Shown piece by piece: positions 1-64,000 of a stretch of DNA of 64,000 nucleotides. The notes under the pieces are model-generated. The model was not told the origin of the DNA, did not search any database, and saw only the letters and a list, made by a program, of their open reading frames with translations. Made by a program: the position numbers and the translations under genes. The stretch covers positions 2,914,001 through 2,978,000 of the forward strand of contig NZ_CP011005.1 in assembly GCF_000950575.1 (NCBI RefSeq). Reading direction: 5' to 3'. Numbering within the stretch: the stretch's first letter is position 1; the number at the start of each line of letters is the position of its first letter. This stretch comes from Psychromicrobium lacuslunae. GTDB taxonomy: Bacteria > Actinomycetota > Actinomycetes > Actinomycetales > Micrococcaceae.

Positions 1-1113
1 GCAACGGTCAGCCCGACGATGGGACTTGCACTCGCGCCGCTGGCCGCCGGAGTCGCCTATTCCCGCGTGCACACCGGGGCGCACTGGCCCTCCGATGTGG
101 TGATTGGCTCGGCGATTGGGGTGGCTGCCGGATTAGTGGTGCGTAACTGGTTCCCGCCCCACGAGGTCACGCCGGAGACCAAGATTAGCCCGATCACCGC
201 CGCCAGCTTGGAACAGGGCGAAGGACTCAGGCTCGTCGCCAACCCGGGCAGCGGCTCATATACCGAGGATTCGATCGCCGCGCTCAAGCGGGAGCTACCC
301 AAGCTTGAGATTGCCGAGCTCGAAGAGGATAAAGAACTTGAACAAGTGATTGATCAGGCCTTGCAGAAACCGGGTGCTAAGGCGCTCGCGGTTTGGGGTG
401 GCGACGGCACGGTGGGTGCGGTGGCGCAGCGCGCCCTTGCCGAAGAGCTACCACTCGCGGTTTTTCCCGGCGGTACTTTCAATCATTTTGCTCGGGATGT
501 ACACAGTGCCAATGTTGAAACCGTTGAGCGGGCGGTGCAAGCTGGCACAGCGCTGCGCACCGATATTGCCGAAGTGAGCATGCAGCGTGCCGAGGGCACC
601 GAGACCCGGGTAATGCTCAATACTGCGAGTGTCGGGATCTATCCCGAGTTGGTGCAACGCCGGGAAGCTTTGCAACAAACCTTGGGTAAGCCCCTGGCCT
701 CAATCATTGCTGGGTTGAGAACTTTTGCCGTACTGAAACCCAGCACCTTGAAAATCGATGGTAAAGCGACGAAGGTCTGGTTGATCTACCTTGGCCGTGG
801 TCGCTACTACCCGCGGGGTTTCGCGCCATTGGAGCGACCCGTGCTGGATGACGGCGTGCTGGATATTCGCTATATTTCGGCGCGGAGTGCGCTCTCCCGG
901 CTCAGGCTGCTGGCCGCCATTCTGACCGGACGTACCGAGGTTTCCCCGGTGATCACGATCGGAACTGAGCAAAAGCTGAGGCTGGAATCAGTTGGCGAAC
1001 CATTTGCGCTGGCCATTGACGGTGAAGTGATCGACGGGGTGCACTCGGCGGAGTTCAGCGTGCTGCCCGGAGCCCTCACGGTCTATGCACCGCCGCCCGC
1101 AGACATCGAATGA
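1..1113 (+). CDS. PAP2 phosphatase / diacylglycerol kinase-like fusion protein, 5' end outside window
   Basis: The frame is open to base 1, so the true start lies upstream; an internal ATG at 19 is unlikely to be the start. The first visible residues carry the last PAP2 phosphatase motif (SRVHTGAHWPSD), which normally ends an acid-phosphatase domain whose earlier motifs would be off the edge. After a short linker comes a lipid-kinase-like catalytic domain with GGDGT and PGGTFNHFA, the nucleotide-binding signatures of the DAGK/YegS family, and a C-terminal beta domain. The fusion suggests a membrane lipid phosphatase joined to a lipid kinase that acts on diacylglycerol-like or phosphatidyl substrates. 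Substrate is not determinable from the sequence. The next gene starts 130 bases downstream. Confidence 0.85.
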   Translation, partial: ATVSPTMGLALAPLAAGVAYSRVHTGAHWPSDVVIGSAIGVAAGLVVRNWFPPHEVTPETKISPITAASLEQGEGLRLVANPGSGSYTEDSIAALKRELPKLEIAELEEDKELEQVIDQALQKPGAKALAVWGGDGTVGAVAQRALAEELPLAVFPGGTFNHFARDVHSANVETVERAVQAGTALRTDIAEVSMQRAEGTETRVMLNTASVGIYPELVQRREALQQTLGKPLASIIAGLRTFAVLKPSTLKIDGKATKVWLIYLGRGRYYPRGFAPLERPVLDDGVLDIRYISARSALSRLRLLAAILTGRTEVSPVITIGTEQKLRLESVGEPFALAIDGEVIDGVHSAEFSVLPGALTVYAPPPADIE

Positions 1114-1245
1114 GCTAACTCGGAGCCACTTAGGTCATCCTCAAGGATTACCGGTTGATTTAGTCAAGTTCATCCCTGAGCGGGGCGATTTGAGGGCTGG
1201 TCATCCGTACTGTGGTAAATGGAACAACTGACCTAAGGAGCTTTC

Positions 1246-2205
1246 ATGATTGAAGCCACCCAGCTCTCCAAGCACTATGGCACCAAGACGGCCGTGGACG
1301 GGATCTCCTTTTCCGTGCAGCCCGGTAAGGTGACCGGCTTTCTAGGGCCGAACGGTGCCGGGAAGTCCACCACGATGCGGATGATCGTCGGCCTGGACCG
1401 GCCTAATCATGGCAGCGTGACGGTTAACGGCAAGAAATACGCGGAACACAAGAACCCCCTGCATCAGGTGGGTGCGCTGCTCGATGCTAAGGCGGTGCAC
1501 ACCTCGCGCAGTGCCTACAATCATCTGCGAGCAATGGCGGCCACGCACAGTATCCCCAAGGCTCGCGTCGATCAGGTGATTGAAATGACCGGCCTGGGTC
1601 AGGTGGCCAAGAAGAAAGCCGGCGGTTTCTCACTGGGTATGGGGCAGCGATTGGGTATCGCTAATGCGCTCTTGGGGGACCCGCAGACGCTTATCCTGGA
1701 CGAGCCGGTCAACGGCTTGGATCCGGAGGGTGTGCTGTGGGTTCGTAATCTGGTACGTTACCTCGCTGGCGAAGGTAAGACGGTCTTCCTCTCCTCACAT
1801 CTCATGAGCGAAATGGCACAGACCGCCGACCACCTCATTGTGATCGGCCGCGGCAAGATCATCGCGGATGCGCCGATTAGCGAATTGATTGCCGGCAACC
1901 GGGCCAACCGGGTGCGGGTGCGTACGCCGCAAACCACTGAGCTGACTCGCTTACTGGCCGCCAACGGGGTAACGATCAGCGCCAGCGAGGCCGAGACCCT
2001 CGAGGTCTCCGGGATGGAATCGCGTCAGATCGCTCAGATCGCGTTGGATAACCAGGTGCTCGTCTATGAGTTGTCACCGCTCTCGGCCTCTCTCGAGGAA
2101 GCCTACTTTGACCTCACCAAAGACGAGGTTGAATACCATTCGCAGATCGACGGTGGCACCGCGACCTTGCCGCCCGCCGGTCCAGTAGCAACTCCGGGGA
2201 AGTGA
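1246..2205 (+). CDS. ABC transporter ATP-binding protein (drug/bacitracin-exporter type)
   Basis: A 319-residue ABC ATPase with Walker A GPNGAGKST, signature SLGMGQRLGIA, Walker B LILDEPVNGLDPEG and the switch histidine in SSHLMSEM. The length and the extra C-terminal ~90 residues are typical of the DrrA/BcrA-like ATPases that pair with a single small permease. ATG is preceded by AAGGAG at a good distance. The downstream permease overlaps its stop by four bases, so the two are translated together as a two-subunit exporter. The following histidine kinase and response regulator sit in the same direction and probably sense the exported compound or envelope stress. Substrate unknown. Confidence 0.92.
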   Translation: MIEATQLSKHYGTKTAVDGISFSVQPGKVTGFLGPNGAGKSTTMRMIVGLDRPNHGSVTVNGKKYAEHKNPLHQVGALLDAKAVHTSRSAYNHLRAMAATHSIPKARVDQVIEMTGLGQVAKKKAGGFSLGMGQRLGIANALLGDPQTLILDEPVNGLDPEGVLWVRNLVRYLAGEGKTVFLSSHLMSEMAQTADHLIVIGRGKIIADAPISELIAGNRANRVRVRTPQTTELTRLLAANGVTISASEAETLEVSGMESRQIAQIALDNQVLVYELSPLSASLEEAYFDLTKDEVEYHSQIDGGTATLPPAGPVATPGK

Positions 2206-3086
2206 CTGAGATGACAACGCAGACTATTAATCCGACTCGCAGCTCAACCGCTGGAACTCGAGGTTTGAGTTTCGCCGGGGTGGTGCAGAGTGAGTTGACC
2301 AAGTTCTGGTCGCTGGTCTCCACCAAGATCCTGTTGCTGGTCAGTTTCTTGGCAATGATCGGCTTGAGCGCCTTCGGCGCCTGGGGCAACGCTTTCGGAA
2401 TGAGCGAGCTGCAGAAGAATCCAAACCTGGCGGGTCCGGCCGGCCCGCCGCCGATGCTCGACTTGGACAGCATTATCGGTTCGGTGGCGACCGTGGGTGC
2501 CTATATCGGGGTGCCAGTGATTGGCGCACTCGCGGTGATGTTCATCGCCTCTGAGTACTCCACTGGTATGGTGCGCTCGACCTTCTCGGCTGTGCCGAAG
2601 CGCTTGCCGGTGCTCTGGGCCAAGGCGATCATCCTTGCGGTCTGTGGCTACCTGCTCTCGGTGGCGGCCTTCTTCGTCTCCTTCTTACTGGACGCGGCGA
2701 TCTTCAAGGCTTATGGTTTCGACGTCTCGCTCAATGGCAAAGGAACCCTGTCGCATATTTTCCTGATGGGGCTTTACATTGTTGGTGCGGTTGTCATTGG
2801 CCTGGCGCTCGGTGTTTTGCTGAGGAACTCCGCAGCCGCCATCGTGATCCTGATCGGCATTTTCTTCGTACTACCGATTGCCGGTAGCTTCATCTCGAGT
2901 ATTCCGGGTGATTTCTGGAAGTATTTGCCGGATTACTTCCCGAGTTCGGTTGGCGAACGGATGGCCAGCGCCACCGAGCACGTTGACGGCAAGCTCGATG
3001 CCTGGCAGGCCGGATTGATCTACCTCGGCTGGGTACTGGTGGCGCTAGTGCCAGCGGCCTTCCTGCTCAAGAAGCGGGACGTCTAA
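2202..3086 (+). CDS. ABC transporter permease
   Basis: A 294-residue membrane protein with about six hydrophobic segments (near residues 40-60, 95-120, 145-170, 185-205, 210-232, 265-288) of the ABC-2 type. The GTG start at 2202 overlaps the ATPase stop as GTGA; an ATG nine bases later is an alternative. It supplies the membrane channel for the preceding ATPase. It ends in a short basic stretch (KKRDV) and the histidine kinase begins nine bases later, consistent with one four-gene transcript. Confidence 0.88.
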   Translation: MTEMTTQTINPTRSSTAGTRGLSFAGVVQSELTKFWSLVSTKILLLVSFLAMIGLSAFGAWGNAFGMSELQKNPNLAGPAGPPPMLDLDSIIGSVATVGAYIGVPVIGALAVMFIASEYSTGMVRSTFSAVPKRLPVLWAKAIILAVCGYLLSVAAFFVSFLLDAAIFKAYGFDVSLNGKGTLSHIFLMGLYIVGAVVIGLALGVLLRNSAAAIVILIGIFFVLPIAGSFISSIPGDFWKYLPDYFPSSVGERMASATEHVDGKLDAWQAGLIYLGWVLVALVPAAFLLKKRDV

Positions 3087-3095
3087 GCTCGGAGG

Positions 3096-4391
3096 ATGAG
3101 CCCGAAAAACCAGGTGAGGTCGGCGACGGAGCGAACGGCCGCCGTCGACCTCACCGAATTCAGCACTAAGCGCCGCGGCCCGGTCCGGCGCTTCTTTTTC
3201 AAGCATCCGGTGCTGATGGACCTCACCGTGGTGCTGATTTTTCTGCTGTTTTCCGCTATTAATACGGTCTCTTCGAGTAGCGAAGGCCATCTCTGGCCAT
3301 TGATTTTTAGTTTGCTGATGGCCGGGCTTTTGTTTTTCCGGCGCAGGATGCCGTTGCTGGTACTGATCCTGGTCAGTGCCTGTGAAATCTTGGTGCTGCT
3401 GAGCCCGCCGAATCAGCCTTACAACAGCGGCTGGGGGATGATCTTCGCGCTTTATGCGGTGGCCGCGGCCCGAGGTGCCCGGATCGGGTTTTCTGCCACC
3501 GCGGCGGTAAGCCTGCCGCTTGGCGCGCTGATGTTCTGGGCGTTTTCCTGGATTACGCTGCCGCCACAGTTTGACGGTATCTATCCGTGGACATTATGGA
3601 TTTCCACCGTTGGTTTCATGATCCTAGGAAATGTCATCGCGACCGGGATTGGGGTGATGATTTGGCGGGATCGCAAGCATGACTTGGAGGTCCAGGAGTG
3701 GGCGCGAAGAAATGTCAGCCTGGCTTCGGCGAATGAGCGGAATCGAATTGCCCGCGAGATGCACGATGTGGTGGCGCATTCGCTTTCGGTGATGATTGCC
3801 CTTTCGGACGGCGCTCAGGTCGCGCTCAATAGATCACCGGAGCGGGCTGAAGAAGCCTTGCAGAAACTTTCGCAAACCGGTCGTGGCGCGCTCGCCGATA
3901 TGCAACGCGTGCTTGGCGTCTTGCGACGTGAGGAGCCGGTGGAGCAGGTTGAGCGACGGCCGTTGTCGAGAGACTTCGACATCGAGGGCCTACTCGCCGG
4001 ATTTCGGGCCGCTGGAATGCCGTTATCGTTTTCCTTTTCGGGTCCCGCGCTGCCAGTGGACTCGGGATTTCAGCTCGCGGTCTACCGGATTGTGCAAGAG
4101 TCACTGACCAACGTTCTCCGTTATGCACAGCATGTCTCCCGGGTCGAGGTGAAGATTTCACATCTACATCCGTTCGTCGAGCTCCTGGTCAGCGACGACG
4201 GTCGGGCCGGGCTGCCGAGAGGCGCGAGCGCTGTGCGCGGCAGCGGCCAGGGCCTGATCGGCATGCGGGAGCGGGCCGCCGCCTACGCCGGCGAGGTCTC
4301 CGCCGGTCCGCGAAGCTCCGGCGGCTGGCTGGTTGAGGCTAGACTGGCGTGCCCGGAGACCGAAGTGAATGTGGCAAGGGAGAACTCATGA
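3096..4391 (+). CDS. Sensor histidine kinase, NarL/DesK-like (HisKA_3)
   Basis: A 431-residue kinase. Residues ~35-190 hold five or six transmembrane segments with no large extracytoplasmic loop, so it may sense membrane state or signals from the exporter. The dimerisation box NERNRIAREMHDVVAHS places the phospho-acceptor histidine at residue 223; the ATPase domain follows, with the DDGRAG and GQGLIGMRERA nucleotide-binding boxes. The start has GGAGG close upstream. It overlaps the response regulator by four bases (ATGA), the normal arrangement for a cognate pair. Confidence 0.92.
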   Translation: MSPKNQVRSATERTAAVDLTEFSTKRRGPVRRFFFKHPVLMDLTVVLIFLLFSAINTVSSSSEGHLWPLIFSLLMAGLLFFRRRMPLLVLILVSACEILVLLSPPNQPYNSGWGMIFALYAVAAARGARIGFSATAAVSLPLGALMFWAFSWITLPPQFDGIYPWTLWISTVGFMILGNVIATGIGVMIWRDRKHDLEVQEWARRNVSLASANERNRIAREMHDVVAHSLSVMIALSDGAQVALNRSPERAEEALQKLSQTGRGALADMQRVLGVLRREEPVEQVERRPLSRDFDIEGLLAGFRAAGMPLSFSFSGPALPVDSGFQLAVYRIVQESLTNVLRYAQHVSRVEVKISHLHPFVELLVSDDGRAGLPRGASAVRGSGQGLIGMRERAAAYAGEVSAGPRSSGGWLVEARLACPETEVNVARENS

Positions 4392-5044
4392 AAATCCTGC
4401 TGGTTGATGATCAGCCGCTCCTGTTAATGGGCTTTCGGCTGATCCTTGAGGGTGAGTCGGATTTTGAGATCGTTGGTGAGGCGGTGGACGGTGCCGAGGC
4501 GGTGCGCTTAGTTGACAGCCTGCAACCCGATGTGGTGCTGATGGACGTCCGAATGCCAGTAATGGACGGCATCGAGGCCACCCGCAAGATCGTTGCTTCT
4601 GGGGCATCGGCGCGAGTGATTATCTTGACCACTTTTGATTTGGATGAGTATGCCTTCGCCGGCTTGCAAGCTGGTGCCAGTGCCTTTTTGTTGAAAAACG
4701 TGGCTCCCGCCGAGTTGGTTGGCGCGGTCCGCGTGGTGTCCAGCGGTGAGGCGGTGGTGGCGCCGCGGGTCACCCAACGATTGCTTGAGAACTTCGTTCG
4801 GGCCACCCCGGCTATCCCGGTCTCCGACGGTTCCGAGATGGGGTTGACCTCCCGTGAGGTTGAGGTGGTTCGGGCGCTCGCCGAGGGGTTGTCGAACGCC
4901 GAAATCGCTCACCGCTTCTACCTTTCGGAGGCTACCGTGAAGACCCATGTGCGGCGCATCCTGACCAAACTCGATCTGCGTGACCGAGTTCAAGTCGTGG
5001 TCTGGGCCTATGAGTCCGGCGTGGTGGTACCGGGGAGCGAATAA
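4388..5044 (+). CDS. LuxR/NarL-family response regulator
   Basis: The 218-residue protein starts at the ATG overlapping the kinase stop, with GGGAG upstream; longer in-frame starts would run deep into the kinase gene. The receiver domain has the acidic pair VDDQ, phospho-acceptor Asp53 in LMDVRMP, and the conserved Lys in FLLKN. The C-terminal helix-turn-helix (LTSREVEVVRALAEG through TVKTHVRRIL) is of the GerE/LuxR class. It likely controls the upstream ABC exporter operon, but no operator was identified. Confidence 0.93.
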   Translation: MKILLVDDQPLLLMGFRLILEGESDFEIVGEAVDGAEAVRLVDSLQPDVVLMDVRMPVMDGIEATRKIVASGASARVIILTTFDLDEYAFAGLQAGASAFLLKNVAPAELVGAVRVVSSGEAVVAPRVTQRLLENFVRATPAIPVSDGSEMGLTSREVEVVRALAEGLSNAEIAHRFYLSEATVKTHVRRILTKLDLRDRVQVVVWAYESGVVVPGSE

Positions 5045-5061
5045 GCACTTGGCTCGCCGTC

Positions 5062-7068
5062 TCAGCGACCCCGGAAGGCCCGAATAAGGGCCCTGAGACC
5101 GAAGACAAACCCGCCGAGCGCCAGCGTGTAACCAAAGAATGAATAAAGTCTCAGTTGTGGCGCAATCAGCGGGCCAGTATCGGAGATAATCAGCACGATG
5201 CTGCCGATAATTGCGGCGATGGAGATCGCCGCCACAATGCCTTCATGAGCCAGTCCGGTCAGGAACCCGCGGTCCGTGGGCTCCGAAAATTGCCTGACCT
5301 GAACCTGCAAGGTGCCGTTCTCGATTTTCTCGCTCAAGCTAGCGAGGTTTCGAGGTAGCCTCTGCAGACTGTTGACGAGACCGATCGTATTGGAAGCGAT
5401 CAGGTTTTTAATTGATTCAGCCGAGTACATTTCTGCTAGGAGGGCTGAGGCCTGTGCCTGTGCTTCGGCGATCACGTTGAAACCCGGTTCGATGAGTTGG
5501 ATGGAGCCTTCCAGCGCCCCGATCGCACGCAGCGCGGCAGCCAATTGTGCCGGGATTCCTAGTTCATGCTTTTGCACTAGAGCGAACAGTCGCATCACCA
5601 GCGAACTGGTTGAGGAGTTCAAGTAAGTCAGCAGAACGCCCACTTCACGTTCAAAGCTACGACGATCGAGTTTCTCTGGTACGTCGAGCATTTCCAGCAG
5701 CCGATCCGCGGCGGCCATATTATCTTCCGCCTTCACCGCGACCAGAAAGGCCGCCAGTGAGGATCTGGTGTCCTTACCCAAACGCCCCACCGAACCAAAG
5801 TCGAGCAGCGCCAACTGGGCCTCAGGGTCGCTGTCCCTGGCTGCAGAATCGAGCGTTCCGGGCAGGAAAATGATGTTTCCCGGGTGCAGATCGGCGTGGA
5901 AAATCCCGTTGACCACGATCTGCTGCAGCACCCCATTCAGCAGGGTGCTGGCCAGCCGGTGTCGCTCGCGCTGCGGAAGTCCGGCGAGTTGAGTTGCCGC
6001 GTCACCCAGCGGGATTCCGGCTAGTTGTTCCATCACCAGGACCTGACGCCCAGAGAGCTCGGGAAAGGCCCGAGGAATGCGAATCCGGGAAGAGCCCGCT
6101 GCGACGGCGACCATATTGTCTAACTCGGTGCGGTAGTCGAGCTCTTCACGTAATGAGGCCGCAAAGCCAGCCGCTAGTCGAGCGACGCCAATGCTACGAC
6201 CCCACGAAGTGCTGCGCTCAACCAGTCGGGCAAATCGCTCAATAATATCCAGATCCACTTTGACCTGGGCCAAGGCTGCGGGCCGCTGTACCTTCACCAC
6301 TACAGCTTCGCCCGAGAGCAGTTTGGCACTATGTACCTGAGCAACCGAGGCCGAGGCGAGCGGTTTGCTGGAGATGCTGTTAAGTACTTGTCGCCAAGGC
6401 GTCCCGAAGGCCGAGTCAATCTGTGCTTCGAGAGCTTGCCATTCCTCTGGTTCGGCTTTGGTCTGCAATTTGGCTAGCTCGGTGATGTACTCGACGGGCA
6501 GCAGATCCGCCCTGGTTGACATCATTTGGCCTAGTTTGATGAAGGTCACTCCAGATTTATTGAGGGTATTCGCCAGTGCCTTGGCTGTTCTAGCGGCCTC
6601 TGGGGTTCCGCTCTGGATGGCTTTCATGCTGGTCGGGCGCAGCAGGCCTGCTCTGAGTGCAATACCGGCTACCTGGAAATAGCGACGTCGCCTGGCCTTA
6701 GAAGCTCGACGAGCACGTAGTAAGGCCAAAGGCGAGGGCACTGTGCCGGTTGGCCAGAGCACCTCAGTGGCAACGAGCAGCGCCACCCCGAAGGCGAAGG
6801 CCCAGGCAAAAGATAGCCCAACGATCAGCATCGCGCCACCGAAATTCTGCGGCTGGCTGAGTGATTCGGCATCGTTCAGTCCGGAAGCGCTAAGAAAGAC
6901 AGTGATCAGTGGCGTGGCGCCGAAGTTGACCAATAGACCGATCACGATGGAGCGTGGCCAGCCGACCGGTACCCCTAAAATGCGCCGTGCCACAAAGGCG
7001 GCAATCACCGCAAAGAGCAGGGTAAATAAGAAGATGAGCGGCAATGAAATAACCGAGACCAGATCCAT
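5062..7068 (-). CDS. ABC1/UbiB-family protein kinase-like protein with membrane segments
   Basis: A 668-residue protein beginning with two or three transmembrane helices (residues ~5-80), then the ABC1/ADCK/UbiB kinase-like core: FIKLGQMMSTRADLLP (the KxGQ motif), FHADLHPGNI (catalytic loop) and LLDFGSVGRL (metal-binding DFG-like), ending in two more helices. Members of this family act as unusual ATPases/kinases in isoprenoid-lipid metabolism; in actinobacteria the target is unknown. The ATG lies two bases after the PadR stop and has AGGAAG upstream, so it is co-transcribed with and probably controlled by PadR. It faces the two-component system tail to tail with a gap of 17 bases. Confidence 0.88.
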   Translation of the reverse strand: MDLVSVISLPLIFLFTLLFAVIAAFVARRILGVPVGWPRSIVIGLLVNFGATPLITVFLSASGLNDAESLSQPQNFGGAMLIVGLSFAWAFAFGVALLVATEVLWPTGTVPSPLALLRARRASKARRRRYFQVAGIALRAGLLRPTSMKAIQSGTPEAARTAKALANTLNKSGVTFIKLGQMMSTRADLLPVEYITELAKLQTKAEPEEWQALEAQIDSAFGTPWRQVLNSISSKPLASASVAQVHSAKLLSGEAVVVKVQRPAALAQVKVDLDIIERFARLVERSTSWGRSIGVARLAAGFAASLREELDYRTELDNMVAVAAGSSRIRIPRAFPELSGRQVLVMEQLAGIPLGDAATQLAGLPQRERHRLASTLLNGVLQQIVVNGIFHADLHPGNIIFLPGTLDSAARDSDPEAQLALLDFGSVGRLGKDTRSSLAAFLVAVKAEDNMAAADRLLEMLDVPEKLDRRSFEREVGVLLTYLNSSTSSLVMRLFALVQKHELGIPAQLAAALRAIGALEGSIQLIEPGFNVIAEAQAQASALLAEMYSAESIKNLIASNTIGLVNSLQRLPRNLASLSEKIENGTLQVQVRQFSEPTDRGFLTGLAHEGIVAAISIAAIIGSIVLIISDTGPLIAPQLRLYSFFGYTLALGGFVFGLRALIRAFRGR

Positions 7069-7070
7069 CG

Positions 7071-7634
7071 CTATAACTTCCTGCCCACCACGCGCCGTAC
7101 CCAATGTTCGGCGGTCCGTGCCGCATGGGCACCGTAGCGTACAGCCAACTCGGGTGCGCCGAGTTTAGCTGCCTCGCTGGGTGGCGGAAGTTCTTGATCA
7201 GGCAGCAACACGCCGAGAGCCGAGTCAATATGCGCAAGCAGGCGGCGACGCTCTTCCTGTAGTGCCGCGATGGCCTGGTCTCGGACTCCCGGGTCCTCGG
7301 CGCGGCTGCCGAAAAACAATTTGGCCAGCCGCTCATCGCGCACCCGGAGTGGTGCACTGGGGGCCTTTAACCAGTCGAGCAGGGCGTCCCTGCCCTGCTC
7401 GGTGATTTCCCAGTGCTGCCTGGCGTGCGGGCCTTGTGCTTCACCAATTGGGCGAATATAGCCCCTTGCCGAGAGGGCTTGTAGTTGCGGATAGAGCTGA
7501 CCGGGACTGATGCCCCAGAATTCCGCTATCGATTCCTTTGCCTGCCGCAAAATGTCGTAACCGCTCTGCGGGGCAAGCGAGAGAAATCCCATAATGGCCC
7601 AGGCGGTGGGGGTCAAGGGAGCCTGATCTGTCAT
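7071..7634 (-). CDS. PadR-family transcriptional regulator
   Basis: 187 residues: an N-terminal winged-helix domain (AIMGFLSLAPQSGYDILRQA, then GISPGQLYPQLQALSARGYI) and a C-terminal Vir_act_alpha_C-like helical domain. This is the PadR layout. It is the first gene of a two-gene unit with the ABC1 protein. A perfect 17-base inverted repeat lies just upstream of its start, which strongly suggests autorepression. Confidence 0.92.
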   Translation of the reverse strand: MTDQAPLTPTAWAIMGFLSLAPQSGYDILRQAKESIAEFWGISPGQLYPQLQALSARGYIRPIGEAQGPHARQHWEITEQGRDALLDWLKAPSAPLRVRDERLAKLFFGSRAEDPGVRDQAIAALQEERRRLLAHIDSALGVLLPDQELPPPSEAAKLGAPELAVRYGAHAARTAEHWVRRVVGRKL

Positions 7635-7641
7635 GATGCCT

Positions 7642-7678
7642 CTTCGATAGATATATCTGAAAGATATATCTATCGAAG
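7642..7678. promoter_or_regulatory. Palindromic operator upstream of padR
   Basis: Arms 7642-7658 and 7662-7678 are perfect inverted repeats of 17 bases (CTTCGATAGATATATCT) around a three-base centre. The inner part AGATATATCT is itself palindromic. The site ends eight bases before the padR start and abuts its ribosome site, the expected place for a dimeric autorepressor. Binding by this PadR is inferred from position. Confidence 0.75.
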
Positions 7679-7681
7679 GAG

Positions 7682-7729
7682 TTCGGCAAGAGTCAGGGCA
7701 TTCGCTTCGGCAAGAGTCAGGGCATTCGC
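7682..7729. repeat. Perfect tandem duplication of 24 bases
   Basis: Bases 7682-7705 and 7706-7729 are identical 24-base units. The pair sits between the padR operator and the aminopeptidase gene, in what should be the promoter or 5' UTR of the latter. It looks like a recent slippage duplication; no function is evident. Confidence 0.85.
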
Positions 7730-7770
7730 TGGGGTGTGACGAGGCTGGCGGAATCTGATTGAATCAAATC

Positions 7771-9081
7771 ATGCCCACAGTCTCTGCGCTTGACCATGTC
7801 CGCGATCTAGGCCGCTTCGTCTCTGCGTCACCGTCTAGTTTCCATGCCACTGCCGAGGCCGCCCGCCGACTCAGCGCGGCGGGTTTCAAGCAGCTTGATG
7901 AACGCCAGGAGTGGCCGAAAGAAGCGGGTAGTTATTTTGTGATCCGGCATGGGGCGCTGCTTGCTTGGCTACTGCCGGCAACGGCCGGGCCACGGACCGG
8001 CTTCAATATTTTTGGCGCGCACACCGATTCGCCCTCTTTTAAGCTGAAACCGAAATCCACCACCGGACGCTTCGGCTGGTTGCAGGCGGGTGTAGAAGTT
8101 TACGGTGGACCGCTGCTGAATTCGTGGTTGGATCGCGAGCTATGCCTGGCGGGCCGGCTGGTGTTGCTGGACGGCAGCACGGTGTTAGCACAGACCACGC
8201 CACTTTTGCGGTTTCCACAACTTGCCGTACACCTGGATCGTTCAGTCAATGAAGGTTTTAAGCTTGATCGCCAGTATCAGATGAATCCGATTTGGGGGCT
8301 CGGAGATCCCAGCGAGGCCGATTTGCTAGCTGTTCTTGCCGAGTCGGCCGGGGTGCAGGCAGCGCAGGTAGCCGGCTATGACGTGGTTTTGGCGGACACC
8401 CAACAGCCCGAGGTGTTTGGTGCTGATCAGGCCTTCTTCGCCTCGGGGCGGCTGGATAATCTGAGCTCGGTGCATGCCGGCGTGCAGGCGCTGATTGAGC
8501 TAGCTGACACGACCGAGAATGCAGGTTCGGAGTCGGAAGCTCCGATCGCGGTGCTGGCTGCCTTTGATCATGAGGAGGTGGGCAGCGGCTCGACCTCTGG
8601 TGCCAGCGGGCCGATATTGGCAGATATCCTGGCGCGCATTTCGGCAAGCCTGGGAGCGGGTTCTGAAGATTGGCATCGTGCCCTGGCGTCCTCTTGGTGT
8701 CTCTCTGCGGATGCTGGACACGCTGTGCACCCCAACTATGCGGACCGGCACGATCCGGCCAACCATCCGCAACTCAACGCTGGTCCGTTGCTGAAGATCA
8801 ATGCGAATCAACGCTACGCCACCGATGCCGAGGGTGCCGCTTTAGTTGCCAGACTGGCTCGGCAAGAAAATATTCCATACCAGGAATTTGTTTCGAATAA
8901 TGATATTCCTTGTGGTTCAACTATAGGTCCACTGACCGCTACCCGGCTGGGTATCCGTACCATTGACGTCGGTGTTCCCTTGCTGTCGATGCATTCGGCT
9001 CGGGAGATGTCAGGGGTTCAGGATCCGTTGTGGCTCAGCCAGCTGGGCCGCGCCTTCTTCGCTGCGACAACTGGTCGATAA
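7771..9081 (+). CDS. M18-family aminopeptidase
   Basis: About 436 residues, the normal length for cytosolic M18 (aspartyl-type) aminopeptidases, which are dinuclear zinc enzymes removing N-terminal acidic or other residues. Zinc ligands and catalytic residues are visible in FGAHTDSPSFKL, AFDHEEVGSG, DAGHAVHPNY and the C-terminal MHSAREMSG. The start is uncertain: ATG at 7771 or an in-frame TTG at 7759 that is better spaced from GGCGGA. It stands alone and is divergent from padR. Confidence 0.9.
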   Translation: MPTVSALDHVRDLGRFVSASPSSFHATAEAARRLSAAGFKQLDERQEWPKEAGSYFVIRHGALLAWLLPATAGPRTGFNIFGAHTDSPSFKLKPKSTTGRFGWLQAGVEVYGGPLLNSWLDRELCLAGRLVLLDGSTVLAQTTPLLRFPQLAVHLDRSVNEGFKLDRQYQMNPIWGLGDPSEADLLAVLAESAGVQAAQVAGYDVVLADTQQPEVFGADQAFFASGRLDNLSSVHAGVQALIELADTTENAGSESEAPIAVLAAFDHEEVGSGSTSGASGPILADILARISASLGAGSEDWHRALASSWCLSADAGHAVHPNYADRHDPANHPQLNAGPLLKINANQRYATDAEGAALVARLARQENIPYQEFVSNNDIPCGSTIGPLTATRLGIRTIDVGVPLLSMHSAREMSGVQDPLWLSQLGRAFFAATTGR

Positions 9082-9164
9082 GCTTGCTTCGCCCGGTCGG
9101 CTGCGGCCTGAGGCCTAACATGAGCTGTCCACGGAGAGTTGTTTAGCCAGCCGCAGCACCTCGC

Positions 9165-9836
9165 TCAGGAGGCCAGGCTGACCACCAGGTTAATGGTGGT
9201 GGCCAGAATTCCGGTGCCGAAAACAAAGGCCAGCAGTGAATGGCGCAGCGCTGCCGAACGCATTGCTCGGGTGCTGATATTGGTGTCCGAGACCTGGTAG
9301 GTCATACCGAGGCTGAATGCCATATAGGCGAAGTCGGTGTATTGCGGGAGCTCAGGCTGGTTGAAGTCAATACCACCGGGCTTGGGCGTATTGGTGTAGT
9401 AAATCTCGGCATACCGCAGGGTATACAGCGTGTGCACCATCAGCCAGGAAAGTGCTGTGGTGCCCAAGGCCAGGGCTGCGAGGATTAGCCGTCCGCCGTC
9501 GTCAGCGTTCTTTGCGTCAATCACCACCACGGCGACCGCGCCTAAACTGGCTAAGGCACAGAAGGTAATGAGCAGATTCGCGGTCGGGCGGCGCGGATCC
9601 TCTTCGGTGGCGTGGGCTGCGGTGGTCTCAGCATTCATCCGGGAAATGGCCAGCCATACCCACAGGTTATAGACGCCAGCCGCCGCTGCCCAGGCGACGG
9701 CGGGGGCATGCAACCAGGAATCGAGGAGCCCGGTGACCAAGCCAGCAATCGCAGCCGCCAATAGCATCACCAGGAAGCGGGCCCGGGCGAGCTTGGCCCG
9801 ACGGCCTCGCTGATCTTCTCGTACGGCTGACATCAC
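9165..9836 (-). CDS. DUF1345 family membrane protein
   Basis: 223 residues with about six hydrophobic segments and the motif block QYTDFAYMAFSLGMTYQVSDT, which is the hallmark of DUF1345 membrane proteins. Function is unknown. It runs on the minus strand, divergent from the MHS transporter; a hairpin element lies between the two starts. There is no operon partner. Confidence 0.85.
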   Translation of the reverse strand: MMSAVREDQRGRRAKLARARFLVMLLAAAIAGLVTGLLDSWLHAPAVAWAAAAGVYNLWVWLAISRMNAETTAAHATEEDPRRPTANLLITFCALASLGAVAVVVIDAKNADDGGRLILAALALGTTALSWLMVHTLYTLRYAEIYYTNTPKPGGIDFNQPELPQYTDFAYMAFSLGMTYQVSDTNISTRAMRSAALRHSLLAFVFGTGILATTINLVVSLAS

Positions 9837-9876
9837 AGCTCGATCCTACGCGTCATTCACCGTCCGCACCCCCTGC

Positions 9877-9934
9877 CGAGTGTCGAGATCTGGGGGTTTA
9901 TTTCGAGCCTTTAAGCCCCAGATCTCGACACTCG
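9877..9934. repeat. Hairpin element, copy 1
   Basis: Arms 9877-9895 and 9916-9934 are perfect 19-base inverted repeats (CGAGTGTCGAGATCTGGGG) with a 20-base loop. The arm follows the same plan as two further elements at 11337 and 12384: CGAGT, four variable bases, then AGATCT or AGTTCT. It lies between two divergent starts, so it is not a terminator by position. Confidence 0.8.
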
Positions 9935-10022
9935 ACGCGTAGTGGCGACGCTGCGGTGCGGGGAGCGGCGACTTTGACGTCATCTTCGGCCTGGTGGGAC
10001 GCGCTGCGCGTAGCATGTGGCC

Positions 10023-11300
10023 ATGAGCCAAACCGCGACAGTTCAACCAGTCACCAGGCATCTGCGGCAAATTGTCGCTTCCGGCGTCGGCAACGCTGTG
10101 GAATGGTACGACTGGTATGTTTACAGCTTCCTGGCGACGGTCTTCGCGCCACAGATTTTCCATGCCGGAAATTCCACCGCGGACGTCTTGTCCGCTTTCG
10201 CGGTCTTTGCGGCAAGCTTCCTATTGCGGCCCATCGGGGGTTTGCTAGTCGGCAATCTGGCCGATCGAATTGGCCGCAAAAACACCCTGGTGCTGACGAT
10301 AAGCACGATGGGTCTGGGCTCGCTAATAGTCGGGCTGACCCCAACTTTCGAAGCCGTCGGTGTCTGGGCGCCAATTATTCTAGTGTTCGGGCGACTGATT
10401 TCTGGTCTTTCGGTGGGCGGCGAGTTTGCGGCTAATACGGTCTTCCTGGTGGAATCCGCGCCGCCGAATCGTCGTGGTTTTTACTCCTCCTTCCAGTACG
10501 TTTCGACTACCTTGGGGCAGCTACTTGCCTCCGGCCTGGCGGCGCTGCTGGTGAATATCTTGAGTCCGGCGGATATGAGCGCCTGGGGTTGGCGGATTCC
10601 CTTTATTGTCGGAGCGCTGCTGAGCTTGGTCGGTCTGTGGATACGTCGTGGGACTGAGGAAACCCTCGTGGTGAAGGCCATTACGGAGCGACCCAAGCTC
10701 TTTGACGCGCTGGTGAAGTATCCGAAACCTTCGCTGCTGATCATTGGTGTCACCATTGCTGGCACGATTCTCTACTACACCTGGACCACCTACCTGGCCA
10801 CCTATGTCCCGGCCAACGGCGGGGTAAACTCTGGGCAGTTCTTGATTATTTCCACCATTGCACTTTTCTTCTTCATGGTGATTCAGCCGGTGATCGGTAT
10901 CCTGTCGGACCGCTGGGGTCGCAAGCCGTTCCTGATTGCTTGCGCCGGAATTTTCGCGCTCGGCATTGTGCCTGCGCTGAGTCTGTTCTCGCACTCAGAG
11001 TTCGCCGGAACCTTGGTGATTACCCTGCTCGGCATGCTGGTACTTAGCGGATTCACCGCGATTTCAGCAGCGGTCAATGCCGAAATCATTCCCACTCACG
11101 TCCGCAGCGCGGGAATTGGGTTCCCGTATTCGCTCACCGTGGCGCTGTTCGGTGGTACCGCACCCTTCGTGGGCACTTTACTGAAGAGCTGGGGCGTGCC
11201 GGGCTACTTTGGTTGGTATGTGGCCGCGCTCTGTGTGGTGTCGTTGTTGGTCTACATTTTCGCACTCAAGGAAACCGCCCACAAACCGCTGCCGGAGTGA
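10023..11300 (+). CDS. MFS transporter, metabolite:H+ symporter (MHS) type
   Basis: About 425 residues with 12 predicted membrane segments. It has the MHS opening GVGNAVEWYDWYVYSFLA, the loop LADRIGRKNTLVLT between helices 2 and 3, and SDRWGRKPFL in the central loop. Such carriers import organic acids, betaines or similar solutes with protons. ATG at 10023 is preferred over the GTG six bases earlier. It is monocistronic and flanked on both sides by hairpin elements. Substrate unknown. Confidence 0.9.
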   Translation: MSQTATVQPVTRHLRQIVASGVGNAVEWYDWYVYSFLATVFAPQIFHAGNSTADVLSAFAVFAASFLLRPIGGLLVGNLADRIGRKNTLVLTISTMGLGSLIVGLTPTFEAVGVWAPIILVFGRLISGLSVGGEFAANTVFLVESAPPNRRGFYSSFQYVSTTLGQLLASGLAALLVNILSPADMSAWGWRIPFIVGALLSLVGLWIRRGTEETLVVKAITERPKLFDALVKYPKPSLLIIGVTIAGTILYYTWTTYLATYVPANGGVNSGQFLIISTIALFFFMVIQPVIGILSDRWGRKPFLIACAGIFALGIVPALSLFSHSEFAGTLVITLLGMLVLSGFTAISAAVNAEIIPTHVRSAGIGFPYSLTVALFGGTAPFVGTLLKSWGVPGYFGWYVAALCVVSLLVYIFALKETAHKPLPE

Positions 11301-11336
11301 GTCTTCGCTCGGCGTTGCGTCCGCACGTTCCCGGCG

Positions 11337-11395
11337 TCGAGTGTGCAGTTCTACACCTTTTGGGGCCACTTTAAGGTGCAGAACTGCACACTCGA
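11337..11395. repeat. Hairpin element, copy 2
   Basis: Arms 11337-11359 and 11373-11395 pair over 23 bases with a single mismatch, around a 13-base loop. The outer bases TCGAGT and the AGTTCT core match the plan of copies 1 and 3. It follows the MHS transporter stop by 36 bases and precedes the erm leader, so it may also end transcription, though no T-run follows. Confidence 0.8.
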
Positions 11396-11438
11396 TGAAG
11401 CAGGGACATGGCGGAACCGATACGCTTGAGAGGTGATA

Positions 11439-11504
11439 GTGAATTTCTGTGCGGCGAGCTTTGCCGCTTCAGCGCTGCCGAGTCGGCGGCTACGCCGCTC
11501 TTAG
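11439..11504 (+). CDS. Putative erm leader peptide (21 residues)
   Basis: A GTG start at 11439 has GAGAGG at 11428-11433 and gives NFCAASFAASALPSRRLRRS after the initiator. The RLR near its end matches the Arg-x-Arg type of macrolide-dependent ribosome arrest motif known from ErmDL-like leaders. The last codons and stop lie inside two mutually exclusive hairpins. It precedes the erm gene by 104 bases. The ribosome site, motif and fold can be seen; translation and drug response are inferred. Confidence 0.5.
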   Translation: MNFCAASFAASALPSRRLRRS

Positions 11505-11602
11505 CGGCGCCTCGATTCCAGCACCTCTGACGTCAAGTCGCCGCTTCCGCGCCCAAGCCGGCGCGCCTTTGCGCTGCCCGGCTCCGCTTTTGAGCACGGA
11601 GC
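11484..11602 (+). promoter_or_regulatory. Putative translational attenuator of erm
   Basis: Segment 11485-11490 can pair with 11494-11499, while CGCCGCT at 11493-11499 can instead pair with AGCGGCG at 11503-11509 in a seven-base-pair stem with a CTT loop. Further down, GCTCCG at 11581-11586 pairs with CGGAGC at 11597-11602 and so covers the erm ribosome site. Competing hairpins over a leader ORF plus a masked ribosome site is the classical layout of inducible erm genes. How the upstream switch would reach the last hairpin is not obvious. Confidence 0.45.
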
Positions 11603-11608
11603 ATACAG

Positions 11609-12376
11609 ATGTCTCGATTCACTTCCGGCCGGCATGAGAACGGCCAAAATTTTCTCAAAGATCACCAAATTATCAACCGTTTAACCCAAGAAATAAACAA
11701 CACCCAAGGCGCCATTCTCGAAATAGGCGGTGGAGCGGGGGCGATATCTCGGCAGCTCGCCAAACTTGGTCGAGAACTAACCATCGTTGAATACGATCCG
11801 CGGTTTGCCGACCGCTTGCAGCGCGCTTTGGCTGGCTCGGCGCAAATCGTGCTGGCGGACTATCTGGACTATCGAATGCCAAGCTCCATCGACGTCGTAG
11901 TGGGCAATCTGCCGTTCCACCTCACCACAGCGATCCTGCGGAAGCTGTTGAATGAACCGGATTGGCAATATGCAGTGCTGCTTACTCAGTGGGAGGTCGC
12001 CCGACGTCGAACGGCGGTGGGCGGGGCTTCGCTATTGACCGCTCAGGTGTGGCCCTGGTTTGAGTTCACGTTATTGGCCAAGGTTCCGGCGCAGGCGTTC
12101 ATGCCGCGGCCCAGTGTCGACGGCGGGCTGTTCAGCATCGAGCGTCGGCAGCAACCACTAGTCCCCATTGACTCCGTCTCGAAGTGTTCGTATCGCAACT
12201 TTGTTCAGCGGGTCTTTACCGGGCCCGGCCGAGGGATCTCACAGATCCTCTGGAAAACTCAAGGCCGCAAACCGCCGACTTCCTTATTAGGGGAGCTGCG
12301 GCTTCCGCCAGCAGCACTGCCGAGGGAACTCAACGCGGAGCAGTGGGCAGCGCTTTGGCGAGCCACCCGCCGCTGA
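11609..12376 (+). CDS. erm: 23S rRNA (adenine-N6) methyltransferase, Erm family
   Basis: 255 residues. The opening GRHENGQNFL and motif I EIGGGAGAIS (residues ~38-47) bind S-adenosylmethionine; GNLPFHLTTAIL (residues ~99-110) is the catalytic motif IV in its Erm form, unlike the NLPYN form of KsgA. Erm enzymes dimethylate A2058 of 23S rRNA and confer macrolide-lincosamide-streptogramin B resistance. A ribosome site GGAG sits seven bases before ATG but within a hairpin. The C-terminal lobe is complete. No mobile-element genes are nearby, so it may be a chromosomal intrinsic erm. Confidence 0.9.
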   Translation: MSRFTSGRHENGQNFLKDHQIINRLTQEINNTQGAILEIGGGAGAISRQLAKLGRELTIVEYDPRFADRLQRALAGSAQIVLADYLDYRMPSSIDVVVGNLPFHLTTAILRKLLNEPDWQYAVLLTQWEVARRRTAVGGASLLTAQVWPWFEFTLLAKVPAQAFMPRPSVDGGLFSIERRQQPLVPIDSVSKCSYRNFVQRVFTGPGRGISQILWKTQGRKPPTSLLGELRLPPAALPRELNAEQWAALWRATRR

Positions 12377-12383
12377 CAGCAAA

Positions 12384-12442
12384 TCGAGTTCGGAGATCTG
12401 CACGTATTGAGTTCGTCATAAGGTGCAGATCTCCGAACTCGA
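12384..12442. repeat. Hairpin element, copy 3
   Basis: Arms 12384-12403 and 12423-12442 are perfect 20-base inverted repeats (TCGAGTTCGGAGATCTGCAC) with a 19-base loop. It begins eight bases after the erm stop. It shares the CGAGT-N4-AGATCT plan with copies 1 and 2, and the variable four bases are compensated in the opposite arm. Confidence 0.8.
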
Positions 12443-12521
12443 CGGTGGCACTTGTGGCAGGGAGAACGGACGTTACCAAGGGCGTTAGGTGTTGGCTGGC
12501 GCGGTCCGGTATCATTGCTAG

Positions 12522-12638
12522 GTCTGTGTTTACACGGACTCGATGCTTTGTGCCTTTCGGAATCCACGCGAGGCCAGAGGATCACGCAAATGAACCTCCT
12601 GTTACGGAAAGACCGTAACCGTTTAGCCCAAAGGAGGT
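12522..12638 (+). promoter_or_regulatory. Structured rpsF leader, probable S6:S18 autoregulatory element
   Basis: The leader has a hairpin at 12522-12539, then ACCTCCT at 12594-12600, which is exactly complementary to the ribosome site AGGAGGT at 12632-12638. Between them lies a second perfect hairpin (12601-12607 with 12613-12619) followed by a CCG. A helix enclosing a hairpin and a bulged CCG next to the rpsF ribosome site is the arrangement described for the S6:S18-binding rpsF leader. A TATCAT at 12510 could be the promoter -10. Confidence 0.6.
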
Positions 12639-12648
12639 GGGTTCACAT

Positions 12649-12954
12649 ATGCGTCCTTACGAATTGATGGTAATCATCGACCCAGAGGTCGACGAGCGTA
12701 CCGTTGAGCCATCCCTGCAGAAGTTTCTCAAGGTGATCACTGGCGACGGCGGGACCGTTGACAAGTTGGACATCTGGGGTCGTCGCCGCTTGGCCTACGA
12801 CATCAAGAAGAAGTCAGAGGGCATCTACGCGGTAGTGAACTTCACTGCTGCACCGGCCACTGCTCAGGAACTTGATCGTCAGCTTGGCCTCAACGAGACC
12901 ATTCTGCGCACCAAGATCATCCGCCCCGAAGATCAGAAGGTCGTCGCCGAGTAA
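12649..12954 (+). CDS. rpsF: 30S ribosomal protein S6
   Basis: 101 residues beginning [19 protein letters not shown], the usual S6 start, with the strong ribosome site AAAGGAGGT ten bases before ATG; a GTG twelve bases upstream is excluded by this spacing. It binds 16S rRNA with S18 in the small-subunit platform. It leads the conserved rpsF-ssb-rpsR-rplI operon and probably feeds back on its own leader. Confidence 0.97.
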
Positions 12955-13013
12955 TCGGTGAACTACTGACCTCAAGATCCAAGCAAGATCTAAGACTGTA
13001 GGAAGCAGGAGAT

Positions 13014-13571
13014 ATGGCAGGCGAGACCACCATTACCGTGGTTGGCAACTTGACCAACGATCCGGAGTTGCGGTTCACGCCGTCCGGTTCTGCGGTGGCC
13101 AACTTCACCATTGCATCCACCCCGCGTACATTCGATCGAAATTCGAATGAGTGGAAGGACGGCGAAACGCTGTTCTTGCGCGCTTCGGTGTGGCGTGAGG
13201 CTGCCGAGAACGTAGCCGAGTCCCTCACTAAGGGAACTCGCGTTATTGTTACCGGCCGCTTGAAATCACGTTCCTACGAAACCAAAGAGGGCGAGAAGCG
13301 TACCGTTATCGAACTTGAGGTCGATGAAATCGGCCCCTCGTTGCGATACGCCAATGCCAAGGTGAATCGCACTCAGCGCTCCAATTCAGGAGCGCAGGGC
13401 GGCGGGAACTTTGGTGGCAACGGTGGCTTCGGCGGAGGTAACTCCGGCGGAAACTCGGGTTGGGGAGCACCAGGACAGCAGTCCGCTCCCGCCGACGATC
13501 CTTGGGCCGCTCCCGCTTCCGGTAACTCCGGTTGGGGCAACGGCCCGGATTCGTCCGAACCGCCCTTCTAA
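13014..13571 (+). CDS. ssb: Single-stranded DNA-binding protein
   Basis: 185 residues. The OB-fold (residues 1-~112) begins [19 protein letters not shown] and is followed by a Gly/Asn/Ser-rich flexible linker and the C-terminal EPPF tip that recruits replication and repair partners. ATG has AGGAG close by. Placement between rpsF and rpsR is typical. A 188-base gap follows, which may hold another promoter. Confidence 0.97.
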
Positions 13572-13759
13572 AGATTGATGCACCCCCGAAGTGTCGACTC
13601 CGTCGCCACATCGGGTCCCTTGTGCACCACTCTACAAACCCATCAGGGCATTACCGCAGTGTCGTTCTGCGCCACATTGGTTCATGCTCTGTTGTAATGT
13701 TCCACTCTCCATCCCGTGGATCAATATCCACGGGCTCCACAACACGAAGGAGCTCCACG

Positions 13760-14002
13760 ATGGCTAAGGCTGAAATTCGCAAGCCCAAACCAAAGTCCAA
13801 CCCCTTGAAGGCCGCTGACGTCACCGTCATCGACTACAAGGACGTCGCATTGCTGCGCAAGTTCATCTCCGACCGCGGAAAGATCCGTGCTCGTCGCGTC
13901 ACCGGCGTGACCGTGCAGGAGCAGCGCAAGATCGCTTTGGCGATCAAGAACGCCCGCGAAGTTGCACTGCTGCCCTACTCGGGCGCCGGCCGCGGCAACT
14001 AA
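13760..14002 (+). CDS. rpsR: 30S ribosomal protein S18
   Basis: 80 residues, the usual S18 length, starting [14 protein letters not shown], with AAGGAG upstream of ATG at 13760. The core [18 protein letters not shown] and RVTGV are standard S18. There is no Cys zinc motif, so it is the zinc-free form. It lies 13 bases before rplI in one transcript. Confidence 0.97.
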
Positions 14003-14015
14003 GGAGAGATAACAC

Positions 14016-14468
14016 ATGGCAAAGCTCATTTTGACCCACGAAGTAACTGGTCTTGGTGCCGCTGGCGACATCGTCGAGGTGAAGAACGGTTACGCCCGTA
14101 ACTACCTGCTGCCTCGCGGTTTCGCGCTTGCTTGGAGCAAGGGCGGTGAGAAGCAGGTTGAGTCCATCAAGGCTGCTCGTGCCGCTCGTGAGCACGCTTC
14201 GGTTGAAGCCGCTCAGACCCAGGCTGCAGCACTTTCCGCTGCCCCGGTGCGTCTCGAGGTGAAGGCTGGTGCTTCCGGTCGTCTCTTCGGCACTGTCAAG
14301 GCTGAGGACGTTGCAAAAGCTGTTGAGGCCGCTGGCCTGGGCAGCATTGACAAGCGCAAGGTCGAACTTCCCGCTCACATTAAGAGCACCGGGAAGTACC
14401 AGGCGAACGTTCGTCTGCACGAGGACGTTTCCGCTGTTATCGATCTGAATGTTGTTGCTTCGCGATAA
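14016..14468 (+). CDS. rplI: 50S ribosomal protein L9
   Basis: 150 residues with the L9 N-terminal signature [19 protein letters not shown], a long connecting helix and the C-terminal RNA-binding domain ending in [14 protein letters not shown]. It closes the rpsF operon and is followed by a strong intrinsic terminator. Confidence 0.97.
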
Positions 14469-14483
14469 CTAAGCAATCCTGAG

Positions 14484-14535
14484 CGTCCGCTCCTTTGATC
14501 AGGCCGAGGTCCAGGTCAAAGGAGCGGACGTTTTT
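14484..14535 (+). terminator. Intrinsic terminator of the rpsF operon
   Basis: A perfect 15-base-pair stem (14484-14498 with 14516-14530) is followed directly by TTTTT, 16 bases after the rplI stop. Confidence 0.92.
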
Positions 14536-14584
14536 GCTTTTCTTGCGGCGACTTGCTCGCCCACAATCAGGGTGAAATTTTCGC

Positions 14585-15007
14585 TCAGACCTCGTTGTAG
14601 AGCTCAAAGCATTCTTTGACCAGTTCCTTGAGTACCTCAAGGTCAATCTGCTCGAGCCGGTTGACGTAGAGGCAGGCAACACTGGTCTTGTGTTTTCCCA
14701 AGCGCGCTAAGGCTGCCCGGGAAGTGTCGGTGTGGCTGAGAGCGTAGATCGACAGATTGGCTTTGCGGGGTGAAAACCCGACCGCTGGCTGATCGCCTTC
14801 GCGGCCACTTTCATACTTATAGTGATTACGGCCAAAGCCGATGATGGCATTGCCCCACATTTTCGGCTGCACTCCGGTTACCTCGGTCATCAGCGACACC
14901 AATGTTTCGGCATCCGCGCGACGCACCGGGTCCTGCACTGAATCGAGGAATAACTGTACCGAGGCGTCATTTTCGACAGTTTTGTTCTGCTTTGATTTAG
15001 CGTTCAT
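14585..15007 (-). CDS. DUF1801 domain-containing protein
   Basis: 140 residues matching the DUF1801 (YdhG-like) pattern: QLFLDSVQDPVRRADAETL, MWGNAIIGFG and the later GFSPRKANLSIYAL. Relatives resemble the iron-chaperone-like frataxin fold, but function is not established. It is on the minus strand, 17 bases downstream of the L7/L12-like gene, and probably shares its transcript. Confidence 0.8.
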   Translation of the reverse strand: MNAKSKQNKTVENDASVQLFLDSVQDPVRRADAETLVSLMTEVTGVQPKMWGNAIIGFGRNHYKYESGREGDQPAVGFSPRKANLSIYALSHTDTSRAALARLGKHKTSVACLYVNRLEQIDLEVLKELVKECFELYNEV

Positions 15008-15024
15008 CGACTTCTCACTACCGA

Positions 15025-15417
15025 CTACAGGCTATCTGCGATCCGCTTCGCACTCGCCAAATCGAGCCCGGTGACCTGCCGAATCAGCTTAACGGCTTCA
15101 ATTTTGCGGCCACCACGTACCAGAGCCTGCGCCTGCATCACCAGTTGCGGGGGGAGTTGCATGGGCTGCTGAGTCGGGCGGCCCGCCGCGGCGTAGCCTT
15201 GCACGGGGTAACCTTGCGCTGGTTGGCCCTGCTGTCCTTGGCCCGGTGGTGCGCTCTGCGGACGGGAGACCTGCGCCGAATGGGACCTGGCGGTGAGCTG
15301 CTGCAGATAGCGGTCAGCCTCAGAGACCCCCTGGCCCTTATTGCGCCCGACGCGCAGCGCCCAGATCAGCACGATCAACCCTACGATGGCGATCAGCACC
15401 ACGAAGAACCATTCCAT
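15025..15417 (-). CDS. Membrane-anchored protein with ribosomal L7/L12 C-terminal-like domain
   Basis: 130 residues: an N-terminal transmembrane helix (MEWFFVVLIAIVGLIVLIWAL), a Gln/Gly/Pro-rich linker (residues ~50-88), and a C-terminal segment GRKIEAVKLIRQVTGLDLASAKRIAD that matches the L7/L12 C-terminal fold. In ribosomes that domain recruits GTPase factors; in these membrane proteins the role is unknown. Confidence 0.8.
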   Translation of the reverse strand: MEWFFVVLIAIVGLIVLIWALRVGRNKGQGVSEADRYLQQLTARSHSAQVSRPQSAPPGQGQQGQPAQGYPVQGYAAAGRPTQQPMQLPPQLVMQAQALVRGGRKIEAVKLIRQVTGLDLASAKRIADSL

Positions 15418-16005
15418 TAGGCAATCCTAGTCGGACGGTGAGGTGCTGCATAGCAGGAATTGGGGCGCTTCCAGGCCTTGAGGCCGAGTGAGAAGCGCGG
15501 TTGACCAATCGCCCGGAGGCGGGGTGGCAGGCTAGTTGAGAATTAGCTCGGCGCGGCGGCGCGTGGCCGGGCCGAGCAAATACTCACAACAGATTTTGAC
15601 ACGTTGTCAACATGCAAGCTGTGGATGAAGGTTGTTGAAAAAGAATATTTGCTCCACAGGATGTGGTTAGCGTTGCTGCAGGTCAGAGGCCAATTTCTGC
15701 AAAAACTTTTTCTTTATCCACAGACTTGTCCCCAACGTGTGCACACAACACGCCGCACACTCCACATTTTATCCACAGGGCTCCTCGGTGGTGTGCGGTA
15801 ACGTTGCTAGGTATCAAAATTCGATCCTCCTCACTAGTTCCGTGAGTCTGCTCGGCAATGAATCTGAGTATGAATCTGAGCTTGCTTTGGACACGAAAAT
15901 GTCGGTGCTTGAGGGTAGAAATAATCAGGATGTTCAGTTGCCGGTTTGCCGAGTTGAGGCTCGATTTTCCAAACCGCAGAATTTAGTGAAGGGGTGGTCA
16001 CGGCA
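15418..16005. other. 588-base intergenic region upstream of dnaB
   Basis: No convincing gene is present. It contains a short GC-rich inverted repeat (15546-15552 with 15571-15577), an interrupted palindrome TTGACA-CGT-TGTCAA at 15596-15610, the DnaA-box-like group listed separately, and near 15860 two copies of an AATCTGAGTATG-like sequence. The dnaB promoter must lie here but no clear hexamer pair was seen. Confidence 0.6.
15596..15777. promoter_or_regulatory. Cluster of DnaA-box-like sites upstream of dnaB
   Basis: Two exact TTATCCACA boxes lie at 15714-15722 and 15769-15777. Near matches are TTGTCCCCA at 15726-15734 and, on the other strand, TCATCCACA at 15620-15628. The density suggests DnaA binds here and may tie dnaB transcription to initiation. 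It is not called an origin: only two boxes are exact, dnaA/dnaN are not adjacent, and no AT-rich unwinding block is evident. Confidence 0.5.
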
Positions 16006-17388
16006 ATGTCCGTCACGAGTCCCGATGCCTCGCCAAGCTCACTTCGTGAGCCAGATTTCGCCCGCACGCCGCCTCAAGACCTGGTCGCCGAGCAGAGCGT
16101 ATTGGGCGGCATGCTGCTCTCCAAGGATGCCATTGCTGATGTCGTCGAGGTGCTGCGAGGGCAAGACTTCTACCGACCAGCCCACGAAAACATCTACGAA
16201 GCGGTGCTCGATCTTTACGGGCGCGGAGAACCAGCTGATGCCGTGACGGTTGCGGATGAGCTAACCAAACGCGGTGAGATCTCCAAAGTCGGTGGTCCCG
16301 CCTATTTGCATCAGCTCATTCAATCGGTGCCGACAGCGGCGAACGCCGGGTTTTACGCTCAGATTGTCAGCGAGCGTGCGGTACTGCGGCGTTTGGTCAA
16401 TGCTGGCACCAAGATCGTGCAGCTTGGCTACAGTAATGACGGCGAGGTTGAAGACATTGTCAATGCCGCGCAGGCTGAGGTCTTCGCGGTCGCCGAACGC
16501 CGGGCCGCGGAAGATTATGTACCGCTCGGTGAGGTAATGGAATCGGCGATGGACGAGATCGAAGCCGCCGGCCATCGCGGTGAGGGAATGGTGGGGGTGC
16601 CCACTGGCTTCTATGACCTCGATGATCTGACGCACGGCCTGCACCCGGGACAGATGATCGTTATTGCCGCCCGCCCGGCCGTCGGTAAATCGACTTTCGC
16701 ACTGGACATTGCCCGGTCCGCGGCAATTAAGAACAAGATGGCCACCGTCTTCTTCTCGCTCGAAATGAGCCGCACCGAAATCGCAATGCGTTTAATGAGT
16801 GCCGAGGCCACCATTCAGCTTCAGGATTTGCGTAAGGGCACGGTCAAAGACGAACAGTGGGCGAAGATCGCCAAGGTGATGGGTCCCCTGAATGAAGCTC
16901 CGCTTTTCATTGACGACAGCCCGAATATGTCACTGATGGAAATCCGAGCAAAGTGCCGGCGCCTCAAGCAGCAACATGACCTGAAGCTAGTGGTTCTGGA
17001 TTACCTGCAGTTGATGTCATCGGGAAAGCGTGTTGAGTCGCGTCAGCAAGAAGTATCTGAATTTTCTCGGGCCTTGAAGTTGTTGGCCAAGGAACTCGGG
17101 GTGCCGGTGATCGCGCTATCTCAGCTGAACCGTGGCTCCGAGCAGCGTAATGACAAGAAGCCGATGGTATCCGACCTACGTGAATCGGGTTCCATTGAGC
17201 AGGACGCGGATATGGTGATCCTGCTGCATCGTGAGGATATCTACGATAAGGAATCCTCGCGAGCGGGTGAGGCTGATGTGATTGTCGCCAAGCACCGTAA
17301 TGGCCCGACTAAAACCATCGTGGTCGGCTTCCAAGGACACTATTCCAGATTCTCCAATATGGCACCCGACGCCGGTGGCGGGATGTAG
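16006..17388 (+). CDS. dnaB: Replicative DNA helicase
   Basis: 460 residues. The N-terminal primase-interacting domain (DLVAEQSVLGGMLLS) is followed by a RecA-like motor with Walker A ARPAVGKSTFALD and Walker B LVVLDYLQLM, then SQLNRGSEQR and DLRESGSIEQDADMV. It unwinds the fork as a hexamer. ATG at 16006 is chosen over the in-frame GTG at 15994 because GAAGGGG lies at the right distance. No intein interrupts the motifs, unlike in several mycobacterial dnaB genes. Confidence 0.96.
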   Translation: MSVTSPDASPSSLREPDFARTPPQDLVAEQSVLGGMLLSKDAIADVVEVLRGQDFYRPAHENIYEAVLDLYGRGEPADAVTVADELTKRGEISKVGGPAYLHQLIQSVPTAANAGFYAQIVSERAVLRRLVNAGTKIVQLGYSNDGEVEDIVNAAQAEVFAVAERRAAEDYVPLGEVMESAMDEIEAAGHRGEGMVGVPTGFYDLDDLTHGLHPGQMIVIAARPAVGKSTFALDIARSAAIKNKMATVFFSLEMSRTEIAMRLMSAEATIQLQDLRKGTVKDEQWAKIAKVMGPLNEAPLFIDDSPNMSLMEIRAKCRRLKQQHDLKLVVLDYLQLMSSGKRVESRQQEVSEFSRALKLLAKELGVPVIALSQLNRGSEQRNDKKPMVSDLRESGSIEQDADMVILLHREDIYDKESSRAGEADVIVAKHRNGPTKTIVVGFQGHYSRFSNMAPDAGGGM

Positions 17389-17403
17389 CACCCGATTAAA
17401 CCA

Positions 17404-17445
17404 AGAGCCCCGTTTGCATTCGGGGCGGAATGCGAACAGGGCTCT
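17404..17445. terminator. Hairpin between convergent dnaB and peptidase genes
   Basis: A 17-base-pair stem (17404-17420 with 17429-17445) with two mismatched positions and an eight-base loop lies between the two convergent stops. No T-run follows on either strand, so its strength as a terminator is uncertain. Confidence 0.55.
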
Positions 17446-17461
17446 CGGCGGATCAGCGGAT

Positions 17462-18346
17462 TTAGCTGAAAGCTAGTGAATCCATCGAATGAACTTCGTT
17501 CACGTCGCTGCTGGTGATCCAGGACCACGGTGCGGTGAAGAAGCCGCCGTTACCCCAGCCGGTGCCCCAGCTGTTCTGCACGGTGACGCCATTGGCGTCG
17601 TAGCCTACAACGGTCACTTCATGACCCCAATCCAGGAGGGTTCCCTGTGACGGGTCGTAATAGGAATTACTGGAGTCAAGGCCCTCGAAGTTGCTTCGCC
17701 CCCGGAAGCCAATCGGCACCGGGTGACCTTGCGAGATGGCGGCCTTAATGCCGGCCTTGCGGTCAGCATTGGTCAGGTTGGTGAAGCTGCCCAGCTTGTA
17801 GTTCAGGGCATTTGCCTTCTGGCTAGCGGTTGGCAATGTCTGATAGTCATTGACGTCAGAGTTGTAGTGCGCCTTGGTATCAATGCCGCGTTCCTTCTCC
17901 ATTGGCAAAGCGATGGAAGCCCAGGTCCCCGAATCCTCGCCGTCATTGTATTCATCGACGATTTGCGAGTAGATGAAAATCGGAGCCATCGGGCCGCCCT
18001 GGGCGTTCGCTTCATTCATCAAGATGCCATAGCCTGCATATCCGGTGGCCCAGGTAACGCAGGAACCAATTCTGCCCTGATTGCCCGGGGTCACGGCGTA
18101 CTGCTTGAGCGAGTAGGACGTCGGAGCGGCAGCGAACTTCAGCTCAGCAGCTGGCTTCTTTGCCAGCTTGGCCTGATCTGCTGCGGCTGCCTTGAAATTG
18201 AAGCCGTGGCCATAGACCTCCACGGAGTGTGCTCCGCGCTGCACGAGAGCTGTTGTCGGTGCTGCTTGGGCAAGCCCTGCGCCCGATGCCAGAGTCAGCG
18301 CAGCAGTGACAACTGCGAGAGCGGAGAAAAACCTGTTTTTGTTCAT
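17462..18346 (-). CDS. Secreted papain-like (C1 family) cysteine peptidase, paralogue 1
   Basis: 294 residues from ATG at 18346; this start gives a clean Sec signal peptide (basic MNKNR, hydrophobic core, cleavage near AQA-AP) and has AGGGAG upstream. A pro-region of about 60 residues follows. Catalytic residues fit clan CA: Gln90 and Cys96 in NQGRIGSCVTWA, His242 in WGHEVTVVGYD, and Asn258 in VQNSWGTGWG. The exported enzyme should cleave proteins. It is a close paralogue of the gene at 18863 and shares its 5' UTR, so a tandem duplication is likely. It may supply peptides to the downstream hydroxyproline and prolyl peptidase genes. Confidence 0.88.
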   Translation of the reverse strand: MNKNRFFSALAVVTAALTLASGAGLAQAAPTTALVQRGAHSVEVYGHGFNFKAAAADQAKLAKKPAAELKFAAAPTSYSLKQYAVTPGNQGRIGSCVTWATGYAGYGILMNEANAQGGPMAPIFIYSQIVDEYNDGEDSGTWASIALPMEKERGIDTKAHYNSDVNDYQTLPTASQKANALNYKLGSFTNLTNADRKAGIKAAISQGHPVPIGFRGRSNFEGLDSSNSYYDPSQGTLLDWGHEVTVVGYDANGVTVQNSWGTGWGNGGFFTAPWSWITSSDVNEVHSMDSLAFS

Positions 18347-18354
18347 AGTGAAAT

Positions 18355-18403
18355 TAACTCCCTTGTTAATAACAGATGATTCCGAGTGGAACCTCCAGGA
18401 GCG
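18355..18403 (-). promoter_or_regulatory. Conserved structured 5' UTR of peptidase paralogue 1
   Basis: On the minus strand this leader shares a block of 30 identical bases with the leader of the second peptidase. The block can form two small hairpins (GAG-TTACG-CTC and TTCC-ACTC-GGAA). Next to the start, ATTAAC and GTTAAT pair and display the ribosome site in the loop, in both copies. It matches no riboswitch class I recognise. Confidence 0.5.
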
Positions 18404-18792
18404 TAACTCCGCAGTCTGAAAGTTCAATATGAATAATCTGGTAACTCGCCGCATGAAGGTGAAATTGCACAGACTGTTACTTTTGAGTAGCAAATTCTGA
18501 CAGTCGAGTGGCGAAGTTTTGCATTGCTAAGCGTCTGCTCCAGGCCCGAAGTTACGGGGTCTCGGGGGCTAGTTGCCATTCTGGTGCGCTGGGTGGTGTT
18601 CGCAAGATAGTCGGTAGCTGACGCATTGCGGCCAGCCGAGACTTGCTTATATAGCAGCGAAAGAGCCGACAGGGAGTGAATTATGAAGAATTGTTGCGCG
18701 AGTTGCCGATTCACTGGAATTGCGAGGAATTATGCCGATAAGGGCGAACCTATTAAACCTAACTTCAGTGTGGCACCCGCTGGGACTTAAGT
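18404..18792. other. Upstream region of peptidase paralogue 1
   Basis: No supportable gene. It should hold the promoter for the gene at 17462. GTGAAATTGCAC at 18459-18470 (GTGCAATTTCAC in the direction of the gene) recurs upstream of the second peptidase and nearly matches a site before the proline iminopeptidase. The part beyond 18500 shows nothing further. Confidence 0.5.
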
Positions 18793-18834
18793 CAGCCCTG
18801 CCGGTGCTCTGGGTTGAGAGCACCGGCAGGGCTG
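18793..18834 (-). terminator. Hairpin downstream of peptidase paralogue 2
   Basis: A perfect 18-base-pair GC-rich stem (18793-18810 with 18817-18834) with a six-base loop lies 28 bases after the stop of the gene at 18863. It lacks a T-run on the minus strand but should separate the two peptidase units. Confidence 0.7.
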
Positions 18835-18862
18835 CTTACTACTGTTTACTTAAGGACCTTTC

Positions 18863-19753
18863 TTAGCTGAGCGCCAAGGTGTTCATTGAGTTGACCTCAT
18901 CGACGTCGCTGCCGGTGATCCAGGACCACGGTGCGGTGAAGAAGCCGCCGTCACCCCAGCCGGTGCCCCAGCTGTTCTGCACGGTGACGCCGTTGGCGTC
19001 GTAGCCGATAACGGTCACTTCGTGACCCCAGCCGGCTAACTCGCCCTCGGAGGGATCGTAGTAGGAGTTATCCGAATCTAGGCCATCGAAGTTATCGCGG
19101 CCCGAGAAGCCAATGGCCACCGGGTGCCCCTGGGAGATAGCAGCCTTGATGCCAGCCTTGCGGTCAGAGTTAGTCAGGTCGGTGTAGCTGCCGAGCTTGT
19201 AGTGCAGGGCATTGGCCTTCTGTGCCGCGGTCGGCAGGGTCTTGTAGTTGGTAGTGCCCTGAGTGTAGTCAGACTGGGTATCGATACCGCGTTCCTTCTC
19301 CATCTTCAGCGCTATGGCGGCGTAGGTACCGTTATCCTGGCCGTTGTTGTATTCCTTAACGATCTGGGAGTAGATGAACATCGGGGCCATCGGGGCGCCT
19401 TTTGCCTTAGCTTCATTCATCAGAATGCCGTAGCCGGTGTAGCCGGTGGCCCAGGTGACGCAAGAGCCGACAGGTCCTTGATCGCCGGGAGAAAGGGTGT
19501 ACTGCTTGAGCGAATATGATGCCGGTGCTGCCGCGAATTTGAGTTCCGGCGCTGGCTTGTTGGCGTGAGCCTTCTTTGCAGCCTGGACATCAAAGCCATG
19601 ACCATGGATCTTGCCCGCGGAGTCGATGCTGTGCTGGGTGCTGGGCTGAATAGCTGGTGCGGTGGTGGCTGCCTGAGCCAGGCCCGCCCCCGAGGCCAAA
19701 GCCAGCGCGGTGGTGGCAACGGCGAGGGTAGAGAAGAAACTACGTCGTTTCAT
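18863..19753 (-). CDS. Secreted papain-like (C1 family) cysteine peptidase, paralogue 2
   Basis: 296 residues with a signal peptide (MKRRSFFSTL core, cleavage near AQA-AT), a pro-region and the clan CA residues Gln92 and Cys98 (DQGPVGSCVTWA), His244 (WGHEVTVIGYD) and Asn260 (VQNSWGTGWG). It is highly similar to the gene at 17462 along the whole mature domain; the pro-region differs most. Ribosome site AAAGGAG is displayed in a small hairpin. The pair probably arose by duplication and may differ in specificity or timing. Confidence 0.88.
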   Translation of the reverse strand: MKRRSFFSTLAVATTALALASGAGLAQAATTAPAIQPSTQHSIDSAGKIHGHGFDVQAAKKAHANKPAPELKFAAAPASYSLKQYTLSPGDQGPVGSCVTWATGYTGYGILMNEAKAKGAPMAPMFIYSQIVKEYNNGQDNGTYAAIALKMEKERGIDTQSDYTQGTTNYKTLPTAAQKANALHYKLGSYTDLTNSDRKAGIKAAISQGHPVAIGFSGRDNFDGLDSDNSYYDPSEGELAGWGHEVTVIGYDANGVTVQNSWGTGWGDGGFFTAPWSWITGSDVDEVNSMNTLALS

Positions 19754-19761
19754 AGTGAAAT

Positions 19762-19815
19762 TAACTCCTTTGTTAATAACGGTAGGTTCCGAGTGGAACC
19801 TCCAGGAGCGTAACT
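19762..19815 (-). promoter_or_regulatory. Conserved structured 5' UTR of peptidase paralogue 2
   Basis: It carries the same 30-base block and the same ATTAAC/GTTAAT stem around the ribosome site as the leader at 18355, while the flanking sequence has diverged. Further upstream, GTGAAATTGCAC at 19886-19897 is followed in the gene direction by a TATAAA that could be its -10. Confidence 0.5.
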
Positions 19816-19909
19816 CTGCAGGCTGGGAGTTTCTCAGGAATAATCTGGCAATTCACCTGAAACAGTCTAAGGGAATTTATATTGGGTGAAATTGCACCTC
19901 CATAAGGGT

Positions 19910-20110
19910 TTATTTCCGCCGATTTGGGCGCCGGAACCGCTGGCTGTCGATGCTGCGATCGAAGCCACTTCGCCCGTTGTTATTGGGGTGGTGGGTGGCC
20001 ATCGCTTTGCCGAGGAAGCTTCCCTGAGGGTTCGGGGCAAGTGAGATGACGTCTGGGGAGGGGGGTCCGGGAAGGTCAGTCAAGTTGATTGAGATAGGTA
20101 CTTCATTCAT
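19910..20110 (-). CDS. Possible small protein of 66 residues (doubtful)
   Basis: An open frame from ATG at 20110 gives a proline-rich peptide (LPGPPSPDVISLAPNPQGSF) with a basic tail ending RRPNRRK. It lies in the 709-base gap between the second peptidase and the pore-forming-like gene. No proper ribosome site precedes it, and I recognise no family. It could be a precursor-like peptide or chance. Confidence 0.2.
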   Translation of the reverse strand: MNEVPISINLTDLPGPPSPDVISLAPNPQGSFLGKAMATHHPNNNGRSGFDRSIDSQRFRRPNRRK

Positions 20111-20290
20111 TCTTTCGATATTTCTAGAGGTGAATTAAGATCGGTCCGGAAAATGCGAATTTGCCGAATGGGTCCTGCATGAATTACGGCGTTATTGAAC
20201 TATTTGAGGAATCGGTTGACTCTTTCCGCTTGACGAACGGTAGGTCGTCCGCCAGGAGGGCACGTCGCAGGCCCGCGAAGTTCTCTCGTT
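20111..20290. other. Intergenic stretch upstream of the pore-forming-like gene
   Basis: Nothing that I can support as a gene. It is more AT-rich at its left end. The palindromic sites begin at 20291. Confidence 0.4.
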
Positions 20291-20435
20291 TAGTGAGATC
20301 ATCGCGCTACAGCGAGCTCACTAGGTGAATCGGTTCACGTTCCTCGACCGTAGGGTGACCGCTGTCGTTAAGAAGTCACCTCTTGTCGGGAAGGCGCTTT
20401 TTTGTAAAACTTGATCAAGTGATCAACTTTTACAA
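20291..20435. promoter_or_regulatory. Three palindromic sites upstream of the pore-forming-like gene
   Basis: First, TAGTGAG/CTCACTA (20291-20297 with 20317-20323). Second, GTGAATCGGTTCAC at 20325-20338, which has the central CG and TGAA/TTCA half-sites typical of LacI-family operators. Third, 16-base arms TTGTAAAACTTGATCA and its near complement (20402-20417 with 20420-20435, one mismatch, two-base centre). The gene starts 28 bases after the last. This density of operator-like repeats points to tight control, but no regulator gene lies nearby. Confidence 0.6.
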
Positions 20436-20462
20436 AACGTTATCTTCTCGAGAGGAAAACCA

Positions 20463-21083
20463 GTGAAATCAATAAAATCGCGAGCCGGAGCTTCGGCTTT
20501 GGCTCTGGTCTTGGCCGCGCCAGCGTTGGGGCTTATTGGCGCAAATACTGCTCAGGCTGCCTCCTATGTTAACTGTGGAGATGTGAACTGGAGTGACGCC
20601 TCCGGCTGGGAGCCGATTGGCTCGCAGGGCGCACTAAAGCAAGATAAGTTTGCCTACACGCTCTACAACGCCACTCCGACCTTCAATGTCAGCGATTCTC
20701 GTATCGCCCAGAACAACACGATGCAGGACATTAACACGACCTTCACTTCATCTCAGTCCAAAACCTTCACGCTCTCGGTTTCCGCCAGCGTCTCGGCAAG
20801 CTTTTTGAAGTTCCTCTCGGCTTCGGTAAGTGCCACCATCACTAACTCCACAACAACGCAGATCGGGGTCTCGGTCACTACTGCGGTGCCGGCTGGAAAG
20901 ACCGTTCAGGGTGACTATGGTGTTCAGGCGTATAACATCAACGCCGCCGGCGTGAAATACACCCGAATCTGGCCAAAGGGTGCTGTTGGTGCGAACAGCT
21001 ATCAGTGCCAGAAGGAAGATATCGCGCTCAATAATGTCAACGCTCCGACTAATGTCGAGGGCTGGAAAGTCACGGTTCAATAG
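20463..21083 (+). CDS. Secreted protein resembling an aerolysin-type beta pore-forming module
   Basis: 206 residues from GTG at 20463 with GAGAGG upstream. A Sec signal peptide ends near AQA-ASY; the mature part has two cysteines (NCGDVNW and SYQCQKED). Residues ~95-165 are rich in alternating Ser/Thr and small hydrophobics (KTFTLSVSASVSASF, then FLSASVSATITNSTTTQIGV) and are followed by TAVPAGKTVQGDYGV. A long amphipathic Ser/Thr hairpin with a hydrophobic tip, then a PxGK turn, is the pattern of aerolysin/ETX-MTX2 transmembrane hairpins. The assignment is by pattern only; no receptor-binding domain is attached. A structural or adhesive beta protein is the alternative. Confidence 0.6.
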   Translation: MKSIKSRAGASALALVLAAPALGLIGANTAQAASYVNCGDVNWSDASGWEPIGSQGALKQDKFAYTLYNATPTFNVSDSRIAQNNTMQDINTTFTSSQSKTFTLSVSASVSASFLKFLSASVSATITNSTTTQIGVSVTTAVPAGKTVQGDYGVQAYNINAAGVKYTRIWPKGAVGANSYQCQKEDIALNNVNAPTNVEGWKVTVQ

Positions 21084-21202
21084 TTACGATGCAATAAGCC
21101 AGGATCACTCAACGGGCCCTTGTCCACTGGCTGCGGCCTAGGTTTAGGGTTCGACTGTGAGCCCAGCGTCTCCCGCCGGACATAATGTCGGTGGCTAGCG
21201 AA

Positions 21203-21355
21203 TTAGCGCGATGCGGGCGGGCGGTGCCCCGATTGGCGAGGCGCCGCCCGCCCACGTCCAGCAATCATTAAGCAAAACTGAAGCACTATCCAGAAAATCA
21301 GTGTCATTGCAATTGCACCAATCTCTGAGTCGATGTATTCTGTGATGGTGGCCAC
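21203..21355 (-). CDS. Putative small membrane protein, 50 residues
   Basis: GTG at 21355 has GAGGAG six to seven bases upstream and opens a frame beginning ATITEYIDSEIGAIA and continuing into a hydrophobic helix (MTLIFWIVLQFCLMIAG), then a basic Arg/Pro tail. One membrane span with a basic end fits a small inner-membrane protein. The GC-rich hairpin at 21215-21253 lies within the 3' end of the frame. No family recognised; it is divergent from the hydroxyproline operon. Confidence 0.45.
   Translation of the reverse strand: MATITEYIDSEIGAIAMTLIFWIVLQFCLMIAGRGRAAPRQSGHRPPASR
21215..21253. terminator. GC-rich hairpin after the pore-forming-like gene
   Basis: A 14-base-pair stem (21215-21228 with 21240-21253, one G-T pair) with an 11-base loop. 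It could end transcription from the gene at 20463, but it lacks a T-run and overlaps the putative small gene on the other strand. Confidence 0.4.
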
Positions 21356-21486
21356 ATAGCTCTCCTCGGGTTTAGCTCCCTTCGGACGCTCTGATAGTCA
21401 CGCTTGGGCTTTGCGGGCCCTCGCGCCGTCGCTGAGGCGGTTATTTAGACGGTCAATCGCGTAATTGAGGAAGTAAAGAAGGAACT

Positions 21487-22401
21487 ATGACACAGCCACA
21501 AACAGAGCCCCAGCCCTGGCGCGGGGTTAACGTCGCCACCACTCTGCCGTTCAAGGATGACCTTTCCGTCGACTATGAAGCCTATGCGGACCACGTCCGG
21601 TTCCTAGCCTCCTCTGGTGTCGATGGGGTTGCCCCTAATGGTTCGCTCGGCGAATACCAAACCCTGACTCTTGAAGAACGTCATCGGGTGGTCGAAGTTG
21701 CGATTGAAGCGGCGCCCCAAGGTTTTAACGTGATTCCCGGAGTGGCTTCCTACGGCGCTCAGGAAAGCGTGCGGCTGACCGAGCACGCCGCCGAGGCTGG
21801 TGCGGCCGCGGTAATGCTGCTGCCACCGAATGCTTACCGGGCAGATGCCGAGTCCATTATTGATCACTACCGCCGGGTTGCTGCAGTTGGACTGCCGATT
21901 TTGGCTTACAACAACCCGATTGACACCAAGGTCGACCTTTCCCCTGAGATTCTCGCGCAGCTGCATCAGGAGGGACTTATCGTCTCGGTCAAGGAATTTT
22001 CCGGTGATGTGCGCCGAGCCTACGAAACCCGTGAGTACGCGCCTAATCTCGATGTGCTGATCGGCTCAGACGACGTCGTGCTCGAGCTGGGCATTGCCGG
22101 CGCGGTCGGCTGGATTGCCGGCTACACCAACGCGATTCCGGAGTCGACGGTGGAGCTCTACCGGCTCTCGACCTCCCAGGAGCCGGAGGATTGGAAGAAG
22201 GCGCTGACCATTTACCGCGATCTGCACCCGCTGCTGCGCTGGGATTCCAAAACTGAGTTCGTACAGGCTATAAAGCTTTCCCAGGACGTGACCGGACGCA
22301 AAGGCGGCATTACCCGTCCGCCGCGGCTTGAGTTGCCGGAGCCGATCAAGCAGCGGATCATTTCCGACACCGAAGCTGTGCTCTCCAAGGGCTACAAATA
22401 G
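21487..22401 (+). CDS. DapA-family pyrroline-4-hydroxy-2-carboxylate deaminase (probable)
   Basis: 304 residues of the dihydrodipicolinate synthase/N-acetylneuraminate lyase family. The Schiff-base lysine is Lys169 (VSVKEFSGD) and the partner tyrosine is Tyr141 (LAYNNP). Encoded directly with a proline-racemase-family epimerase, an amino-acid dehydrogenase and a semialdehyde dehydrogenase, it most likely deaminates 1-pyrroline-4-hydroxy-2-carboxylate to 2-oxoglutarate semialdehyde, rather than making lysine precursors. AAGGAA precedes the ATG. It is the first gene of a six-gene catabolic unit. Confidence 0.85.
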   Translation: MTQPQTEPQPWRGVNVATTLPFKDDLSVDYEAYADHVRFLASSGVDGVAPNGSLGEYQTLTLEERHRVVEVAIEAAPQGFNVIPGVASYGAQESVRLTEHAAEAGAAAVMLLPPNAYRADAESIIDHYRRVAAVGLPILAYNNPIDTKVDLSPEILAQLHQEGLIVSVKEFSGDVRRAYETREYAPNLDVLIGSDDVVLELGIAGAVGWIAGYTNAIPESTVELYRLSTSQEPEDWKKALTIYRDLHPLLRWDSKTEFVQAIKLSQDVTGRKGGITRPPRLELPEPIKQRIISDTEAVLSKGYK

Positions 22402-22512
22402 TCGCTCGGTGGCGCACGCTCCGATGGTGTGGCTGTCGTAGTTCTGGCAGCTAGCCCTTTAGTACCCGGTGTCTTAATCAGTTCAGCGTCTTAATCAGGA
22501 AGCGGGGCGGTC

Positions 22513-23520
22513 GTGCAGTTCACTGCGGAAAGCCGTTTTGAAACAGTGGAATCGCATACCGAAGGTATGCCTACCAGAGTGGTTGTCAACGGGGTAGGTG
22601 TACTCCCCGGTGAGACCATGGCCGAACGTCGCGAATGGTTCATGAAGCATGCTGATCAGCTGCGTACCTTCCTGATGTACGAGCCGCGCGGCCATGCGGC
22701 CATGAGCGGTGCCATTTTGCAACCGCCAACGCGGGATGACGCAGACTTCGGTGTGCTTTTTATTGAGGTTTCTGGCTGCTTGCCGATGTGTGGCCATGGC
22801 ACCATCGGGGTGGCCACGGTATTGCTGGAAACCGGTCTGGTTGAGGCGGTCGAGCCGGTCACCACGATCCGGCTAGACACCCCGGCCGGATTAGTGGTGG
22901 CCGAGGTGGCGGTATCCGGCAAGAAGGCCACCTCGGTGACCATCCGCAATGTGCCGTCCTTTGCTTATCAACTGGATGCACGGGTGAGCGTTCCTGGTCT
23001 TGGCGAGGTTAAGTATGATCTTGCTTTTGGCGGGAACTTCTACGCCATCGTTGAGCTTGAATCGCTCGGTCTGCCTTTCGACCGCGCTGCCAAGGATCAG
23101 CTATTAGCTGCCGGTCTGGACATTATGGCCGCCATTAATGAACAGAATCAGCCGGTGCATCCGCAACGGCCAGATATTGTCGGCTGCCATCACGTCTACC
23201 TGCAGGCGGCTGACTCCACAGCGCAGCATTCCCGGCACGCGATGGCCATTCACCCGGGTTGGTTCGACCGCTCCCCTTGTGGCACCGGCACCAGTGCCAG
23301 GATGGCGCAACTGCATGCCCGGGGCGAATTGCCGCTCAATCAGGAGTTTGTGAACGAGTCTTTCATCGGAACCCGTTTCATCGGGAAGCTGGTGGAAGAA
23401 ACCACCGTCGGTAGCTTTCCCGCGGTGCTGCCCACAGTCACCGGCCGGGCCTGGATTACCGGCACCGCCGAATACCGCCTCGATCCCAGTGATCCGTTTC
23501 CGGAAGGCTTCTTGCTTTAG
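22513..23520 (+). CDS. 4-hydroxyproline 2-epimerase (proline racemase family)
   Basis: 335 residues. Both catalytic cysteines are present: Cys93 in PMCGHGTIGVA and Cys256 in SPCGTGTSA. The second being Cys rather than Thr marks a racemase/epimerase, not a dehydratase. With the neighbouring genes it should convert trans-4-hydroxy-L-proline to cis-4-hydroxy-D-proline. The GTG start has a GGGGCGG stretch upstream; the gap of 111 bases to the previous gene contains no hairpin, so the genes may share a transcript. Confidence 0.9.
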   Translation: MQFTAESRFETVESHTEGMPTRVVVNGVGVLPGETMAERREWFMKHADQLRTFLMYEPRGHAAMSGAILQPPTRDDADFGVLFIEVSGCLPMCGHGTIGVATVLLETGLVEAVEPVTTIRLDTPAGLVVAEVAVSGKKATSVTIRNVPSFAYQLDARVSVPGLGEVKYDLAFGGNFYAIVELESLGLPFDRAAKDQLLAAGLDIMAAINEQNQPVHPQRPDIVGCHHVYLQAADSTAQHSRHAMAIHPGWFDRSPCGTGTSARMAQLHARGELPLNQEFVNESFIGTRFIGKLVEETTVGSFPAVLPTVTGRAWITGTAEYRLDPSDPFPEGFLL

Positions 23521-23558
23521 CGAGCAGCCAGGCTAGCGACAACGGAACGAGTAGCGAA

Positions 23559-24710
23559 ATGCGGAATGAAATGGATGATCTGGTGATTATCGGCGCCGGC
23601 ATAGTTGGCGCGGCCTGCGCCTATTATGCGGCCAAGGCTGGGTTGAGCGTGACAGTGATTGAGCAGGGCAGCATTGCCTCGGGTACCTCTAGTCGGGGCG
23701 AGGGGAATTTGCTGGTCTCCGATAAGGAAGCCGGTCCGGAACTCGACTTGGCCCTGTATTCGGAACGGATTTGGCGCACCGAATTGGCGGAATACGCCGA
23801 ACTCTGGGAATACGAGCCGAAGGGTGGTTTGGTAGTGGCTCGCAGCCAGCGCAGCCTCGCCACGCTTCACGATTTAGCCCAGGAGCAACGGCAGCAGGGT
23901 ATTGAGGTTGAGTTACTTGAGGGTGAGGCAGTCTTTAAGCGCGAGCCACATTTGAACCGCAGCATTGCCGGTGCGGCTTATTACCCCCAGGACGCCCAAG
24001 TGCAGCCAATCTTGGTCACCACGCATTTATTGCGGTTGGCTCGTGAGGCCGGTGCCAGGGTGTTCACGATGACCACCGTGACCGGTTTCTTGCGTTCCGC
24101 CGACAAGCTAACCGGGGTGCGCACCACTGCGGGTGACTTTGCTGCCGCTAACGTGATTAACGCCGCTGGCACGTGGGCTGCGCAGGTGGCCGAGCTGGCC
24201 GGGGTTCAGCTACCGGTACTGCCTCGGCGCGGCTTCGTGCTGGTCACCGAACCATTGCCGCCTACCGTGCGGCATAAGGTCTATGCTGCGGAGTACGTTG
24301 GCGATGTGGCTAGTTCGCAGGCTGCCTTGCAAACTTCCCCGGTCGTCGAAGGCACTCCCTCGGGCACCATCCTGATCGGTGCAAGTAGGGAGCGGGTTGG
24401 TTTTGACGATCGGCTCTCCGTGCCGGTGATCTCGGCGCTGGCCCGAAACGCCATTGAACTATTTCCGGTGTTGGGCTCGGTGATGGCGCTAAGAACATAC
24501 TGGGGATACCGTCCCTACTGCCCGGATCATCTACCGGTAATTGGAGCCGATTCTCGAGCCCCCGGGCTGTGGCATGCCTGCGGCCATGAGGGGGCGGGGA
24601 TAGGTCTTTCGGTGGGCACAGCTCGGTTGCTGGTGCAAGCTCTGCTCGGCATCAAGACAGATCTGGACCTCAGCCCGTTCGCAGTGGAGAGATTTGAGGA
24701 GCCGGCATGA
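23559..24710 (+). CDS. FAD-dependent D-hydroxyproline dehydrogenase, beta (DAO-like) subunit
   Basis: 383 residues with the Rossmann FAD motif VIIGAGIVGAACAYYAA at the start and the DAO-family C-terminal WHACGHEGAGIGLSVGTARLL. It resembles the catalytic subunit of HcnC/heterotrimeric amino-acid dehydrogenases and should oxidise cis-4-hydroxy-D-proline. ATG at 23559 or 23571 is possible. The next gene overlaps by four bases, tying it to the iron-sulfur subunit. Confidence 0.87.
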   Translation: MRNEMDDLVIIGAGIVGAACAYYAAKAGLSVTVIEQGSIASGTSSRGEGNLLVSDKEAGPELDLALYSERIWRTELAEYAELWEYEPKGGLVVARSQRSLATLHDLAQEQRQQGIEVELLEGEAVFKREPHLNRSIAGAAYYPQDAQVQPILVTTHLLRLAREAGARVFTMTTVTGFLRSADKLTGVRTTAGDFAAANVINAAGTWAAQVAELAGVQLPVLPRRGFVLVTEPLPPTVRHKVYAAEYVGDVASSQAALQTSPVVEGTPSGTILIGASRERVGFDDRLSVPVISALARNAIELFPVLGSVMALRTYWGYRPYCPDHLPVIGADSRAPGLWHACGHEGAGIGLSVGTARLLVQALLGIKTDLDLSPFAVERFEEPA

Positions 24711-25039
24711 CACTCAATTTCGATGGTCGGGAGATTCCTTTCAAACCCGGTGAGAGCGTTGCCGCGGCACTTTACCGCTCCGGGGTGAAATCTTGGCGGA
24801 TTACCCGGGAAAACGGCCGTCCTCGAGGCTTATTTTGCGGCATCGGGGTCTGCTTCGATTGTCTGATCACGGTGGATGGTGAACGAAATCAGCGGGCCTG
24901 CTTGGTTTCGGCACAAGAGGGCTTGACGCTTTCCAGCGATAGCAGCCTGACGGCCCAGACCAATTGCGCCCAGACCAATTCGACTCAACCCAATTCTGCT
25001 CAGCATGCTGAGCAGACCGAGTTCGAGGGGGAGCTTTAG
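24707..25039 (+). CDS. Small (2Fe-2S) subunit of the dehydrogenase, HcnA-like
   Basis: 110 residues. The plant-type ferredoxin fold shows FCGIGVCFDC and a later Cys in RACLV as iron-sulfur ligands. The reading frame continues into a repetitive tail (AQTNC, AQTNS, TQPNS, AQHAE, nt 24953-25012) absent from the usual family members. It overlaps its neighbours on both sides (ATGA, then TAGTG), indicating coupled translation of the heterotrimer. The electron acceptor is not encoded here. Confidence 0.87.
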   Translation: MTLNFDGREIPFKPGESVAAALYRSGVKSWRITRENGRPRGLFCGIGVCFDCLITVDGERNQRACLVSAQEGLTLSSDSSLTAQTNCAQTNSTQPNSAQHAEQTEFEGEL

Positions 25040-26544
25040 TGCAGCCAAAGCAGAGCTACGACCTCGCCGTGGTCGGTGCCGGTCCGGCCGGACTCAGCGC
25101 GGCGACCACCGCAGCAAAGGCGGGTCTCACGGTGGTGCTGATTGACTCCGCCGCGCAAACCGGCGGACAGTTTTGGCGCCACCCGAACGAGGCGGAACTG
25201 GAGCATTTCGACGAGGCGGAATCCACTGGACATCACCATTGGCGTCAATACCGCTCACTACGCGCCACGCTGTTTCAGCAGATCAAAGCCGGTCTGATCG
25301 ACTACTGGCCGAATCGTCAGGTCTGGACCATCTCAGCGCAGCAGGCAGCACCGGGATTCCTGCTCCGCAGCACAGCCACGCTGCGACTGCATGCGACGCA
25401 GAGCCAGCCCGATGATCAGCAAATCGTGTCAGCACGGAGACTCGTATTGGCTACCGGAGCCGCCGATCGGCAGCTGCCGGTGCCGGGTTGGGATCTGCCC
25501 GGCGTGATGGCCGCAGGCGGCGTGCAAGCCATGGTTAAGGCAAACCAAATAGCACCTGGAACTCGGGCGGTGGTGGCCGGCACCGGACCGTTCCTGCTAC
25601 CGGTTGCCGCCGGCTTAGCGGAAATCGGGGTTAAGGTGTTGGCGGTATGCGAGGCGAACAGCCCTACCCGCTGGTTACCGCACTTGGCCGCCGCGCTACC
25701 GCAAGGCGGTAAAGCTGTTGAGGCAGTGCAGTACGCCACAGCGTTTGCGCGGCACCGGATTCCCTATAAATTACGCACCATTGTGCGCGAGGTACATGGT
25801 ACCGATCAGGTCTCTGGGGTAACGCTTTCAGGTATTGAGCAGCGAGGTCGAGTCACCAGCAAGTCACGTCGTTTAGATGTTGACCTGGTGGCTTTGGGCT
25901 GGGGTTTTACTCCGGCACTCGAGCTCATCATCGGCCTGGGCGCTAAAACCAAGGTCGACCTCGACGGCTCCTTGGTTGCCGTTGTCGATTCCTGGCAGCG
26001 CTCCAGCGTGCCGGGGCTCTACATCGCCGGTGAGGCGACCGGAGTAGGCGGTTCGGTACAAGCCTTGAAGGAAGGTGAGTTAGCCGGCCGCAGCGCGGTT
26101 CGGGAGACTGCGGCGGTGAGCCAAACCGAGCCGCAGGATCGTCGGCTGGCACGGGCGGTTGGCCGATCCGGTCGGTTTGCTGCCGCGCTGCATCAGGCCT
26201 ATCCGGTTCCTGAGCAATGGTCGAGCTGGCTGACTGCCGAGACAATTGTCTGTCGCTGTGAGGAAACCAGTTTTGCCGAACTTTCCGAGTCGATGGCCTG
26301 GCAAGGCGAGTCAACTCCGCGACTGACTAAGCTGACCAGCCGGGCCGGGATGGGCTGGTGTCAAGGCCGAATCTGCGGCTTTGCAACCAGCCAGCTAAGT
26401 GCCCAGGGAAAGGGCTGCCAAGCCAGCACAGAGCAGTTAGCGCCCATTCAAAAACGCCCCATCGCCGCGCCGCTCAGCCTCGCTGAACTGGCCCAACTCG
26501 ACGTAACAGAGACTCCACAAGAATCGGAAGGACGCCATGTTTGA
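25039..26544 (+). CDS. FAD/NAD(P)-binding subunit of the dehydrogenase, HcnB-like
   Basis: 501 residues from GTG. The first FAD motif is VVGAGPAGLSAATTAA; a second dinucleotide fold and the box GLYIAGEATGVGGSVQALKEG follow. The C-terminal CRCEETSF and GWCQGRICG are the four-cysteine BFD-like iron-sulfur site. This is the alpha subunit of heterotrimeric D-amino-acid/hydroxyproline dehydrogenases. It overlaps the preceding gene by one base and the next by eight. Confidence 0.88.
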   Translation: MQPKQSYDLAVVGAGPAGLSAATTAAKAGLTVVLIDSAAQTGGQFWRHPNEAELEHFDEAESTGHHHWRQYRSLRATLFQQIKAGLIDYWPNRQVWTISAQQAAPGFLLRSTATLRLHATQSQPDDQQIVSARRLVLATGAADRQLPVPGWDLPGVMAAGGVQAMVKANQIAPGTRAVVAGTGPFLLPVAAGLAEIGVKVLAVCEANSPTRWLPHLAAALPQGGKAVEAVQYATAFARHRIPYKLRTIVREVHGTDQVSGVTLSGIEQRGRVTSKSRRLDVDLVALGWGFTPALELIIGLGAKTKVDLDGSLVAVVDSWQRSSVPGLYIAGEATGVGGSVQALKEGELAGRSAVRETAAVSQTEPQDRRLARAVGRSGRFAAALHQAYPVPEQWSSWLTAETIVCRCEETSFAELSESMAWQGESTPRLTKLTSRAGMGWCQGRICGFATSQLSAQGKGCQASTEQLAPIQKRPIAAPLSLAELAQLDVTETPQESEGRHV

Positions 26545-27994
26545 CACTCAAGAGGCCAGCCCGGCGAGAGCCGCAGCTACCAGCCCAGCACCCACCAGCG
26601 CGGAACAGCTGGCAGAGATTATTGCGCATTCGGAAACTGCTTCCAGGCTTTGGGCACAGACCGATCCGGGGCAACGTGCCAGCGGCTTGGAAGCGATGGC
26701 CGACGCGCTGGACGCCAAGGTCGACCAGTTAGTGCCAATCGCCCAACAAGAGACCCATTTGGCCGAAGCGCGGCTGAGATCGGAACTGCAGCGCACTACT
26801 TTTCAGCTCCGGCTTTTTGCCGAGACCTTGCGGGATGGCAGCTATTTGGAGGTGCGGATCGATCACGCCGATCCGCAGTGGCCGATGGGTGCCCCCCGGC
26901 CGGATCTGCGTCGCAGCCAGGTCCCGCTGGGCCCGGTTGTGGTTTTCGCCGCCAGCAACTTCCCCTTCGCTTTTTCGGTAGCCGGAGGCGATACCGCCTC
27001 CGCACTGGCCGCGGGCTGCAGCGTCATCCTCAAAGCTCATTCAGGGCACCCACGACTCTCGCTTGCGGTGGCTGAGATCGTCAGCGCAGCGCTCGAGCAG
27101 GCTGGCGCGCCGCTTGGCGTTTTTCATGTCATCTTCGGCTTGGAATCCGGAAAAGCAGCGCTCAGTGATCCACGGATCAAGGCTGGCTCCTTTACTGGTT
27201 CAATCCAAGGCGGCCGGGCGCTTTTCGATTTGGCCCAGTCCAGGCCCGAACCGATTCCGTTCTATGGTGAGCTGGGCAGCGTCAATCCGGTCTTCGTTTC
27301 CGCCTCAGCAGCGGCACAGCGGCCGGAGCAGATTGCCCAGGAGTTCATCACCTCGATGACCTTAGGTGCTGGTCAATTCTGCACTAAGCCGGGAATCCTC
27401 TTCGTGCCGGATGAATCCCAAATTTTAGAGGCGTTGAAAGCGGCTTCCTGGCCGGCACCAGCCGCGCTGTTGAATGACCGCATTGTGAAAGGTTATCGAG
27501 ACTCGCTGAGCGATTTGAGCAGTGCCCCCGGCGTCGAGCTGGTGGTCTCAGCGGCCGACGATCCCGACGGTTCGCCGGCCCCGAGTTTGTTGAGCACCTC
27601 CTTGCAGAGTTTGCTGGCACATCCGAAGCAGCTCACCGCCGAAGTCTTCGGACCTACCGCACTGGTTGTCAGCTATCAGCATGAGGAGGAGCTGGTGCAG
27701 GCGGCCGAGGTATTTGAAGGTCAGCTGACCAGCACCATCATCGGCAATGATGACGATCAGATCGCTGCCGAATTGATCTCGGTATTGAGCCGCAAAGCGG
27801 GTCGTATCCTTTGGAATCAGTGGCCCACCGGAGTCTCGGTGACCTACGCCCAGCAGCATGGCGGCCCCTACCCGGCAACTACCTCGGTGACTAGTACCTC
27901 GGTGGGTACCGCGGCGGTTTCTCGCTTCCTTCGCCCGATTGCGTATCAAGGGTTCCCGCAGCATCTGCTGCCCGTCGAACTGCGTGAAGCGTAG
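26537..27994 (+). CDS. 2-Oxoglutarate semialdehyde (2,5-dioxovalerate) dehydrogenase
   Basis: 485 residues of the aldehyde dehydrogenase superfamily. The catalytic cysteine lies in LGAGQFCTKPG and the general-base glutamate in FYGELGSVNP; the FAASNFPFAFSVAGGD block is the NAD(P)-binding loop typical of KGSADH-like enzymes. It oxidises 2-oxoglutarate semialdehyde to 2-oxoglutarate as the last step of hydroxyproline breakdown. Overlap with the previous gene shows one operon. Confidence 0.9.
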   Translation: MFDTQEASPARAAATSPAPTSAEQLAEIIAHSETASRLWAQTDPGQRASGLEAMADALDAKVDQLVPIAQQETHLAEARLRSELQRTTFQLRLFAETLRDGSYLEVRIDHADPQWPMGAPRPDLRRSQVPLGPVVVFAASNFPFAFSVAGGDTASALAAGCSVILKAHSGHPRLSLAVAEIVSAALEQAGAPLGVFHVIFGLESGKAALSDPRIKAGSFTGSIQGGRALFDLAQSRPEPIPFYGELGSVNPVFVSASAAAQRPEQIAQEFITSMTLGAGQFCTKPGILFVPDESQILEALKAASWPAPAALLNDRIVKGYRDSLSDLSSAPGVELVVSAADDPDGSPAPSLLSTSLQSLLAHPKQLTAEVFGPTALVVSYQHEEELVQAAEVFEGQLTSTIIGNDDDQIAAELISVLSRKAGRILWNQWPTGVSVTYAQQHGGPYPATTSVTSTSVGTAAVSRFLRPIAYQGFPQHLLPVELREA

Positions 27995-28088
27995 GCAAAA
28001 CAATCGTGGCTGATCGCTATGTTTTGCCACCTCGGTAATATTCACCTTTCCCTGGTGAAATTACTGCCAAAGGTAAGCTGGTGTTGTA

Positions 28089-28107
28089 GTGTCAAGATTT
28101 TAGACAC
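28089..28107. promoter_or_regulatory. Operator-like repeat upstream of the gntR gene
   Basis: GTGTC and GACAC are arranged as an inverted repeat around nine bases, 33 bases before the gntR start. FCD-type GntR proteins bind short inverted repeats near their own promoters; that this is the site is an inference. Confidence 0.35.
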
Positions 28108-28139
28108 ATTCACAGTTGTTTACTCGAGGAAGACGGCAA

Positions 28140-28883
28140 ATGAGTATTGCGGGGGCAAAATCCTCACTTCGTGCTTCAAACCCACAGCTCGCAGCAATGC
28201 GACCTTTTGGGGAGCGGACCAATATTCGCTCTCAGGTGGCGGAAGCGTTGCGCGCCGCACTGATTGCCGGTCACCTCAAGCCGGGGCTGGTGTATTCCGC
28301 ACCGGTACTGGCCGAACAATTCGGTGTTTCGGCAACTCCGGTGCGCGAAGCAATGCTTGAGTTGGTCCGTGAAGGCATGGTTGAGGTGGTGCCGAATACC
28401 GGCTTCCGGATCACTGAAGTCTCCCAGGCAAAGCTCGACGAACTGGTGGAATTGCGGTTACTGATTGAGGTGCCCGTGATGGGCTCAATCGCTGAGCGTT
28501 GTGAAGATTCCTTAGCAGAGTCGGTCAATGCTTTGCGGCCGTTGGCGCAGACCTTGCAGAAAAGTGCCGAGGAAGGTGATTTGATCGCCTACTTACGGCT
28601 TGATACTGAATTCCACGCTAGGTTCCTTGCCTTGGCTGGGAATGAAACCCTTGTCACTCAGGTCAGGCAATTGCGTTCGATGAGCCGATTGTATGGTCTT
28701 GAAAAGCTTGCGGACGAGGGTAGGTTGAGTAGCTCGAGCGCAGAACATCAGGAGATGATTGAGCTTGCCCTGAAGCGCAATCAGCAGGGGATGGAAGAGC
28801 TGGTGTATCACCATATCCGACAGACCCGGTCGGCAGATCAGAGCGGTACAGCAACCGTTGCGGGAGCGTCGGCAAAGGCCTGA
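28140..28883 (+). CDS. GntR-family (FadR/FCD) transcriptional regulator
   Basis: 247 residues. The N-terminal winged helix shows QVAEALRAALIAGHLKPG and GVSATPVREAMLELVREGMV; the C-terminal FCD effector domain carries the metal-ligand pattern including DTEFHARFLALAGN. The ATG at 28140 has GAGGAAG upstream. Lying between the hydroxyproline operon and the prolyl peptidases, it probably controls one or both, with a hydroxyproline-derived molecule as ligand (inference). Confidence 0.88.
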   Translation: MSIAGAKSSLRASNPQLAAMRPFGERTNIRSQVAEALRAALIAGHLKPGLVYSAPVLAEQFGVSATPVREAMLELVREGMVEVVPNTGFRITEVSQAKLDELVELRLLIEVPVMGSIAERCEDSLAESVNALRPLAQTLQKSAEEGDLIAYLRLDTEFHARFLALAGNETLVTQVRQLRSMSRLYGLEKLADEGRLSSSSAEHQEMIELALKRNQQGMEELVYHHIRQTRSADQSGTATVAGASAKA

Positions 28884-28933
28884 ACTGCGGTAGTCCAATA
28901 GGGGTAGGAGAAGCCTGCTCTCTATAGGAATTA

Positions 28934-28953
28934 GTGCAATATCACATTATAAT
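28934..28953 (+). promoter_or_regulatory. Promoter -10 with adjacent conserved 12-mer upstream of prolyl peptidases
   Basis: A perfect TATAAT lies at 28948-28953, preceded directly by GTGCAATATCAC (28934-28945). The 12-mer differs at one base from GTGCAATTTCAC found upstream of both papain-like peptidases in the same orientation. No clear -35 is present, which would suit an activated or repressed promoter. Confidence 0.45.
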
Positions 28954-29001
28954 AATTCAGATCGCTGAGTTTGCGGCGATTTGAGGAGAGGCTCAACGTA
29001 T

Positions 29002-30294
29002 ATGCAAGTTTCGTCTTATTGGTCGGCTGGTGTTGCCGTCACGGATCGCCAGTTCCAGGTACCGCTGGATTGGGCCCAGCCGCAGCATTCGGCGAAGATC
29101 AGTCTTTTCGTGCGGGAACTTTCCTCAGCAGAAAATAAAGACAGAGAGGTACCCGTTCTGCTCTACCTGCAGGGCGGGCCCGGCGGCTCGGGACCGCGGC
29201 CGACGCCGACCTCGGGATGGATCAAGACCGCCCTGCAGTATTACCGGATTGTGCTTCTCGATCAGCGTGGCACCGGCCGTAGCCAGCCGATCTCGGCTGC
29301 CCAGTTTGCCTCATTCAGCGAGCCTGAATCTGCGGCTGACTACTTGAGCAAGTTCGGCGCGGATTCAATTATCCGAGACGCTGAATACCTGAGGGAGCAC
29401 TGCTATCAAGGACAGCAGTGGTCCACCCTGGGGCAGAGCTACGGTGGCTTTTTGACCCTGAGCTATCTGAGTTTCTTCCCGGAGGCTTTACGATCCTGCC
29501 TGATAGCTGGCGGATTGCCCTCGTTGCTGCCGTCCGCCGAGGAAGTCTACCGTCGCACCTATCCGCGCGTCCGACGAAAGAACGCCAACTTCTACCAGCA
29601 ATATCCTGATGACCAGCAGCGGGTGGCCAAGATTGCCGACATTTTGCAGCAGCAAGATATCCGGCTACCGGACGGCGACCGGCTTTCGGTGCGACGATTC
29701 CAGAGCTTGGGTCTTGACTTCGGTATGAAGCCGGGTTTTGAACGACTGCACTGGCTGCTTGATGAAGCCTTTGAAGCCGACGGTGAGAGCCTGGCCTCCG
29801 GTTTCTTGGAGGCGGTGCAGCGCCGCACCAGTTTCCGGGGCAATCCGCTTTTCGCCGTGCTACAGGAGAACATCTACCGGCACGGTGCGAACGGCGCAAC
29901 CAATTGGGCCGCCGATCGAGAGGCCCAGCGACACCCAGATTTCGCGGCCGATCAGCGGCCATTGCTGTTCACCGGAGAGATGATTTACCGCTGGATGTTC
30001 GAGGAGATCTCCGAGCTGGCTCCGTTCAGGGCAGCCGCTGATCTGCTGGCCCAGCGCGAGCAGCACGCACCGCTCTATGACTTGGAGCGGCTGGCGAGTA
30101 ATGAAGTTCCAGTGGCAGCGGCTGTCTATTTTGACGATATGTATGTCGACTGCCAGCTGCAACTCGAGACGGCAGAACGAGTGGGGAATCTGCGCACTTG
30201 GGTGACTAATGAATTCGAGCACGACGGAATTGGCCAGCCGGGAGTATTTGAGCGGTTGCGCCAGATGATTACGGACAATGGAGGAAGTATCTGA
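29002..30294 (+). CDS. Proline iminopeptidase-type alpha/beta hydrolase (S33)
   Basis: 430 residues, cytosolic. The oxyanion motif LQGGPGGSG, the RG block LDQRGTGRS and the nucleophile elbow GQSYGGFLTLSY are those of peptidase S33; a C-terminal histidine in NEFEHDGIGQPG completes the triad. Such enzymes remove N-terminal proline, some also hydroxyproline. ATG at 29002 follows GAGGAGAGG at about ten bases. It overlaps the next gene by one base, so both are made together. Confidence 0.87.
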   Translation: MQVSSYWSAGVAVTDRQFQVPLDWAQPQHSAKISLFVRELSSAENKDREVPVLLYLQGGPGGSGPRPTPTSGWIKTALQYYRIVLLDQRGTGRSQPISAAQFASFSEPESAADYLSKFGADSIIRDAEYLREHCYQGQQWSTLGQSYGGFLTLSYLSFFPEALRSCLIAGGLPSLLPSAEEVYRRTYPRVRRKNANFYQQYPDDQQRVAKIADILQQQDIRLPDGDRLSVRRFQSLGLDFGMKPGFERLHWLLDEAFEADGESLASGFLEAVQRRTSFRGNPLFAVLQENIYRHGANGATNWAADREAQRHPDFAADQRPLLFTGEMIYRWMFEEISELAPFRAAADLLAQREQHAPLYDLERLASNEVPVAAAVYFDDMYVDCQLQLETAERVGNLRTWVTNEFEHDGIGQPGVFERLRQMITDNGGSI

Positions 30295-31733
30295 TGAACG
30301 CGAACAACACCGAGACCATCCAACCGCCGCGGATCCCGACCGATCCGCGACTGCCTAGGCTCTCTGAGATCAAGGCGTTCAACGATTATATGGCGACCGG
30401 CTGGGGAACTCCGGATCGCACTCCGCAGGTGGTTCAAGGTGCTGCCTCGGCCGCCGCTGCGCACCGGGGGCGGTTGAGCGAGGTCTTGGCTGGCAAGACT
30501 ATCGTGGTGGGGTCCGGCGTGGCGCCGGTCAGGAACGATGACTGTGATTTCCTGTTTCGCCCGGACTCTAATTTCTACTGGCTGACCGGTGCGGATATCG
30601 AAGATGCGATTTTAGTGCTGACTCCGAAGGCTGGTGGTCACGACGCAGTGCTCTACACCCCGCAACCCGCCTATCCTGGTGACCCCGGTTTCTTCGCCGA
30701 TGCGAGTCATGGCGAATTGTGGGTGGGTGCCGCTCCTGGCGCCAAGGAATGGTCGGAGGCGTTGGGGATTCCGGTGCGAGACTTGGAATCCCTCCAGCTT
30801 CCAGCCGGCGCAGATCAGCTAGTGGCCGGGCAATTCTCCGGTCGGCAGACTGAACGGCATCAGCTGGGGAGCAGTCAGGAACTCAGCCGGATCCTCTCCG
30901 AGCTGCGGATGATTAAGGATGACTGGGAGCTGATCCAGTTGCGATCAGCGGTGAACCACACGGTCGCCGGTTTCGCTGAAGTCATCCGCGAAATCCCACG
31001 GGCTGTTAATGGGCTCGGCGAACGCTGGTTGCAGGGGACCTTTGATCGGCACGCCAGGACCCACGGTAACGGTGTTGGCTACAGCACCATTGTGGGTAGC
31101 GGAAAACACGCACCAACCCTGCATTGGACCCGCTGCGATGGGCCGGTGCTCGCTGACGAACTGCTGTTGCTCGATATGGGGGTTGAGGAGAACAGTTTTT
31201 ACACCGCCGATGTGACCAGAACCTTCCCGCCCTCGGGCAGATTCAATGAAACTCAGCGCCAGGTACATGACCTGGTGGAAAAGGCTCATCGGGCCGGACT
31301 CGCTCAGGTGCGACCAGGCAATCGCTTCACTGACTTCCATCACGCCGCGATGGAAGTGATTGCGCAGGGGCTCTTTGATTGGGGCATCCTGCCAGTTTCG
31401 GTTGATGAGGCGCTTTCACCCGAAGGGCAGCATCACCGTCGCTTTTTGACCTGCGGAATTGGCCACCATCTAGGCCTAGACGTTCATGACTGCTCGCGTT
31501 CCAGTAGGGAGGCTTACTCTGGTGCCGAACTCGCTCCCGGAATGGTGATGGCAGTCGAGCCAGGACTATATTTCCACGCCCACGATTTGGTGCTGCCGCC
31601 TGAGCTGAGAGGAATGGGTGTCCGCCTGGAAGACAATGTGCTGGTCACGGCTACCGGATCCGAGGTACTCTCCGAAGCACTGCCCATTGATGCTAGCGGC
31701 ATAGAAGCCTGGATGGCCGAGGTGCAGGCTTAG
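30294..31733 (+). CDS. Xaa-Pro aminopeptidase (M24B)
   Basis: 479 residues: an N-terminal AMP_N domain (~residues 40-190) and a C-terminal pita-bread fold. Metal ligands appear in LLDMGVEENSFYTADVTRTFP (two Asp), GIGHHLGLDVHD (His), AVEPGLYF (Glu) and GVRLEDNVLVT (Glu). It cleaves residues preceding proline, as in collagen-derived peptides. A strong terminator region follows. Confidence 0.92.
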   Translation: MNANNTETIQPPRIPTDPRLPRLSEIKAFNDYMATGWGTPDRTPQVVQGAASAAAAHRGRLSEVLAGKTIVVGSGVAPVRNDDCDFLFRPDSNFYWLTGADIEDAILVLTPKAGGHDAVLYTPQPAYPGDPGFFADASHGELWVGAAPGAKEWSEALGIPVRDLESLQLPAGADQLVAGQFSGRQTERHQLGSSQELSRILSELRMIKDDWELIQLRSAVNHTVAGFAEVIREIPRAVNGLGERWLQGTFDRHARTHGNGVGYSTIVGSGKHAPTLHWTRCDGPVLADELLLLDMGVEENSFYTADVTRTFPPSGRFNETQRQVHDLVEKAHRAGLAQVRPGNRFTDFHHAAMEVIAQGLFDWGILPVSVDEALSPEGQHHRRFLTCGIGHHLGLDVHDCSRSSREAYSGAELAPGMVMAVEPGLYFHAHDLVLPPELRGMGVRLEDNVLVTATGSEVLSEALPIDASGIEAWMAEVQA

Positions 31734-31771
31734 CCGATGAGCCGGGCCTAGCTCCTGAGTCGTTGCCAAAA

Positions 31772-31807
31772 AAGGGCGGCTGGTTGTCACTCCAACCAGC
31801 CGCCCTT
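31772..31807. terminator. Bidirectional-type terminator between prolidase and DUF1905 genes
   Basis: A perfect 15-base-pair stem (31772-31786 with 31793-31807) is preceded by A6, which reads as T6 on the minus strand. It thus serves the minus-strand DUF1905 gene best and may also stop the prolidase transcript. Confidence 0.85.
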
Positions 31808-31924
31808 GGTTTGTGGAACTGGCCTTAGCTATCGAGCTGGGGGGCAAGGTTTTAGCTAAGACCAGTCCGGTAAAAAAGCAGACAGCAGCTGCTTTCCAGA
31901 ACAGGATAAATCAGAATTTGAGCA

Positions 31925-31941
31925 ATTGCAATTGTACTAAT
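31925..31941. other. Possible remnant of the small membrane-protein gene at 21203
   Basis: The span around 31860-31965 resembles the minus-strand small gene near 21300: ATTGCAATTGTACTAAT here versus ATTGCAATTGCACCAAT there, with AGTCGAT and TCCAGAA blocks in the same order. The frame here is broken by stops. Homology is tentative. Confidence 0.25.
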
Positions 31942-31972
31942 GGAGATTTAAGTCGATAAATTTTTCCTGAGG

Positions 31973-32254
31973 TTAGATTTCGATCAGCGCGTCAACGGCT
32001 TCGCCTACCTCAAGATCTTCATTGACTCGAACGAAGTCCCTCAATGGCAGTAAATAGCCACCGTCCTTAGGGAACAGCGAGGTCTTCCAACTAGTCGCTC
32101 CCACCGTGGCCTGTACCGGAATCATTCCCCAGCCGTAAGTGACGGCGCTGGACACCGAGCGAATTTCTTCGGCTTGATCATCCGGCAGCCGGACAAAATG
32201 GAAGGGCGAGGGGCCGCGCCAGTGGATCACCTGGCCGCTGAACTCGAACTGCAC
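31973..32254 (-). CDS. DUF1905 domain-containing protein
   Basis: 93 residues with the DUF1905 pattern: FSGQVIHWRGPSPFHFVRLP, WGMIPVQATVGATSWKTSLFPKDGGYLLPLR. A small beta-barrel fold of unknown role. The start is a GTG at 32254, with no clear ribosome site. It is a single gene with the terminator at 31772. Confidence 0.8.
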   Translation of the reverse strand: MQFEFSGQVIHWRGPSPFHFVRLPDDQAEEIRSVSSAVTYGWGMIPVQATVGATSWKTSLFPKDGGYLLPLRDFVRVNEDLEVGEAVDALIEI

Positions 32255-32415
32255 GCCTGCTCCGATCGCTAAAAGCTCCGACTTCTAGATGGCAGCATAA
32301 TCACTCAATGCCGAGAAACCCAGCAATCCTCGCATGTTAGGGTTTGCGTAGTCGTCTTGAAGGACTGTCACCAGTCGCTGTTCAGCCGCAAGACCCCAGG
32401 AGAAAGGAGAGCGCC

Positions 32416-32496
32416 GTGTTGACCCCGATTAATTCTGCTCTTCAATCCACCCGACCGGCCGAGTTGGCCTCGCGAAGGGAAGAGAAGAGCACTTAA
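32416..32496 (+). CDS. Putative 26-residue small protein or leader peptide upstream of GNAT gene
   Basis: GTG at 32416 is preceded by AGGAGAAAGGAGAG, an unusually strong ribosome site, and encodes LTPINSALQSTRPAELASRR and a short charged end. It stops 19 bases before the GNAT gene, which has its own ribosome site. It may be a translated leader or a tiny partner protein. The ribosome site is the main evidence. Confidence 0.4.
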   Translation: MLTPINSALQSTRPAELASRREEKST

Positions 32497-32515
32497 CTTT
32501 CCTGAGAGGAAAGCC

Positions 32516-33478
32516 GTGAACTCTTTTAACATCGTCCAGCCCCTGGACAACCAAGCAACAATTAACGCCTGGCAACAAGCAACTCAGCGCATTTTCACAC
32601 CCAGCCAGAATAGGTATTTTTCGGATGGTTTCGCCGCCGCCGGTTTACAGGCCGGGCGTCGCCGACCGCAATGGTGCTGGCAGGCTCTCGATGCCAGCGG
32701 TCAGCAGCTCGGTTTTATCGCAGCGCAAGGCCCCACCGAGGGGGAAGATCCCGCGCCGTACATTCTGGATGTCTTCGATCTTCCCGAGCAGCATCCGGAG
32801 ATTGCTGCCGCTCTGCTGAGTGCTGCAGCGGACTCGGTCCGACAACGGTATCAACTCGGCGAGTTTGAACTGGTGGTGAAAACGCCGGTATCCGAAACCC
32901 CTAGCAAGGACCTTCCGGTCATTGCTCAAGCTGCCACCGCGGCTGGCTTCCGGCTGCTCGTAGAGCGACGCAGTTATTTATGCGTCAAAGCCGACGGCAC
33001 CTTCCAGCCTTGTACCACCGAGCTGCATTTTGATCAGCTCAGCACGGCTGATCGAAGCAGGCTCAGCACCTTGCATCAGGCTCTGTTGCAAGGTTCCCTG
33101 GATGCCCATCATCTGGAGGGGCTGAAACACCACAGCCCGGCTGAGGTCTCCGAAGAAGAGCTGTCCTATATGCTGCAGGACGGCATTGAAAGCTTCCGAA
33201 TCGCGGTCGACCGGCAAGGTAATGATGTGGGACTGTTGGTTGCCGCTCGCTGGAGCGAGGTGCGCGGGGCGCTCGCCTTTGTCGGTGTACATCCCGATTT
33301 CCGAGGTAACGGCTATGCTGCGCAACTGGCCGCCTGGGCCACCGAGCTGTTGTTTCAGAGCGGGGTCGAGGAGATCGTGGCCGATACCGATATGAGCAAT
33401 ATCCCCATGGCCGCCGCCTTCCAGAAAGTCGGCTACCCGCAGCTCGAATCGCGAGTCGATTGGATTAAACGGTGGTGA
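32516..33478 (+). CDS. GNAT-family N-acetyltransferase
   Basis: 320 residues. The C-terminal half carries the acetyl-CoA motif A as GVHPDFRGNGYAAQLAAWA and motif B as NIPMAAAFQKVGY. The N-terminal half resembles a degenerate second GNAT domain, so the protein may be a tandem GNAT with one active site. GTG start with GAGAGG upstream. Substrate unknown. Confidence 0.85.
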   Translation: MNSFNIVQPLDNQATINAWQQATQRIFTPSQNRYFSDGFAAAGLQAGRRRPQWCWQALDASGQQLGFIAAQGPTEGEDPAPYILDVFDLPEQHPEIAAALLSAAADSVRQRYQLGEFELVVKTPVSETPSKDLPVIAQAATAAGFRLLVERRSYLCVKADGTFQPCTTELHFDQLSTADRSRLSTLHQALLQGSLDAHHLEGLKHHSPAEVSEEELSYMLQDGIESFRIAVDRQGNDVGLLVAARWSEVRGALAFVGVHPDFRGNGYAAQLAAWATELLFQSGVEEIVADTDMSNIPMAAAFQKVGYPQLESRVDWIKRW

Positions 33479-33548
33479 TGAGTGTGCAGAATGAACCCTG
33501 AGTGAACATCTGGAAGCTTTCGTTTACTTAGGCTACTTTTCTCAGCCA

Positions 33549-33601
33549 GGCTTCCTATTCTGAACGCTGTGACATTGTTCGTCAGTTCAGAATAGGAAGC
33601 C
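33549..33601 (+). promoter_or_regulatory. Long hairpin masking the ribosome site of the LAxTG gene
   Basis: Arms 33549-33565 and 33585-33601 are perfect 17-base complements (GGCTTCCTATTCTGAAC). An inner TGAC/GTCA pairing tightens the loop. The ribosome site AGGAAG lies inside the 3' arm and the arm ends one base before ATG. As RNA this would block translation unless opened; as DNA it could be an operator. Confidence 0.7.
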
Positions 33602-33602
33602 C

Positions 33603-34433
33603 ATGAGCGTGAAATTTCCACTGCGGATGCTTGCCTCCGCAACACTGGCCGCGGCCCTGGTGGCTGCTGTCGGCTTACCCAGCGAAGCTGCCGACGCGCA
33701 GAGCGGGAGCTACCAGTGCAGCTCTCGGGACGTCCCTCAGGCCAGCGGAGTGCTCAAGTTGGGGATAGCCGAGATCGCCCCGGTGAAGCCGGGCGAACCG
33801 GTCAAAATCGGTAATGCCGATGGAAGTTTCAGCCTGGCAGCGAACTCGGTTCCCGCTGATCGCGGCTGGACCGCAGCAAACGTATTCCTTAATCCGGGCG
33901 TCGAGGTGGCCGCTAAGCAGGTCACTCAGGGCGATGCCCTGCAGGCTAAGGTGCCGGTGAATAATGGTGGGCTGAGCTATCAGAGCAGCTTCAGCTTCAA
34001 TGAGTTCAACTTTGACACTCCGGGCACCAAAGAACTCCGCCTGCCAGCTGACTTCACCGTCAACATCACCTTCAGCGATGCCTCCGAAGTGCCCACTAAT
34101 GAGTTCTTCAAATGCCACACCGACTCTCCTGCCTTGTTGCGCAGCATCACGGTGCTCGGCTCAACGGCATCCCCGTCCGCGACGCCGAGCAGCACGCCGG
34201 TGGCAACAGCCGATCCAAGTAGCAGCCCGAGCGCGAGTCAGATAGTAGCTCCGAGCGACGCTTCGACCGCTGCTCCCCACGATGGGGCTACGACGCCCTC
34301 CTCGGATTTGGCCCAGACCGGCGTTAGCGGACTGTGGTGGGGAGTGGCTGGCTTCGTCCTGCTATTGCTCGGTGCCGCAGCCGTGGTGTTTTCCCGCCGT
34401 CGTTCCCTTCGCCTTCAGGAGACCAAGAAATGA
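33603..34433 (+). CDS. Secreted cell-wall protein with LAxTG sortase signal
   Basis: 276 residues. A signal peptide ends near EAADA; the central ~140 residues form a beta-rich domain with two cysteines (YQCSS and FKCHT). A Ser/Thr/Ala/Pro-rich stalk follows, then LAQTG, a hydrophobic helix and the basic tail RRRSLRLQ, the layout for sortase anchoring. LAxTG is the motif favoured by class E sortases of actinobacteria. The phosphatase gene overlaps its stop by four bases, so the two exported proteins are made together. Confidence 0.85.
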   Translation: MSVKFPLRMLASATLAAALVAAVGLPSEAADAQSGSYQCSSRDVPQASGVLKLGIAEIAPVKPGEPVKIGNADGSFSLAANSVPADRGWTAANVFLNPGVEVAAKQVTQGDALQAKVPVNNGGLSYQSSFSFNEFNFDTPGTKELRLPADFTVNITFSDASEVPTNEFFKCHTDSPALLRSITVLGSTASPSATPSSTPVATADPSSSPSASQIVAPSDASTAAPHDGATTPSSDLAQTGVSGLWWGVAGFVLLLLGAAAVVFSRRRSLRLQETKK

Positions 34434-36031
34434 ATGAGCTCGATATCCCGGAGATGGGCGTTCCGTACGAATTAATGGAGCGGCTGAGCATCGCCGAACA
34501 GCATGAGTATTTGCAGCAGAAGATCCGTCGTCATCGCCGGAGCAATGGCGTCAACCGGCGTGACTTCTTGCGTTTTTCCGGGGTTGCCGCAGTGGCAGCC
34601 ACCGCCCTAGCACCTGGCATGTCAAGCACTTTCCAGGCGCCCACCCTGCTAGTGCAGCAGACCGGAACGGTTGATGCCTCGGTCAAGCCAATGGGCCGCC
34701 ACCTGGCTTGGGGAAACAACCCCCAAACAACCGTGGCAGTGGCCTGGCAGACCGCCAAGGCGGTGCGCAATCCCTATCTGCGGTTTGGGACCTCCGGCAA
34801 TGCCTTGAGCGCTAAAGTGCCTGCCGAGGTTCGTCACTTGCATACCGGCATCACCCCGGGAAAGCTGGTCTCCTACCAAGCGGTTGACCAGTACTATCTA
34901 CATGCCGCGTTGAGCCAGCTCATTCCGGGTACCAAGTACTACTATCTGGTCGGCAGCGATGAGTACGATCCGATCGCTCAGGGTGATACTCCAGTGGAGT
35001 TCAAGACCGCTCCGGCGGGCAGTCTGCCCTTCACGTTCACCGCCTTTGGTGATCAAGGAACCACCAAGGACGCGGCAGCCAACGTCACAGCGATTGCAGG
35101 CATCAAGCCCGCCTTCCACCTGCACGCCGGCGATATTTGCTATGCCAACCCCTCCGGCGGCGGCGTGGTGGGCGACCAGTATGACGCGACCAGCTGGGAC
35201 CGTTTCTTCATTCAGAACGAGCCGGTGGCACAGTCCGCACCCTGGATGGTGGCAACCGGAAACCACGACCTTGAAGCCTATTACTCGGTCAATGGCTATG
35301 GCGGGCACCAGGCGCGCTTCGATTTCCCGAGCACCGGCTTTGACGCTGCGAATGCGCCCAGCGTCTATTCCTTCACCTATTCCAATGTCGCCGTGCTCTG
35401 CCTGGATAGCAATGACAACTCCTGGGAGATCACCGGAAACAACGGGTATACGGCGGGTAAGCAGCTGATCTGGCTGGAGGCTGAACTGAAGAAGTTCCGT
35501 GCCCAACCGGGTATTGACTTCATCATTACGTATCACCACTATTGCGCCTACTCGACGACCAATCAGCACGCTTCCGATGGACATGTCCGGGACAGTTTCG
35601 GCAAGCTCTACGACCAATACAAGGTCGATCTGGTGATCCAGGGACACAATCACGTCTATGAGCGCACCGATTCCTTGCGCGCCAATAAGGTGATTAAACC
35701 CTTGGAGATCGGTGGCAGCACTAAGCCCGAGACCGACGGCATTGTCTACGTCACGGCTGGTTCGGCTGGTAAGAGCCTCTATAGCTTCCCGGCCCCGGAC
35801 ACCTATGCCGGCAATCTCAAGGAACATCAGCAAGTTGATAGCTATTTTTGGTCAAGCCCGCGGGCGAAGACCAAGGAGACAATCGACTGGTCAAGGGTGC
35901 GCTTCACCGGATTCGCCTTCTTGCGTATTGATGTCACCCCGCGGGCCAGTGCCGGGCTCAGCTCGAAAATGCACGTTCAGGCACTGACCCCCGGCGGTGC
36001 AGTGATCGATCAATTCGACGTCTTACGCTAG
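34430..36031 (+). CDS. Tat-exported purple acid phosphatase / metallophosphoesterase
   Basis: 533 residues from ATG at 34430 (ATGA overlap). The twin-arginine signal NRRDFLRFSGVAAVAATALA lies about 37 residues in, an extended n-region. An N-terminal fibronectin-like domain precedes the catalytic domain with the metal motifs TAFGDQG, HAGDICY, TGNHD, TYHHYC and GHNHVYER of purple acid phosphatases. It should release phosphate from organic esters outside the membrane. Its end overlaps the convergent MFS gene by four bases. Confidence 0.92.
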   Translation: MNELDIPEMGVPYELMERLSIAEQHEYLQQKIRRHRRSNGVNRRDFLRFSGVAAVAATALAPGMSSTFQAPTLLVQQTGTVDASVKPMGRHLAWGNNPQTTVAVAWQTAKAVRNPYLRFGTSGNALSAKVPAEVRHLHTGITPGKLVSYQAVDQYYLHAALSQLIPGTKYYYLVGSDEYDPIAQGDTPVEFKTAPAGSLPFTFTAFGDQGTTKDAAANVTAIAGIKPAFHLHAGDICYANPSGGGVVGDQYDATSWDRFFIQNEPVAQSAPWMVATGNHDLEAYYSVNGYGGHQARFDFPSTGFDAANAPSVYSFTYSNVAVLCLDSNDNSWEITGNNGYTAGKQLIWLEAELKKFRAQPGIDFIITYHHYCAYSTTNQHASDGHVRDSFGKLYDQYKVDLVIQGHNHVYERTDSLRANKVIKPLEIGGSTKPETDGIVYVTAGSAGKSLYSFPAPDTYAGNLKEHQQVDSYFWSSPRAKTKETIDWSRVRFTGFAFLRIDVTPRASAGLSSKMHVQALTPGGAVIDQFDVLR

Positions 36032-37314
36032 ACCTTTTCCTGCACTGTGTGCTCGGCTGCGATGGTGTCCCCGGCTGCGATGGCAGCTGGGGACACCGCG
36101 CGGGATCCGGCGCTTGTTGTGGCTCGATGCACCCTGAACCCGAGCAGGGCTGCTAGCGCACAGAGCAGGGCGACCACCACCGCGAAAACGGTAAAGACAG
36201 TTGCCAGCGCGAAGCCTGTGGCAGCCCAACCAGCCAACACAGCTGGTACCGCCATGGCTAGGTAGCAGCACAGGTAGAAAGCGGAGATCACCCCGCCCCG
36301 GGCCTCGGCGGGGATCACTGAGTTTAGGTGACGGAATGATCCGCTGAAAGCAAGTCCGAAGCCTGCGCCTAGCAGCACAACGCTGAGGATAATCAGCGTG
36401 GGGCTCCCGGAGAGAATGACCGGGATGCTGAGCAGAATGCTGATCGCCATCAGGGCATCACCGCTAATCGCTAGCAGCCGTGCCGACAGCCCACCCAGCA
36501 ACCACTGAGTCAGCGCCGAGGAGATGGTCAGCACCGCTATTACTCCAGCGCTGAAGATCAGTGAGTGGATACCGGTCTCTTGAGCGGCAAGGGTGGGAAA
36601 CAGGGATAAGTAAAGCCCCAGCACCACCCAGGAAGCAGCGGCTCCTAATACTGAGAAGCTGAAGTCAGTCCTGATCAGGCCCGGCACCGAAGGCCGGGAA
36701 AGGCGAATCCGCGCCCGGCTGCGTTGAGTATGCGTTTCGGCGGTCAGAATCAGCGCAATAGTGACTAAAACCATCACTCCGCCGACCATTAAGAAGGGCG
36801 TTACCAGCGGAGCGGGAAGCATCTCCGCCGCCAGCGCGGTGCCGAAGATGCCAACTGCCATCCCGATGCTGAAGGCTACTCCGGTGATCCGGCCGGTGCG
36901 TGCGCCATCGGCTGGCCGCAGGTCGAGCATCGCGGCACCCGCGGCCACCACCACCGCACCAATGGCCGCACCATGCACAATGCGAGCCGCCAGCAGGGCA
37001 ACCACATTCTGTGCGGTCACGAAGACCACCAATCCGATCAGGATCAGCCCGGCCGCCGTAAGCAGAACCGGTTTACGCCCAATCGCGTCGGTAATCGGGC
37101 CCACTATTAGCAGGCTGATCAGCGCGGCAATCGCATAGGCGGCGAACACCACGGTGAGCATTAGCGAACTGAAACCCCACTCAGCGGCATACCGAGCATA
37201 GAGCGGCGAGGGAATGCCGGAGACTGCTAAAGCTAAACCGAGCAGCACGGCCATTAGCCAGTAACTACCGGTCCGGGTAGTGGTCGGAGTGAGAGCAGGG
37301 CGAGGAGTCGTCAT
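36028..37314 (-). CDS. MFS transporter (drug-efflux type)
   Basis: About 428 residues and 12 membrane segments. The motif GPITDAIGRKPVLLTAAGL between helices 2 and 3 is motif A of the DHA family. ATG at 37314 has AAAGGG upstream. It is divergent from the ArsR-like regulator, with two palindromic sites between them, so it is probably repressed by it. Substrate unknown. Confidence 0.88.
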   Translation of the reverse strand: MTTPRPALTPTTTRTGSYWLMAVLLGLALAVSGIPSPLYARYAAEWGFSSLMLTVVFAAYAIAALISLLIVGPITDAIGRKPVLLTAAGLILIGLVVFVTAQNVVALLAARIVHGAAIGAVVVAAGAAMLDLRPADGARTGRITGVAFSIGMAVGIFGTALAAEMLPAPLVTPFLMVGGVMVLVTIALILTAETHTQRSRARIRLSRPSVPGLIRTDFSFSVLGAAASWVVLGLYLSLFPTLAAQETGIHSLIFSAGVIAVLTISSALTQWLLGGLSARLLAISGDALMAISILLSIPVILSGSPTLIILSVVLLGAGFGLAFSGSFRHLNSVIPAEARGGVISAFYLCCYLAMAVPAVLAGWAATGFALATVFTVFAVVVALLCALAALLGFRVHRATTSAGSRAVSPAAIAAGDTIAAEHTVQEKV

Positions 37315-37326
37315 CGTTTTCCCTTT

Positions 37327-37384
37327 GTGTTTGATGACCATCGAACACCTAGCAGGCTAGCAGCTGGTTTGATGAACATCAAAC
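37327..37384. promoter_or_regulatory. Twin operators between MFS and ArsR-like genes
   Basis: Site 1 (37327-37348) is GTGTTTGATG-AC-CATCGAACAC, with 9 of 10 arm bases matching. Site 2 (37367-37384) is GTTTGATG-AA-CATCAAAC, with perfect arms. Both share TTTGATG-N2-CATC. They occupy the divergent promoter region and probably bind the ArsR-like protein. Confidence 0.8.
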
Positions 37385-37394
37385 ACGTTAGAAT

Positions 37395-37736
37395 ATGACC
37401 ATGACAGTCGAGCAGGATCATGTAGTTATTGAGGGTCCGGATGAGTTTCCGGTGGCGCCACTGAATCAAGTGCTGACTGCCATTAGCGATCCGATTCGGT
37501 TGGAGATGGTGCGCAGGCTGAGTGTGGCGGGCGATAAAATCCAGTGTTCCGGGCTATACGAGGGTATTTCTCGCTCCACCGGAACCCATCACTTCAAGGT
37601 GCTTCGTGAGGCTGGCGTTATTTCCAGAGTGGTGGAGGGGCACGTGGTCTCACAACGACTCAATGAACTCGCTCTGGAACAGCGATTTCCCGGTCTAATT
37701 CCCTCCTTGGTGGCGGCTGCCAACGCTGAGAACTGA
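37395..37736 (+). CDS. ArsR-like winged-helix transcriptional regulator
   Basis: 113 residues with the ArsR-type core AISDPIRLEMVRRL, then STGTHHFKVLREAGVISRVVEGHVVSQRLNE. No cysteine or histidine metal site is apparent: the single Cys is in IQCSGL. It therefore more likely senses a small organic molecule. ATG at 37395 or 37401. It is divergent from the MFS exporter; the MATE gene follows after 11 bases and may be co-regulated. Confidence 0.87.
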   Translation: MTMTVEQDHVVIEGPDEFPVAPLNQVLTAISDPIRLEMVRRLSVAGDKIQCSGLYEGISRSTGTHHFKVLREAGVISRVVEGHVVSQRLNELALEQRFPGLIPSLVAAANAEN

Positions 37737-37747
37737 TCCTCACCGGC

Positions 37748-39097
37748 ATGCGCAAAGGCATTAATGCTGAAATCCTACGACTAGCGCTGCCCGCCTTCGG
37801 GGCACTGATCGCCGAGCCCTTGTTTCTGATCGCAGATTCCGCGATTATCGGTCACCTCGGGGTGGACCAACTTGCCGGCGTTGGGCTGGCCTCGACCCTA
37901 CTGCAGACTGCTGTCGGGCTGATGGTTTTCCTTGCCTACTCCACCACGCCAGCGGTGGCCAGATTACTCGGTGCCGGGCGCCGCCAGGAGGCGATCGCTG
38001 TCGGTCGCGACGGCATCTGGCTGGCTGCTTTGCTCGGTGCCGCGCTCGCCTTGCTCGGTGCGTGGTGCGCCGAACCGTTGCTGCGCTTAATGGGTGCGCA
38101 GGGCGCAGTGTTACAGGCGGCGAGTGATTACTTAGTGTTCTCGATGCCTGGGCTGCCCGCCATGCTCTTGGTGCTGGCAGCGACCGGGGTGTTGCGCGGC
38201 CTGCAAGACACCAAGACGCCCTTGCTGGTCGCCGCGGCTGGTTTTGTGCTCAACGCTCTGCTCAATTGGCTGCTGGTCTATCCGTTCGGACTCGGCGTGA
38301 TTGGCTCGGCTATCGGTACTTCCATTGCCCAGTGGGCGATGGCCGCCGTCTATTTGCTGATCGTCTTCGCCGCCGCCCGCCGCGCGCGTCTTTCACTGGC
38401 ACCCCACTGGCGTGGCTTGCTGTCCTTGACCTCGGTGGGCAGCTGGTTATTGCTGCGCACCCTCAGCTTGCGGGTAGCCATCCTGGTCACCGTGCTGGTG
38501 GCAACGACTCAGGGGCCGGTCAATCTGGCCGCCCATCAAATTGCGATCACCATCTTCAGTTTCCTGGCCTTCGCCCTTGACGCTATTGCGATCGCCGCCC
38601 AGGCCTTGATCGGCAAGGAGCTGGGGGCGGCAAATCTACCGATGGTCAAGGCGTTGACCCGGAGAATGGTGCTCTGGGGTCTTGGCTTTGGCGTTATCAC
38701 CGGCCTCCTCGTATTGCTGAGCGCGCCCTGGCTCGGCTGGATTTTTAGCAGCGATCCTTCGGTACATCAGGCCCTTGGCACCGCATTGCTGGCACTTGCT
38801 TTGAGCCAGCCAATAGCCGGGGTGGTGTTTGTCTTGGACGGTGTGTTGATTGGGGCTGGGGATGCCCGGTACCTGGCCTTGGCTGGCCTGCTGGCGCTTT
38901 TGGTTTACCTGCCTTTGCTTGGCTGGGTGAGTGCCTCAGGCGCGCACGGTTCGACCGCCCTCGGCTGGCTTTGGGCGGCATTCTCGGGAGGCTATTTACT
39001 GGCTCGTGCTGCGACGCTATTGCTGCGGGCGCGTACCGACGCCTGGCAGCGTACCGGGGTGCCGGGTGCAGCTAGCGCAATGCTGCCCAGCGAATAG
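37748..39097 (+). CDS. MATE family efflux transporter (DinF-like)
   Basis: 449 residues with 12 membrane segments and the MATE opening LALPAFGALIAEPLFLIADSA, plus GVLRGLQDTKTPL, the DinF-subfamily signature. It would export cationic or phenolic compounds using a sodium or proton gradient. It lies 11 bases after the ArsR-like gene. Confidence 0.9.
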   Translation: MRKGINAEILRLALPAFGALIAEPLFLIADSAIIGHLGVDQLAGVGLASTLLQTAVGLMVFLAYSTTPAVARLLGAGRRQEAIAVGRDGIWLAALLGAALALLGAWCAEPLLRLMGAQGAVLQAASDYLVFSMPGLPAMLLVLAATGVLRGLQDTKTPLLVAAAGFVLNALLNWLLVYPFGLGVIGSAIGTSIAQWAMAAVYLLIVFAAARRARLSLAPHWRGLLSLTSVGSWLLLRTLSLRVAILVTVLVATTQGPVNLAAHQIAITIFSFLAFALDAIAIAAQALIGKELGAANLPMVKALTRRMVLWGLGFGVITGLLVLLSAPWLGWIFSSDPSVHQALGTALLALALSQPIAGVVFVLDGVLIGAGDARYLALAGLLALLVYLPLLGWVSASGAHGSTALGWLWAAFSGGYLLARAATLLLRARTDAWQRTGVPGAASAMLPSE

Positions 39098-39140
39098 ACT
39101 GGAACGAAGCGAGTTTTTCAGCACACCCTATGGAGGTTCA

Positions 39141-39749
39141 GTGAGCAGTCTGCAGGCCGGTCGGCCGACGGCGAAGCCAGACTTATGGAGGCCGGTTCTA
39201 TGGCGCGCGCTCATTGCCTTGGCCTTCGGCTTGCTCACGGTTTTCTGGCCCGATATTAGTCCCCTATTCCGGGCGATTGCGGTCGGGGTGTACTTCCTCG
39301 GCTCCGCAGCCGCAGTACTGTCCCTATTGCTGCTGGTTCGTGCTGGCTTACCGGCCGCGCATCGCTGGCTCTGGCTAGAGCTACTAGTGTTCGCAATCGC
39401 CGGCATTGCTTTGTTCTTCCTTCAGGACAACAGGGCTTTTGCCTGGTCGGCAGCTGTTGCCTTATTCGTTACCGGGATGATTGAGCTGGTGCTGGGCTTT
39501 AGGTATCGGCTGCAGACGGTATTGGGCAGGGATTGGTTGATCACTGGTGCGATTGCGCTGCTTGCCGCTGTTCTCCTGGTGAGCTTGGCCGGTACCTCGG
39601 CGCGGGCACCGATCGGGGTGCTCGGCGGCTCTGCGGTGATTATCGGAGTGGTGGCGGTGCTCGCCGCGTTGAGTTACCGACACGAGGCTGGTCTCAAGCC
39701 CGGCACCGAGGATGCTGGGCAGAATCCATCTCTACGAGGCGTAGAATAG
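39141..39749 (+). CDS. DUF308/HdeD-like membrane protein
   Basis: 202 residues from GTG at 39141, with TGGAGG upstream. Six hydrophobic helices in pairs, with FGLLTVFWPDISPL near the start, fit the HdeD/DUF308 pattern. Role unknown, possibly envelope stress. Confidence 0.75.
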   Translation: MSSLQAGRPTAKPDLWRPVLWRALIALAFGLLTVFWPDISPLFRAIAVGVYFLGSAAAVLSLLLLVRAGLPAAHRWLWLELLVFAIAGIALFFLQDNRAFAWSAAVALFVTGMIELVLGFRYRLQTVLGRDWLITGAIALLAAVLLVSLAGTSARAPIGVLGGSAVIIGVVAVLAALSYRHEAGLKPGTEDAGQNPSLRGVE

Positions 39750-39800
39750 TTCGGGCAGTGCGTACGGAAAAACTTATTAGCAGGTAATAAAGGAGCGGTT

Positions 39801-40232
39801 GTGGCCGAGCAAAAAGGTGGCGGTGAAACTCCGGCTACCTCTGCCGAGGGGGCGGAGCAGCCGAAGCCGAGCAGTAAGATCAGGGGCATCAGAGGGCCGC
39901 TGATCTTCTCCGCTGTGCTCGCTTTAATCGCCGGGGTGGTAACGATTTTCTTTGCCACTGGGGGCACCGGAGCCAAAGTGAGTACTGGTTCCGCTCGGGC
40001 GATAAGATTCGACCTCGGCGGCATCGCCTTCGGCGTCACCTTCATCGTCTGCCTGGTGATTTGCGCGATGCTTTTGATGAGTCATAAGGAGAACCCGGAC
40101 GAACTCAGCGAAGGATCGGGTGTGAATTTACGCTCCGAGGATCGCTTGAAGAAACTCAAAGATGCCAGCCGCGAATCCAGTACTGAGCCGGATCATTCTT
40201 CGACTGAGCCCGAGCCGCCAGCTTCTAGCTAA
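39801..40232 (+). CDS. Hypothetical protein with two membrane helices
   Basis: 143 residues from GTG with AAAGGAG upstream. A polar N-terminal ~30 residues, two hydrophobic helices (about 33-53 and 72-93) and a charged C-terminal tail rich in Glu/Ser/Pro. I recognise no family. It follows the HdeD-like gene by 51 bases in the same direction. Confidence 0.7.
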   Translation: MAEQKGGGETPATSAEGAEQPKPSSKIRGIRGPLIFSAVLALIAGVVTIFFATGGTGAKVSTGSARAIRFDLGGIAFGVTFIVCLVICAMLLMSHKENPDELSEGSGVNLRSEDRLKKLKDASRESSTEPDHSSTEPEPPASS

Positions 40233-40308
40233 TCGCGCCGGGTAGTGCGCCCGGCCCTGGCGAGAGCCTGACTGTTTAACTGCTTATTAGCCGCCTGTTG
40301 GCTGCTTG

Positions 40309-41298
40309 TTAGCTGCGTAGCGCACTCAGGCTACTGCCGATTCGAGTGAAGATTTCCTGGTCCACTCTTACCCCAGCATGTCTGAGCGCCAGCAGTGCGG
40401 CCCCAGCTAGACCGTCGGGTACTCGGAACACTGCCTGACCGGCTAGCTCTGAGGCAAGCTCGTCTTCAATCACCGAACGGCTGGACAAGATGCTGCCACC
40501 AAGTACCAATGGTCCGGTCACTTCAGCGGAACGGGTTGTGCGCAGTGAATGGCTGAGCAATTGGCCCGCCTTACTCAACAGATCACCGGCCACCGAATCA
40601 CCGGCTGCAGCGGCCTGGAAGACAATAACGGCGAAGGCTGCCAGCTCGATAGGACGTAGCGCGTAGATCGTCTGGATCATGGCTTGCAGTCTCGCCGGAC
40701 GACCTTCGAAACTTGCAGCACTGTGCTGCAAACCCAGCTGTTCGGTAAGCAGAGCGGTCATGGCGGTGGCCGGGCCGATGCCGTCGAGATCGGCGGCCAC
40801 GGCGCGAGCGCAGTGGTAGCCGATCCAATACCCGGAGCCGTGATCGCCGAGCAACCAACCGGTACCATCGGTCACCCGATCGAGGCTGAAATTCCTGATC
40901 CGAGCACATACCGCCCCAGTTCCGGCGACCAGAGCATAACCATCGCCATGATAAGTACCGGAAAAATACGTGGCTAAAAGATCAGATTCAATCACAACTT
41001 CGCTCGAAGGATTGATTGTTTTGAACGCTTCAGCCATCCCGCTGATGGGTGAGTGGGTAGAGCCCCCGGCCATTGCGATGGTGAGGCTGCGGAAGTCATC
41101 AAGGGCGCGTCCGGCCATTTCTAGACTCTGCTCAATTGCCTCGCGATACGAGTGCATCACCCGGTCAAGTCCAGAAGATACGGGGTTTCCCGGCCCAGAT
41201 CGGCCGTAACCCAAGCATTCACCGGCGGTGTTCAGGAGCGTCGCGCGGGTCGATGTGCCGCCTGCATCGATGGCCAGCATTAGCGAGGAATTATGCAT
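40309..41298 (-). CDS. BadF/BadG-type N-acetylglucosamine/MurNAc kinase-like protein
   Basis: 329 residues of the ASKHA fold: phosphate-1 loop LAIDAGGTSTRATLLNTAG, the second loop LVAGTGAVCARI, and GWLLGDHGSGYWIGYHCARAVAADLDG, which is typical of NagK/MurK-like BadF-BadG kinases. It likely phosphorylates the amino sugar brought in by the nearby ABC importer. ATG at 41298 is preferred because it places the P-loop near the N-terminus. Divergent from the rpiR gene. Confidence 0.85.
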   Translation of the reverse strand: MHNSSLMLAIDAGGTSTRATLLNTAGECLGYGRSGPGNPVSSGLDRVMHSYREAIEQSLEMAGRALDDFRSLTIAMAGGSTHSPISGMAEAFKTINPSSEVVIESDLLATYFSGTYHGDGYALVAGTGAVCARIRNFSLDRVTDGTGWLLGDHGSGYWIGYHCARAVAADLDGIGPATAMTALLTEQLGLQHSAASFEGRPARLQAMIQTIYALRPIELAAFAVIVFQAAAAGDSVAGDLLSKAGQLLSHSLRTTRSAEVTGPLVLGGSILSSRSVIEDELASELAGQAVFRVPDGLAGAALLALRHAGVRVDQEIFTRIGSSLSALRS

Positions 41299-41324
41299 TG
41301 TTATCAATCTGTGTTGGTTGTGAC

Positions 41325-41354
41325 TTGACACACACTAGCTTATGAGAATAGTTT
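41325..41354 (+). promoter_or_regulatory. Putative promoter of rpiR
   Basis: TTGACA at 41325-41330 and TAGTTT at 41349-41354 are 18 bases apart, placing transcription start about 30 bases before the rpiR GTG. Confidence 0.5.
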
Positions 41355-41391
41355 TCCAACATCACTCATTTTCAAGAAATGGATTTTCACT

Positions 41392-42393
41392 GTGACAGCA
41401 ATTGGATCGACAGCGTTACCTTACGCGGTTGATTCTGCGGTCGGAGTGGTCAATCGGATTAAGGCGAAGCTGCCTGAAATGAGTGGAGCGATGTCGCAGA
41501 TCGCCCGCTATCTGATCGAGAAGCCCCAGGCGCCGCTTGAGCTCTCTATCAAAGATCTTGCTAAAGAGACGGGCACTTCAGCGGCTACTATCACCCGATT
41601 CTGCCGCCTGATCGGCTACACCGGCTACGCCCCCTTCCGGGTTGGCGTGGCCGCAGCTGTTGGTCGTTCCGATGCTCGCGAGTCGTGGAAAACCGATATT
41701 GGTAGGGCTTTCGGTCCGGATGATTCGCCGCGCGATGTGCTCAGTACCTTAATGAATGCGCACACTCGTTCGCTGCAGGAGACCGCCGCCGTCCTTGACC
41801 TGCGGCTGATGAAGAATTTGGCGCGGCAGATAGCGCTCTGTGAGCATCTCGATATTTACGGTATTGGCGGCAGTGCGGTGATGGCGGCCGAGTTGCAAGG
41901 TAGGCTATACCGGATCGGCATCCCCTCCCACTTCTGGTCCGAAGTACACACCGGCTTGGTGAGTGCCTCGCGGCAGAACGCTAGCTGTGTGGCGATTGGT
42001 ATTTCTAATACCGGACGCACCGAGGAGACTATCGAGATGCTCCGGCAGGCTCAGATCGCTGGCGCCACCACTATCGCGTTGAGCAATAATCCGCATTCGC
42101 CGCTCGCCGAAGGCGCAGACTTTCAAATCATCACCAACGCGCATGAGCAATTTCTGCAGCCCGATGATCTTTCCGCCAAGCACGTGCAGCTACTGGTTCT
42201 CGATCTGCTTTACCTGCTGGTGGCCCAGGAAAATTTTGCCAGCGCCACCACCAACTTGGCGGCTTCGGCGCTTGCGGTCGCGCCGCATCGACGCCCCGGC
42301 AAGGTCAGCAGCGCGGCTGAACAGATGACTCAAATCACCCCTTATTCGGTCGAGCGAAAGAGGCAGAGCCTTGGCGCCAGCACAGCAATCTGA
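41392..42393 (+). CDS. RpiR-family transcriptional regulator with SIS domain
   Basis: 333 residues. The N-terminal helix-turn-helix reads SIKDLAKETGTSAATITRFCRLIGYTGY in the usual RpiR position; the C-terminal SIS sugar-phosphate domain has YGIGGSAVMAAELQGRLYRIG and GISNTGRTEET. It probably senses a phosphorylated amino sugar and controls the kinase and importer. The SIS protein gene overlaps its end. Confidence 0.9.
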   Translation: MTAIGSTALPYAVDSAVGVVNRIKAKLPEMSGAMSQIARYLIEKPQAPLELSIKDLAKETGTSAATITRFCRLIGYTGYAPFRVGVAAAVGRSDARESWKTDIGRAFGPDDSPRDVLSTLMNAHTRSLQETAAVLDLRLMKNLARQIALCEHLDIYGIGGSAVMAAELQGRLYRIGIPSHFWSEVHTGLVSASRQNASCVAIGISNTGRTEETIEMLRQAQIAGATTIALSNNPHSPLAEGADFQIITNAHEQFLQPDDLSAKHVQLLVLDLLYLLVAQENFASATTNLAASALAVAPHRRPGKVSSAAEQMTQITPYSVERKRQSLGASTAI

Positions 42394-43165
42394 TACTCAG
42401 CAGTCGGTGGATCGCGAGTTGTTCAGTCAGTTTCACCAGCAGGTGTCCAGCCGGCTCAGCGCACTCGATGCGGCAGCGGCTGCCGGTGCTTTCGATCCGG
42501 CCATTGACTTGCTCGCCGAGTCGGTGAAGAACAATGGAGTGATCCAGGTCTTCGGCACCGGGCATTCGGAAGCCTTTGCGATGGAGGTCGCCGGTCGTGC
42601 CGGCGGTCTGATTCCGACAAATAAAATTGCGTTGCGCACCTTGGTGCTGCGCGGCAATCATCAGGTGGATGACTTGGTCGGCTCCTCGTTTGAGCGCAAC
42701 CCCGCCGGTATCACGGAGCTCCTGGAGCTGACCGAGATACACCCCCAAGACGTGTTCATTATTGCCTCCAATTCGGGGGTGAACGGCTCGATTGTTGAGC
42801 TGGCATTGCAAGTTAAGGCTCGCGGCCATCAGTTGATTGCGGTGACTAGCCTGCAGCACACCAATGCGGTGAACACGAAACACTCCAGCGGAAAACGCCT
42901 TAGCGATCTGGCCGACGTCGTCGTCGACAACCTCGCTCCCTATGGCGATAGCACCCTGGAAACGGCGGACGGTACGGGCCTGGGGGCCGTGTCTTCGCTC
43001 ACTGCGGCTTATCTTGCGCAATTGTTCACCATCGGCACCGTGGCCAGGTTGGCTGCTTCCGGTGAGCGTCCGCCGGTCTATATCTCGGCTAATGTTCCCG
43101 GCGGCGATGAGCACAATGACGTACTGGAAGCGCTTTATGGGCAACGAATCCGACGTGACGGATGA
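42371..43165 (+). CDS. SIS domain protein (UPF0309-like)
   Basis: 264 residues. The sugar-phosphate binding loops are VFGTGHSEAFAMEVAGRAGG and IIASNSGVNGSIVELAL. It resembles the stand-alone SIS proteins found next to NgcE-type importers. It lacks the MurQ-style loop GTSGR, so an etherase role is not supported; isomerase or phosphosugar binding is possible. TTG at 42371 has AGAGG upstream and overlaps rpiR; GTG at 42407 is the alternative. Confidence 0.8.
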   Translation: MAPAQQSDTQQSVDRELFSQFHQQVSSRLSALDAAAAAGAFDPAIDLLAESVKNNGVIQVFGTGHSEAFAMEVAGRAGGLIPTNKIALRTLVLRGNHQVDDLVGSSFERNPAGITELLELTEIHPQDVFIIASNSGVNGSIVELALQVKARGHQLIAVTSLQHTNAVNTKHSSGKRLSDLADVVVDNLAPYGDSTLETADGTGLGAVSSLTAAYLAQLFTIGTVARLAASGERPPVYISANVPGGDEHNDVLEALYGQRIRRDG

Positions 43166-43214
43166 GAGCACGAGCAGCCCGAATCAAACGCACCAACCAT
43201 GAAAGGTATTAAAA

Positions 43215-44624
43215 ATGTCTCTTCAGCAGAAATCTTTTGAACGGCGCGGTTTCCTGCGCGGTGCGCTTGCCGCGGCCGTGCTGGTTCCGCTCGGCGGCAC
43301 GCTGGCTTCCTGCGCTAGCGGTGGCGGCGGTGGTACCACCCAGCAGACCGGTGCAGTCTCCGATGGCAACCCGTTCGGTGTGGCCGATAGTTCCACCATC
43401 GACGCGGTAGTTTTCGACGGCGGCTACGGCACCGACTATGTGCAGTTCGCTGCAGATTTGGTCAAGAAGAACCACTCCACCGTAACGCCGAAGGTCTCCG
43501 GTTCCACCGATATCTCCGGTGAACTGCAGCCGCGATTCGCCGGTGGCACTCCGCCGGATCTGTTCGATAACTCCGGTGCGAAGTCGATCGGCATCAGCAC
43601 CATCCTGGCGCAGCTGGAAGACCTGAACTCGGTGATCGAGGCGAAAAACCTGGAAGGCACCGCGATCAAGGACACCCTGTACCCGGGTGTCACTCAGCCC
43701 GGCACCTTCGACGGCAAGTTCGTCGCCCTGAACTACGCGCTGACCGTCTACGCGGTCTGGTACTCGGCCTCGCTCTTTGAAGAGAACGGCTGGACCCCGC
43801 CGAAGACCTGGGATGAAGCGCTCGATTTGGGCGCCAAGGCTGCAGCCAAGGGCAAGAAGCTCTTCGTCTGGGGCAAGCAGGCGGCAACCTACTACATGGA
43901 ACTCGCTGTCACCTCGGCCATCAAGGAAGGCGGCGATGAGGTCCGGCTCGGCCTGGAAAACCTCAAGGCCGATGCCTGGTCACACCCGGCGATTCAGAGC
44001 GTGCTCGGCAAGATCGCCGAAGCCGTGCAGAAGGGTTACTTCGTGCCGGGCGGGTCGGGCACCGACTTCAAGGCAGCACAGGCGCAGTGGACCAATAAGC
44101 AGGATGCGCTGCTCTACCCTTCCGGCTCGTGGATTGAGAACGAGATGAAGGATCAGACCAAGGCTGGCTTCAAGATGACCGGTATTCCGGCCCCCACCGT
44201 GAGCAGTTCCTCCAAGATGCCTTACGAGGCGCTGCATAGTGCTGCGGGCGAGCCCTTCATGATCCCATCGAAGGGTAATAACGTGGCCGGTGCCAAGGAG
44301 CTGCTGCGCACCATGCTTTCCAAGGACGCAGCGACTAACTTCGCTAAGACCAAGCTGGCGCCGACCATCGTCAAAGGCACCGTCCCCGCTGATGGCTTTG
44401 GTTCGACCGCTCTGGTTTCACAATCCAAGATGATTGACGGTGCGGGCGATAAGGTCTTTACTTTCAACTTCAACGACTTCTACGGCACCAATAAGGATCT
44501 GCTCACGCTGTGGAACTCGTTCCTTGACGGCAAGTCTGATGTGGCGACGCTGACCAGCGAGTCACAGAAGATTTTCGACAAAATCCGCAACGACTCCTCG
44601 GTGACGAAGGTTGAAGTGAAGTGA
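43215..44624 (+). CDS. ngcE: N-acetylglucosamine/chitobiose ABC importer substrate-binding lipoprotein, NgcE-like
   Basis: 469 residues. A twin-arginine-type opening (ERRGFLRGALAAAV) leads into the lipobox LASC, so it is probably a Tat-exported lipoprotein. The mature part is a family 1 solute-binding protein; similarity and context (RpiR, amino-sugar kinase) fit NgcE. The permease gene overlaps its stop (GTGA). Confidence 0.85.
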   Translation: MSLQQKSFERRGFLRGALAAAVLVPLGGTLASCASGGGGGTTQQTGAVSDGNPFGVADSSTIDAVVFDGGYGTDYVQFAADLVKKNHSTVTPKVSGSTDISGELQPRFAGGTPPDLFDNSGAKSIGISTILAQLEDLNSVIEAKNLEGTAIKDTLYPGVTQPGTFDGKFVALNYALTVYAVWYSASLFEENGWTPPKTWDEALDLGAKAAAKGKKLFVWGKQAATYYMELAVTSAIKEGGDEVRLGLENLKADAWSHPAIQSVLGKIAEAVQKGYFVPGGSGTDFKAAQAQWTNKQDALLYPSGSWIENEMKDQTKAGFKMTGIPAPTVSSSSKMPYEALHSAAGEPFMIPSKGNNVAGAKELLRTMLSKDAATNFAKTKLAPTIVKGTVPADGFGSTALVSQSKMIDGAGDKVFTFNFNDFYGTNKDLLTLWNSFLDGKSDVATLTSESQKIFDKIRNDSSVTKVEVK

Positions 44625-45598
44625 CTTCAGTTCCACTCAAACCACGCTCGGACAGCGACTCCCCGGTCGCTGTCCGGCGTGGCCGGAAAAAGCTGACCCT
44701 CGACCGGGTGAGCTTCTTTCTGGTGTTCCTAGGGCTTCCGCTGGCCATCTATCTGTTCTTCGTGGTGTCGCCCTTTGTGCAGGCGATTTATTACTCCTTG
44801 ACCAACTGGTCGGGGTTCACCACCACCTTCAACTTCATTGGCCTGGATAACTTCGTCAAGGTTTTCCAGGATGATGTGTTCGTCAAATCCATGATGAACA
44901 ATCTATTGCTGGCGATCGTCGTTCCACTGATCACCATTGTGATCGCCTTGATCTTCTCCACCATGGTCACTATCGGCGGACCGAGCCGCGGGCAGATCCG
45001 GGGATTGAAGGGCTCGAGCTTCTATCGGGTGGTGTCCTTCTTCCCCTACGTCATTCCGGCCATTGCGATTGGCATTATCTGGGCCCAGGCGTATACCCCT
45101 AACGGTGGACTGATTAACAGCCTCTTCGGGCTCGGCGAAAAGAACTGGCTCGGCGATAGCAGCACCGCGATGGGTGCCAGCATTTTCGTGATCGTCTGGG
45201 GCTTGGTCGGCTTTTATATGGTGCTGTTCATTGCCGCGATCAAGGGCGTGCCAGCGGAAATCTATGAAGCAGCTCGGGTCGATGGCGCGGGCAGATTCAG
45301 GATCGCGGTCTCCATCACCATCCCGCTGATTCGCGATAATGTGCAGACCGGCTTCATCTATATGGGCATCCTGGCCCTGGACGCCTTCGTCTATATGGCG
45401 GCGCTCAACCCCGACGGCGGCCCGGAGAACTCCACCTGGGTCATGGCGCAGCACCTCTTGCGCACCGCTTTCACCAAGGGGAATTTCGGCCTGGCCTGTG
45501 CTATGGCCGTGGTGGCAGCCATTCTCACGCTATGTTTTGCGGGTCTGGTCTTTTTGGTGAATCGGTTGACCGGCGGAAATAAGGACACTTCATACTGA
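44621..45598 (+). CDS. ngcF: Carbohydrate ABC importer permease, NgcF-like (MalF type)
   Basis: 325 residues, six membrane helices, with the ATPase-docking EAA loop EIYEAARVDGAGRFRIAVSITIPLI. It overlaps ngcE by four bases and the next permease by one. No ATPase gene follows, so the complex must borrow one such as MsiK. Confidence 0.87.
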   Translation: MTSVPLKPRSDSDSPVAVRRGRKKLTLDRVSFFLVFLGLPLAIYLFFVVSPFVQAIYYSLTNWSGFTTTFNFIGLDNFVKVFQDDVFVKSMMNNLLLAIVVPLITIVIALIFSTMVTIGGPSRGQIRGLKGSSFYRVVSFFPYVIPAIAIGIIWAQAYTPNGGLINSLFGLGEKNWLGDSSTAMGASIFVIVWGLVGFYMVLFIAAIKGVPAEIYEAARVDGAGRFRIAVSITIPLIRDNVQTGFIYMGILALDAFVYMAALNPDGGPENSTWVMAQHLLRTAFTKGNFGLACAMAVVAAILTLCFAGLVFLVNRLTGGNKDTSY

Positions 45599-46512
45599 TG
45601 GCTACTCAGACTATTTCCACTTCACACGCCTCCGAGCCGGGAGGAACCGGCACTCCGGAGTTCCGGAAGCCTAAGTCCTCTGTGGGCGATAAGGTGGTCG
45701 GCAGTATCTCGCACGGCGTGCTGGTGATCTGGTCGATCATCGTGGTGGTGCCGTTGCTGTGGACGGTGCTCAGCTCGTTCAAGACGAGTTCGGAGATCTT
45801 CGACGCCCCCTTCGCTCTGCCGTCGGTGTGGCGCTTCGAGAACTATCTGCATGCTTGGACGGACTCCAAGATTGGCGGCGCCTTCCTCAACACCGTCATT
45901 GTGGTCGGCTGCGCCCTCGTACTGGTGATGCTGCTCGGCTCGATGTGCGCCTACGTACTGGCTCGCTTCAAGTTCCCGGGTAGCCGAGCGATCTACATCG
46001 CCATGCTGGCGGGCCTGACCTTCCCGGTGTTCCTGGCCATTGTCCCGTTGTTCGGGATTTTGCAGAGTCTGGGACTGCTGGGTACCCATGTCGGCTTGAT
46101 TCTGGTCTTCACCGCCTTCGCGTTACCCTTCACGGTGTTCTTCCTGTTCTCCTTTTTCAAATCGCTGCCCTTTGAGATCGCTGAAGCAGCGGCCATCGAT
46201 GGGGCCGGTGAGTGGCGAACCTTCTTCCAAGTGATGTTGCCGATGGCCAGACCCGGTCTGGCTTCGGTGGCGATCTTGAACTTCGTCGGTCTGTGGAATC
46301 AGTACGTTCTGGCGGTGGCACTCAATGCCAAGTACCCAGAGAACCGCTTGCTTTCGCAAGCTCTCGGTGCCTTCGCCACCGGGGCCAACTACAACGTTGA
46401 CTACGGCTCGCTTTTCGCTGCTGTGGTGATCACCGTGGTGCCGGTGCTGATCGTCTACGTTATTTTCCAGCGTCAGCTGCAAGGCTCGGTGAGCCAGGGC
46501 ACGATGAAGTAA
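45598..46512 (+). CDS. ngcG: Carbohydrate ABC importer permease, NgcG-like (MalG type)
   Basis: 304 residues with six helices and the EAA loop EIAEAAAIDGAGEWRTFFQVMLPMARP. It completes the membrane channel with the preceding permease. A strong terminator lies downstream. Confidence 0.87.
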   Translation: MATQTISTSHASEPGGTGTPEFRKPKSSVGDKVVGSISHGVLVIWSIIVVVPLLWTVLSSFKTSSEIFDAPFALPSVWRFENYLHAWTDSKIGGAFLNTVIVVGCALVLVMLLGSMCAYVLARFKFPGSRAIYIAMLAGLTFPVFLAIVPLFGILQSLGLLGTHVGLILVFTAFALPFTVFFLFSFFKSLPFEIAEAAAIDGAGEWRTFFQVMLPMARPGLASVAILNFVGLWNQYVLAVALNAKYPENRLLSQALGAFATGANYNVDYGSLFAAVVITVVPVLIVYVIFQRQLQGSVSQGTMK

Positions 46513-46551
46513 ACGTCGCTAGGCGGCACGTCTCAGCTAGTAAGCTCAGGC

Positions 46552-46600
46552 TAAAACGGTGCTGCAGTCCCAGTTCTTCTGGGCCTGCAGCACCGTTTTA
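46552..46600 (+). terminator. Terminator of the amino-sugar importer operon
   Basis: A perfect 16-base-pair outer stem (46552-46567 with 46585-46600), extended by an inner CCCAG/CTGGG pairing. It has A-runs and T-runs at its feet and could serve both strands. Confidence 0.88.
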
Positions 46601-46601
46601 A

Positions 46602-46645
46602 CGCTCTTATTGGGTGCCTAGCTAGCTGAGCACCCAATAAGAGCG
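46602..46645 (-). terminator. Second hairpin, likely terminator of the CGNR gene
   Basis: A perfect 16-base-pair stem (46602-46617 with 46630-46645) lies one base after the previous hairpin and 19 bases beyond the CGNR stop. In the minus direction it runs into the T-rich foot of the first hairpin. Confidence 0.7.
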
Positions 46646-46664
46646 GCAAAGTGGTGCTGGTGTT

Positions 46665-47219
46665 CTAGTTGGCAGCCCTCCGGGCCCGATAGGCGGCGAC
46701 GTGTACCCGGTTAGCGCAGTTCCCGGTGTCGCAGAAACGTCGCGAGCGGTTCTTGGAGAAGTCAATCATCACATCGTCACAGTCCGGAGCAGCACAGATC
46801 CGGAGCCTGTCGAGCTCCTTGGAGCGGATCACATCGACCATTGCCATCGCCGCTTCTACGGAGATTCGCTCGGCCAAGGGTGCTTCTCGTGAGGTGGCAT
46901 GTAGGTGCCAGTCTAGGCCGTCATGCTTGAATAGCTGCGGCATCGCCTTAGCCCGCAACAAGATGGCATTGACCTTCTGCACGGCCTCGTCTTCGCTGGC
47001 GCTCCAGAGCTCCCTGAGCGGTGCCCGCAGAGCCTGAACAGCCTTCAGTTCCTTCTGATCGTGGGTGCGTGAACCGGAGTACTGCTCCTGGGCGATGAAA
47101 CGATCCAAATCCGCCAGCTCAGCGAGATTATCGATATTTTCGGTGTGCACTGAGGGCAGCGTGTTGACCAAGGTGACGACTGAGCGAAGCGCCGACTCTG
47201 TGTCAGGGGTAAAAAGCAT
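46665..47219 (-). CDS. CGNR zinc-finger/ABATE-domain transcriptional regulator
   Basis: 184 residues. The N-terminal region belongs to the ABATE (stress-induced) domain and the C-terminus to the CGNR finger: LRICAAPDCDDVMIDFSKNRSRRFCDTGNCANRVHVAAYRAR with four cysteines. ATG at 47219 is preferred because AGGAG lies five bases upstream; ATG at 47234 has none. It is divergent from the EamA exporter and may control it. Confidence 0.88.
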   Translation of the reverse strand: MLFTPDTESALRSVVTLVNTLPSVHTENIDNLAELADLDRFIAQEQYSGSRTHDQKELKAVQALRAPLRELWSASEDEAVQKVNAILLRAKAMPQLFKHDGLDWHLHATSREAPLAERISVEAAMAMVDVIRSKELDRLRICAAPDCDDVMIDFSKNRSRRFCDTGNCANRVHVAAYRARRAAN

Positions 47220-47294
47220 CTTGACTCCTGTCATGGCTATACTCTAATGTAATGAGTGTACTTCACTTTACTCATGACACCCAAGGGGGCTCCA

Positions 47295-48302
47295 ATGACC
47301 GGCACTTCGCGCACTTCACTCATCGGTTTCGGCTTTGCGCTAGCCTCCGCAGTGGCTTTTGGCTTTTCCGGCAGTTTTGCCAAATCTCTTTTTGATACCG
47401 GCTGGTCCTCCGGGGCAGCGATTCTGGGGCGCATCGGCGGCGCCGCCGTCGTGCTGCTGATCCCGGTGATCATTATGCTGGCTAAGCGCTGGCCAGCGGT
47501 GCGCGTCGAATTGCCGCGTATTGCGCTGTATGGGGTGGTGCCGATCGCGCTGTGCCAGCTCTTTTTCTTCAATGCCGTGCAGCACCTCTCGGTGGGCGTT
47601 GCGCTGCTGCTCGAGTACCTTTCGCCCGTGCTGCTGGTGCTTTACAGCTGGGCCCGCAGCCGCAAGCACCCCGGCATCCCGACCATTGCTGGCACCGTCA
47701 GTGCGGTGGCCGGCCTGTTGCTGGTGCTGGATTTGAGCGGTAGCCAATCAGTCGATCTGATCGGGGTGCTCTGGGGCTTAGCAGCAGCAGTCTGCTCGGC
47801 GTTCTACTTTGTGATGTCTGCGCATCAGGCGGAAGGCGTTCCGCCGGTGCTGATGATTGGTGGCGGCCTAATCGTCGGGGCGCTGTTGATTTTGGCGCTC
47901 GGAGTTTTTGGCGTGATGCCGATGACTTTCAGCACGCAGAATGTGGTGTTCGCCGGCCAGAGTGTGAGTTGGCTGGTCCCAGTGCTCGGCTTGGCCCTGC
48001 TCGGGACTGTTTTTGCCTACATCACCGGTGTGCTCTCGGTACGCCGGCTCGGCACCCGGGTTTCTTCCTTTGTGTCGCTGATGGAAGTGCTTTTCGCGGT
48101 GCTTTGGGCGTGGCTGCTACTTTCGGAGCTGCCGCACCCCATTCAGTTGTTCGGCGGTCTGCTGATTATGCTCGGCGTCGTGCTGGTGCGGATTGGTGAG
48201 CTGCGTGCCAATGCTGAACTACCGCAGGCTCCTGAAGTGCTGCCTGAACCAAGCAGTAGCAGTCTGGGAACGCCAACGTCAGGCGCGTTGAGCCACCACT
48301 AA
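47295..48302 (+). CDS. EamA/DMT-superfamily transporter
   Basis: 335 residues with ten helices in two EamA repeats (RIGGAAVVLLIPVI, and a second starting near PVLGLALLGTVFAY). ATG at 47295 has AAGGGGG upstream. Such proteins export amino acids or small metabolites. Its last 24 bases overlap the convergent TetR gene. Confidence 0.88.
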   Translation: MTGTSRTSLIGFGFALASAVAFGFSGSFAKSLFDTGWSSGAAILGRIGGAAVVLLIPVIIMLAKRWPAVRVELPRIALYGVVPIALCQLFFFNAVQHLSVGVALLLEYLSPVLLVLYSWARSRKHPGIPTIAGTVSAVAGLLLVLDLSGSQSVDLIGVLWGLAAAVCSAFYFVMSAHQAEGVPPVLMIGGGLIVGALLILALGVFGVMPMTFSTQNVVFAGQSVSWLVPVLGLALLGTVFAYITGVLSVRRLGTRVSSFVSLMEVLFAVLWAWLLLSELPHPIQLFGGLLIMLGVVLVRIGELRANAELPQAPEVLPEPSSSSLGTPTSGALSHH

Positions 48303-49187
48303 GAAGCCAGCTTCGGCGACTGCTTCGCCGATCTCGGTCTGCTCTAGCGCGCGATCCGAGTAGATGGTTGCCGTCGAAATACCTTCGACGGCAACCGAAA
48401 TGGTGACCGTCTGGACCCCGGGCAGTGCCTGAAGTTCGTCAATCACCGAGCCGATGCCACGGTCCGGGGTTATTCCAGAAATGGCCACCGTGGTGGTCAG
48501 TAGAGTCCCCGAGGTCGAGTGCTCGGTGGCTTTCTCTTTTCGTCCGAGCCGCATTTCAAAGCCATCCAGGATGAGTTCTACCCGCTCCAGGAGGTTCAGA
48601 TACATGTCTTGTTCCATCGAGCGTGCGGTTTGCCGGGCCAGACGTTGATCCTGGCTTAGCCAGGCGTCCCGATTCTCGTCCCGAACTGTGGTGCCGTGTC
48701 GACCTTTCGAGCTGAAAATTTGCTCGGTGATCATTGAGCTAATGGTGACATGTGCCAGCAGGTCGACGGCCATATTCGCGTCCTCGGCGCTGAAACCGAA
48801 TCCCAGCAGGTCGACAGCCACTTTAGTCAGTCGGTCGATAACGCTCTGCGGAGAGGGGCGCATTAGTTCGAGCTCCTGGCTGAGGCCCGGATGTTTTTCC
48901 AGGAATTTCCAAAAGCTGACTGAGTAGTCGAGAAGATATTTTCGCCAGTTACCTTCTGGCTCCGGCCATTCTTGATTGGCTAGCGCGAAGTCAACGGCGA
49001 GCCGGATTAGATCGGCACGGTCGGTGATATGTCGGTAAAGCGAGCTTTGTGCGACGCCAAGTCGCTTGGCGACCTTAGTGGAGGAGATACCGTCTAACTC
49101 GGCCAGTGCGGCCTCGCCGATGGTTGCCCGTGAAATCAGCGCTGGGCGGCCGACGCTTTGTTTTCCCGAAGAGTTCTTTTGCTGCAT
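48279..49187 (-). CDS. TetR-family regulator with C-terminal HMA-like domain
   Basis: 302 residues, longer than normal TetR proteins. The N-terminal HTH reads SSTKVAKRLGVAQSSLYRHITDRADLI, and the helical ligand domain follows (TetR_C-like). The last ~75 residues (from about 228) show a beta-alpha-beta pattern TVAISGITPDRGIGSVIDEL, LPGVQTVTISVA, ATIYSDRA, IGEAVAEAGF, as in heavy-metal-associated domains, but the CxxC metal site is missing. ATG at 49187 has GGAAGGG. Divergent from the BNR-propeller gene, with two palindromes between. Confidence 0.85.
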   Translation of the reverse strand: MQQKNSSGKQSVGRPALISRATIGEAALAELDGISSTKVAKRLGVAQSSLYRHITDRADLIRLAVDFALANQEWPEPEGNWRKYLLDYSVSFWKFLEKHPGLSQELELMRPSPQSVIDRLTKVAVDLLGFGFSAEDANMAVDLLAHVTISSMITEQIFSSKGRHGTTVRDENRDAWLSQDQRLARQTARSMEQDMYLNLLERVELILDGFEMRLGRKEKATEHSTSGTLLTTTVAISGITPDRGIGSVIDELQALPGVQTVTISVAVEGISTATIYSDRALEQTEIGEAVAEAGFLVVAQRA

Positions 49188-49199
49188 TTTCCCTTCCCC

Positions 49200-49272
49200 G
49201 ACAATGGCTTCGCCATTGTCCCCGACTACTTTGTCCACCTTACGCCGGTAGGCAATGCGCGGTAGGCATTGC
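49200..49272. promoter_or_regulatory. Two operator-like palindromes between TetR and BNR genes
   Basis: The first is GACAATGGC-TTC-GCCATTGTC (49200-49220), perfect. The second is GCAATGC (49252-49258) facing GCATTGC (49266-49272). Both contain CAATG-type half-sites. They span the divergent promoter region, as expected for TetR autorepression and control of the opposite operon. Confidence 0.65.
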
Positions 49273-49303
49273 ACGATGGGGTGCTGAGTGGTCGAATGGG
49301 TAG

Positions 49304-50398
49304 ATGAATAGCTCGAACAGCGTAGTTCTGGCCATTGGAACCAAAAAAGGCCTCTGGCTTGCCCAAAGTGAGGATCGCCAGCACTGGCGGGTCTCCGAAC
49401 CGCATTTCTTTATGCAGGAAATTCCCTCGATCGCTATTGACACTCGTCAGGGCTGCCGTCTGATGGTCGGCGTTCGTTCCGAGCACTGGGGGCCCACTGT
49501 TGCCCATTCGGATGATCTAGGTTCGACCTGGACCGAGCCCGAGGAAGGTGCAATCCGGTTTGCCGCCACTGACGACGCCGCCTTGGAACGCGTTTGGCAA
49601 CTGCAGCCCGGCGGTGCCCACGAACCCGGCGTGGTCTGGGCCGGTTGCGAACCGATTTCGGTGTGGAAGTCTACCGACGGCGGTGAACACTTTGAGCTCA
49701 ATCGAGGGCTCTGGGATCACCCGCACCGCTCGGAGTGGGGCGCCGGATTTGGCGGTGCGGCGGTGCACACCGTACTACCCCCTACCGAGAACTCGGAGCG
49801 GGTATTGGTGGCGATGAGCACCGGTGGTGTTTATCGTTCTGAGGACGGTGGCACCTCGTGGCAGCCGCGAAATCAGGGCATATCTGCCTATTTCATGCCG
49901 GACCCGCAGCCGGAGTTCGGCCAGTGCGTGCATAAGATCGCGCGGGACGCCGGTACGGCAAGTACCTTGTATGCGCAGAATCACCATGGGGTGTACCGGT
50001 CCGAGGACAACGGTGATCACTGGGGTTCAATTGCCGACGGTCTGCCCGCCGATTTTGGTTTTGTGATGCTGACGCACCCGCGCCGCGCCGGTACCGCCTG
50101 GGTGATTCCAATTAAGGCCGATGGGGAACGGATTCCACCGGAAGGCAAGCTTGCGGTGCACCGTACCGATGACGGCGGCAGCAGCTGGAAACGGCTCGAT
50201 CAAGGCCTCCCGCAATTCGAGTACAACGTGGTGTTGCGCGACGCCGCTGCGGTCGACGATGCCGAGACGGTGGGTGTTTACTTCGGCACTCGCGGTGGTT
50301 CGGTCTACGCCAGTGCCGATGAAGGAGAGAGCTTCAGCGAGGTGCTTTCACACCTGCCCGATGTGCTCTGCGTGCGGGCCGCAGTTGTTCAGGTTTGA
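49304..50398 (+). CDS. BNR/Asp-box beta-propeller protein (sialidase-like fold, no sialidase evidence)
   Basis: 364 residues, no signal peptide, so cytosolic. At least six Asp-box turns are visible: SDDLGSTW, STDGGEHF, SEDGGTSW, SEDNGDHW, TDDGGSSW and SADEGESF, giving a six- or seven-bladed propeller. The sialidase catalytic arginine triad was not recognised. Co-transcribed (six-base gap) with a ThiS/MoaD ubiquitin-like protein. Function unknown. Confidence 0.85.
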   Translation: MNSSNSVVLAIGTKKGLWLAQSEDRQHWRVSEPHFFMQEIPSIAIDTRQGCRLMVGVRSEHWGPTVAHSDDLGSTWTEPEEGAIRFAATDDAALERVWQLQPGGAHEPGVVWAGCEPISVWKSTDGGEHFELNRGLWDHPHRSEWGAGFGGAAVHTVLPPTENSERVLVAMSTGGVYRSEDGGTSWQPRNQGISAYFMPDPQPEFGQCVHKIARDAGTASTLYAQNHHGVYRSEDNGDHWGSIADGLPADFGFVMLTHPRRAGTAWVIPIKADGERIPPEGKLAVHRTDDGGSSWKRLDQGLPQFEYNVVLRDAAAVDDAETVGVYFGTRGGSVYASADEGESFSEVLSHLPDVLCVRAAVVQV

Positions 50399-50404
50399 GC
50401 AGGA

Positions 50405-50686
50405 ATGCCAACCGTCGTCATTCCCAGTGTGCTGCGTCAGTACACTCTGGAACAGGCTGAATTGCGGCTCCCCGATCGCTCAGCGATGACGCTGGCCAGC
50501 ATCTTCGATCAACTTGCCGAGGACTTTCCAGCTTTTAACCGCAAAGTTCGGGACGAGACCGGGGCGTTGCGACGCTTCGTTAACGTGTACCTAGACGGCG
50601 AGGAATCACGGCGGTTGAACGGCTTGGAGAGCGAAGTTCGAGCCGGTGCTGAAGTACTGATCATCCAGTCGGTGGCTGGCGGCTGA
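50405..50686 (+). CDS. MoaD/ThiS-family ubiquitin-like small protein
   Basis: 93 residues with the beta-grasp fold pattern and the diagnostic C-terminal Gly-Gly (VAGG) that is activated by E1-like enzymes. No moaE, thiG, moeB or thiF gene is nearby. Pairing with a BNR propeller rather than cofactor genes suggests a role as a sulfur carrier or protein modifier for an unknown pathway. Confidence 0.85.
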   Translation: MPTVVIPSVLRQYTLEQAELRLPDRSAMTLASIFDQLAEDFPAFNRKVRDETGALRRFVNVYLDGEESRRLNGLESEVRAGAEVLIIQSVAGG

Positions 50687-50744
50687 TGTCCGGTGAGGGC
50701 TAGGCCGCCCAGTGCCGAGTGCCTAGCCAGAGCGCCAGCAGGTA

Positions 50745-51629
50745 TTACTTGACCGCGCCCATCGACAAGCCGCGGACCAACTGCTTTTGAGCGATCCAAC
50801 CGGCGATCACCACCGGCAGCGAGGCGAGCACCGAAGCGGCCGAGAGCTTCGCCAGGAAGAGCCCCTCGCTGGTCATCTGAGAGACCAAGAACACCGGCAC
50901 CGTGGCGGCATTGGCCGCGGTCAGGTTCAAGGCGAAGAAGAATTCATTCCAGGCGAAGATCACGCAAATCAAAGCGGTAGCGGCCAGCCCGGGAGCCACC
51001 ATCGGGACCAGAATGGTGCGTAGGGTTTTGAGCAGACCTGCGCCGTCCATTTGAGCGGCTTCGAGGACTTCGGCTGGCACTTCTTGGAAGAAGGAGCGCA
51101 TCATCCAGACCGCGATGGGCAGGTTCATCGAGGTGTAGAGCACCACCAAGGTGCCAATATTGTCGAGCACTTTAAGCTGCCCGGCAATCACGTAGATCGG
51201 CATGATCACTGCCACCACTGGCAGCATTTTGGTGGAGATGAAGAAGAAGAGCACATCCGAGGTTTTCTTCACCGGCCGGATGCTGAGCGCGTAGGAGGCC
51301 GGTACGGCGAGAATAATCACCAAAATCGTCGAGAGCCCAGTGGCGATCAGGGAGTTGAGGAAGTAGCTGCCCGCACCGGCGCTGAGAACTGCAGAGAACT
51401 GATCGAGCGTTGGTGCAAAGATGAACTTGGGCGGCGTGGAGGCGGCATCTGATTCCTGCTTGAAAGCGGTCAGCACCATCCAAAGCACCGGGGCGAAGAA
51501 GATCAGTGCGATCAGCCAGGTAAGGGTGGTGAGCGCCGAAGCGCCAACCTTGCTCTTTCTGGCCCGTGAGTTCTCGCTCCGTTGCTTCAGCGGGCGGGCG
51601 GGGGTGCGGCTGCTAACGGTGGCGGTCAT
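50745..51629 (-). CDS. Polyol ABC importer permease (MalG type)
   Basis: 294 residues, six helices, EAA loop EVLEAAQMDGAGLLKTLRTILVPMVAPG. It is the last gene of a three-gene minus-strand unit and overlaps the upstream permease by four bases. Context with a polyol dehydrogenase and xylulokinase indicates a sugar alcohol as cargo. Confidence 0.87.
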   Translation of the reverse strand: MTATVSSRTPARPLKQRSENSRARKSKVGASALTTLTWLIALIFFAPVLWMVLTAFKQESDAASTPPKFIFAPTLDQFSAVLSAGAGSYFLNSLIATGLSTILVIILAVPASYALSIRPVKKTSDVLFFFISTKMLPVVAVIMPIYVIAGQLKVLDNIGTLVVLYTSMNLPIAVWMMRSFFQEVPAEVLEAAQMDGAGLLKTLRTILVPMVAPGLAATALICVIFAWNEFFFALNLTAANAATVPVFLVSQMTSEGLFLAKLSAASVLASLPVVIAGWIAQKQLVRGLSMGAVK

Positions 51630-52612
51630 AGCGCGTCCTTGGTGTCGAAGCTGCGGAAGATCAAGCGCAGGGCAAAGGTGGCGATCACGATGGTGGCAAT
51701 CACTGTTACCACGCCCATCGCGGCGGATTGGCCAATGTCGAAGCCGAGGAAGGCTCGCTGATAAATATAGAAGGGCAAATTGGCGCTCGCCGTGCCTGGC
51801 CCGCCAGCGGTCATCAGATAGATCTGATCGAAGGTATTCACCACGTAGATGGCGCCGAGCAAGACACCGAGTTCAATGTAGCGACGTAGCTGCGGCAAGG
51901 TGACAAAGGCAAAGGTTTTCCACCAACCGGCGCCGTCGATCTGTGCCGCCTCGAGAACATCCTTAGGTTGTGCCTGCAGCCCGGCTAGCACCAGCAGCAT
52001 CATGAACGGCGTCCACTGCCAGACCAGGGCGATCAGAATTGATAGCACCGGATACTTGGAGGTCCAATCCACCGCCGGGAGGCCAAGCAGCGAAGTGAGC
52101 CAGTTGACTAGGCCAAAACTCGGGTTGAGCATCGAGACGCTCCACAGCGTGGCGGAAGCGGCTGGCATGATCAAAAAAGGTGTGATCAGCAGGGTGCGCA
52201 CCACCGAGCGGCCGCGGAAGCTGCGGTCCAGCAGGATCGCCAAGAAAATGCCGAGAATCATGGCGACCAGTACGCAAGCCAGGGTGATCAGCACGGAATT
52301 TAGGGCCGCACTACGGAAGGTCGAGTTCAAGAAAATATCGGCGTAGTTCTTGAGGAAGACGAATTGGTCACTCCCCGGTCGCAACAGATTCCAGTTCCGC
52401 AGTGAGTACCAGATGGTGAGGAGGAAGGGCACCTGGGTGACCACAATGGTGAAGATCAGCGCTGGCAACAGCGGAGCCCGGCGTCGCCAGCCCTCTGCGG
52501 CTGAAAAGTTCAGCGATGGATCGACGGCCTGGGACTTCCGCCCCCTGGTGCCACGGCGTGAACCCGACGAGCCGAGCTTGGCTGGGTTAATAGTTGTCTT
52601 AGCTGTTGTCAT
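51626..52612 (-). CDS. Polyol ABC importer permease (MalF type)
   Basis: 328 residues, six helices, EAA loop DVLEAAQIDGAGWWKTFAFVTLPQL. It overlaps both neighbours by four bases. No ATPase is encoded in the unit. Confidence 0.87.
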   Translation of the reverse strand: MTTAKTTINPAKLGSSGSRRGTRGRKSQAVDPSLNFSAAEGWRRRAPLLPALIFTIVVTQVPFLLTIWYSLRNWNLLRPGSDQFVFLKNYADIFLNSTFRSAALNSVLITLACVLVAMILGIFLAILLDRSFRGRSVVRTLLITPFLIMPAASATLWSVSMLNPSFGLVNWLTSLLGLPAVDWTSKYPVLSILIALVWQWTPFMMLLVLAGLQAQPKDVLEAAQIDGAGWWKTFAFVTLPQLRRYIELGVLLGAIYVVNTFDQIYLMTAGGPGTASANLPFYIYQRAFLGFDIGQSAAMGVVTVIATIVIATFALRLIFRSFDTKDAL

Positions 52613-53994
52613 TGGCCGGCCGCCGTTCCATTGTGCTGCTTCTGGTAGGACTCAGCGACCACCTGAGCATACTGTTGGGCCTGGGCGAGCGCTTCTTTGA
52701 CGGTTTTTTGCCCCGCGATAGCGGCCGATATCTGTTGCGCAACCTGGGTACCCAGATCCTGGAACTCCGGGATGCCAACGAACTGGAGCCCCGAGTAGGG
52801 GACCTTATGCAGCATCGAATTCGACTGCGAAGCGTTGTTCATTGCATCCAGCGTTGGCTTGGCGTAGGCCTTAGCGATCTGGGCGTACTCGGGCAATTGA
52901 TAGGTGGAGAGCCTGCTTCCGGGTGGCACCCGTTCCCAGCCGATCTTCTCGCCAACCAATTTGATGTAGTCCTTATTCGTCATCCAGGAGACGAAGTCCC
53001 AGGCGGCGTCCTTGTGCTGCGAAACTTGCGGGATGGCGAGCGACCAGCTGTACAGCCAGCCGGCCGATTGAGTGTTTTTGGTTGGTGCGGGGGCATAGCC
53101 GGTGAGTCCTGAAACTTTAGAGGACTTCGGATCCTCAACCGAGGAGACCATTGCGGTCGCGTCGTACCACATTGCCGCTTTGCCTTGGCTGTAACGGGTG
53201 ATGCAGTCACCGTAGCCACTGGTCGCTGCCCCCGGTTGCCCCGAGGTGTTCAGCAGATTTACATAATCGTTGACCGCCGACTCCACCTCAGGCGAGTCCA
53301 GCTTGGCATTCCAGTCCTGATCGAACCACTGACCGCCGTAGGTGTTGATCATGGTGTCAAGGGGGGCCATTACTTCGCCCCAGCCGGCCAGGCCGCGGAG
53401 ACAGATGCCGGCGAAGTCATTCTTGGGATCATTGAGCTTGGTCGCGAAGTTTTTAATATCGTCCCAACTGGGCTTGGCTGGCATGGTCAGACCGGCTTTT
53501 TCAAACAAGTCTTTGCGATAGGCGAGGAACGAGGATTCGCCGTAGAAGGGCACCGAGTAGAGCTGACCCTGATAACTAAGCGCATCCTTGATATTGGGGA
53601 TGAAGTCATTCGCATCGTAGCCGGCTGTCTTATCGGCGTAGGGCTGAAGATTAGTGATCCAGCCGTTCTCGGCCCACATTTGGGTTTCGTAGTTGGAGAT
53701 CATCACCACGTCGAACTCGCCGCCGCCGGTGGCCACCGAGGCGGTAATCTTGGCGCGCGCTTCGTTTTCCGGAAGTGAGACAAAGCGGACGTTGACGTCG
53801 GGGTGGGCTTGGCGGAATTCCTGCTGCAGGCTGATCGCGTCTTTCATCTGCGGGTTCGCCACAATGGCTACCGTAATGCTGGTTTTGGCGTCCACGGCGG
53901 CGGAGCAGCCCGCCAGCAGCAACACTGCGGTGCTGAGCGCCGCGCACAGGCCGAGCCAGCGACGTCGCAAAGCTCTGCTTCGAGGTATCTTCAT
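52609..53994 (-). CDS. Polyol ABC importer substrate-binding lipoprotein
   Basis: 461 residues from ATG at 53994 with AGAAGG upstream. A lipoprotein signal with LLLAGC lipobox precedes a family 1 solute-binding domain (VVMISNYETQMWAENGWI, SVPFYGESSFLAYRKDLF). It delivers a sugar alcohol to the two permeases. First gene of the unit, divergent from the SorC gene. Confidence 0.88.
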   Translation of the reverse strand: MKIPRSRALRRRWLGLCAALSTAVLLLAGCSAAVDAKTSITVAIVANPQMKDAISLQQEFRQAHPDVNVRFVSLPENEARAKITASVATGGGEFDVVMISNYETQMWAENGWITNLQPYADKTAGYDANDFIPNIKDALSYQGQLYSVPFYGESSFLAYRKDLFEKAGLTMPAKPSWDDIKNFATKLNDPKNDFAGICLRGLAGWGEVMAPLDTMINTYGGQWFDQDWNAKLDSPEVESAVNDYVNLLNTSGQPGAATSGYGDCITRYSQGKAAMWYDATAMVSSVEDPKSSKVSGLTGYAPAPTKNTQSAGWLYSWSLAIPQVSQHKDAAWDFVSWMTNKDYIKLVGEKIGWERVPPGSRLSTYQLPEYAQIAKAYAKPTLDAMNNASQSNSMLHKVPYSGLQFVGIPEFQDLGTQVAQQISAAIAGQKTVKEALAQAQQYAQVVAESYQKQHNGTAAGQ

Positions 53995-54029
53995 CGATGG
54001 CCTTCTCTGTCGACAACACAATCACTCAT

Positions 54030-54104
54030 ATGAGCTTTCTTGGTAGCTCATTTGTTAAGTGACCTTAGTCATATATGATCATTTGAGCAAGAGGTTTCGC
54101 TCAT
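54030..54104. promoter_or_regulatory. Twin SorC-type operators
   Basis: Site 1 (54030-54051) is ATGAGC-N10-GCTCAT and site 2 (54083-54104) is TTGAGC-N10-GCTCAT. The arm and the ten-base spacing are the same, and the centres are 53 bases apart, about five helical turns. They sit between the divergent importer and sorC genes. Confidence 0.75.
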
Positions 54105-54145
54105 TCGTCTTGGTATGACGTACGGATATTGGGGCACGAGAAGCA

Positions 54146-55090
54146 ATGACAGTAAGTGCATCTGATCACGAGGGCTTGCTCGCCCTGATCGGCAAGGACT
54201 ATTACCTGGACAACCTGTCCAAGGTGCAGATTGCCGAGCGCTATGGAATCTCCCGTTTTCAAGTGGCGCGGTTATTGGACGAAGCGCGTGCGGAGGGGAT
54301 CGTCAAAATAGAGGTCCGATTCCCAGGCAGTCCGGAACTGGTTGATCAGCACGCGCTTGCCGAGAAACTCGGGGTGAAGAAGCTAGTGCTGACTCGCTCG
54401 CTCAGTGATGAGCTGCAGCAGCGAGACTTGCTAGCGCAGGCAGTGGCCAATGAGCTGATGAAGTCCACCAAGTCAGGTATGACGGTAGGGGTTTCCTGGT
54501 CTCGTACTCTCGACATGGCGGCTCGGCATGTTACTGAACTGCCGCGTTGCGAGGTGGTGCAGCTCGCCGGCGCGCTGCCCGGTTCCGGCAATTCAAACCC
54601 CCTCGAACTGGTGCAGCGTTTAGGCCGGGTTTCGAACGGCACGGTGTGGCCGCTTTGGGCACCGTTAGTGGTGGATAGTGCGAGGACGGCGAACGGGCTG
54701 CGACAGCAACCGGAGATCTCTAGCGCGCTGACTAAAGCTGATTCGCTTGATCTGGCCGCGGTGGCTATTGGTTCCTGGGGGCCAGCGCTCTCCACGGTCT
54801 GGGACCGTGTCGATAATGTGGTGCGGCATAGCGCCCTCAAGGCCGGTGCGGTGGCCGAATGTTCGGGCCGTCTGCTCGCCGCTGACGGTCGCCCGGTGCG
54901 CTCGGAGCTCGACTCGCGGGTGCTCGCGGTGAGCGTCGAGCAGTTGCAACGAACGCCTACCGTGATCGCGGTGGCTCAGGGCGCCGCTCGAGCGACAGCG
55001 GTCTATGCCGCTATCGCTGCGGGTATCGTGAGCACCCTGGTGATCGATGAGTCCTTAGCCGCTGAGCTGCTGAAGAAGTTAGCCGCATGA
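54146..55090 (+). CDS. SorC-family sugar-binding transcriptional regulator
   Basis: 314 residues: an N-terminal HTH (DNLSKVQIAERYGISRFQVARLLDEARAEGIV) and the large SorC sugar-phosphate-binding domain (GMTVGVSWSRTL, VVQLAGALPGSG). It probably controls the divergent importer and the downstream kinase. The xylulokinase gene overlaps its stop (ATGA). Confidence 0.9.
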   Translation: MTVSASDHEGLLALIGKDYYLDNLSKVQIAERYGISRFQVARLLDEARAEGIVKIEVRFPGSPELVDQHALAEKLGVKKLVLTRSLSDELQQRDLLAQAVANELMKSTKSGMTVGVSWSRTLDMAARHVTELPRCEVVQLAGALPGSGNSNPLELVQRLGRVSNGTVWPLWAPLVVDSARTANGLRQQPEISSALTKADSLDLAAVAIGSWGPALSTVWDRVDNVVRHSALKAGAVAECSGRLLAADGRPVRSELDSRVLAVSVEQLQRTPTVIAVAQGAARATAVYAAIAAGIVSTLVIDESLAAELLKKLAA

Positions 55091-56490
55091 AGCGGGTAGT
55101 GGGAGTTGATTCTTCAACCCAATCCACCAAGGTTGTGGTGGTTTCCGCTGAGACCGGCGAGTTGCTTGCTGCCGGCTCCGCCGCGCACCCCGACGGTACC
55201 GCCGTCGATCCGCGGGTCTGGACCTCGGCCCTGCAAGAGGCTTGGGCGGCGGGCCGGGTGACAGATTTCGGCAGCTCGGTGCTGGCGGCCTCGGTGGCCG
55301 CACAGCAACACGGCATGGTGGCGCTGGATCACGGCAATCATCCGGTTTTTGACGCATTGCTCTGGAACGATACCCGGAGTGCGCCCGAAGCAGAGCGGAT
55401 GGTGGCGGAGCTCGGTGCAGCCGAGTGGGCAAAACGCACCGGTCTGGTTCCGGTACCCTCCTTCACACTGACCAAATTAGCCTGGCTCTCTCGCCAGCAC
55501 CCCGAACTGGCAGCTCAGGTGGCACGAGTTTGCTTACCCCACGACTGGTTGAACCTGCAATTGGCTGGCACTTTCAGCACCGACCGCAGCGATGCCTCCG
55601 GAACCGGTTATTTCGATCCGGTCGGCAACACTTATCTACCGGAGCTAATGCAGCGATACTTTGGCGCGGTTCCTGAACTTCCCACTGTGCTGGCGCCCGA
55701 GCAACAGGCTGGTCGGCTATTAGATGAATGGGGACTGCCGAACGCTGTATTGGCCGCTGGGGCGGGCGATAACGCGGCGGCAGCGCTCGGCTTAGGCCTA
55801 GCCGAAGGGGAAGTGGTGCTTTCGGTGGGCACCTCCGGCACTGTTTTCAGCTCCTCGGGAACACCGACTCACGACGCCAGCGGTCAGATCGCGGGTTTTG
55901 CTGATGCCACCGGTCAATATCTTCCGCTGCTTGCCATGCTGAACTCAGCGCGTACCTTGAGCGCCACCGCGACTATGCTGCAGGTCGACCTAGCAGAGCT
56001 GGACCGCCTGGCTTTGGCCGCACCGGTCGACGCCGATGGTTTGCTGTTACTGCCCTATTTGGACGGCGAACGTACGCCGAACCTGCCGACCGCCAGCGGG
56101 ACCCTGCTTGGTTTACGCCGTTCGACGATGACGCCGGAGAATCTGGCCCGGGCCGCAGTGTTGGCGGTGCTGAACTCACTGGCAGACGCGGTCGACCTGA
56201 TCAAGGCTGCCGGAGTTCCGGTGCAGCGGGTGCTTTTGATCGGTGGCGGCTCGAAATCCGTGGCATTGCGACAGGCCGCGGCTTCTGTGCTGGGAGTTGA
56301 CATTGAGATTCCGGCTGCCGCGGAGTATGTCGCACTCGGGGCGGCACGGCAGGCAGCCTGGGCAGCGACCGGCGAGCTGCCGCAGTGGAAGCGACGGATC
56401 GAGCAGCGATTTGCACCCGAGCAGAGTGATTGGGGTGCCGAGTTGCGCGGCCGATACCAGGAATCGCGGAAGGCGGTTTACGGAGTCTGA
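55087..56490 (+). CDS. xylB: Xylulokinase (FGGY family)
   Basis: 467 residues with the FGGY signatures GVDSSTQSTKVVVVSAETGE, AAQQHGMVALD (substrate contact), GAGDNAAAALGLG and RVLLIGGGSKSVALRQ. It phosphorylates D-xylulose to D-xylulose 5-phosphate. In this setting the xylulose most likely comes from D-arabitol or xylitol via the dehydrogenase at 57420. Translation is coupled to sorC. Confidence 0.9.
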   Translation: MKRVVGVDSSTQSTKVVVVSAETGELLAAGSAAHPDGTAVDPRVWTSALQEAWAAGRVTDFGSSVLAASVAAQQHGMVALDHGNHPVFDALLWNDTRSAPEAERMVAELGAAEWAKRTGLVPVPSFTLTKLAWLSRQHPELAAQVARVCLPHDWLNLQLAGTFSTDRSDASGTGYFDPVGNTYLPELMQRYFGAVPELPTVLAPEQQAGRLLDEWGLPNAVLAAGAGDNAAAALGLGLAEGEVVLSVGTSGTVFSSSGTPTHDASGQIAGFADATGQYLPLLAMLNSARTLSATATMLQVDLAELDRLALAAPVDADGLLLLPYLDGERTPNLPTASGTLLGLRRSTMTPENLARAAVLAVLNSLADAVDLIKAAGVPVQRVLLIGGGSKSVALRQAAASVLGVDIEIPAAAEYVALGAARQAAWAATGELPQWKRRIEQRFAPEQSDWGAELRGRYQESRKAVYGV

Positions 56491-56554
56491 GATCCTTCAG
56501 AGCCTCGACACTCCAGATCTCCGGTAATAACCTTTTCTCAACGAGGGGGTAGCC

Positions 56555-56839
56555 ATGGCGCATTCGAGGCAGTTGCACACGGGGAAGCTCAGTCTCTGGT
56601 GGCGGACGGTGATCAGCGTGCTTTGCGGGGCCGTCGGCGGCCTGCTGATGTATCCGATCCAAGCCATTGATAAGTGTCCGAAATTCGATCCGGATACCGG
56701 CTCGAGAATCGACTTCTGCGATTTCCCCAGAGTGAGCATCAGCGGAATTATTGGTTTCGAATACTTATGGTTATTCGCGGCGCTACTGGTTGCTGTCGTC
56801 GTTTTCCTACTGCTGAGGCTGGTTAGGGAGCGTCGCTAG
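56555..56839 (+). CDS. Small membrane protein, 94 residues
   Basis: Two hydrophobic helices (about 17-33 and 68-88) flank a loop with two cysteines (DKCPKF and DFCDFP). I recognise no family. ATG follows a GAGGGGG ribosome site. Its stop overlaps the end of the convergent FMN reductase gene by four bases. Confidence 0.7.
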   Translation: MAHSRQLHTGKLSLWWRTVISVLCGAVGGLLMYPIQAIDKCPKFDPDTGSRIDFCDFPRVSISGIIGFEYLWLFAALLVAVVVFLLLRLVRERR

Positions 56840-57423
56840 ATCTCCCAGTCCGAGGAGTAGCTGCGGGAGCTAAGTCGCTCCGCCAATTCGGCATGTACCA
56901 CCGAAGTTTTAGCCAATCGGGCAGCGCGCTCGGGCGTAAGATCGCCGGACTCTTGCCAATCTCGCTCGGTGGTGTAAACCATGTAGGGGTTTATCACGCA
57001 TTTGAAGTCGAGCATCATTGAAGCGGCTAGTTCAGTGAAGGCCATATAGCTGTGCGGCAGTCCGCCCGCGCAGAGAAAAGTCACCACTTTATCGAACCAG
57101 GCTGCCTTCCGGTCGGAATCGGTCGCTCCGGTCGCTTCAATGAAATTCTTGGCGCTGGCTCCGAGCGACCAGTTATAAACCGGGGCCGCAATAGCGATAG
57201 CGTCCGCGCTGCTGACCACCTCGTGCAGCGTTTGGTATTGCTGACTGGTGAAGATTTCGTGATTGTCGAAGAAGCCGAGCTTCAGCTCGGAGAGATCGAT
57301 GAGCTCGGAGTGATGACCCAGTTGGCGAAATTGTTGTGCGGCGAGATCCGCCAGCCGGCGGCTCCGGCTTTGCGGGTCCAGGCTGGTGGAGATAACGGGT
57401 AGCTTGAGCGGAGAGGTTGTCAT
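56836..57423 (-). CDS. NADPH-dependent FMN reductase-like protein
   Basis: 195 residues of the flavodoxin-like fold: VISTSLDPQSRSRRLAD (FMN phosphate loop), then ADAIAIAAPVYNWSLGASAKNFIE and FLCAGG. It reduces flavins or quinone-like acceptors. It is translationally coupled to the polyol dehydrogenase gene by a four-base overlap, though a metabolic link is not obvious. Confidence 0.85.
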   Translation of the reverse strand: MTTSPLKLPVISTSLDPQSRSRRLADLAAQQFRQLGHHSELIDLSELKLGFFDNHEIFTSQQYQTLHEVVSSADAIAIAAPVYNWSLGASAKNFIEATGATDSDRKAAWFDKVVTFLCAGGLPHSYMAFTELAASMMLDFKCVINPYMVYTTERDWQESGDLTPERAARLAKTSVVHAELAERLSSRSYSSDWEI

Positions 57424-58916
57424 CCTTGGGCGGCCGTTTGCAGGCTCTGCACGGTGGCTCGGGAGCCCACTCGGTGTAGATCGTCCAGCGCCGTTGAATA
57501 AGCCGCGACAAACCGTTCGTTATCGATCAAATCACCGAATACCGCACGGTTGGCGATGAAGGCGAGTTTATCGCCGTCCGGACTGTCGGGGACCTGCCGC
57601 GCCGCAGCGGCCATGAGTTCGTCCCTGAGCTGATCGACAATGGTAATTGGTTCACCGGCTTCGTCGATACCCTCGGCGTAGCGCGCCCAGGAGGCAACGA
57701 TCGCCGCACTACGGCTGATTTCGCCACCATTATCGAGATTGATCCGAACCACCGGCAGCAACCATTTGGGAATCCGATCCGAGCTTTCAGCACACAACCG
57801 AGCAAGCGTATCGCGCACGTATTCATTGGAAAAACGCTCGATCAAGGTGCGTTTATAGGCCGGCAGATCAACCCCGGGCAGCGGCGCCAAGGTGGGGGTG
57901 GCTTCTAGATCCATGTAGTCCATTAGGAAATCGGCAAACAGCGGGTCTTGGCAGACCTCGTGAGCGTAGCGGTAACCGGCCAGATAACCGAAATAGCACT
58001 GTCCCTGGTGGCTGGCGTTGAGCAGCCGTAGCTTCATCAATTCATAGGGTTCTACATCCTCGACCAGCTGGACACCGACATCCTGGTAGCTGGGCCGGCC
58101 ATCGCTGAAATGATCTTCGAGCACCCACTGCGCGAAGGGTTCGCAAACCACCGGCCACTCGTCTTCCACACCGAACTCCTCGGCGATGTTAGCGCGATCT
58201 TCATCGGTGGTGACCGGGGTGATCCGATCCACCATTGAGTTCGGGAAGGGCACCTCGGTGGCCATCCACTCGGCAAAGGCAGGATCCTTGAGTGCCGCGT
58301 AAGCGCCGAACATCTTTTTCGCGACGTCGCCATTGCCCTGAATATTGTCGCAGGACATCACGGTGAAAGGGGGCACGCCGCGTTCGCGACGCCGGATCAG
58401 CGCTTCAATTACCAGACCGAAGCTAGTTTTCGGTGCGGCCCCGGGTTGCAAATCGTGCTGTACATCGGGATTTTCGGCATTGAATTCACCGGTCACATGA
58501 TGGAAGTTGTAGCCGCCTTCGGTGACAGTCAGCGAGACGATCCGCACCTCGGGGGAGGCCATTTTCTCGATCACGGCCTCCGGGTCAGCCGGGGCGAAAA
58601 GGTACTCGGCAATGGAACCGATCACTCGTGCTTCCCGGCTACCATCAGGGTTCTTGAGTACCAGGGTGTAAAGGCAGTCCTGGCGTTGCATTACCTGAGC
58701 CATATTTTCGTCGTGCGGTAAGACGCCGACCCCACAAATCGCCCAGTCCAGGGCCTTGCCCTGATTCATCAGGCGATCCAGATACATCGCCTGATGAGCA
58801 CGATGAAAGCCGCCGACGCCGAAGTGCACGATGCCGGTGCGCAGCTGGGAGCGGTCGTAGCTGGGGACGGCCAATTGCTGGGGGAGCTCTGCCAGAGCTG
58901 CTTGCGTGAGTTTCAC
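57420..58916 (-). CDS. Polyol-specific long-chain dehydrogenase (mannitol/arabitol type)
   Basis: 498 residues. The N-terminal NAD fold begins GIVHFGVGGFHRAHQAMYLDRL; the catalytic lysine and the Asn/His pair lie in KLRLLNASHQGQCYFGYL. Family members oxidise D-mannitol to fructose or D-arabitol to D-xylulose. A xylulokinase rather than a fructokinase nearby favours arabitol. A palindrome 105 bases upstream may be its operator. Confidence 0.9.
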   Translation of the reverse strand: MKLTQAALAELPQQLAVPSYDRSQLRTGIVHFGVGGFHRAHQAMYLDRLMNQGKALDWAICGVGVLPHDENMAQVMQRQDCLYTLVLKNPDGSREARVIGSIAEYLFAPADPEAVIEKMASPEVRIVSLTVTEGGYNFHHVTGEFNAENPDVQHDLQPGAAPKTSFGLVIEALIRRRERGVPPFTVMSCDNIQGNGDVAKKMFGAYAALKDPAFAEWMATEVPFPNSMVDRITPVTTDEDRANIAEEFGVEDEWPVVCEPFAQWVLEDHFSDGRPSYQDVGVQLVEDVEPYELMKLRLLNASHQGQCYFGYLAGYRYAHEVCQDPLFADFLMDYMDLEATPTLAPLPGVDLPAYKRTLIERFSNEYVRDTLARLCAESSDRIPKWLLPVVRINLDNGGEISRSAAIVASWARYAEGIDEAGEPITIVDQLRDELMAAAARQVPDSPDGDKLAFIANRAVFGDLIDNERFVAAYSTALDDLHRVGSRATVQSLQTAAQG

Positions 58917-59020
58917 GGGCGAAAAATCCTTGGCTTGCCAGATGGTGTTTCTCGGAGTCTACCGCCTCTGTCAGCGCTTGGCTTCAGATGAGCGACCGCC
59001 CGGCGTTCCTTTAGTTCTTG

Positions 59021-59042
59021 CCTCAGTAATTGATTACTGAGG
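59021..59042. promoter_or_regulatory. Perfect palindrome upstream of the polyol dehydrogenase
   Basis: CCTCAGTAAT-TG-ATTACTGAGG: ten-base perfect arms with a two-base centre, in the 207-base gap between dnaE2 and the dehydrogenase gene. It has no T-run, so an operator is more likely than a terminator. It differs from the SorC-type sites at 54030. Confidence 0.55.
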
Positions 59043-59123
59043 GTGCGCGGAAGCATTGGGGTTAGTGAGCTGCTCAGACCAGTTTCAGCTCGCTCAGTAC
59101 GGTCCCTGGCTAACAGTTCCTGG

Positions 59124-62100
59124 CTAGCGAAAATCTCGCGAGTGCATCTGTACCGGTAACGTGAGCTCCTCGAAATGATCAGCCAGCAGATTCGTCACTC
59201 CCTCAGCGGAGCGCTCCAGAATGCCTCGAACAATTAACCCGGCTGACTCTCTGACTACTCGACGGTGCCGGTTCCAAGCTCCTTCTGAGCAGACCACGTT
59301 GATCAGCCCGGTCTCGTCTTCGACATTGATGAAGGTCGTGCTGTTCGCGGTTGCCGGGCGTTGTCGATGCGTTACCACCCCGGCGACTCGGATCCTGCGC
59401 CCGGGCTCTAGGGTTTTCAAATCGAGGGCGCGGGCGATGCCTTGCTTTTGCAGTTCCTTTCTGAGGTGCCGGAGCGGGTGATCTTTGGGCGAAATGCCGG
59501 TGGTCCAGATATCCGAAACCAGCTGATCCAATTCGGTGAAGACCGGCAGCATCGGGGCCTCGTACTGTAATGCGATGCCCGGTAGCTGATCAGCACGCTC
59601 TTGAGAAGCTGGCCCGGCCTGCCAAAGGGCTTCCCTCCGGCTGTTGATTAAGGATTCAAGGGCTCCGGCCGCGGCCAGCGCCTCCAACTGAGCGGTGCTG
59701 GGCTCCACTCGACGGGAGAGGTCAGCCAGATCGCTAAAAGGTGCCTTTGCGCGTTCTGCCACAATGCGTTCGGCCAGCGTGCTGCTGACCGCCTTAATGC
59801 TGGAAAGCCCTAGCCGCACTACGTGGGCCTTGTCCCGGCGGTGGTCGGCTAAGTGGTGATCGGCGTCCTTATCGAAGTTTCGGATTGCTGGCTGCTCGTG
59901 CTCCAAGCAGGAGGCAAGGCCGCTGACCAGATGACTGTTATGACAGTTATGATCGTTACTCTGCGTAGTTGCTTCGGTAGCGGGACTGGCCGGGTGGCCG
60001 ATGTCAGGTGAGTGATTTGATGACCGTCCGCTCGTAGTGATTTCAGGTTCATCGGCGGGCTCGGTCAGGAATTCAAGCCCCGCCTCGACGCCGGAACGCA
60101 GTAGGTCTGGGCCCCTCACCTCGACACCGTGCCGTCGGGCGTCCTCCACCAAGGTGCGCGCGGAGTAGAAACCCATGGGCTGGGAGCGTAAGAGTGAAGC
60201 CAGAAAAGCTGCCGGGTAGTGCAATCGCAACCAGGCGCTGACGTAGACCAGCAAGGCGAAACTAATCGAGTGGCTCTCGGCAAAACCAAAGTTCGCAAAG
60301 GCGGCGATCTGTTGGTAGATCCCCTCAGCAGCCTCGCCAGTGATGCCATTTTCGGCCATTCCGTTGAAGAGTTTGGCTTTGAGGGATTCAATGCGTTCCT
60401 CGCCGCGTTTGGAGCCCATCGCCCGGCGCAGCAGATCGGCGTCCTCCGGTGTGCAGTTACCGACCGCGATGGCCATTTGCATCAGCTGCTCCTGGAAGAT
60501 GGGAACCCCTAGCGTGCGCTTCAAGACCGGTTCCAGTAGCGGATGATCGTAACTGATCTCTGCCTCGGGATCGAGAACTCTGGCAGCGCGTTGCCGCATA
60601 TAGGGATGCACTGCCCCACCCTGGATCGGGCCGGGCCGGACCAAGGCCACCTCGACCACCAAGTCGTAAAATTTGCGGGGCTTGAGTCTCGGCAGAATGC
60701 TGATCTGGGCGCGGCTTTCGACCTGGAAAACCCCAATGCTATCGGCCAGGCAGAGCTGATCGTAGACGGCCTGCTCCTCTTTGGGGATGGTGTCCAGAGT
60801 CCATTGTTCACCGTAGTTATCCCGAACCAGATCGAAGCAGTGTTGCAGTGCGGCGAGCATGCCTAGGCCGAGCAGATCGAACTTCACCAGCCCCATATAG
60901 GCGCAAGCATCCTTATCCCACTGCAACACGGTACGGTTCTCCATCCGGGCATGCTCAATCGGACAGATCTCGCTGACCGGACGCTCGGTAAGCACCATGC
61001 CGCCGGAGTGGATCCCCAAATGCCGGGGAAATTTACTAATATCAGCGGCCAGGCGTTGCACCTCCTCTGGGATGTCGTTCTCCGGTTCGGTGGTGTGGGT
61101 CTTGGGCAGGCCTTGCAGAGCTTTGGAACGCACGCCATAAGCCGCACGCACGCTGCCGCCATAAGGATTTTCCAGTTGCTTCGACCAAGCATCTTGCTGA
61201 CCGCTGGAATAGCCCAGTGCCTTTGCCATATCGCGAACCGCGAATTTGGGCCGGTAACTGATCACATTGGCTACCTGGGCGGCGTTCAACCGACCATAAG
61301 TTTCGTAGACGTGCTGAATCACTTCTTCGCGGCGGCGCGCGTCGAAGTCCACGTCAATATCGGGTTCCTCGTCCCGGATGCTGGAAAGGAAGCGTTCAAA
61401 GGGCAGGTCGTATTTGATCGAATCGACGGCGGTGATGCCGAGCAAATAGCAGACCGCCGAGTTTGCCGCCGAGCCCCGGCCCTGGCAGAGGATGCCTTGC
61501 TTCTTGGCGTACTGCACGATCTCGTGCACGATCAGGAAATAGCCTGGAAAGTCCTTCGCCTCGATCACCGCCAGTTCATTCTCAATCCGCTGACGTTTCT
61601 CCTCGCTGAGATCCGGGTACTTCTCGGCCGCCCCTCGCCAGACTTCGTTCCGCAGATGACTCATCTGAGTTTCACCCTCCGGCAGCGCCAGCTTAGGCAG
61701 CCGGGGCTTGGCTTTATTGAGCGGAAAGGCTAATTGCTCGGCGAGCTGGACGCTATAGCCGACGGCGCTGCTGCCGTCCTGATTACGAAACCGGCCAAAG
61801 CGGTTCTCCATTTCTGCGCCGCTACGCATGAAAGCGCCTGGGCCGGAGGGTAGCCAGCCATCTAGCTCGTCCAGACTGCGCCGGGCCCGGACGGCGGCTA
61901 GAGCCGCTGCGGTGCGATGCTGTTCCGGCCGGGCGTAATGCACATTATTGGTGGCCACCACGGGCAGACCGAGCCTTGCGGCGATACCTGCCAGCAGGTC
62001 ATTAGTGGCGCTGTCCTGCGGGTTGCCGTGATCGTAGAGTTCTACGACGACGTTTTCCGCGCCGAAGAGTGCCACTAAGTTGCTGACTTCCCGCTCGGCT

Positions 62101-62795
62101 GCGGCCCCGCCGTCCTGCTCGGTCAATCCAGCAGCTAATGCTCGGCGCACCGCACCCTTACGGCAACCGGTCAAAATCAGCCAGTGACCGTCCGCCCAAT
62201 TGGCCAATTCGCTGAGTTGGTAACGCGGCCGCCCCTTCTGCGCACCATGAGCCAATTGGCCCTGGGTGATGGCGCTGGAAAGCCGGTGATAGCCCTCGAT
62301 GCCACGGGCCAGAATGAGCAGGTGGTTACCTTCCGGATCGGCCTCGCCGTTTTGCGGTTTGCTCAGACCTAGGGAGAGTTCGGCACCGTAGATCGTTTTG
62401 AGTTGCGGGTAGCTGGCAGCAGCCTCAGCCATAATGGCGGCCCCGTAGAGACCGTCGTGATCAGTGATCGCTAGGGCATGCAGGCCGAGACGGACGGCTT
62501 CCTCGACCAGTTCAGCGGGCTCCGAGGCGCCGTCGAGGAAACTGAAATTCGAGTGCGCATGCAGTTCGGCATAGGGCAGCACCGGGCCCGCCGGGGGGCC
62601 GATCTCAGCCGGAATATAGGGCGGGCGATGATAGCTCCAGGCCGGGGCATCGCCACCGTCAACCTCAGGATAGGCCGCGTTTAAGGATTGCGACGCTTTC
62701 CCTGCTTCATTCTTTTCCGGATGGTTGAGAGCTGGTCGGCCGGAAAGCTTCCGTTCAAATTCTTTCCAGGGCATTGGAGGGTTATGCCATCCCAT
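59124..62795 (-). CDS. dnaE2: Error-prone DNA polymerase III alpha subunit
   Basis: 1223 residues. The N-terminus MGWHNPPMPWKEFERKLSG is characteristic of DnaE2; the PHP domain shows YAELHAHSNFSFLDGAS and the polymerase core EEPDIDVDFDARRREEVI. An OB-fold (TVAGVVTHRQRP-like, near residue 1140) follows. It works with ImuB in SOS-induced translesion synthesis. A His/Asn/Asp-rich insert of about 78 residues (nt ~59830-60065) separates the fingers region from the helix-hairpin-helix part. GGAGG precedes the ATG. Confidence 0.95.
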   Translation of the reverse strand: MGWHNPPMPWKEFERKLSGRPALNHPEKNEAGKASQSLNAAYPEVDGGDAPAWSYHRPPYIPAEIGPPAGPVLPYAELHAHSNFSFLDGASEPAELVEEAVRLGLHALAITDHDGLYGAAIMAEAAASYPQLKTIYGAELSLGLSKPQNGEADPEGNHLLILARGIEGYHRLSSAITQGQLAHGAQKGRPRYQLSELANWADGHWLILTGCRKGAVRRALAAGLTEQDGGAAAEREVSNLVALFGAENVVVELYDHGNPQDSATNDLLAGIAARLGLPVVATNNVHYARPEQHRTAAALAAVRARRSLDELDGWLPSGPGAFMRSGAEMENRFGRFRNQDGSSAVGYSVQLAEQLAFPLNKAKPRLPKLALPEGETQMSHLRNEVWRGAAEKYPDLSEEKRQRIENELAVIEAKDFPGYFLIVHEIVQYAKKQGILCQGRGSAANSAVCYLLGITAVDSIKYDLPFERFLSSIRDEEPDIDVDFDARRREEVIQHVYETYGRLNAAQVANVISYRPKFAVRDMAKALGYSSGQQDAWSKQLENPYGGSVRAAYGVRSKALQGLPKTHTTEPENDIPEEVQRLAADISKFPRHLGIHSGGMVLTERPVSEICPIEHARMENRTVLQWDKDACAYMGLVKFDLLGLGMLAALQHCFDLVRDNYGEQWTLDTIPKEEQAVYDQLCLADSIGVFQVESRAQISILPRLKPRKFYDLVVEVALVRPGPIQGGAVHPYMRQRAARVLDPEAEISYDHPLLEPVLKRTLGVPIFQEQLMQMAIAVGNCTPEDADLLRRAMGSKRGEERIESLKAKLFNGMAENGITGEAAEGIYQQIAAFANFGFAESHSISFALLVYVSAWLRLHYPAAFLASLLRSQPMGFYSARTLVEDARRHGVEVRGPDLLRSGVEAGLEFLTEPADEPEITTSGRSSNHSPDIGHPASPATEATTQSNDHNCHNSHLVSGLASCLEHEQPAIRNFDKDADHHLADHRRDKAHVVRLGLSSIKAVSSTLAERIVAERAKAPFSDLADLSRRVEPSTAQLEALAAAGALESLINSRREALWQAGPASQERADQLPGIALQYEAPMLPVFTELDQLVSDIWTTGISPKDHPLRHLRKELQKQGIARALDLKTLEPGRRIRVAGVVTHRQRPATANSTTFINVEDETGLINVVCSEGAWNRHRRVVRESAGLIVRGILERSAEGVTNLLADHFEELTLPVQMHSRDFR

Positions 62796-62829
62796 GCTGT
62801 ACCTCCGGAAATCTCATAGTGAGTGACAT

Positions 62830-64000
62830 TTAGTCATACCTCGCTTCTGCGAGCCATTCGCCGGCCTGGCAAAACAAGAGCCAGCCGGTATCGGCACTAT
62901 CCACGATCTGGAAACGATGGATTTGCTGGTCCGCGGCGTCCCACCAGCGTTCATCGACCGGCCATGGGCCAGCCCAAGCATTAATCAGCCGCTGCTGGGT
63001 TTTTGCGACACCAGAAGAGGCCGGTGGATCGAAAAAAGCGGGTGATCCGGAGAGCTGTAGACGCTGATTTACCGTAATGGGCTGCCCTGCGGCGTCTAAT
63101 ACTGTTACGGCTGGCGGGTGTTCGAAGAGAGTCGCGGGTGCTGGTCCGGAGAGCGCACCAGGCCACGGCTGGGAACGACTTTTTTGCTCGGCAACGAGCG
63201 GCGGCGAATCGCCCCAAGGAATCAAAACACGGCGTTGTGCCAGCATTCGACCGCCGGTCAGTACCGCTGTCAGCACTGCTCCGTGACCTACCATGCTCTG
63301 AATCCGGGAGAGCCCGTGATGAACGCGTTCCTGCGGACCGTTTCCCCATAAACCTCTGGCATGGGCGGCGCGATCATCGGTAGTCTCCGGGCTCAACACC
63401 ACTTTGACAATGCCGGAGCTCAGTTCCGCGTCCAGAGTTGTCGGCACCCCGACGCTACCTTGCAATTGCCATCGAACTCGATCTAGAACGTCTTCAGCAT
63501 CGAAGAACTGCGGGTGCTTCCAGACCCGCTCCAGCTGCTCTCCGGAGTCGCTAAAGAGTTGCACTCTGAGTTCGGTGCAGACCTGACCAGTCTCAGCAAT
63601 GCCATCGATAAATTTCTCCGCCGATGTTTTGACCGCAAAAGCCAGCTGATCAACGCGCTCTAAAGCGGGTTCAAAGCTGAGCGCAATATCCATATTTCGT
63701 GGTGGGGTGCGGGGTCTTACTGCTCGCGGGTCCAGGCCGCGGGCTAGTAAATGTGCCCGAGCGCCCTCTTCGCCAAAACGGTTTCGTACCTTCCGGTCGG
63801 TGAGCGCGGCAAAATCGCCCAAGGTTTGCAAGCCTAGCCTCTGCAGCAGGGTGGCGAGCTCGGGCTGAGCTAAAACGTCCAATCCCAGGGTCGAGAGAAA
63901 ATCCGGCGAAGCACCGGGGGCCACAATACGACTGGTGCTAGTTTTTCGGGCAGCCTGTTCAGCGGCAAAAATACCGTCCGCAATGCCTACGCTGACCCAG
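62830..64000 (-). CDS. imuB: ImuB-like Y-family DNA polymerase, N-terminal part outside window
   Basis: The frame is open to the last base, beginning WVSVGIADGIFAAEQAARK, which fits the palm region of ImuB (the catalytic acidic residues are lost in ImuB). The helix-hairpin-helix LLQRLGLQTLGDFAALTDRKVRNRFGEEG and little-finger domain follow. It links DnaE2 to the beta clamp in the mutasome. The gene ends 34 bases before dnaE2, so the two are co-transcribed; imuA and the LexA site would be off the right edge. Confidence 0.9.
   Translation of the reverse strand, partial: WVSVGIADGIFAAEQAARKTSTSRIVAPGASPDFLSTLGLDVLAQPELATLLQRLGLQTLGDFAALTDRKVRNRFGEEGARAHLLARGLDPRAVRPRTPPRNMDIALSFEPALERVDQLAFAVKTSAEKFIDGIAETGQVCTELRVQLFSDSGEQLERVWKHPQFFDAEDVLDRVRWQLQGSVGVPTTLDAELSSGIVKVVLSPETTDDRAAHARGLWGNGPQERVHHGLSRIQSMVGHGAVLTAVLTGGRMLAQRRVLIPWGDSPPLVAEQKSRSQPWPGALSGPAPATLFEHPPAVTVLDAAGQPITVNQRLQLSGSPAFFDPPASSGVAKTQQRLINAWAGPWPVDERWWDAADQQIHRFQIVDSADTGWLLFCQAGEWLAEARYD

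Follow-up and report, generated by a model that had tools for sequence, protein, structure and literature searches.

A putative leaderless Arg-x-Arg leader peptide upstream of an erm gene in Psychromicrobium lacuslunae, and a leader layout shared by related erm loci

The stretch of the Psychromicrobium lacuslunae genome analysed here, 64,000 nucleotides in full (the window), carries an erm gene located between the gene of an MFS transporter (10017-11300, upstream) and rpsF (from 12649, downstream). The gene and the short leader that precedes it are bracketed by two related palindromes:

11337-11395, no strand assigned: palindrome between the MFS gene and the leader, ending 25 nt before the predicted -10 box of the leader promoter
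11609-12376, forward strand: erm, 23S rRNA (adenine-2058-N6)-methyltransferase, 255 aa (NF000499, PF00398, PDB match)
12384-12442, no strand assigned: related palindrome directly after erm, before rpsF

The protein encoded at 11609-12376 scores 247.9 bits against the broad Erm model of NCBIfam (NF000499, cut-off 212), matches Pfam family PF00398, and has Erm(38) (7f8a) as its top match in the PDB, while it stays under the cut-off of the RsmA/KsgA model (145.9 versus 171). A second PF00398 gene found elsewhere in the genome (L001) presumably encodes RsmA. Among the models of named Erm classes, the protein falls under the cut-off in every class listed, including Erm(46) (277.4 for a cut-off of 503), Erm(38) (275.4 for 800) and Erm(55) (256.7 for 525). 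Its top identities reach at most 53% in 395 genomes of the family, 53% in 396 of the order and 55% in 394 of the class, and all 1434 plasmid records that it matched are less than 60% identical, plasmid-borne relatives being found in Micrococcus, Kocuria and Rhodococcus, among others. By convention, proteins sharing at least 80% identity belong to the same named Erm class, and on this scale the protein would represent a new class. In the Erm tree, from which L006 and L028 were excluded as too short, it appears as the sister of L036 on a long branch; with a support of 89/85, for a program's mark of 95/80, we consider this placement weak.

Directly upstream of erm and on the same strand, we found a short open reading frame with an Arg-x-Arg motif, the arrangement that defines the Arg-x-Arg class of erm leaders:

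11421-11426, forward strand: predicted -10 box TACGCT of the leader promoter, a hexamer common to relatives, 6 nt from the GTG
11433-11504, forward strand: leader ORF, 23 codons from GTG 11433, MIVNFCAASFAASALPSRRLRRS, probably leaderless
11487-11495, forward strand: codons Arg19-Leu20-Arg21, predicted arrest motif, with Arg21 three codons before the stop

The motif is followed by Arg22, Ser23 and a TAG stop codon. The frame contains two GTGs, at 11433 (23 codons) and at 11439 (21 codons), so that the 21-codon frame ending in SRRLRRS reported by the first-pass annotation, from GTG 11439 to TAG 11504, is real. The same annotation gave the leader a ribosome site of its own: a six-base match to the Shine-Dalgarno consensus does exist just upstream of GTG 11439 (GAGGTG, 11430-11435), but the leader probably has no ribosome site, and a start at 11433 fits the relatives better. 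Since the starts of the relatives sit 6-8 nt past a -10-like box, we propose that the leader is probably leaderless, with 23 codons; translation from GTG 11433 means that GAGGTG would not serve as a ribosome site, and the purine-rich stretch before GTG 11439 would then fall largely between box and start. The TACGCT hexamer itself is found identical in L010, L012, L016, L034, L038, L043 and L063. Transcription usually starts about 7 nt after a -10 box, and leaders whose start lies 6-8 nt past the box would therefore have their start codon at the 5' end of their mRNA or directly beside it. In the window the transcript is predicted to start at about 11432-11434, which comes close to the situation that the first-pass annotation had held against an attenuator, namely a transcription start downstream of 11439.

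The window's leader is beyond chance. In 5000 dinucleotide shuffles of the 330 nt upstream of erm, a frame combining a TAnnnT box 5-9 nt before its start with a basic-x-basic motif near its end arose in 1.5% of cases; without the box requirement, RLR was obtained in 4.0% and any basic-x-basic in 37%. With the gap restricted to 6-8 nt and the motif to -5/-3 relative to the stop, erm alone among 49 ORFs of at least 200 aa is preceded by such a leader, ORFs starting less than 330 nt from either end of the window being skipped, and two such frames in total are present on both strands of the 64 kb.

We then compared the upstream regions of erm loci, at first 64 oriented loci including that of the window (sampled from the best 30 of 42 places in the family and the best 30 of 55 in the order), later 82 with the addition of class-level loci (29 places listed, 22 new loci). 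The other PF00398 gene (L001) and a second copy of the window's erm (L002) were excluded from the comparison, and L081, L083, L092, L095 and L096, in which no Erm start was recognised, are outside the 82. Leaders were searched as frames starting 5-9 nt after a TAnnnT box and holding a basic-x-basic motif within their last nine residues. Such leaders are present in 41 of the 64 loci, versus a mean of 0.58 and a maximum of 3 in 200 rounds of dinucleotide shuffling, and the reverse strand of the same upstream stretches yielded none. When the gap was left free between 0 and 20 nt, the 64 loci showed a peak at 7 nt (30 loci), the second highest value being 14 loci at 10 nt. In the extended set, such a leader precedes erm in 59 of the 82 loci, that of the window among them, with a box-to-start gap of 7 nt in 45, 8 nt in 8 and 6 nt in 6, and with ATG (50) or GTG (9) as start codon. 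Of 52 unique peptides, 46 have their second basic residue at position -3 relative to the stop and the first one two residues earlier; in 4 of the 52, corresponding to the erm(X) type, the pair is shifted one codon further from the stop (-4). As any place within the last nine residues was allowed, the -3 position was not imposed by the search. The distance from leader to erm, 104 nt in the window, is 96-105 nt in 16 relatives. A comparison of the leader across relatives, suggested at first pass as a check in the form of an alignment, brings out a layout conserved in related erm loci, and the lack of conservation that would have spoken against the leader is not what we see; the rest of the peptide sequence is not conserved. 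A pattern search of genome contigs for related loci matched 34 stretches, none of them a relative, and the window has no match in Rfam at gathering thresholds.

The 23 other loci, which lack such a leader, form a mixed set. One clade, from the organism's own family (L004, L005, L007, L009, L011, L018, L023, L026), has leaders such as MGSISIAVVARPWA or MGIQHAIQTIAVARPRTGRAAMRS, with a similar -10 spacing, IAVV-like or VARP stretches (e.g., in MGSISIAVVARPWA) and a longer distance to erm; we take these stretches to recall the ErmC-type motif. In one branch of erm(X)-like loci (L030, L050, L051, L053) the motif is absent, and the leader MLISGSVFMRPLTSR has an MRPLTSR ending instead of RLR(S/T)NR, the last three loci being seen as a shorter ISGSVFMRPLTSR frame. 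The erm(46) locus L065 shows EFRRF, and no leader of this kind was found in L014 although its Erm is very close to relatives that have one. The remaining loci of the 23 are degenerate or unrecognised.

The position of the motif relative to the stop codon has a possible physical meaning. The mRNA enters the ribosome about 12 nt downstream of the first P-site base. When Leu20 occupies the P site, a distance of 12 nt separates the first P-site base from the start of the stop codon, which then lies about at the mRNA entry. The fixed geometry of motif and stop would thus place the front of an RLR-stalled ribosome on the stop codon.

Another way to read the same leader is that ribosomes use the GAGGTG site to start at GTG 11439 (21 codons), that the promoter lies further upstream, and that the system works as ErmC or ErmD do. 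This reading would profit from the Shine-Dalgarno match and from the 11421 box, upstream of which no recognisable -35 was found, the sigma-70 scan having called no promoter on the forward strand. It has to face the TAnnnT box that all 59 leaders have 6-8 nt before their start within the 5-9 nt allowed, as well as the peak at 7 nt in the free gap scan, and it would require a promoter located in, or before, the palindrome at 11337-11395. We therefore regard it as unlikely, and retain the leaderless 23-codon frame for what follows.

Between the end of the leader and erm, the RNA can adopt several overlapping hairpins:

11493-11509, forward strand: stop-codon hairpin, 7 bp with a 3-nt loop; arms 11493-11499 (segment 1) and 11503-11509 (segment 2)
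11503-11545, forward strand: alternative pairing of segment 2 (11503-11509) with segment 3 (11539-11545), 7 bp, which excludes the stop hairpin
11548-11565, forward strand: hairpin of 11548-11553 with 11560-11565, 6 bp
11556-11583, forward strand: candidate anti-sequestering hairpin AGCCGG..CCGGCT, -17.3 kcal/mol alone
11581-11602, forward strand: GCTCCG (11581-11586) paired to CGGAGC (11597-11602), a hairpin over the erm ribosome site, -9.9 kcal/mol

The overlapping hairpins have energies of -9.2 to -17.9 kcal/mol each. The hairpin at 11556-11583 shares bases with the arm predicted to cover the erm ribosome site, and its TGCCCGGCTCCG block is common to L010, L012 and others; in the predicted optimum of the 11581-11602 hairpin, five of the six pairs form, together with three further pairs on the inside. 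The first-pass annotation had pointed to competing hairpins at the motif and to a 6-bp hairpin over the erm ribosome site. The former are present as sequence (11493-11509, the other at about 11484-11497) and the latter can form, yet the pairings of the window are no better than those of shuffles: z is -1.4 for the stop hairpin (p 0.105), 0.0 for segment 2 with downstream RNA, and 0.2 for the erm ribosome site with upstream RNA, and the whole leader RNA is just slightly more stable than its shuffles (z -1.63, with 13 of 200 shuffles at least as stable). In the free RNA, folding predicts for the six bases of the erm ribosome site an unpaired probability of 0.00-0.45.

Across the family, a stem of at least 5 bp spans the stop codon in all 22 non-redundant leaders, versus a mean of 7.3 and a maximum of 16 with shuffled 3' flanks, and a stem of at least 6 bp in 16 of them (shuffled mean 3.2, maximum 8); this test covered 39 leaders, with L013 missing (later start taken). 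The z-scores were obtained from 58 leaders, L013 included, of which 39 are non-redundant. Their mean is -1.66 for the stop hairpin and -1.67 for segment 2 with downstream RNA, and weaker (-0.89) for the ribosome site with upstream RNA; a p of 0.05 or less was found in 16, 16 and 6 of the 39, respectively. In L063 the leader lacks a stop codon at the usual position and continues beyond it, and this locus was excluded from the hairpin tests. These pairing strengths fit with a stalling event that buries the 5' arm of the stop hairpin and frees its 3' arm. The core of this hairpin (GCCGC/CGGCG) is invariant in the 11 non-redundant leaders that form the largest group of one register, and because it never varies, covariation lends the hairpin no support. 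In the window and in several relatives, the arm nearest erm is predicted to be able to cover the erm ribosome site.

When a ribosome was masked at the motif, equilibrium folding did not free the window's erm ribosome site (0.19 free versus 0.17 stalled). Among 40 leaders folded with a P+13 edge (L013 missing), the site opens by more than 0.1 in 5 and closes by more than 0.1 in 9, these rows including at least four in which the ribosome site is badly set (L037, L042, L046, L052) and one with a badly set stall (L063). If the RNA is cut off at the start codon of erm, the stalled structure of the window does use the hairpin at 11556-11583, but its ribosome site pairs elsewhere. Masked-ribosome folding thus leaves the site covered; the overlapping hairpins make an RNA switch a plausible model, for which folding during transcription could matter. 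The absence of ribosome-site release in these predictions would also suit a leader acting on transcription or mRNA stability, in which the stalled ribosome prevents termination or decay within the leader, a kind of control reported for other resistance or regulator genes. Yet a consensus scan of the forward strand revealed no terminator-like site (intrinsic terminator) in 11433-11608, and the arm nearest erm can reach the ribosome site; this type of control seems improbable to us here, and we keep to an RNA switch acting on the erm ribosome site.

Leader peptides of erm genes were reportedly grouped by RLR and other motifs by Ramu in 2009. In ErmDL, the leader of ermD from Bacillus licheniformis and the structural reference for RLR arrest, the ribosome is described to stall when Leu occupies the P site and Arg is to be added, and the motif is critical with telithromycin and less so with erythromycin (PMC8298421). 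The window's leader resembles it in having Arg-Leu-Arg in a short ORF before erm, but the motif occupies residues 6-8 of 14 in ErmDL as given in that report and 19-21 of 23 in the window, where it is tied to the stop codon and not near the start, in a frame that is probably leaderless. Two systems found on plasmids have a similar layout. The erm(X) leader (L066 on a Glutamicibacter plasmid, annotated as erm(X), with close relatives L027, L028 and L047) has the same succession of box, RLR and stop stem before erm: a TATAAT box 6-7 nt before the start, an RLR(S/T)NR end, a 6-bp stop stem and 97-99 nt to erm. Its RLR lies one codon further from the stop, and its Erm is 48.8% identical to that of the window over the aligned part. 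The reverse strand of L028 has one Erm start motif at 603 and another at 689, 86 nt away, and the ribosome site and first codons of the erm(X)-like gene appear to occur twice. The erm(36) leader, MGSPSIAVTRFRRF, from the Micrococcus luteus plasmid pMEC2 (L062), shares the layout as well, with R-F-R at -5/-3, a 12-bp stop stem and 98 nt to erm, and differs in the N-terminus of the leader and in its Erm (53.2% identical over the aligned part). The leader of L036 (MSAFGASCAFYARLRRS), from genome G646 of the same order, ends in YARLRRS where that of the window ends in SRRLRRS, with a 9-bp stop stem and 96 nt to erm; L036 differs from the window in having an A/T element in its promoter and a WhiB7-like gene in G646.

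The Arg-x-Arg class among actinobacterial erm genes, to which the first-pass annotation had assigned the locus, is thus not new, as it is present at loci that carry the annotation erm(X) or erm(36), and the window adds a case to it. For erm(X), an upstream leader peptide gene and a suspected attenuation have already been described (PMC3350403), and inverted repeats in the 153-bp region upstream of erm(56) are said to possibly serve attenuation (PMC10470526). Other reports mention pikR1 and pikR2 as inducible (PMC6685928) or present erm(37) as an exception, being a member of the WhiB7 regulon (PMC4128351), and a survey of erm genes from 2024 states that upstream ORFs show no universal conservation pattern (PMC11264731). 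Among the papers listed, judged mostly by their titles and the openings of their abstracts, we found no earlier description of the family-wide geometry, although there may be one. The window may therefore represent a new case of a known mechanism, and the family-wide geometry may be new.

WhiB7-controlled erm genes are characterised by a genome that encodes a WhiB protein with an AT-hook and by an A/T element located before the -35. In 24 of the 52 unique leaders (L077, L075, L078, L080 and L088 among them), versus 1-5 in five control stretches, a run of four A/T bases has its end 24-29 nt upstream of the -10 box, and several of these runs resemble what we take to be the WhiB7 promoter element (AAAATCGGTTG in L077). 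With a WhiB7-like query from G646 we searched the 55 genomes behind the 59 leaders, the four plasmid loci being omitted: 24 genomes have a match at 9.8e-23 or better, the top one in the other 31 being 2.5e-11. The A/T element occurs in 23 of the 24 genomes with a WhiB7-like protein versus 6 of the 31 others by hand count (Fisher p 7e-9, uncorrected for genome kinship), and the six exceptions belong to one closely related erm clade, which is also found in two WhiB7-bearing genomes. This suggests that erm might be under two layers of control, WhiB7 and leader peptide, where element and protein co-occur. In the window, no A/T element was found upstream of the -10 box, and the two WhiB genes found in the genome both lack an AT-hook, the top match to the WhiB7-like query being 2.7e-8. 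Both marks of WhiB7-controlled erm genes are thus lacking at this locus, so that if this erm is inducible, the leader must be responsible for it.

The history of the locus bears on whether the leader is still functional. Within the genus, erm is found in 1 of 7 genomes. Judged by eye, three of the six sisters (L071, L072, L073) lack erm at this place and show a palindrome or hairpin between the end of the MFS gene and rpsF; the other three have different neighbours in the 420 nt upstream. A pattern made from one palindrome arm occurs three times in the genome, the third copy lying elsewhere (L097). The erm gene was probably gained at, or lost from, the site between the MFS gene and rpsF. One could thus imagine that the gene was acquired with part of its promoter lost at the palindrome junction, leaving a decayed or constitutive attenuator that no longer senses the drug; its sporadic presence in the genus, the erm-free sister loci, the missing -35 and A/T element, hairpins no better than shuffles and the long branch in the Erm tree would all be in line with this. 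Nevertheless, the ORF, the position of the motif, the stop stem, the 104-nt distance and the ribosome site have all been kept at about 50% protein identity, which makes such decay quite unlikely in our eyes. That frame and RLR are mere accidents of GC-rich sequence is very improbable: shuffles do give the motif (RLR in 4.0%, any basic-x-basic in 37%), but the combination of box spacing and motif position occurs before 1 of 49 ORFs, an erm, and in two frames of the window, and the same layout recurs in 58 other erm loci.

We thus consider it likely that the stretch functions as an Erm-type attenuator with a leader peptide, acting through the leaderless 23-codon frame and the stop hairpin as follows. 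Transcription would start at or near GTG 11433, and ribosomes would begin directly there without a ribosome-binding site. In the absence of drug, they would translate all 23 codons and come off, and the RNA is predicted to fold with the erm ribosome site (11597-11602) paired. A ribosome with a bound macrolide or ketolide would halt with Leu20 in the P site, Arg21 not being accepted after Arg19, a step modelled on the ErmDL work (PMC8298421). Halted there, it would occlude 11493-11499, the 5' arm of the stop hairpin, so that the 3' arm (11503-11509) would become available for pairing with 11539-11545, a change that might pass through the hairpins at 11548-11565 and 11556-11583 and free the erm ribosome site. 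Erm, once made, would methylate A2058. The inducible erm with an Arg-x-Arg leader envisaged at first pass is therefore supported by the comparison of loci in what concerns the leader layout, while start of the transcript, arrest, RNA switch and induction are put forward as parts of a model. Under this model, erm would probably be switched on only when a macrolide is present.

Taken together, the observations on the window and on its relatives could be accommodated by a common design, which we judge to have an even chance of being correct. Actinobacterial erm genes would share a leaderless, stop-anchored Arg-x-Arg sensor that opens the stop hairpin, a design different from the textbook cases of Gram-positives; WhiB7 would add a second layer where present, and the putative new Erm class of the window would rely on the leader alone. 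If this is true, one could tell from sequence which erm genes of actinobacteria are kept off as long as there is no macrolide or ketolide, and methods that look for ribosome sites would tend to miss such leaders. Compared with the 2024 survey (PMC11264731), a shared pattern emerges once the spacing of the start and the distance to the stop are taken into account. The proposed design would also open to experiment whether ribosomes that have bound the drug initiate on leaderless messages and stall within them.
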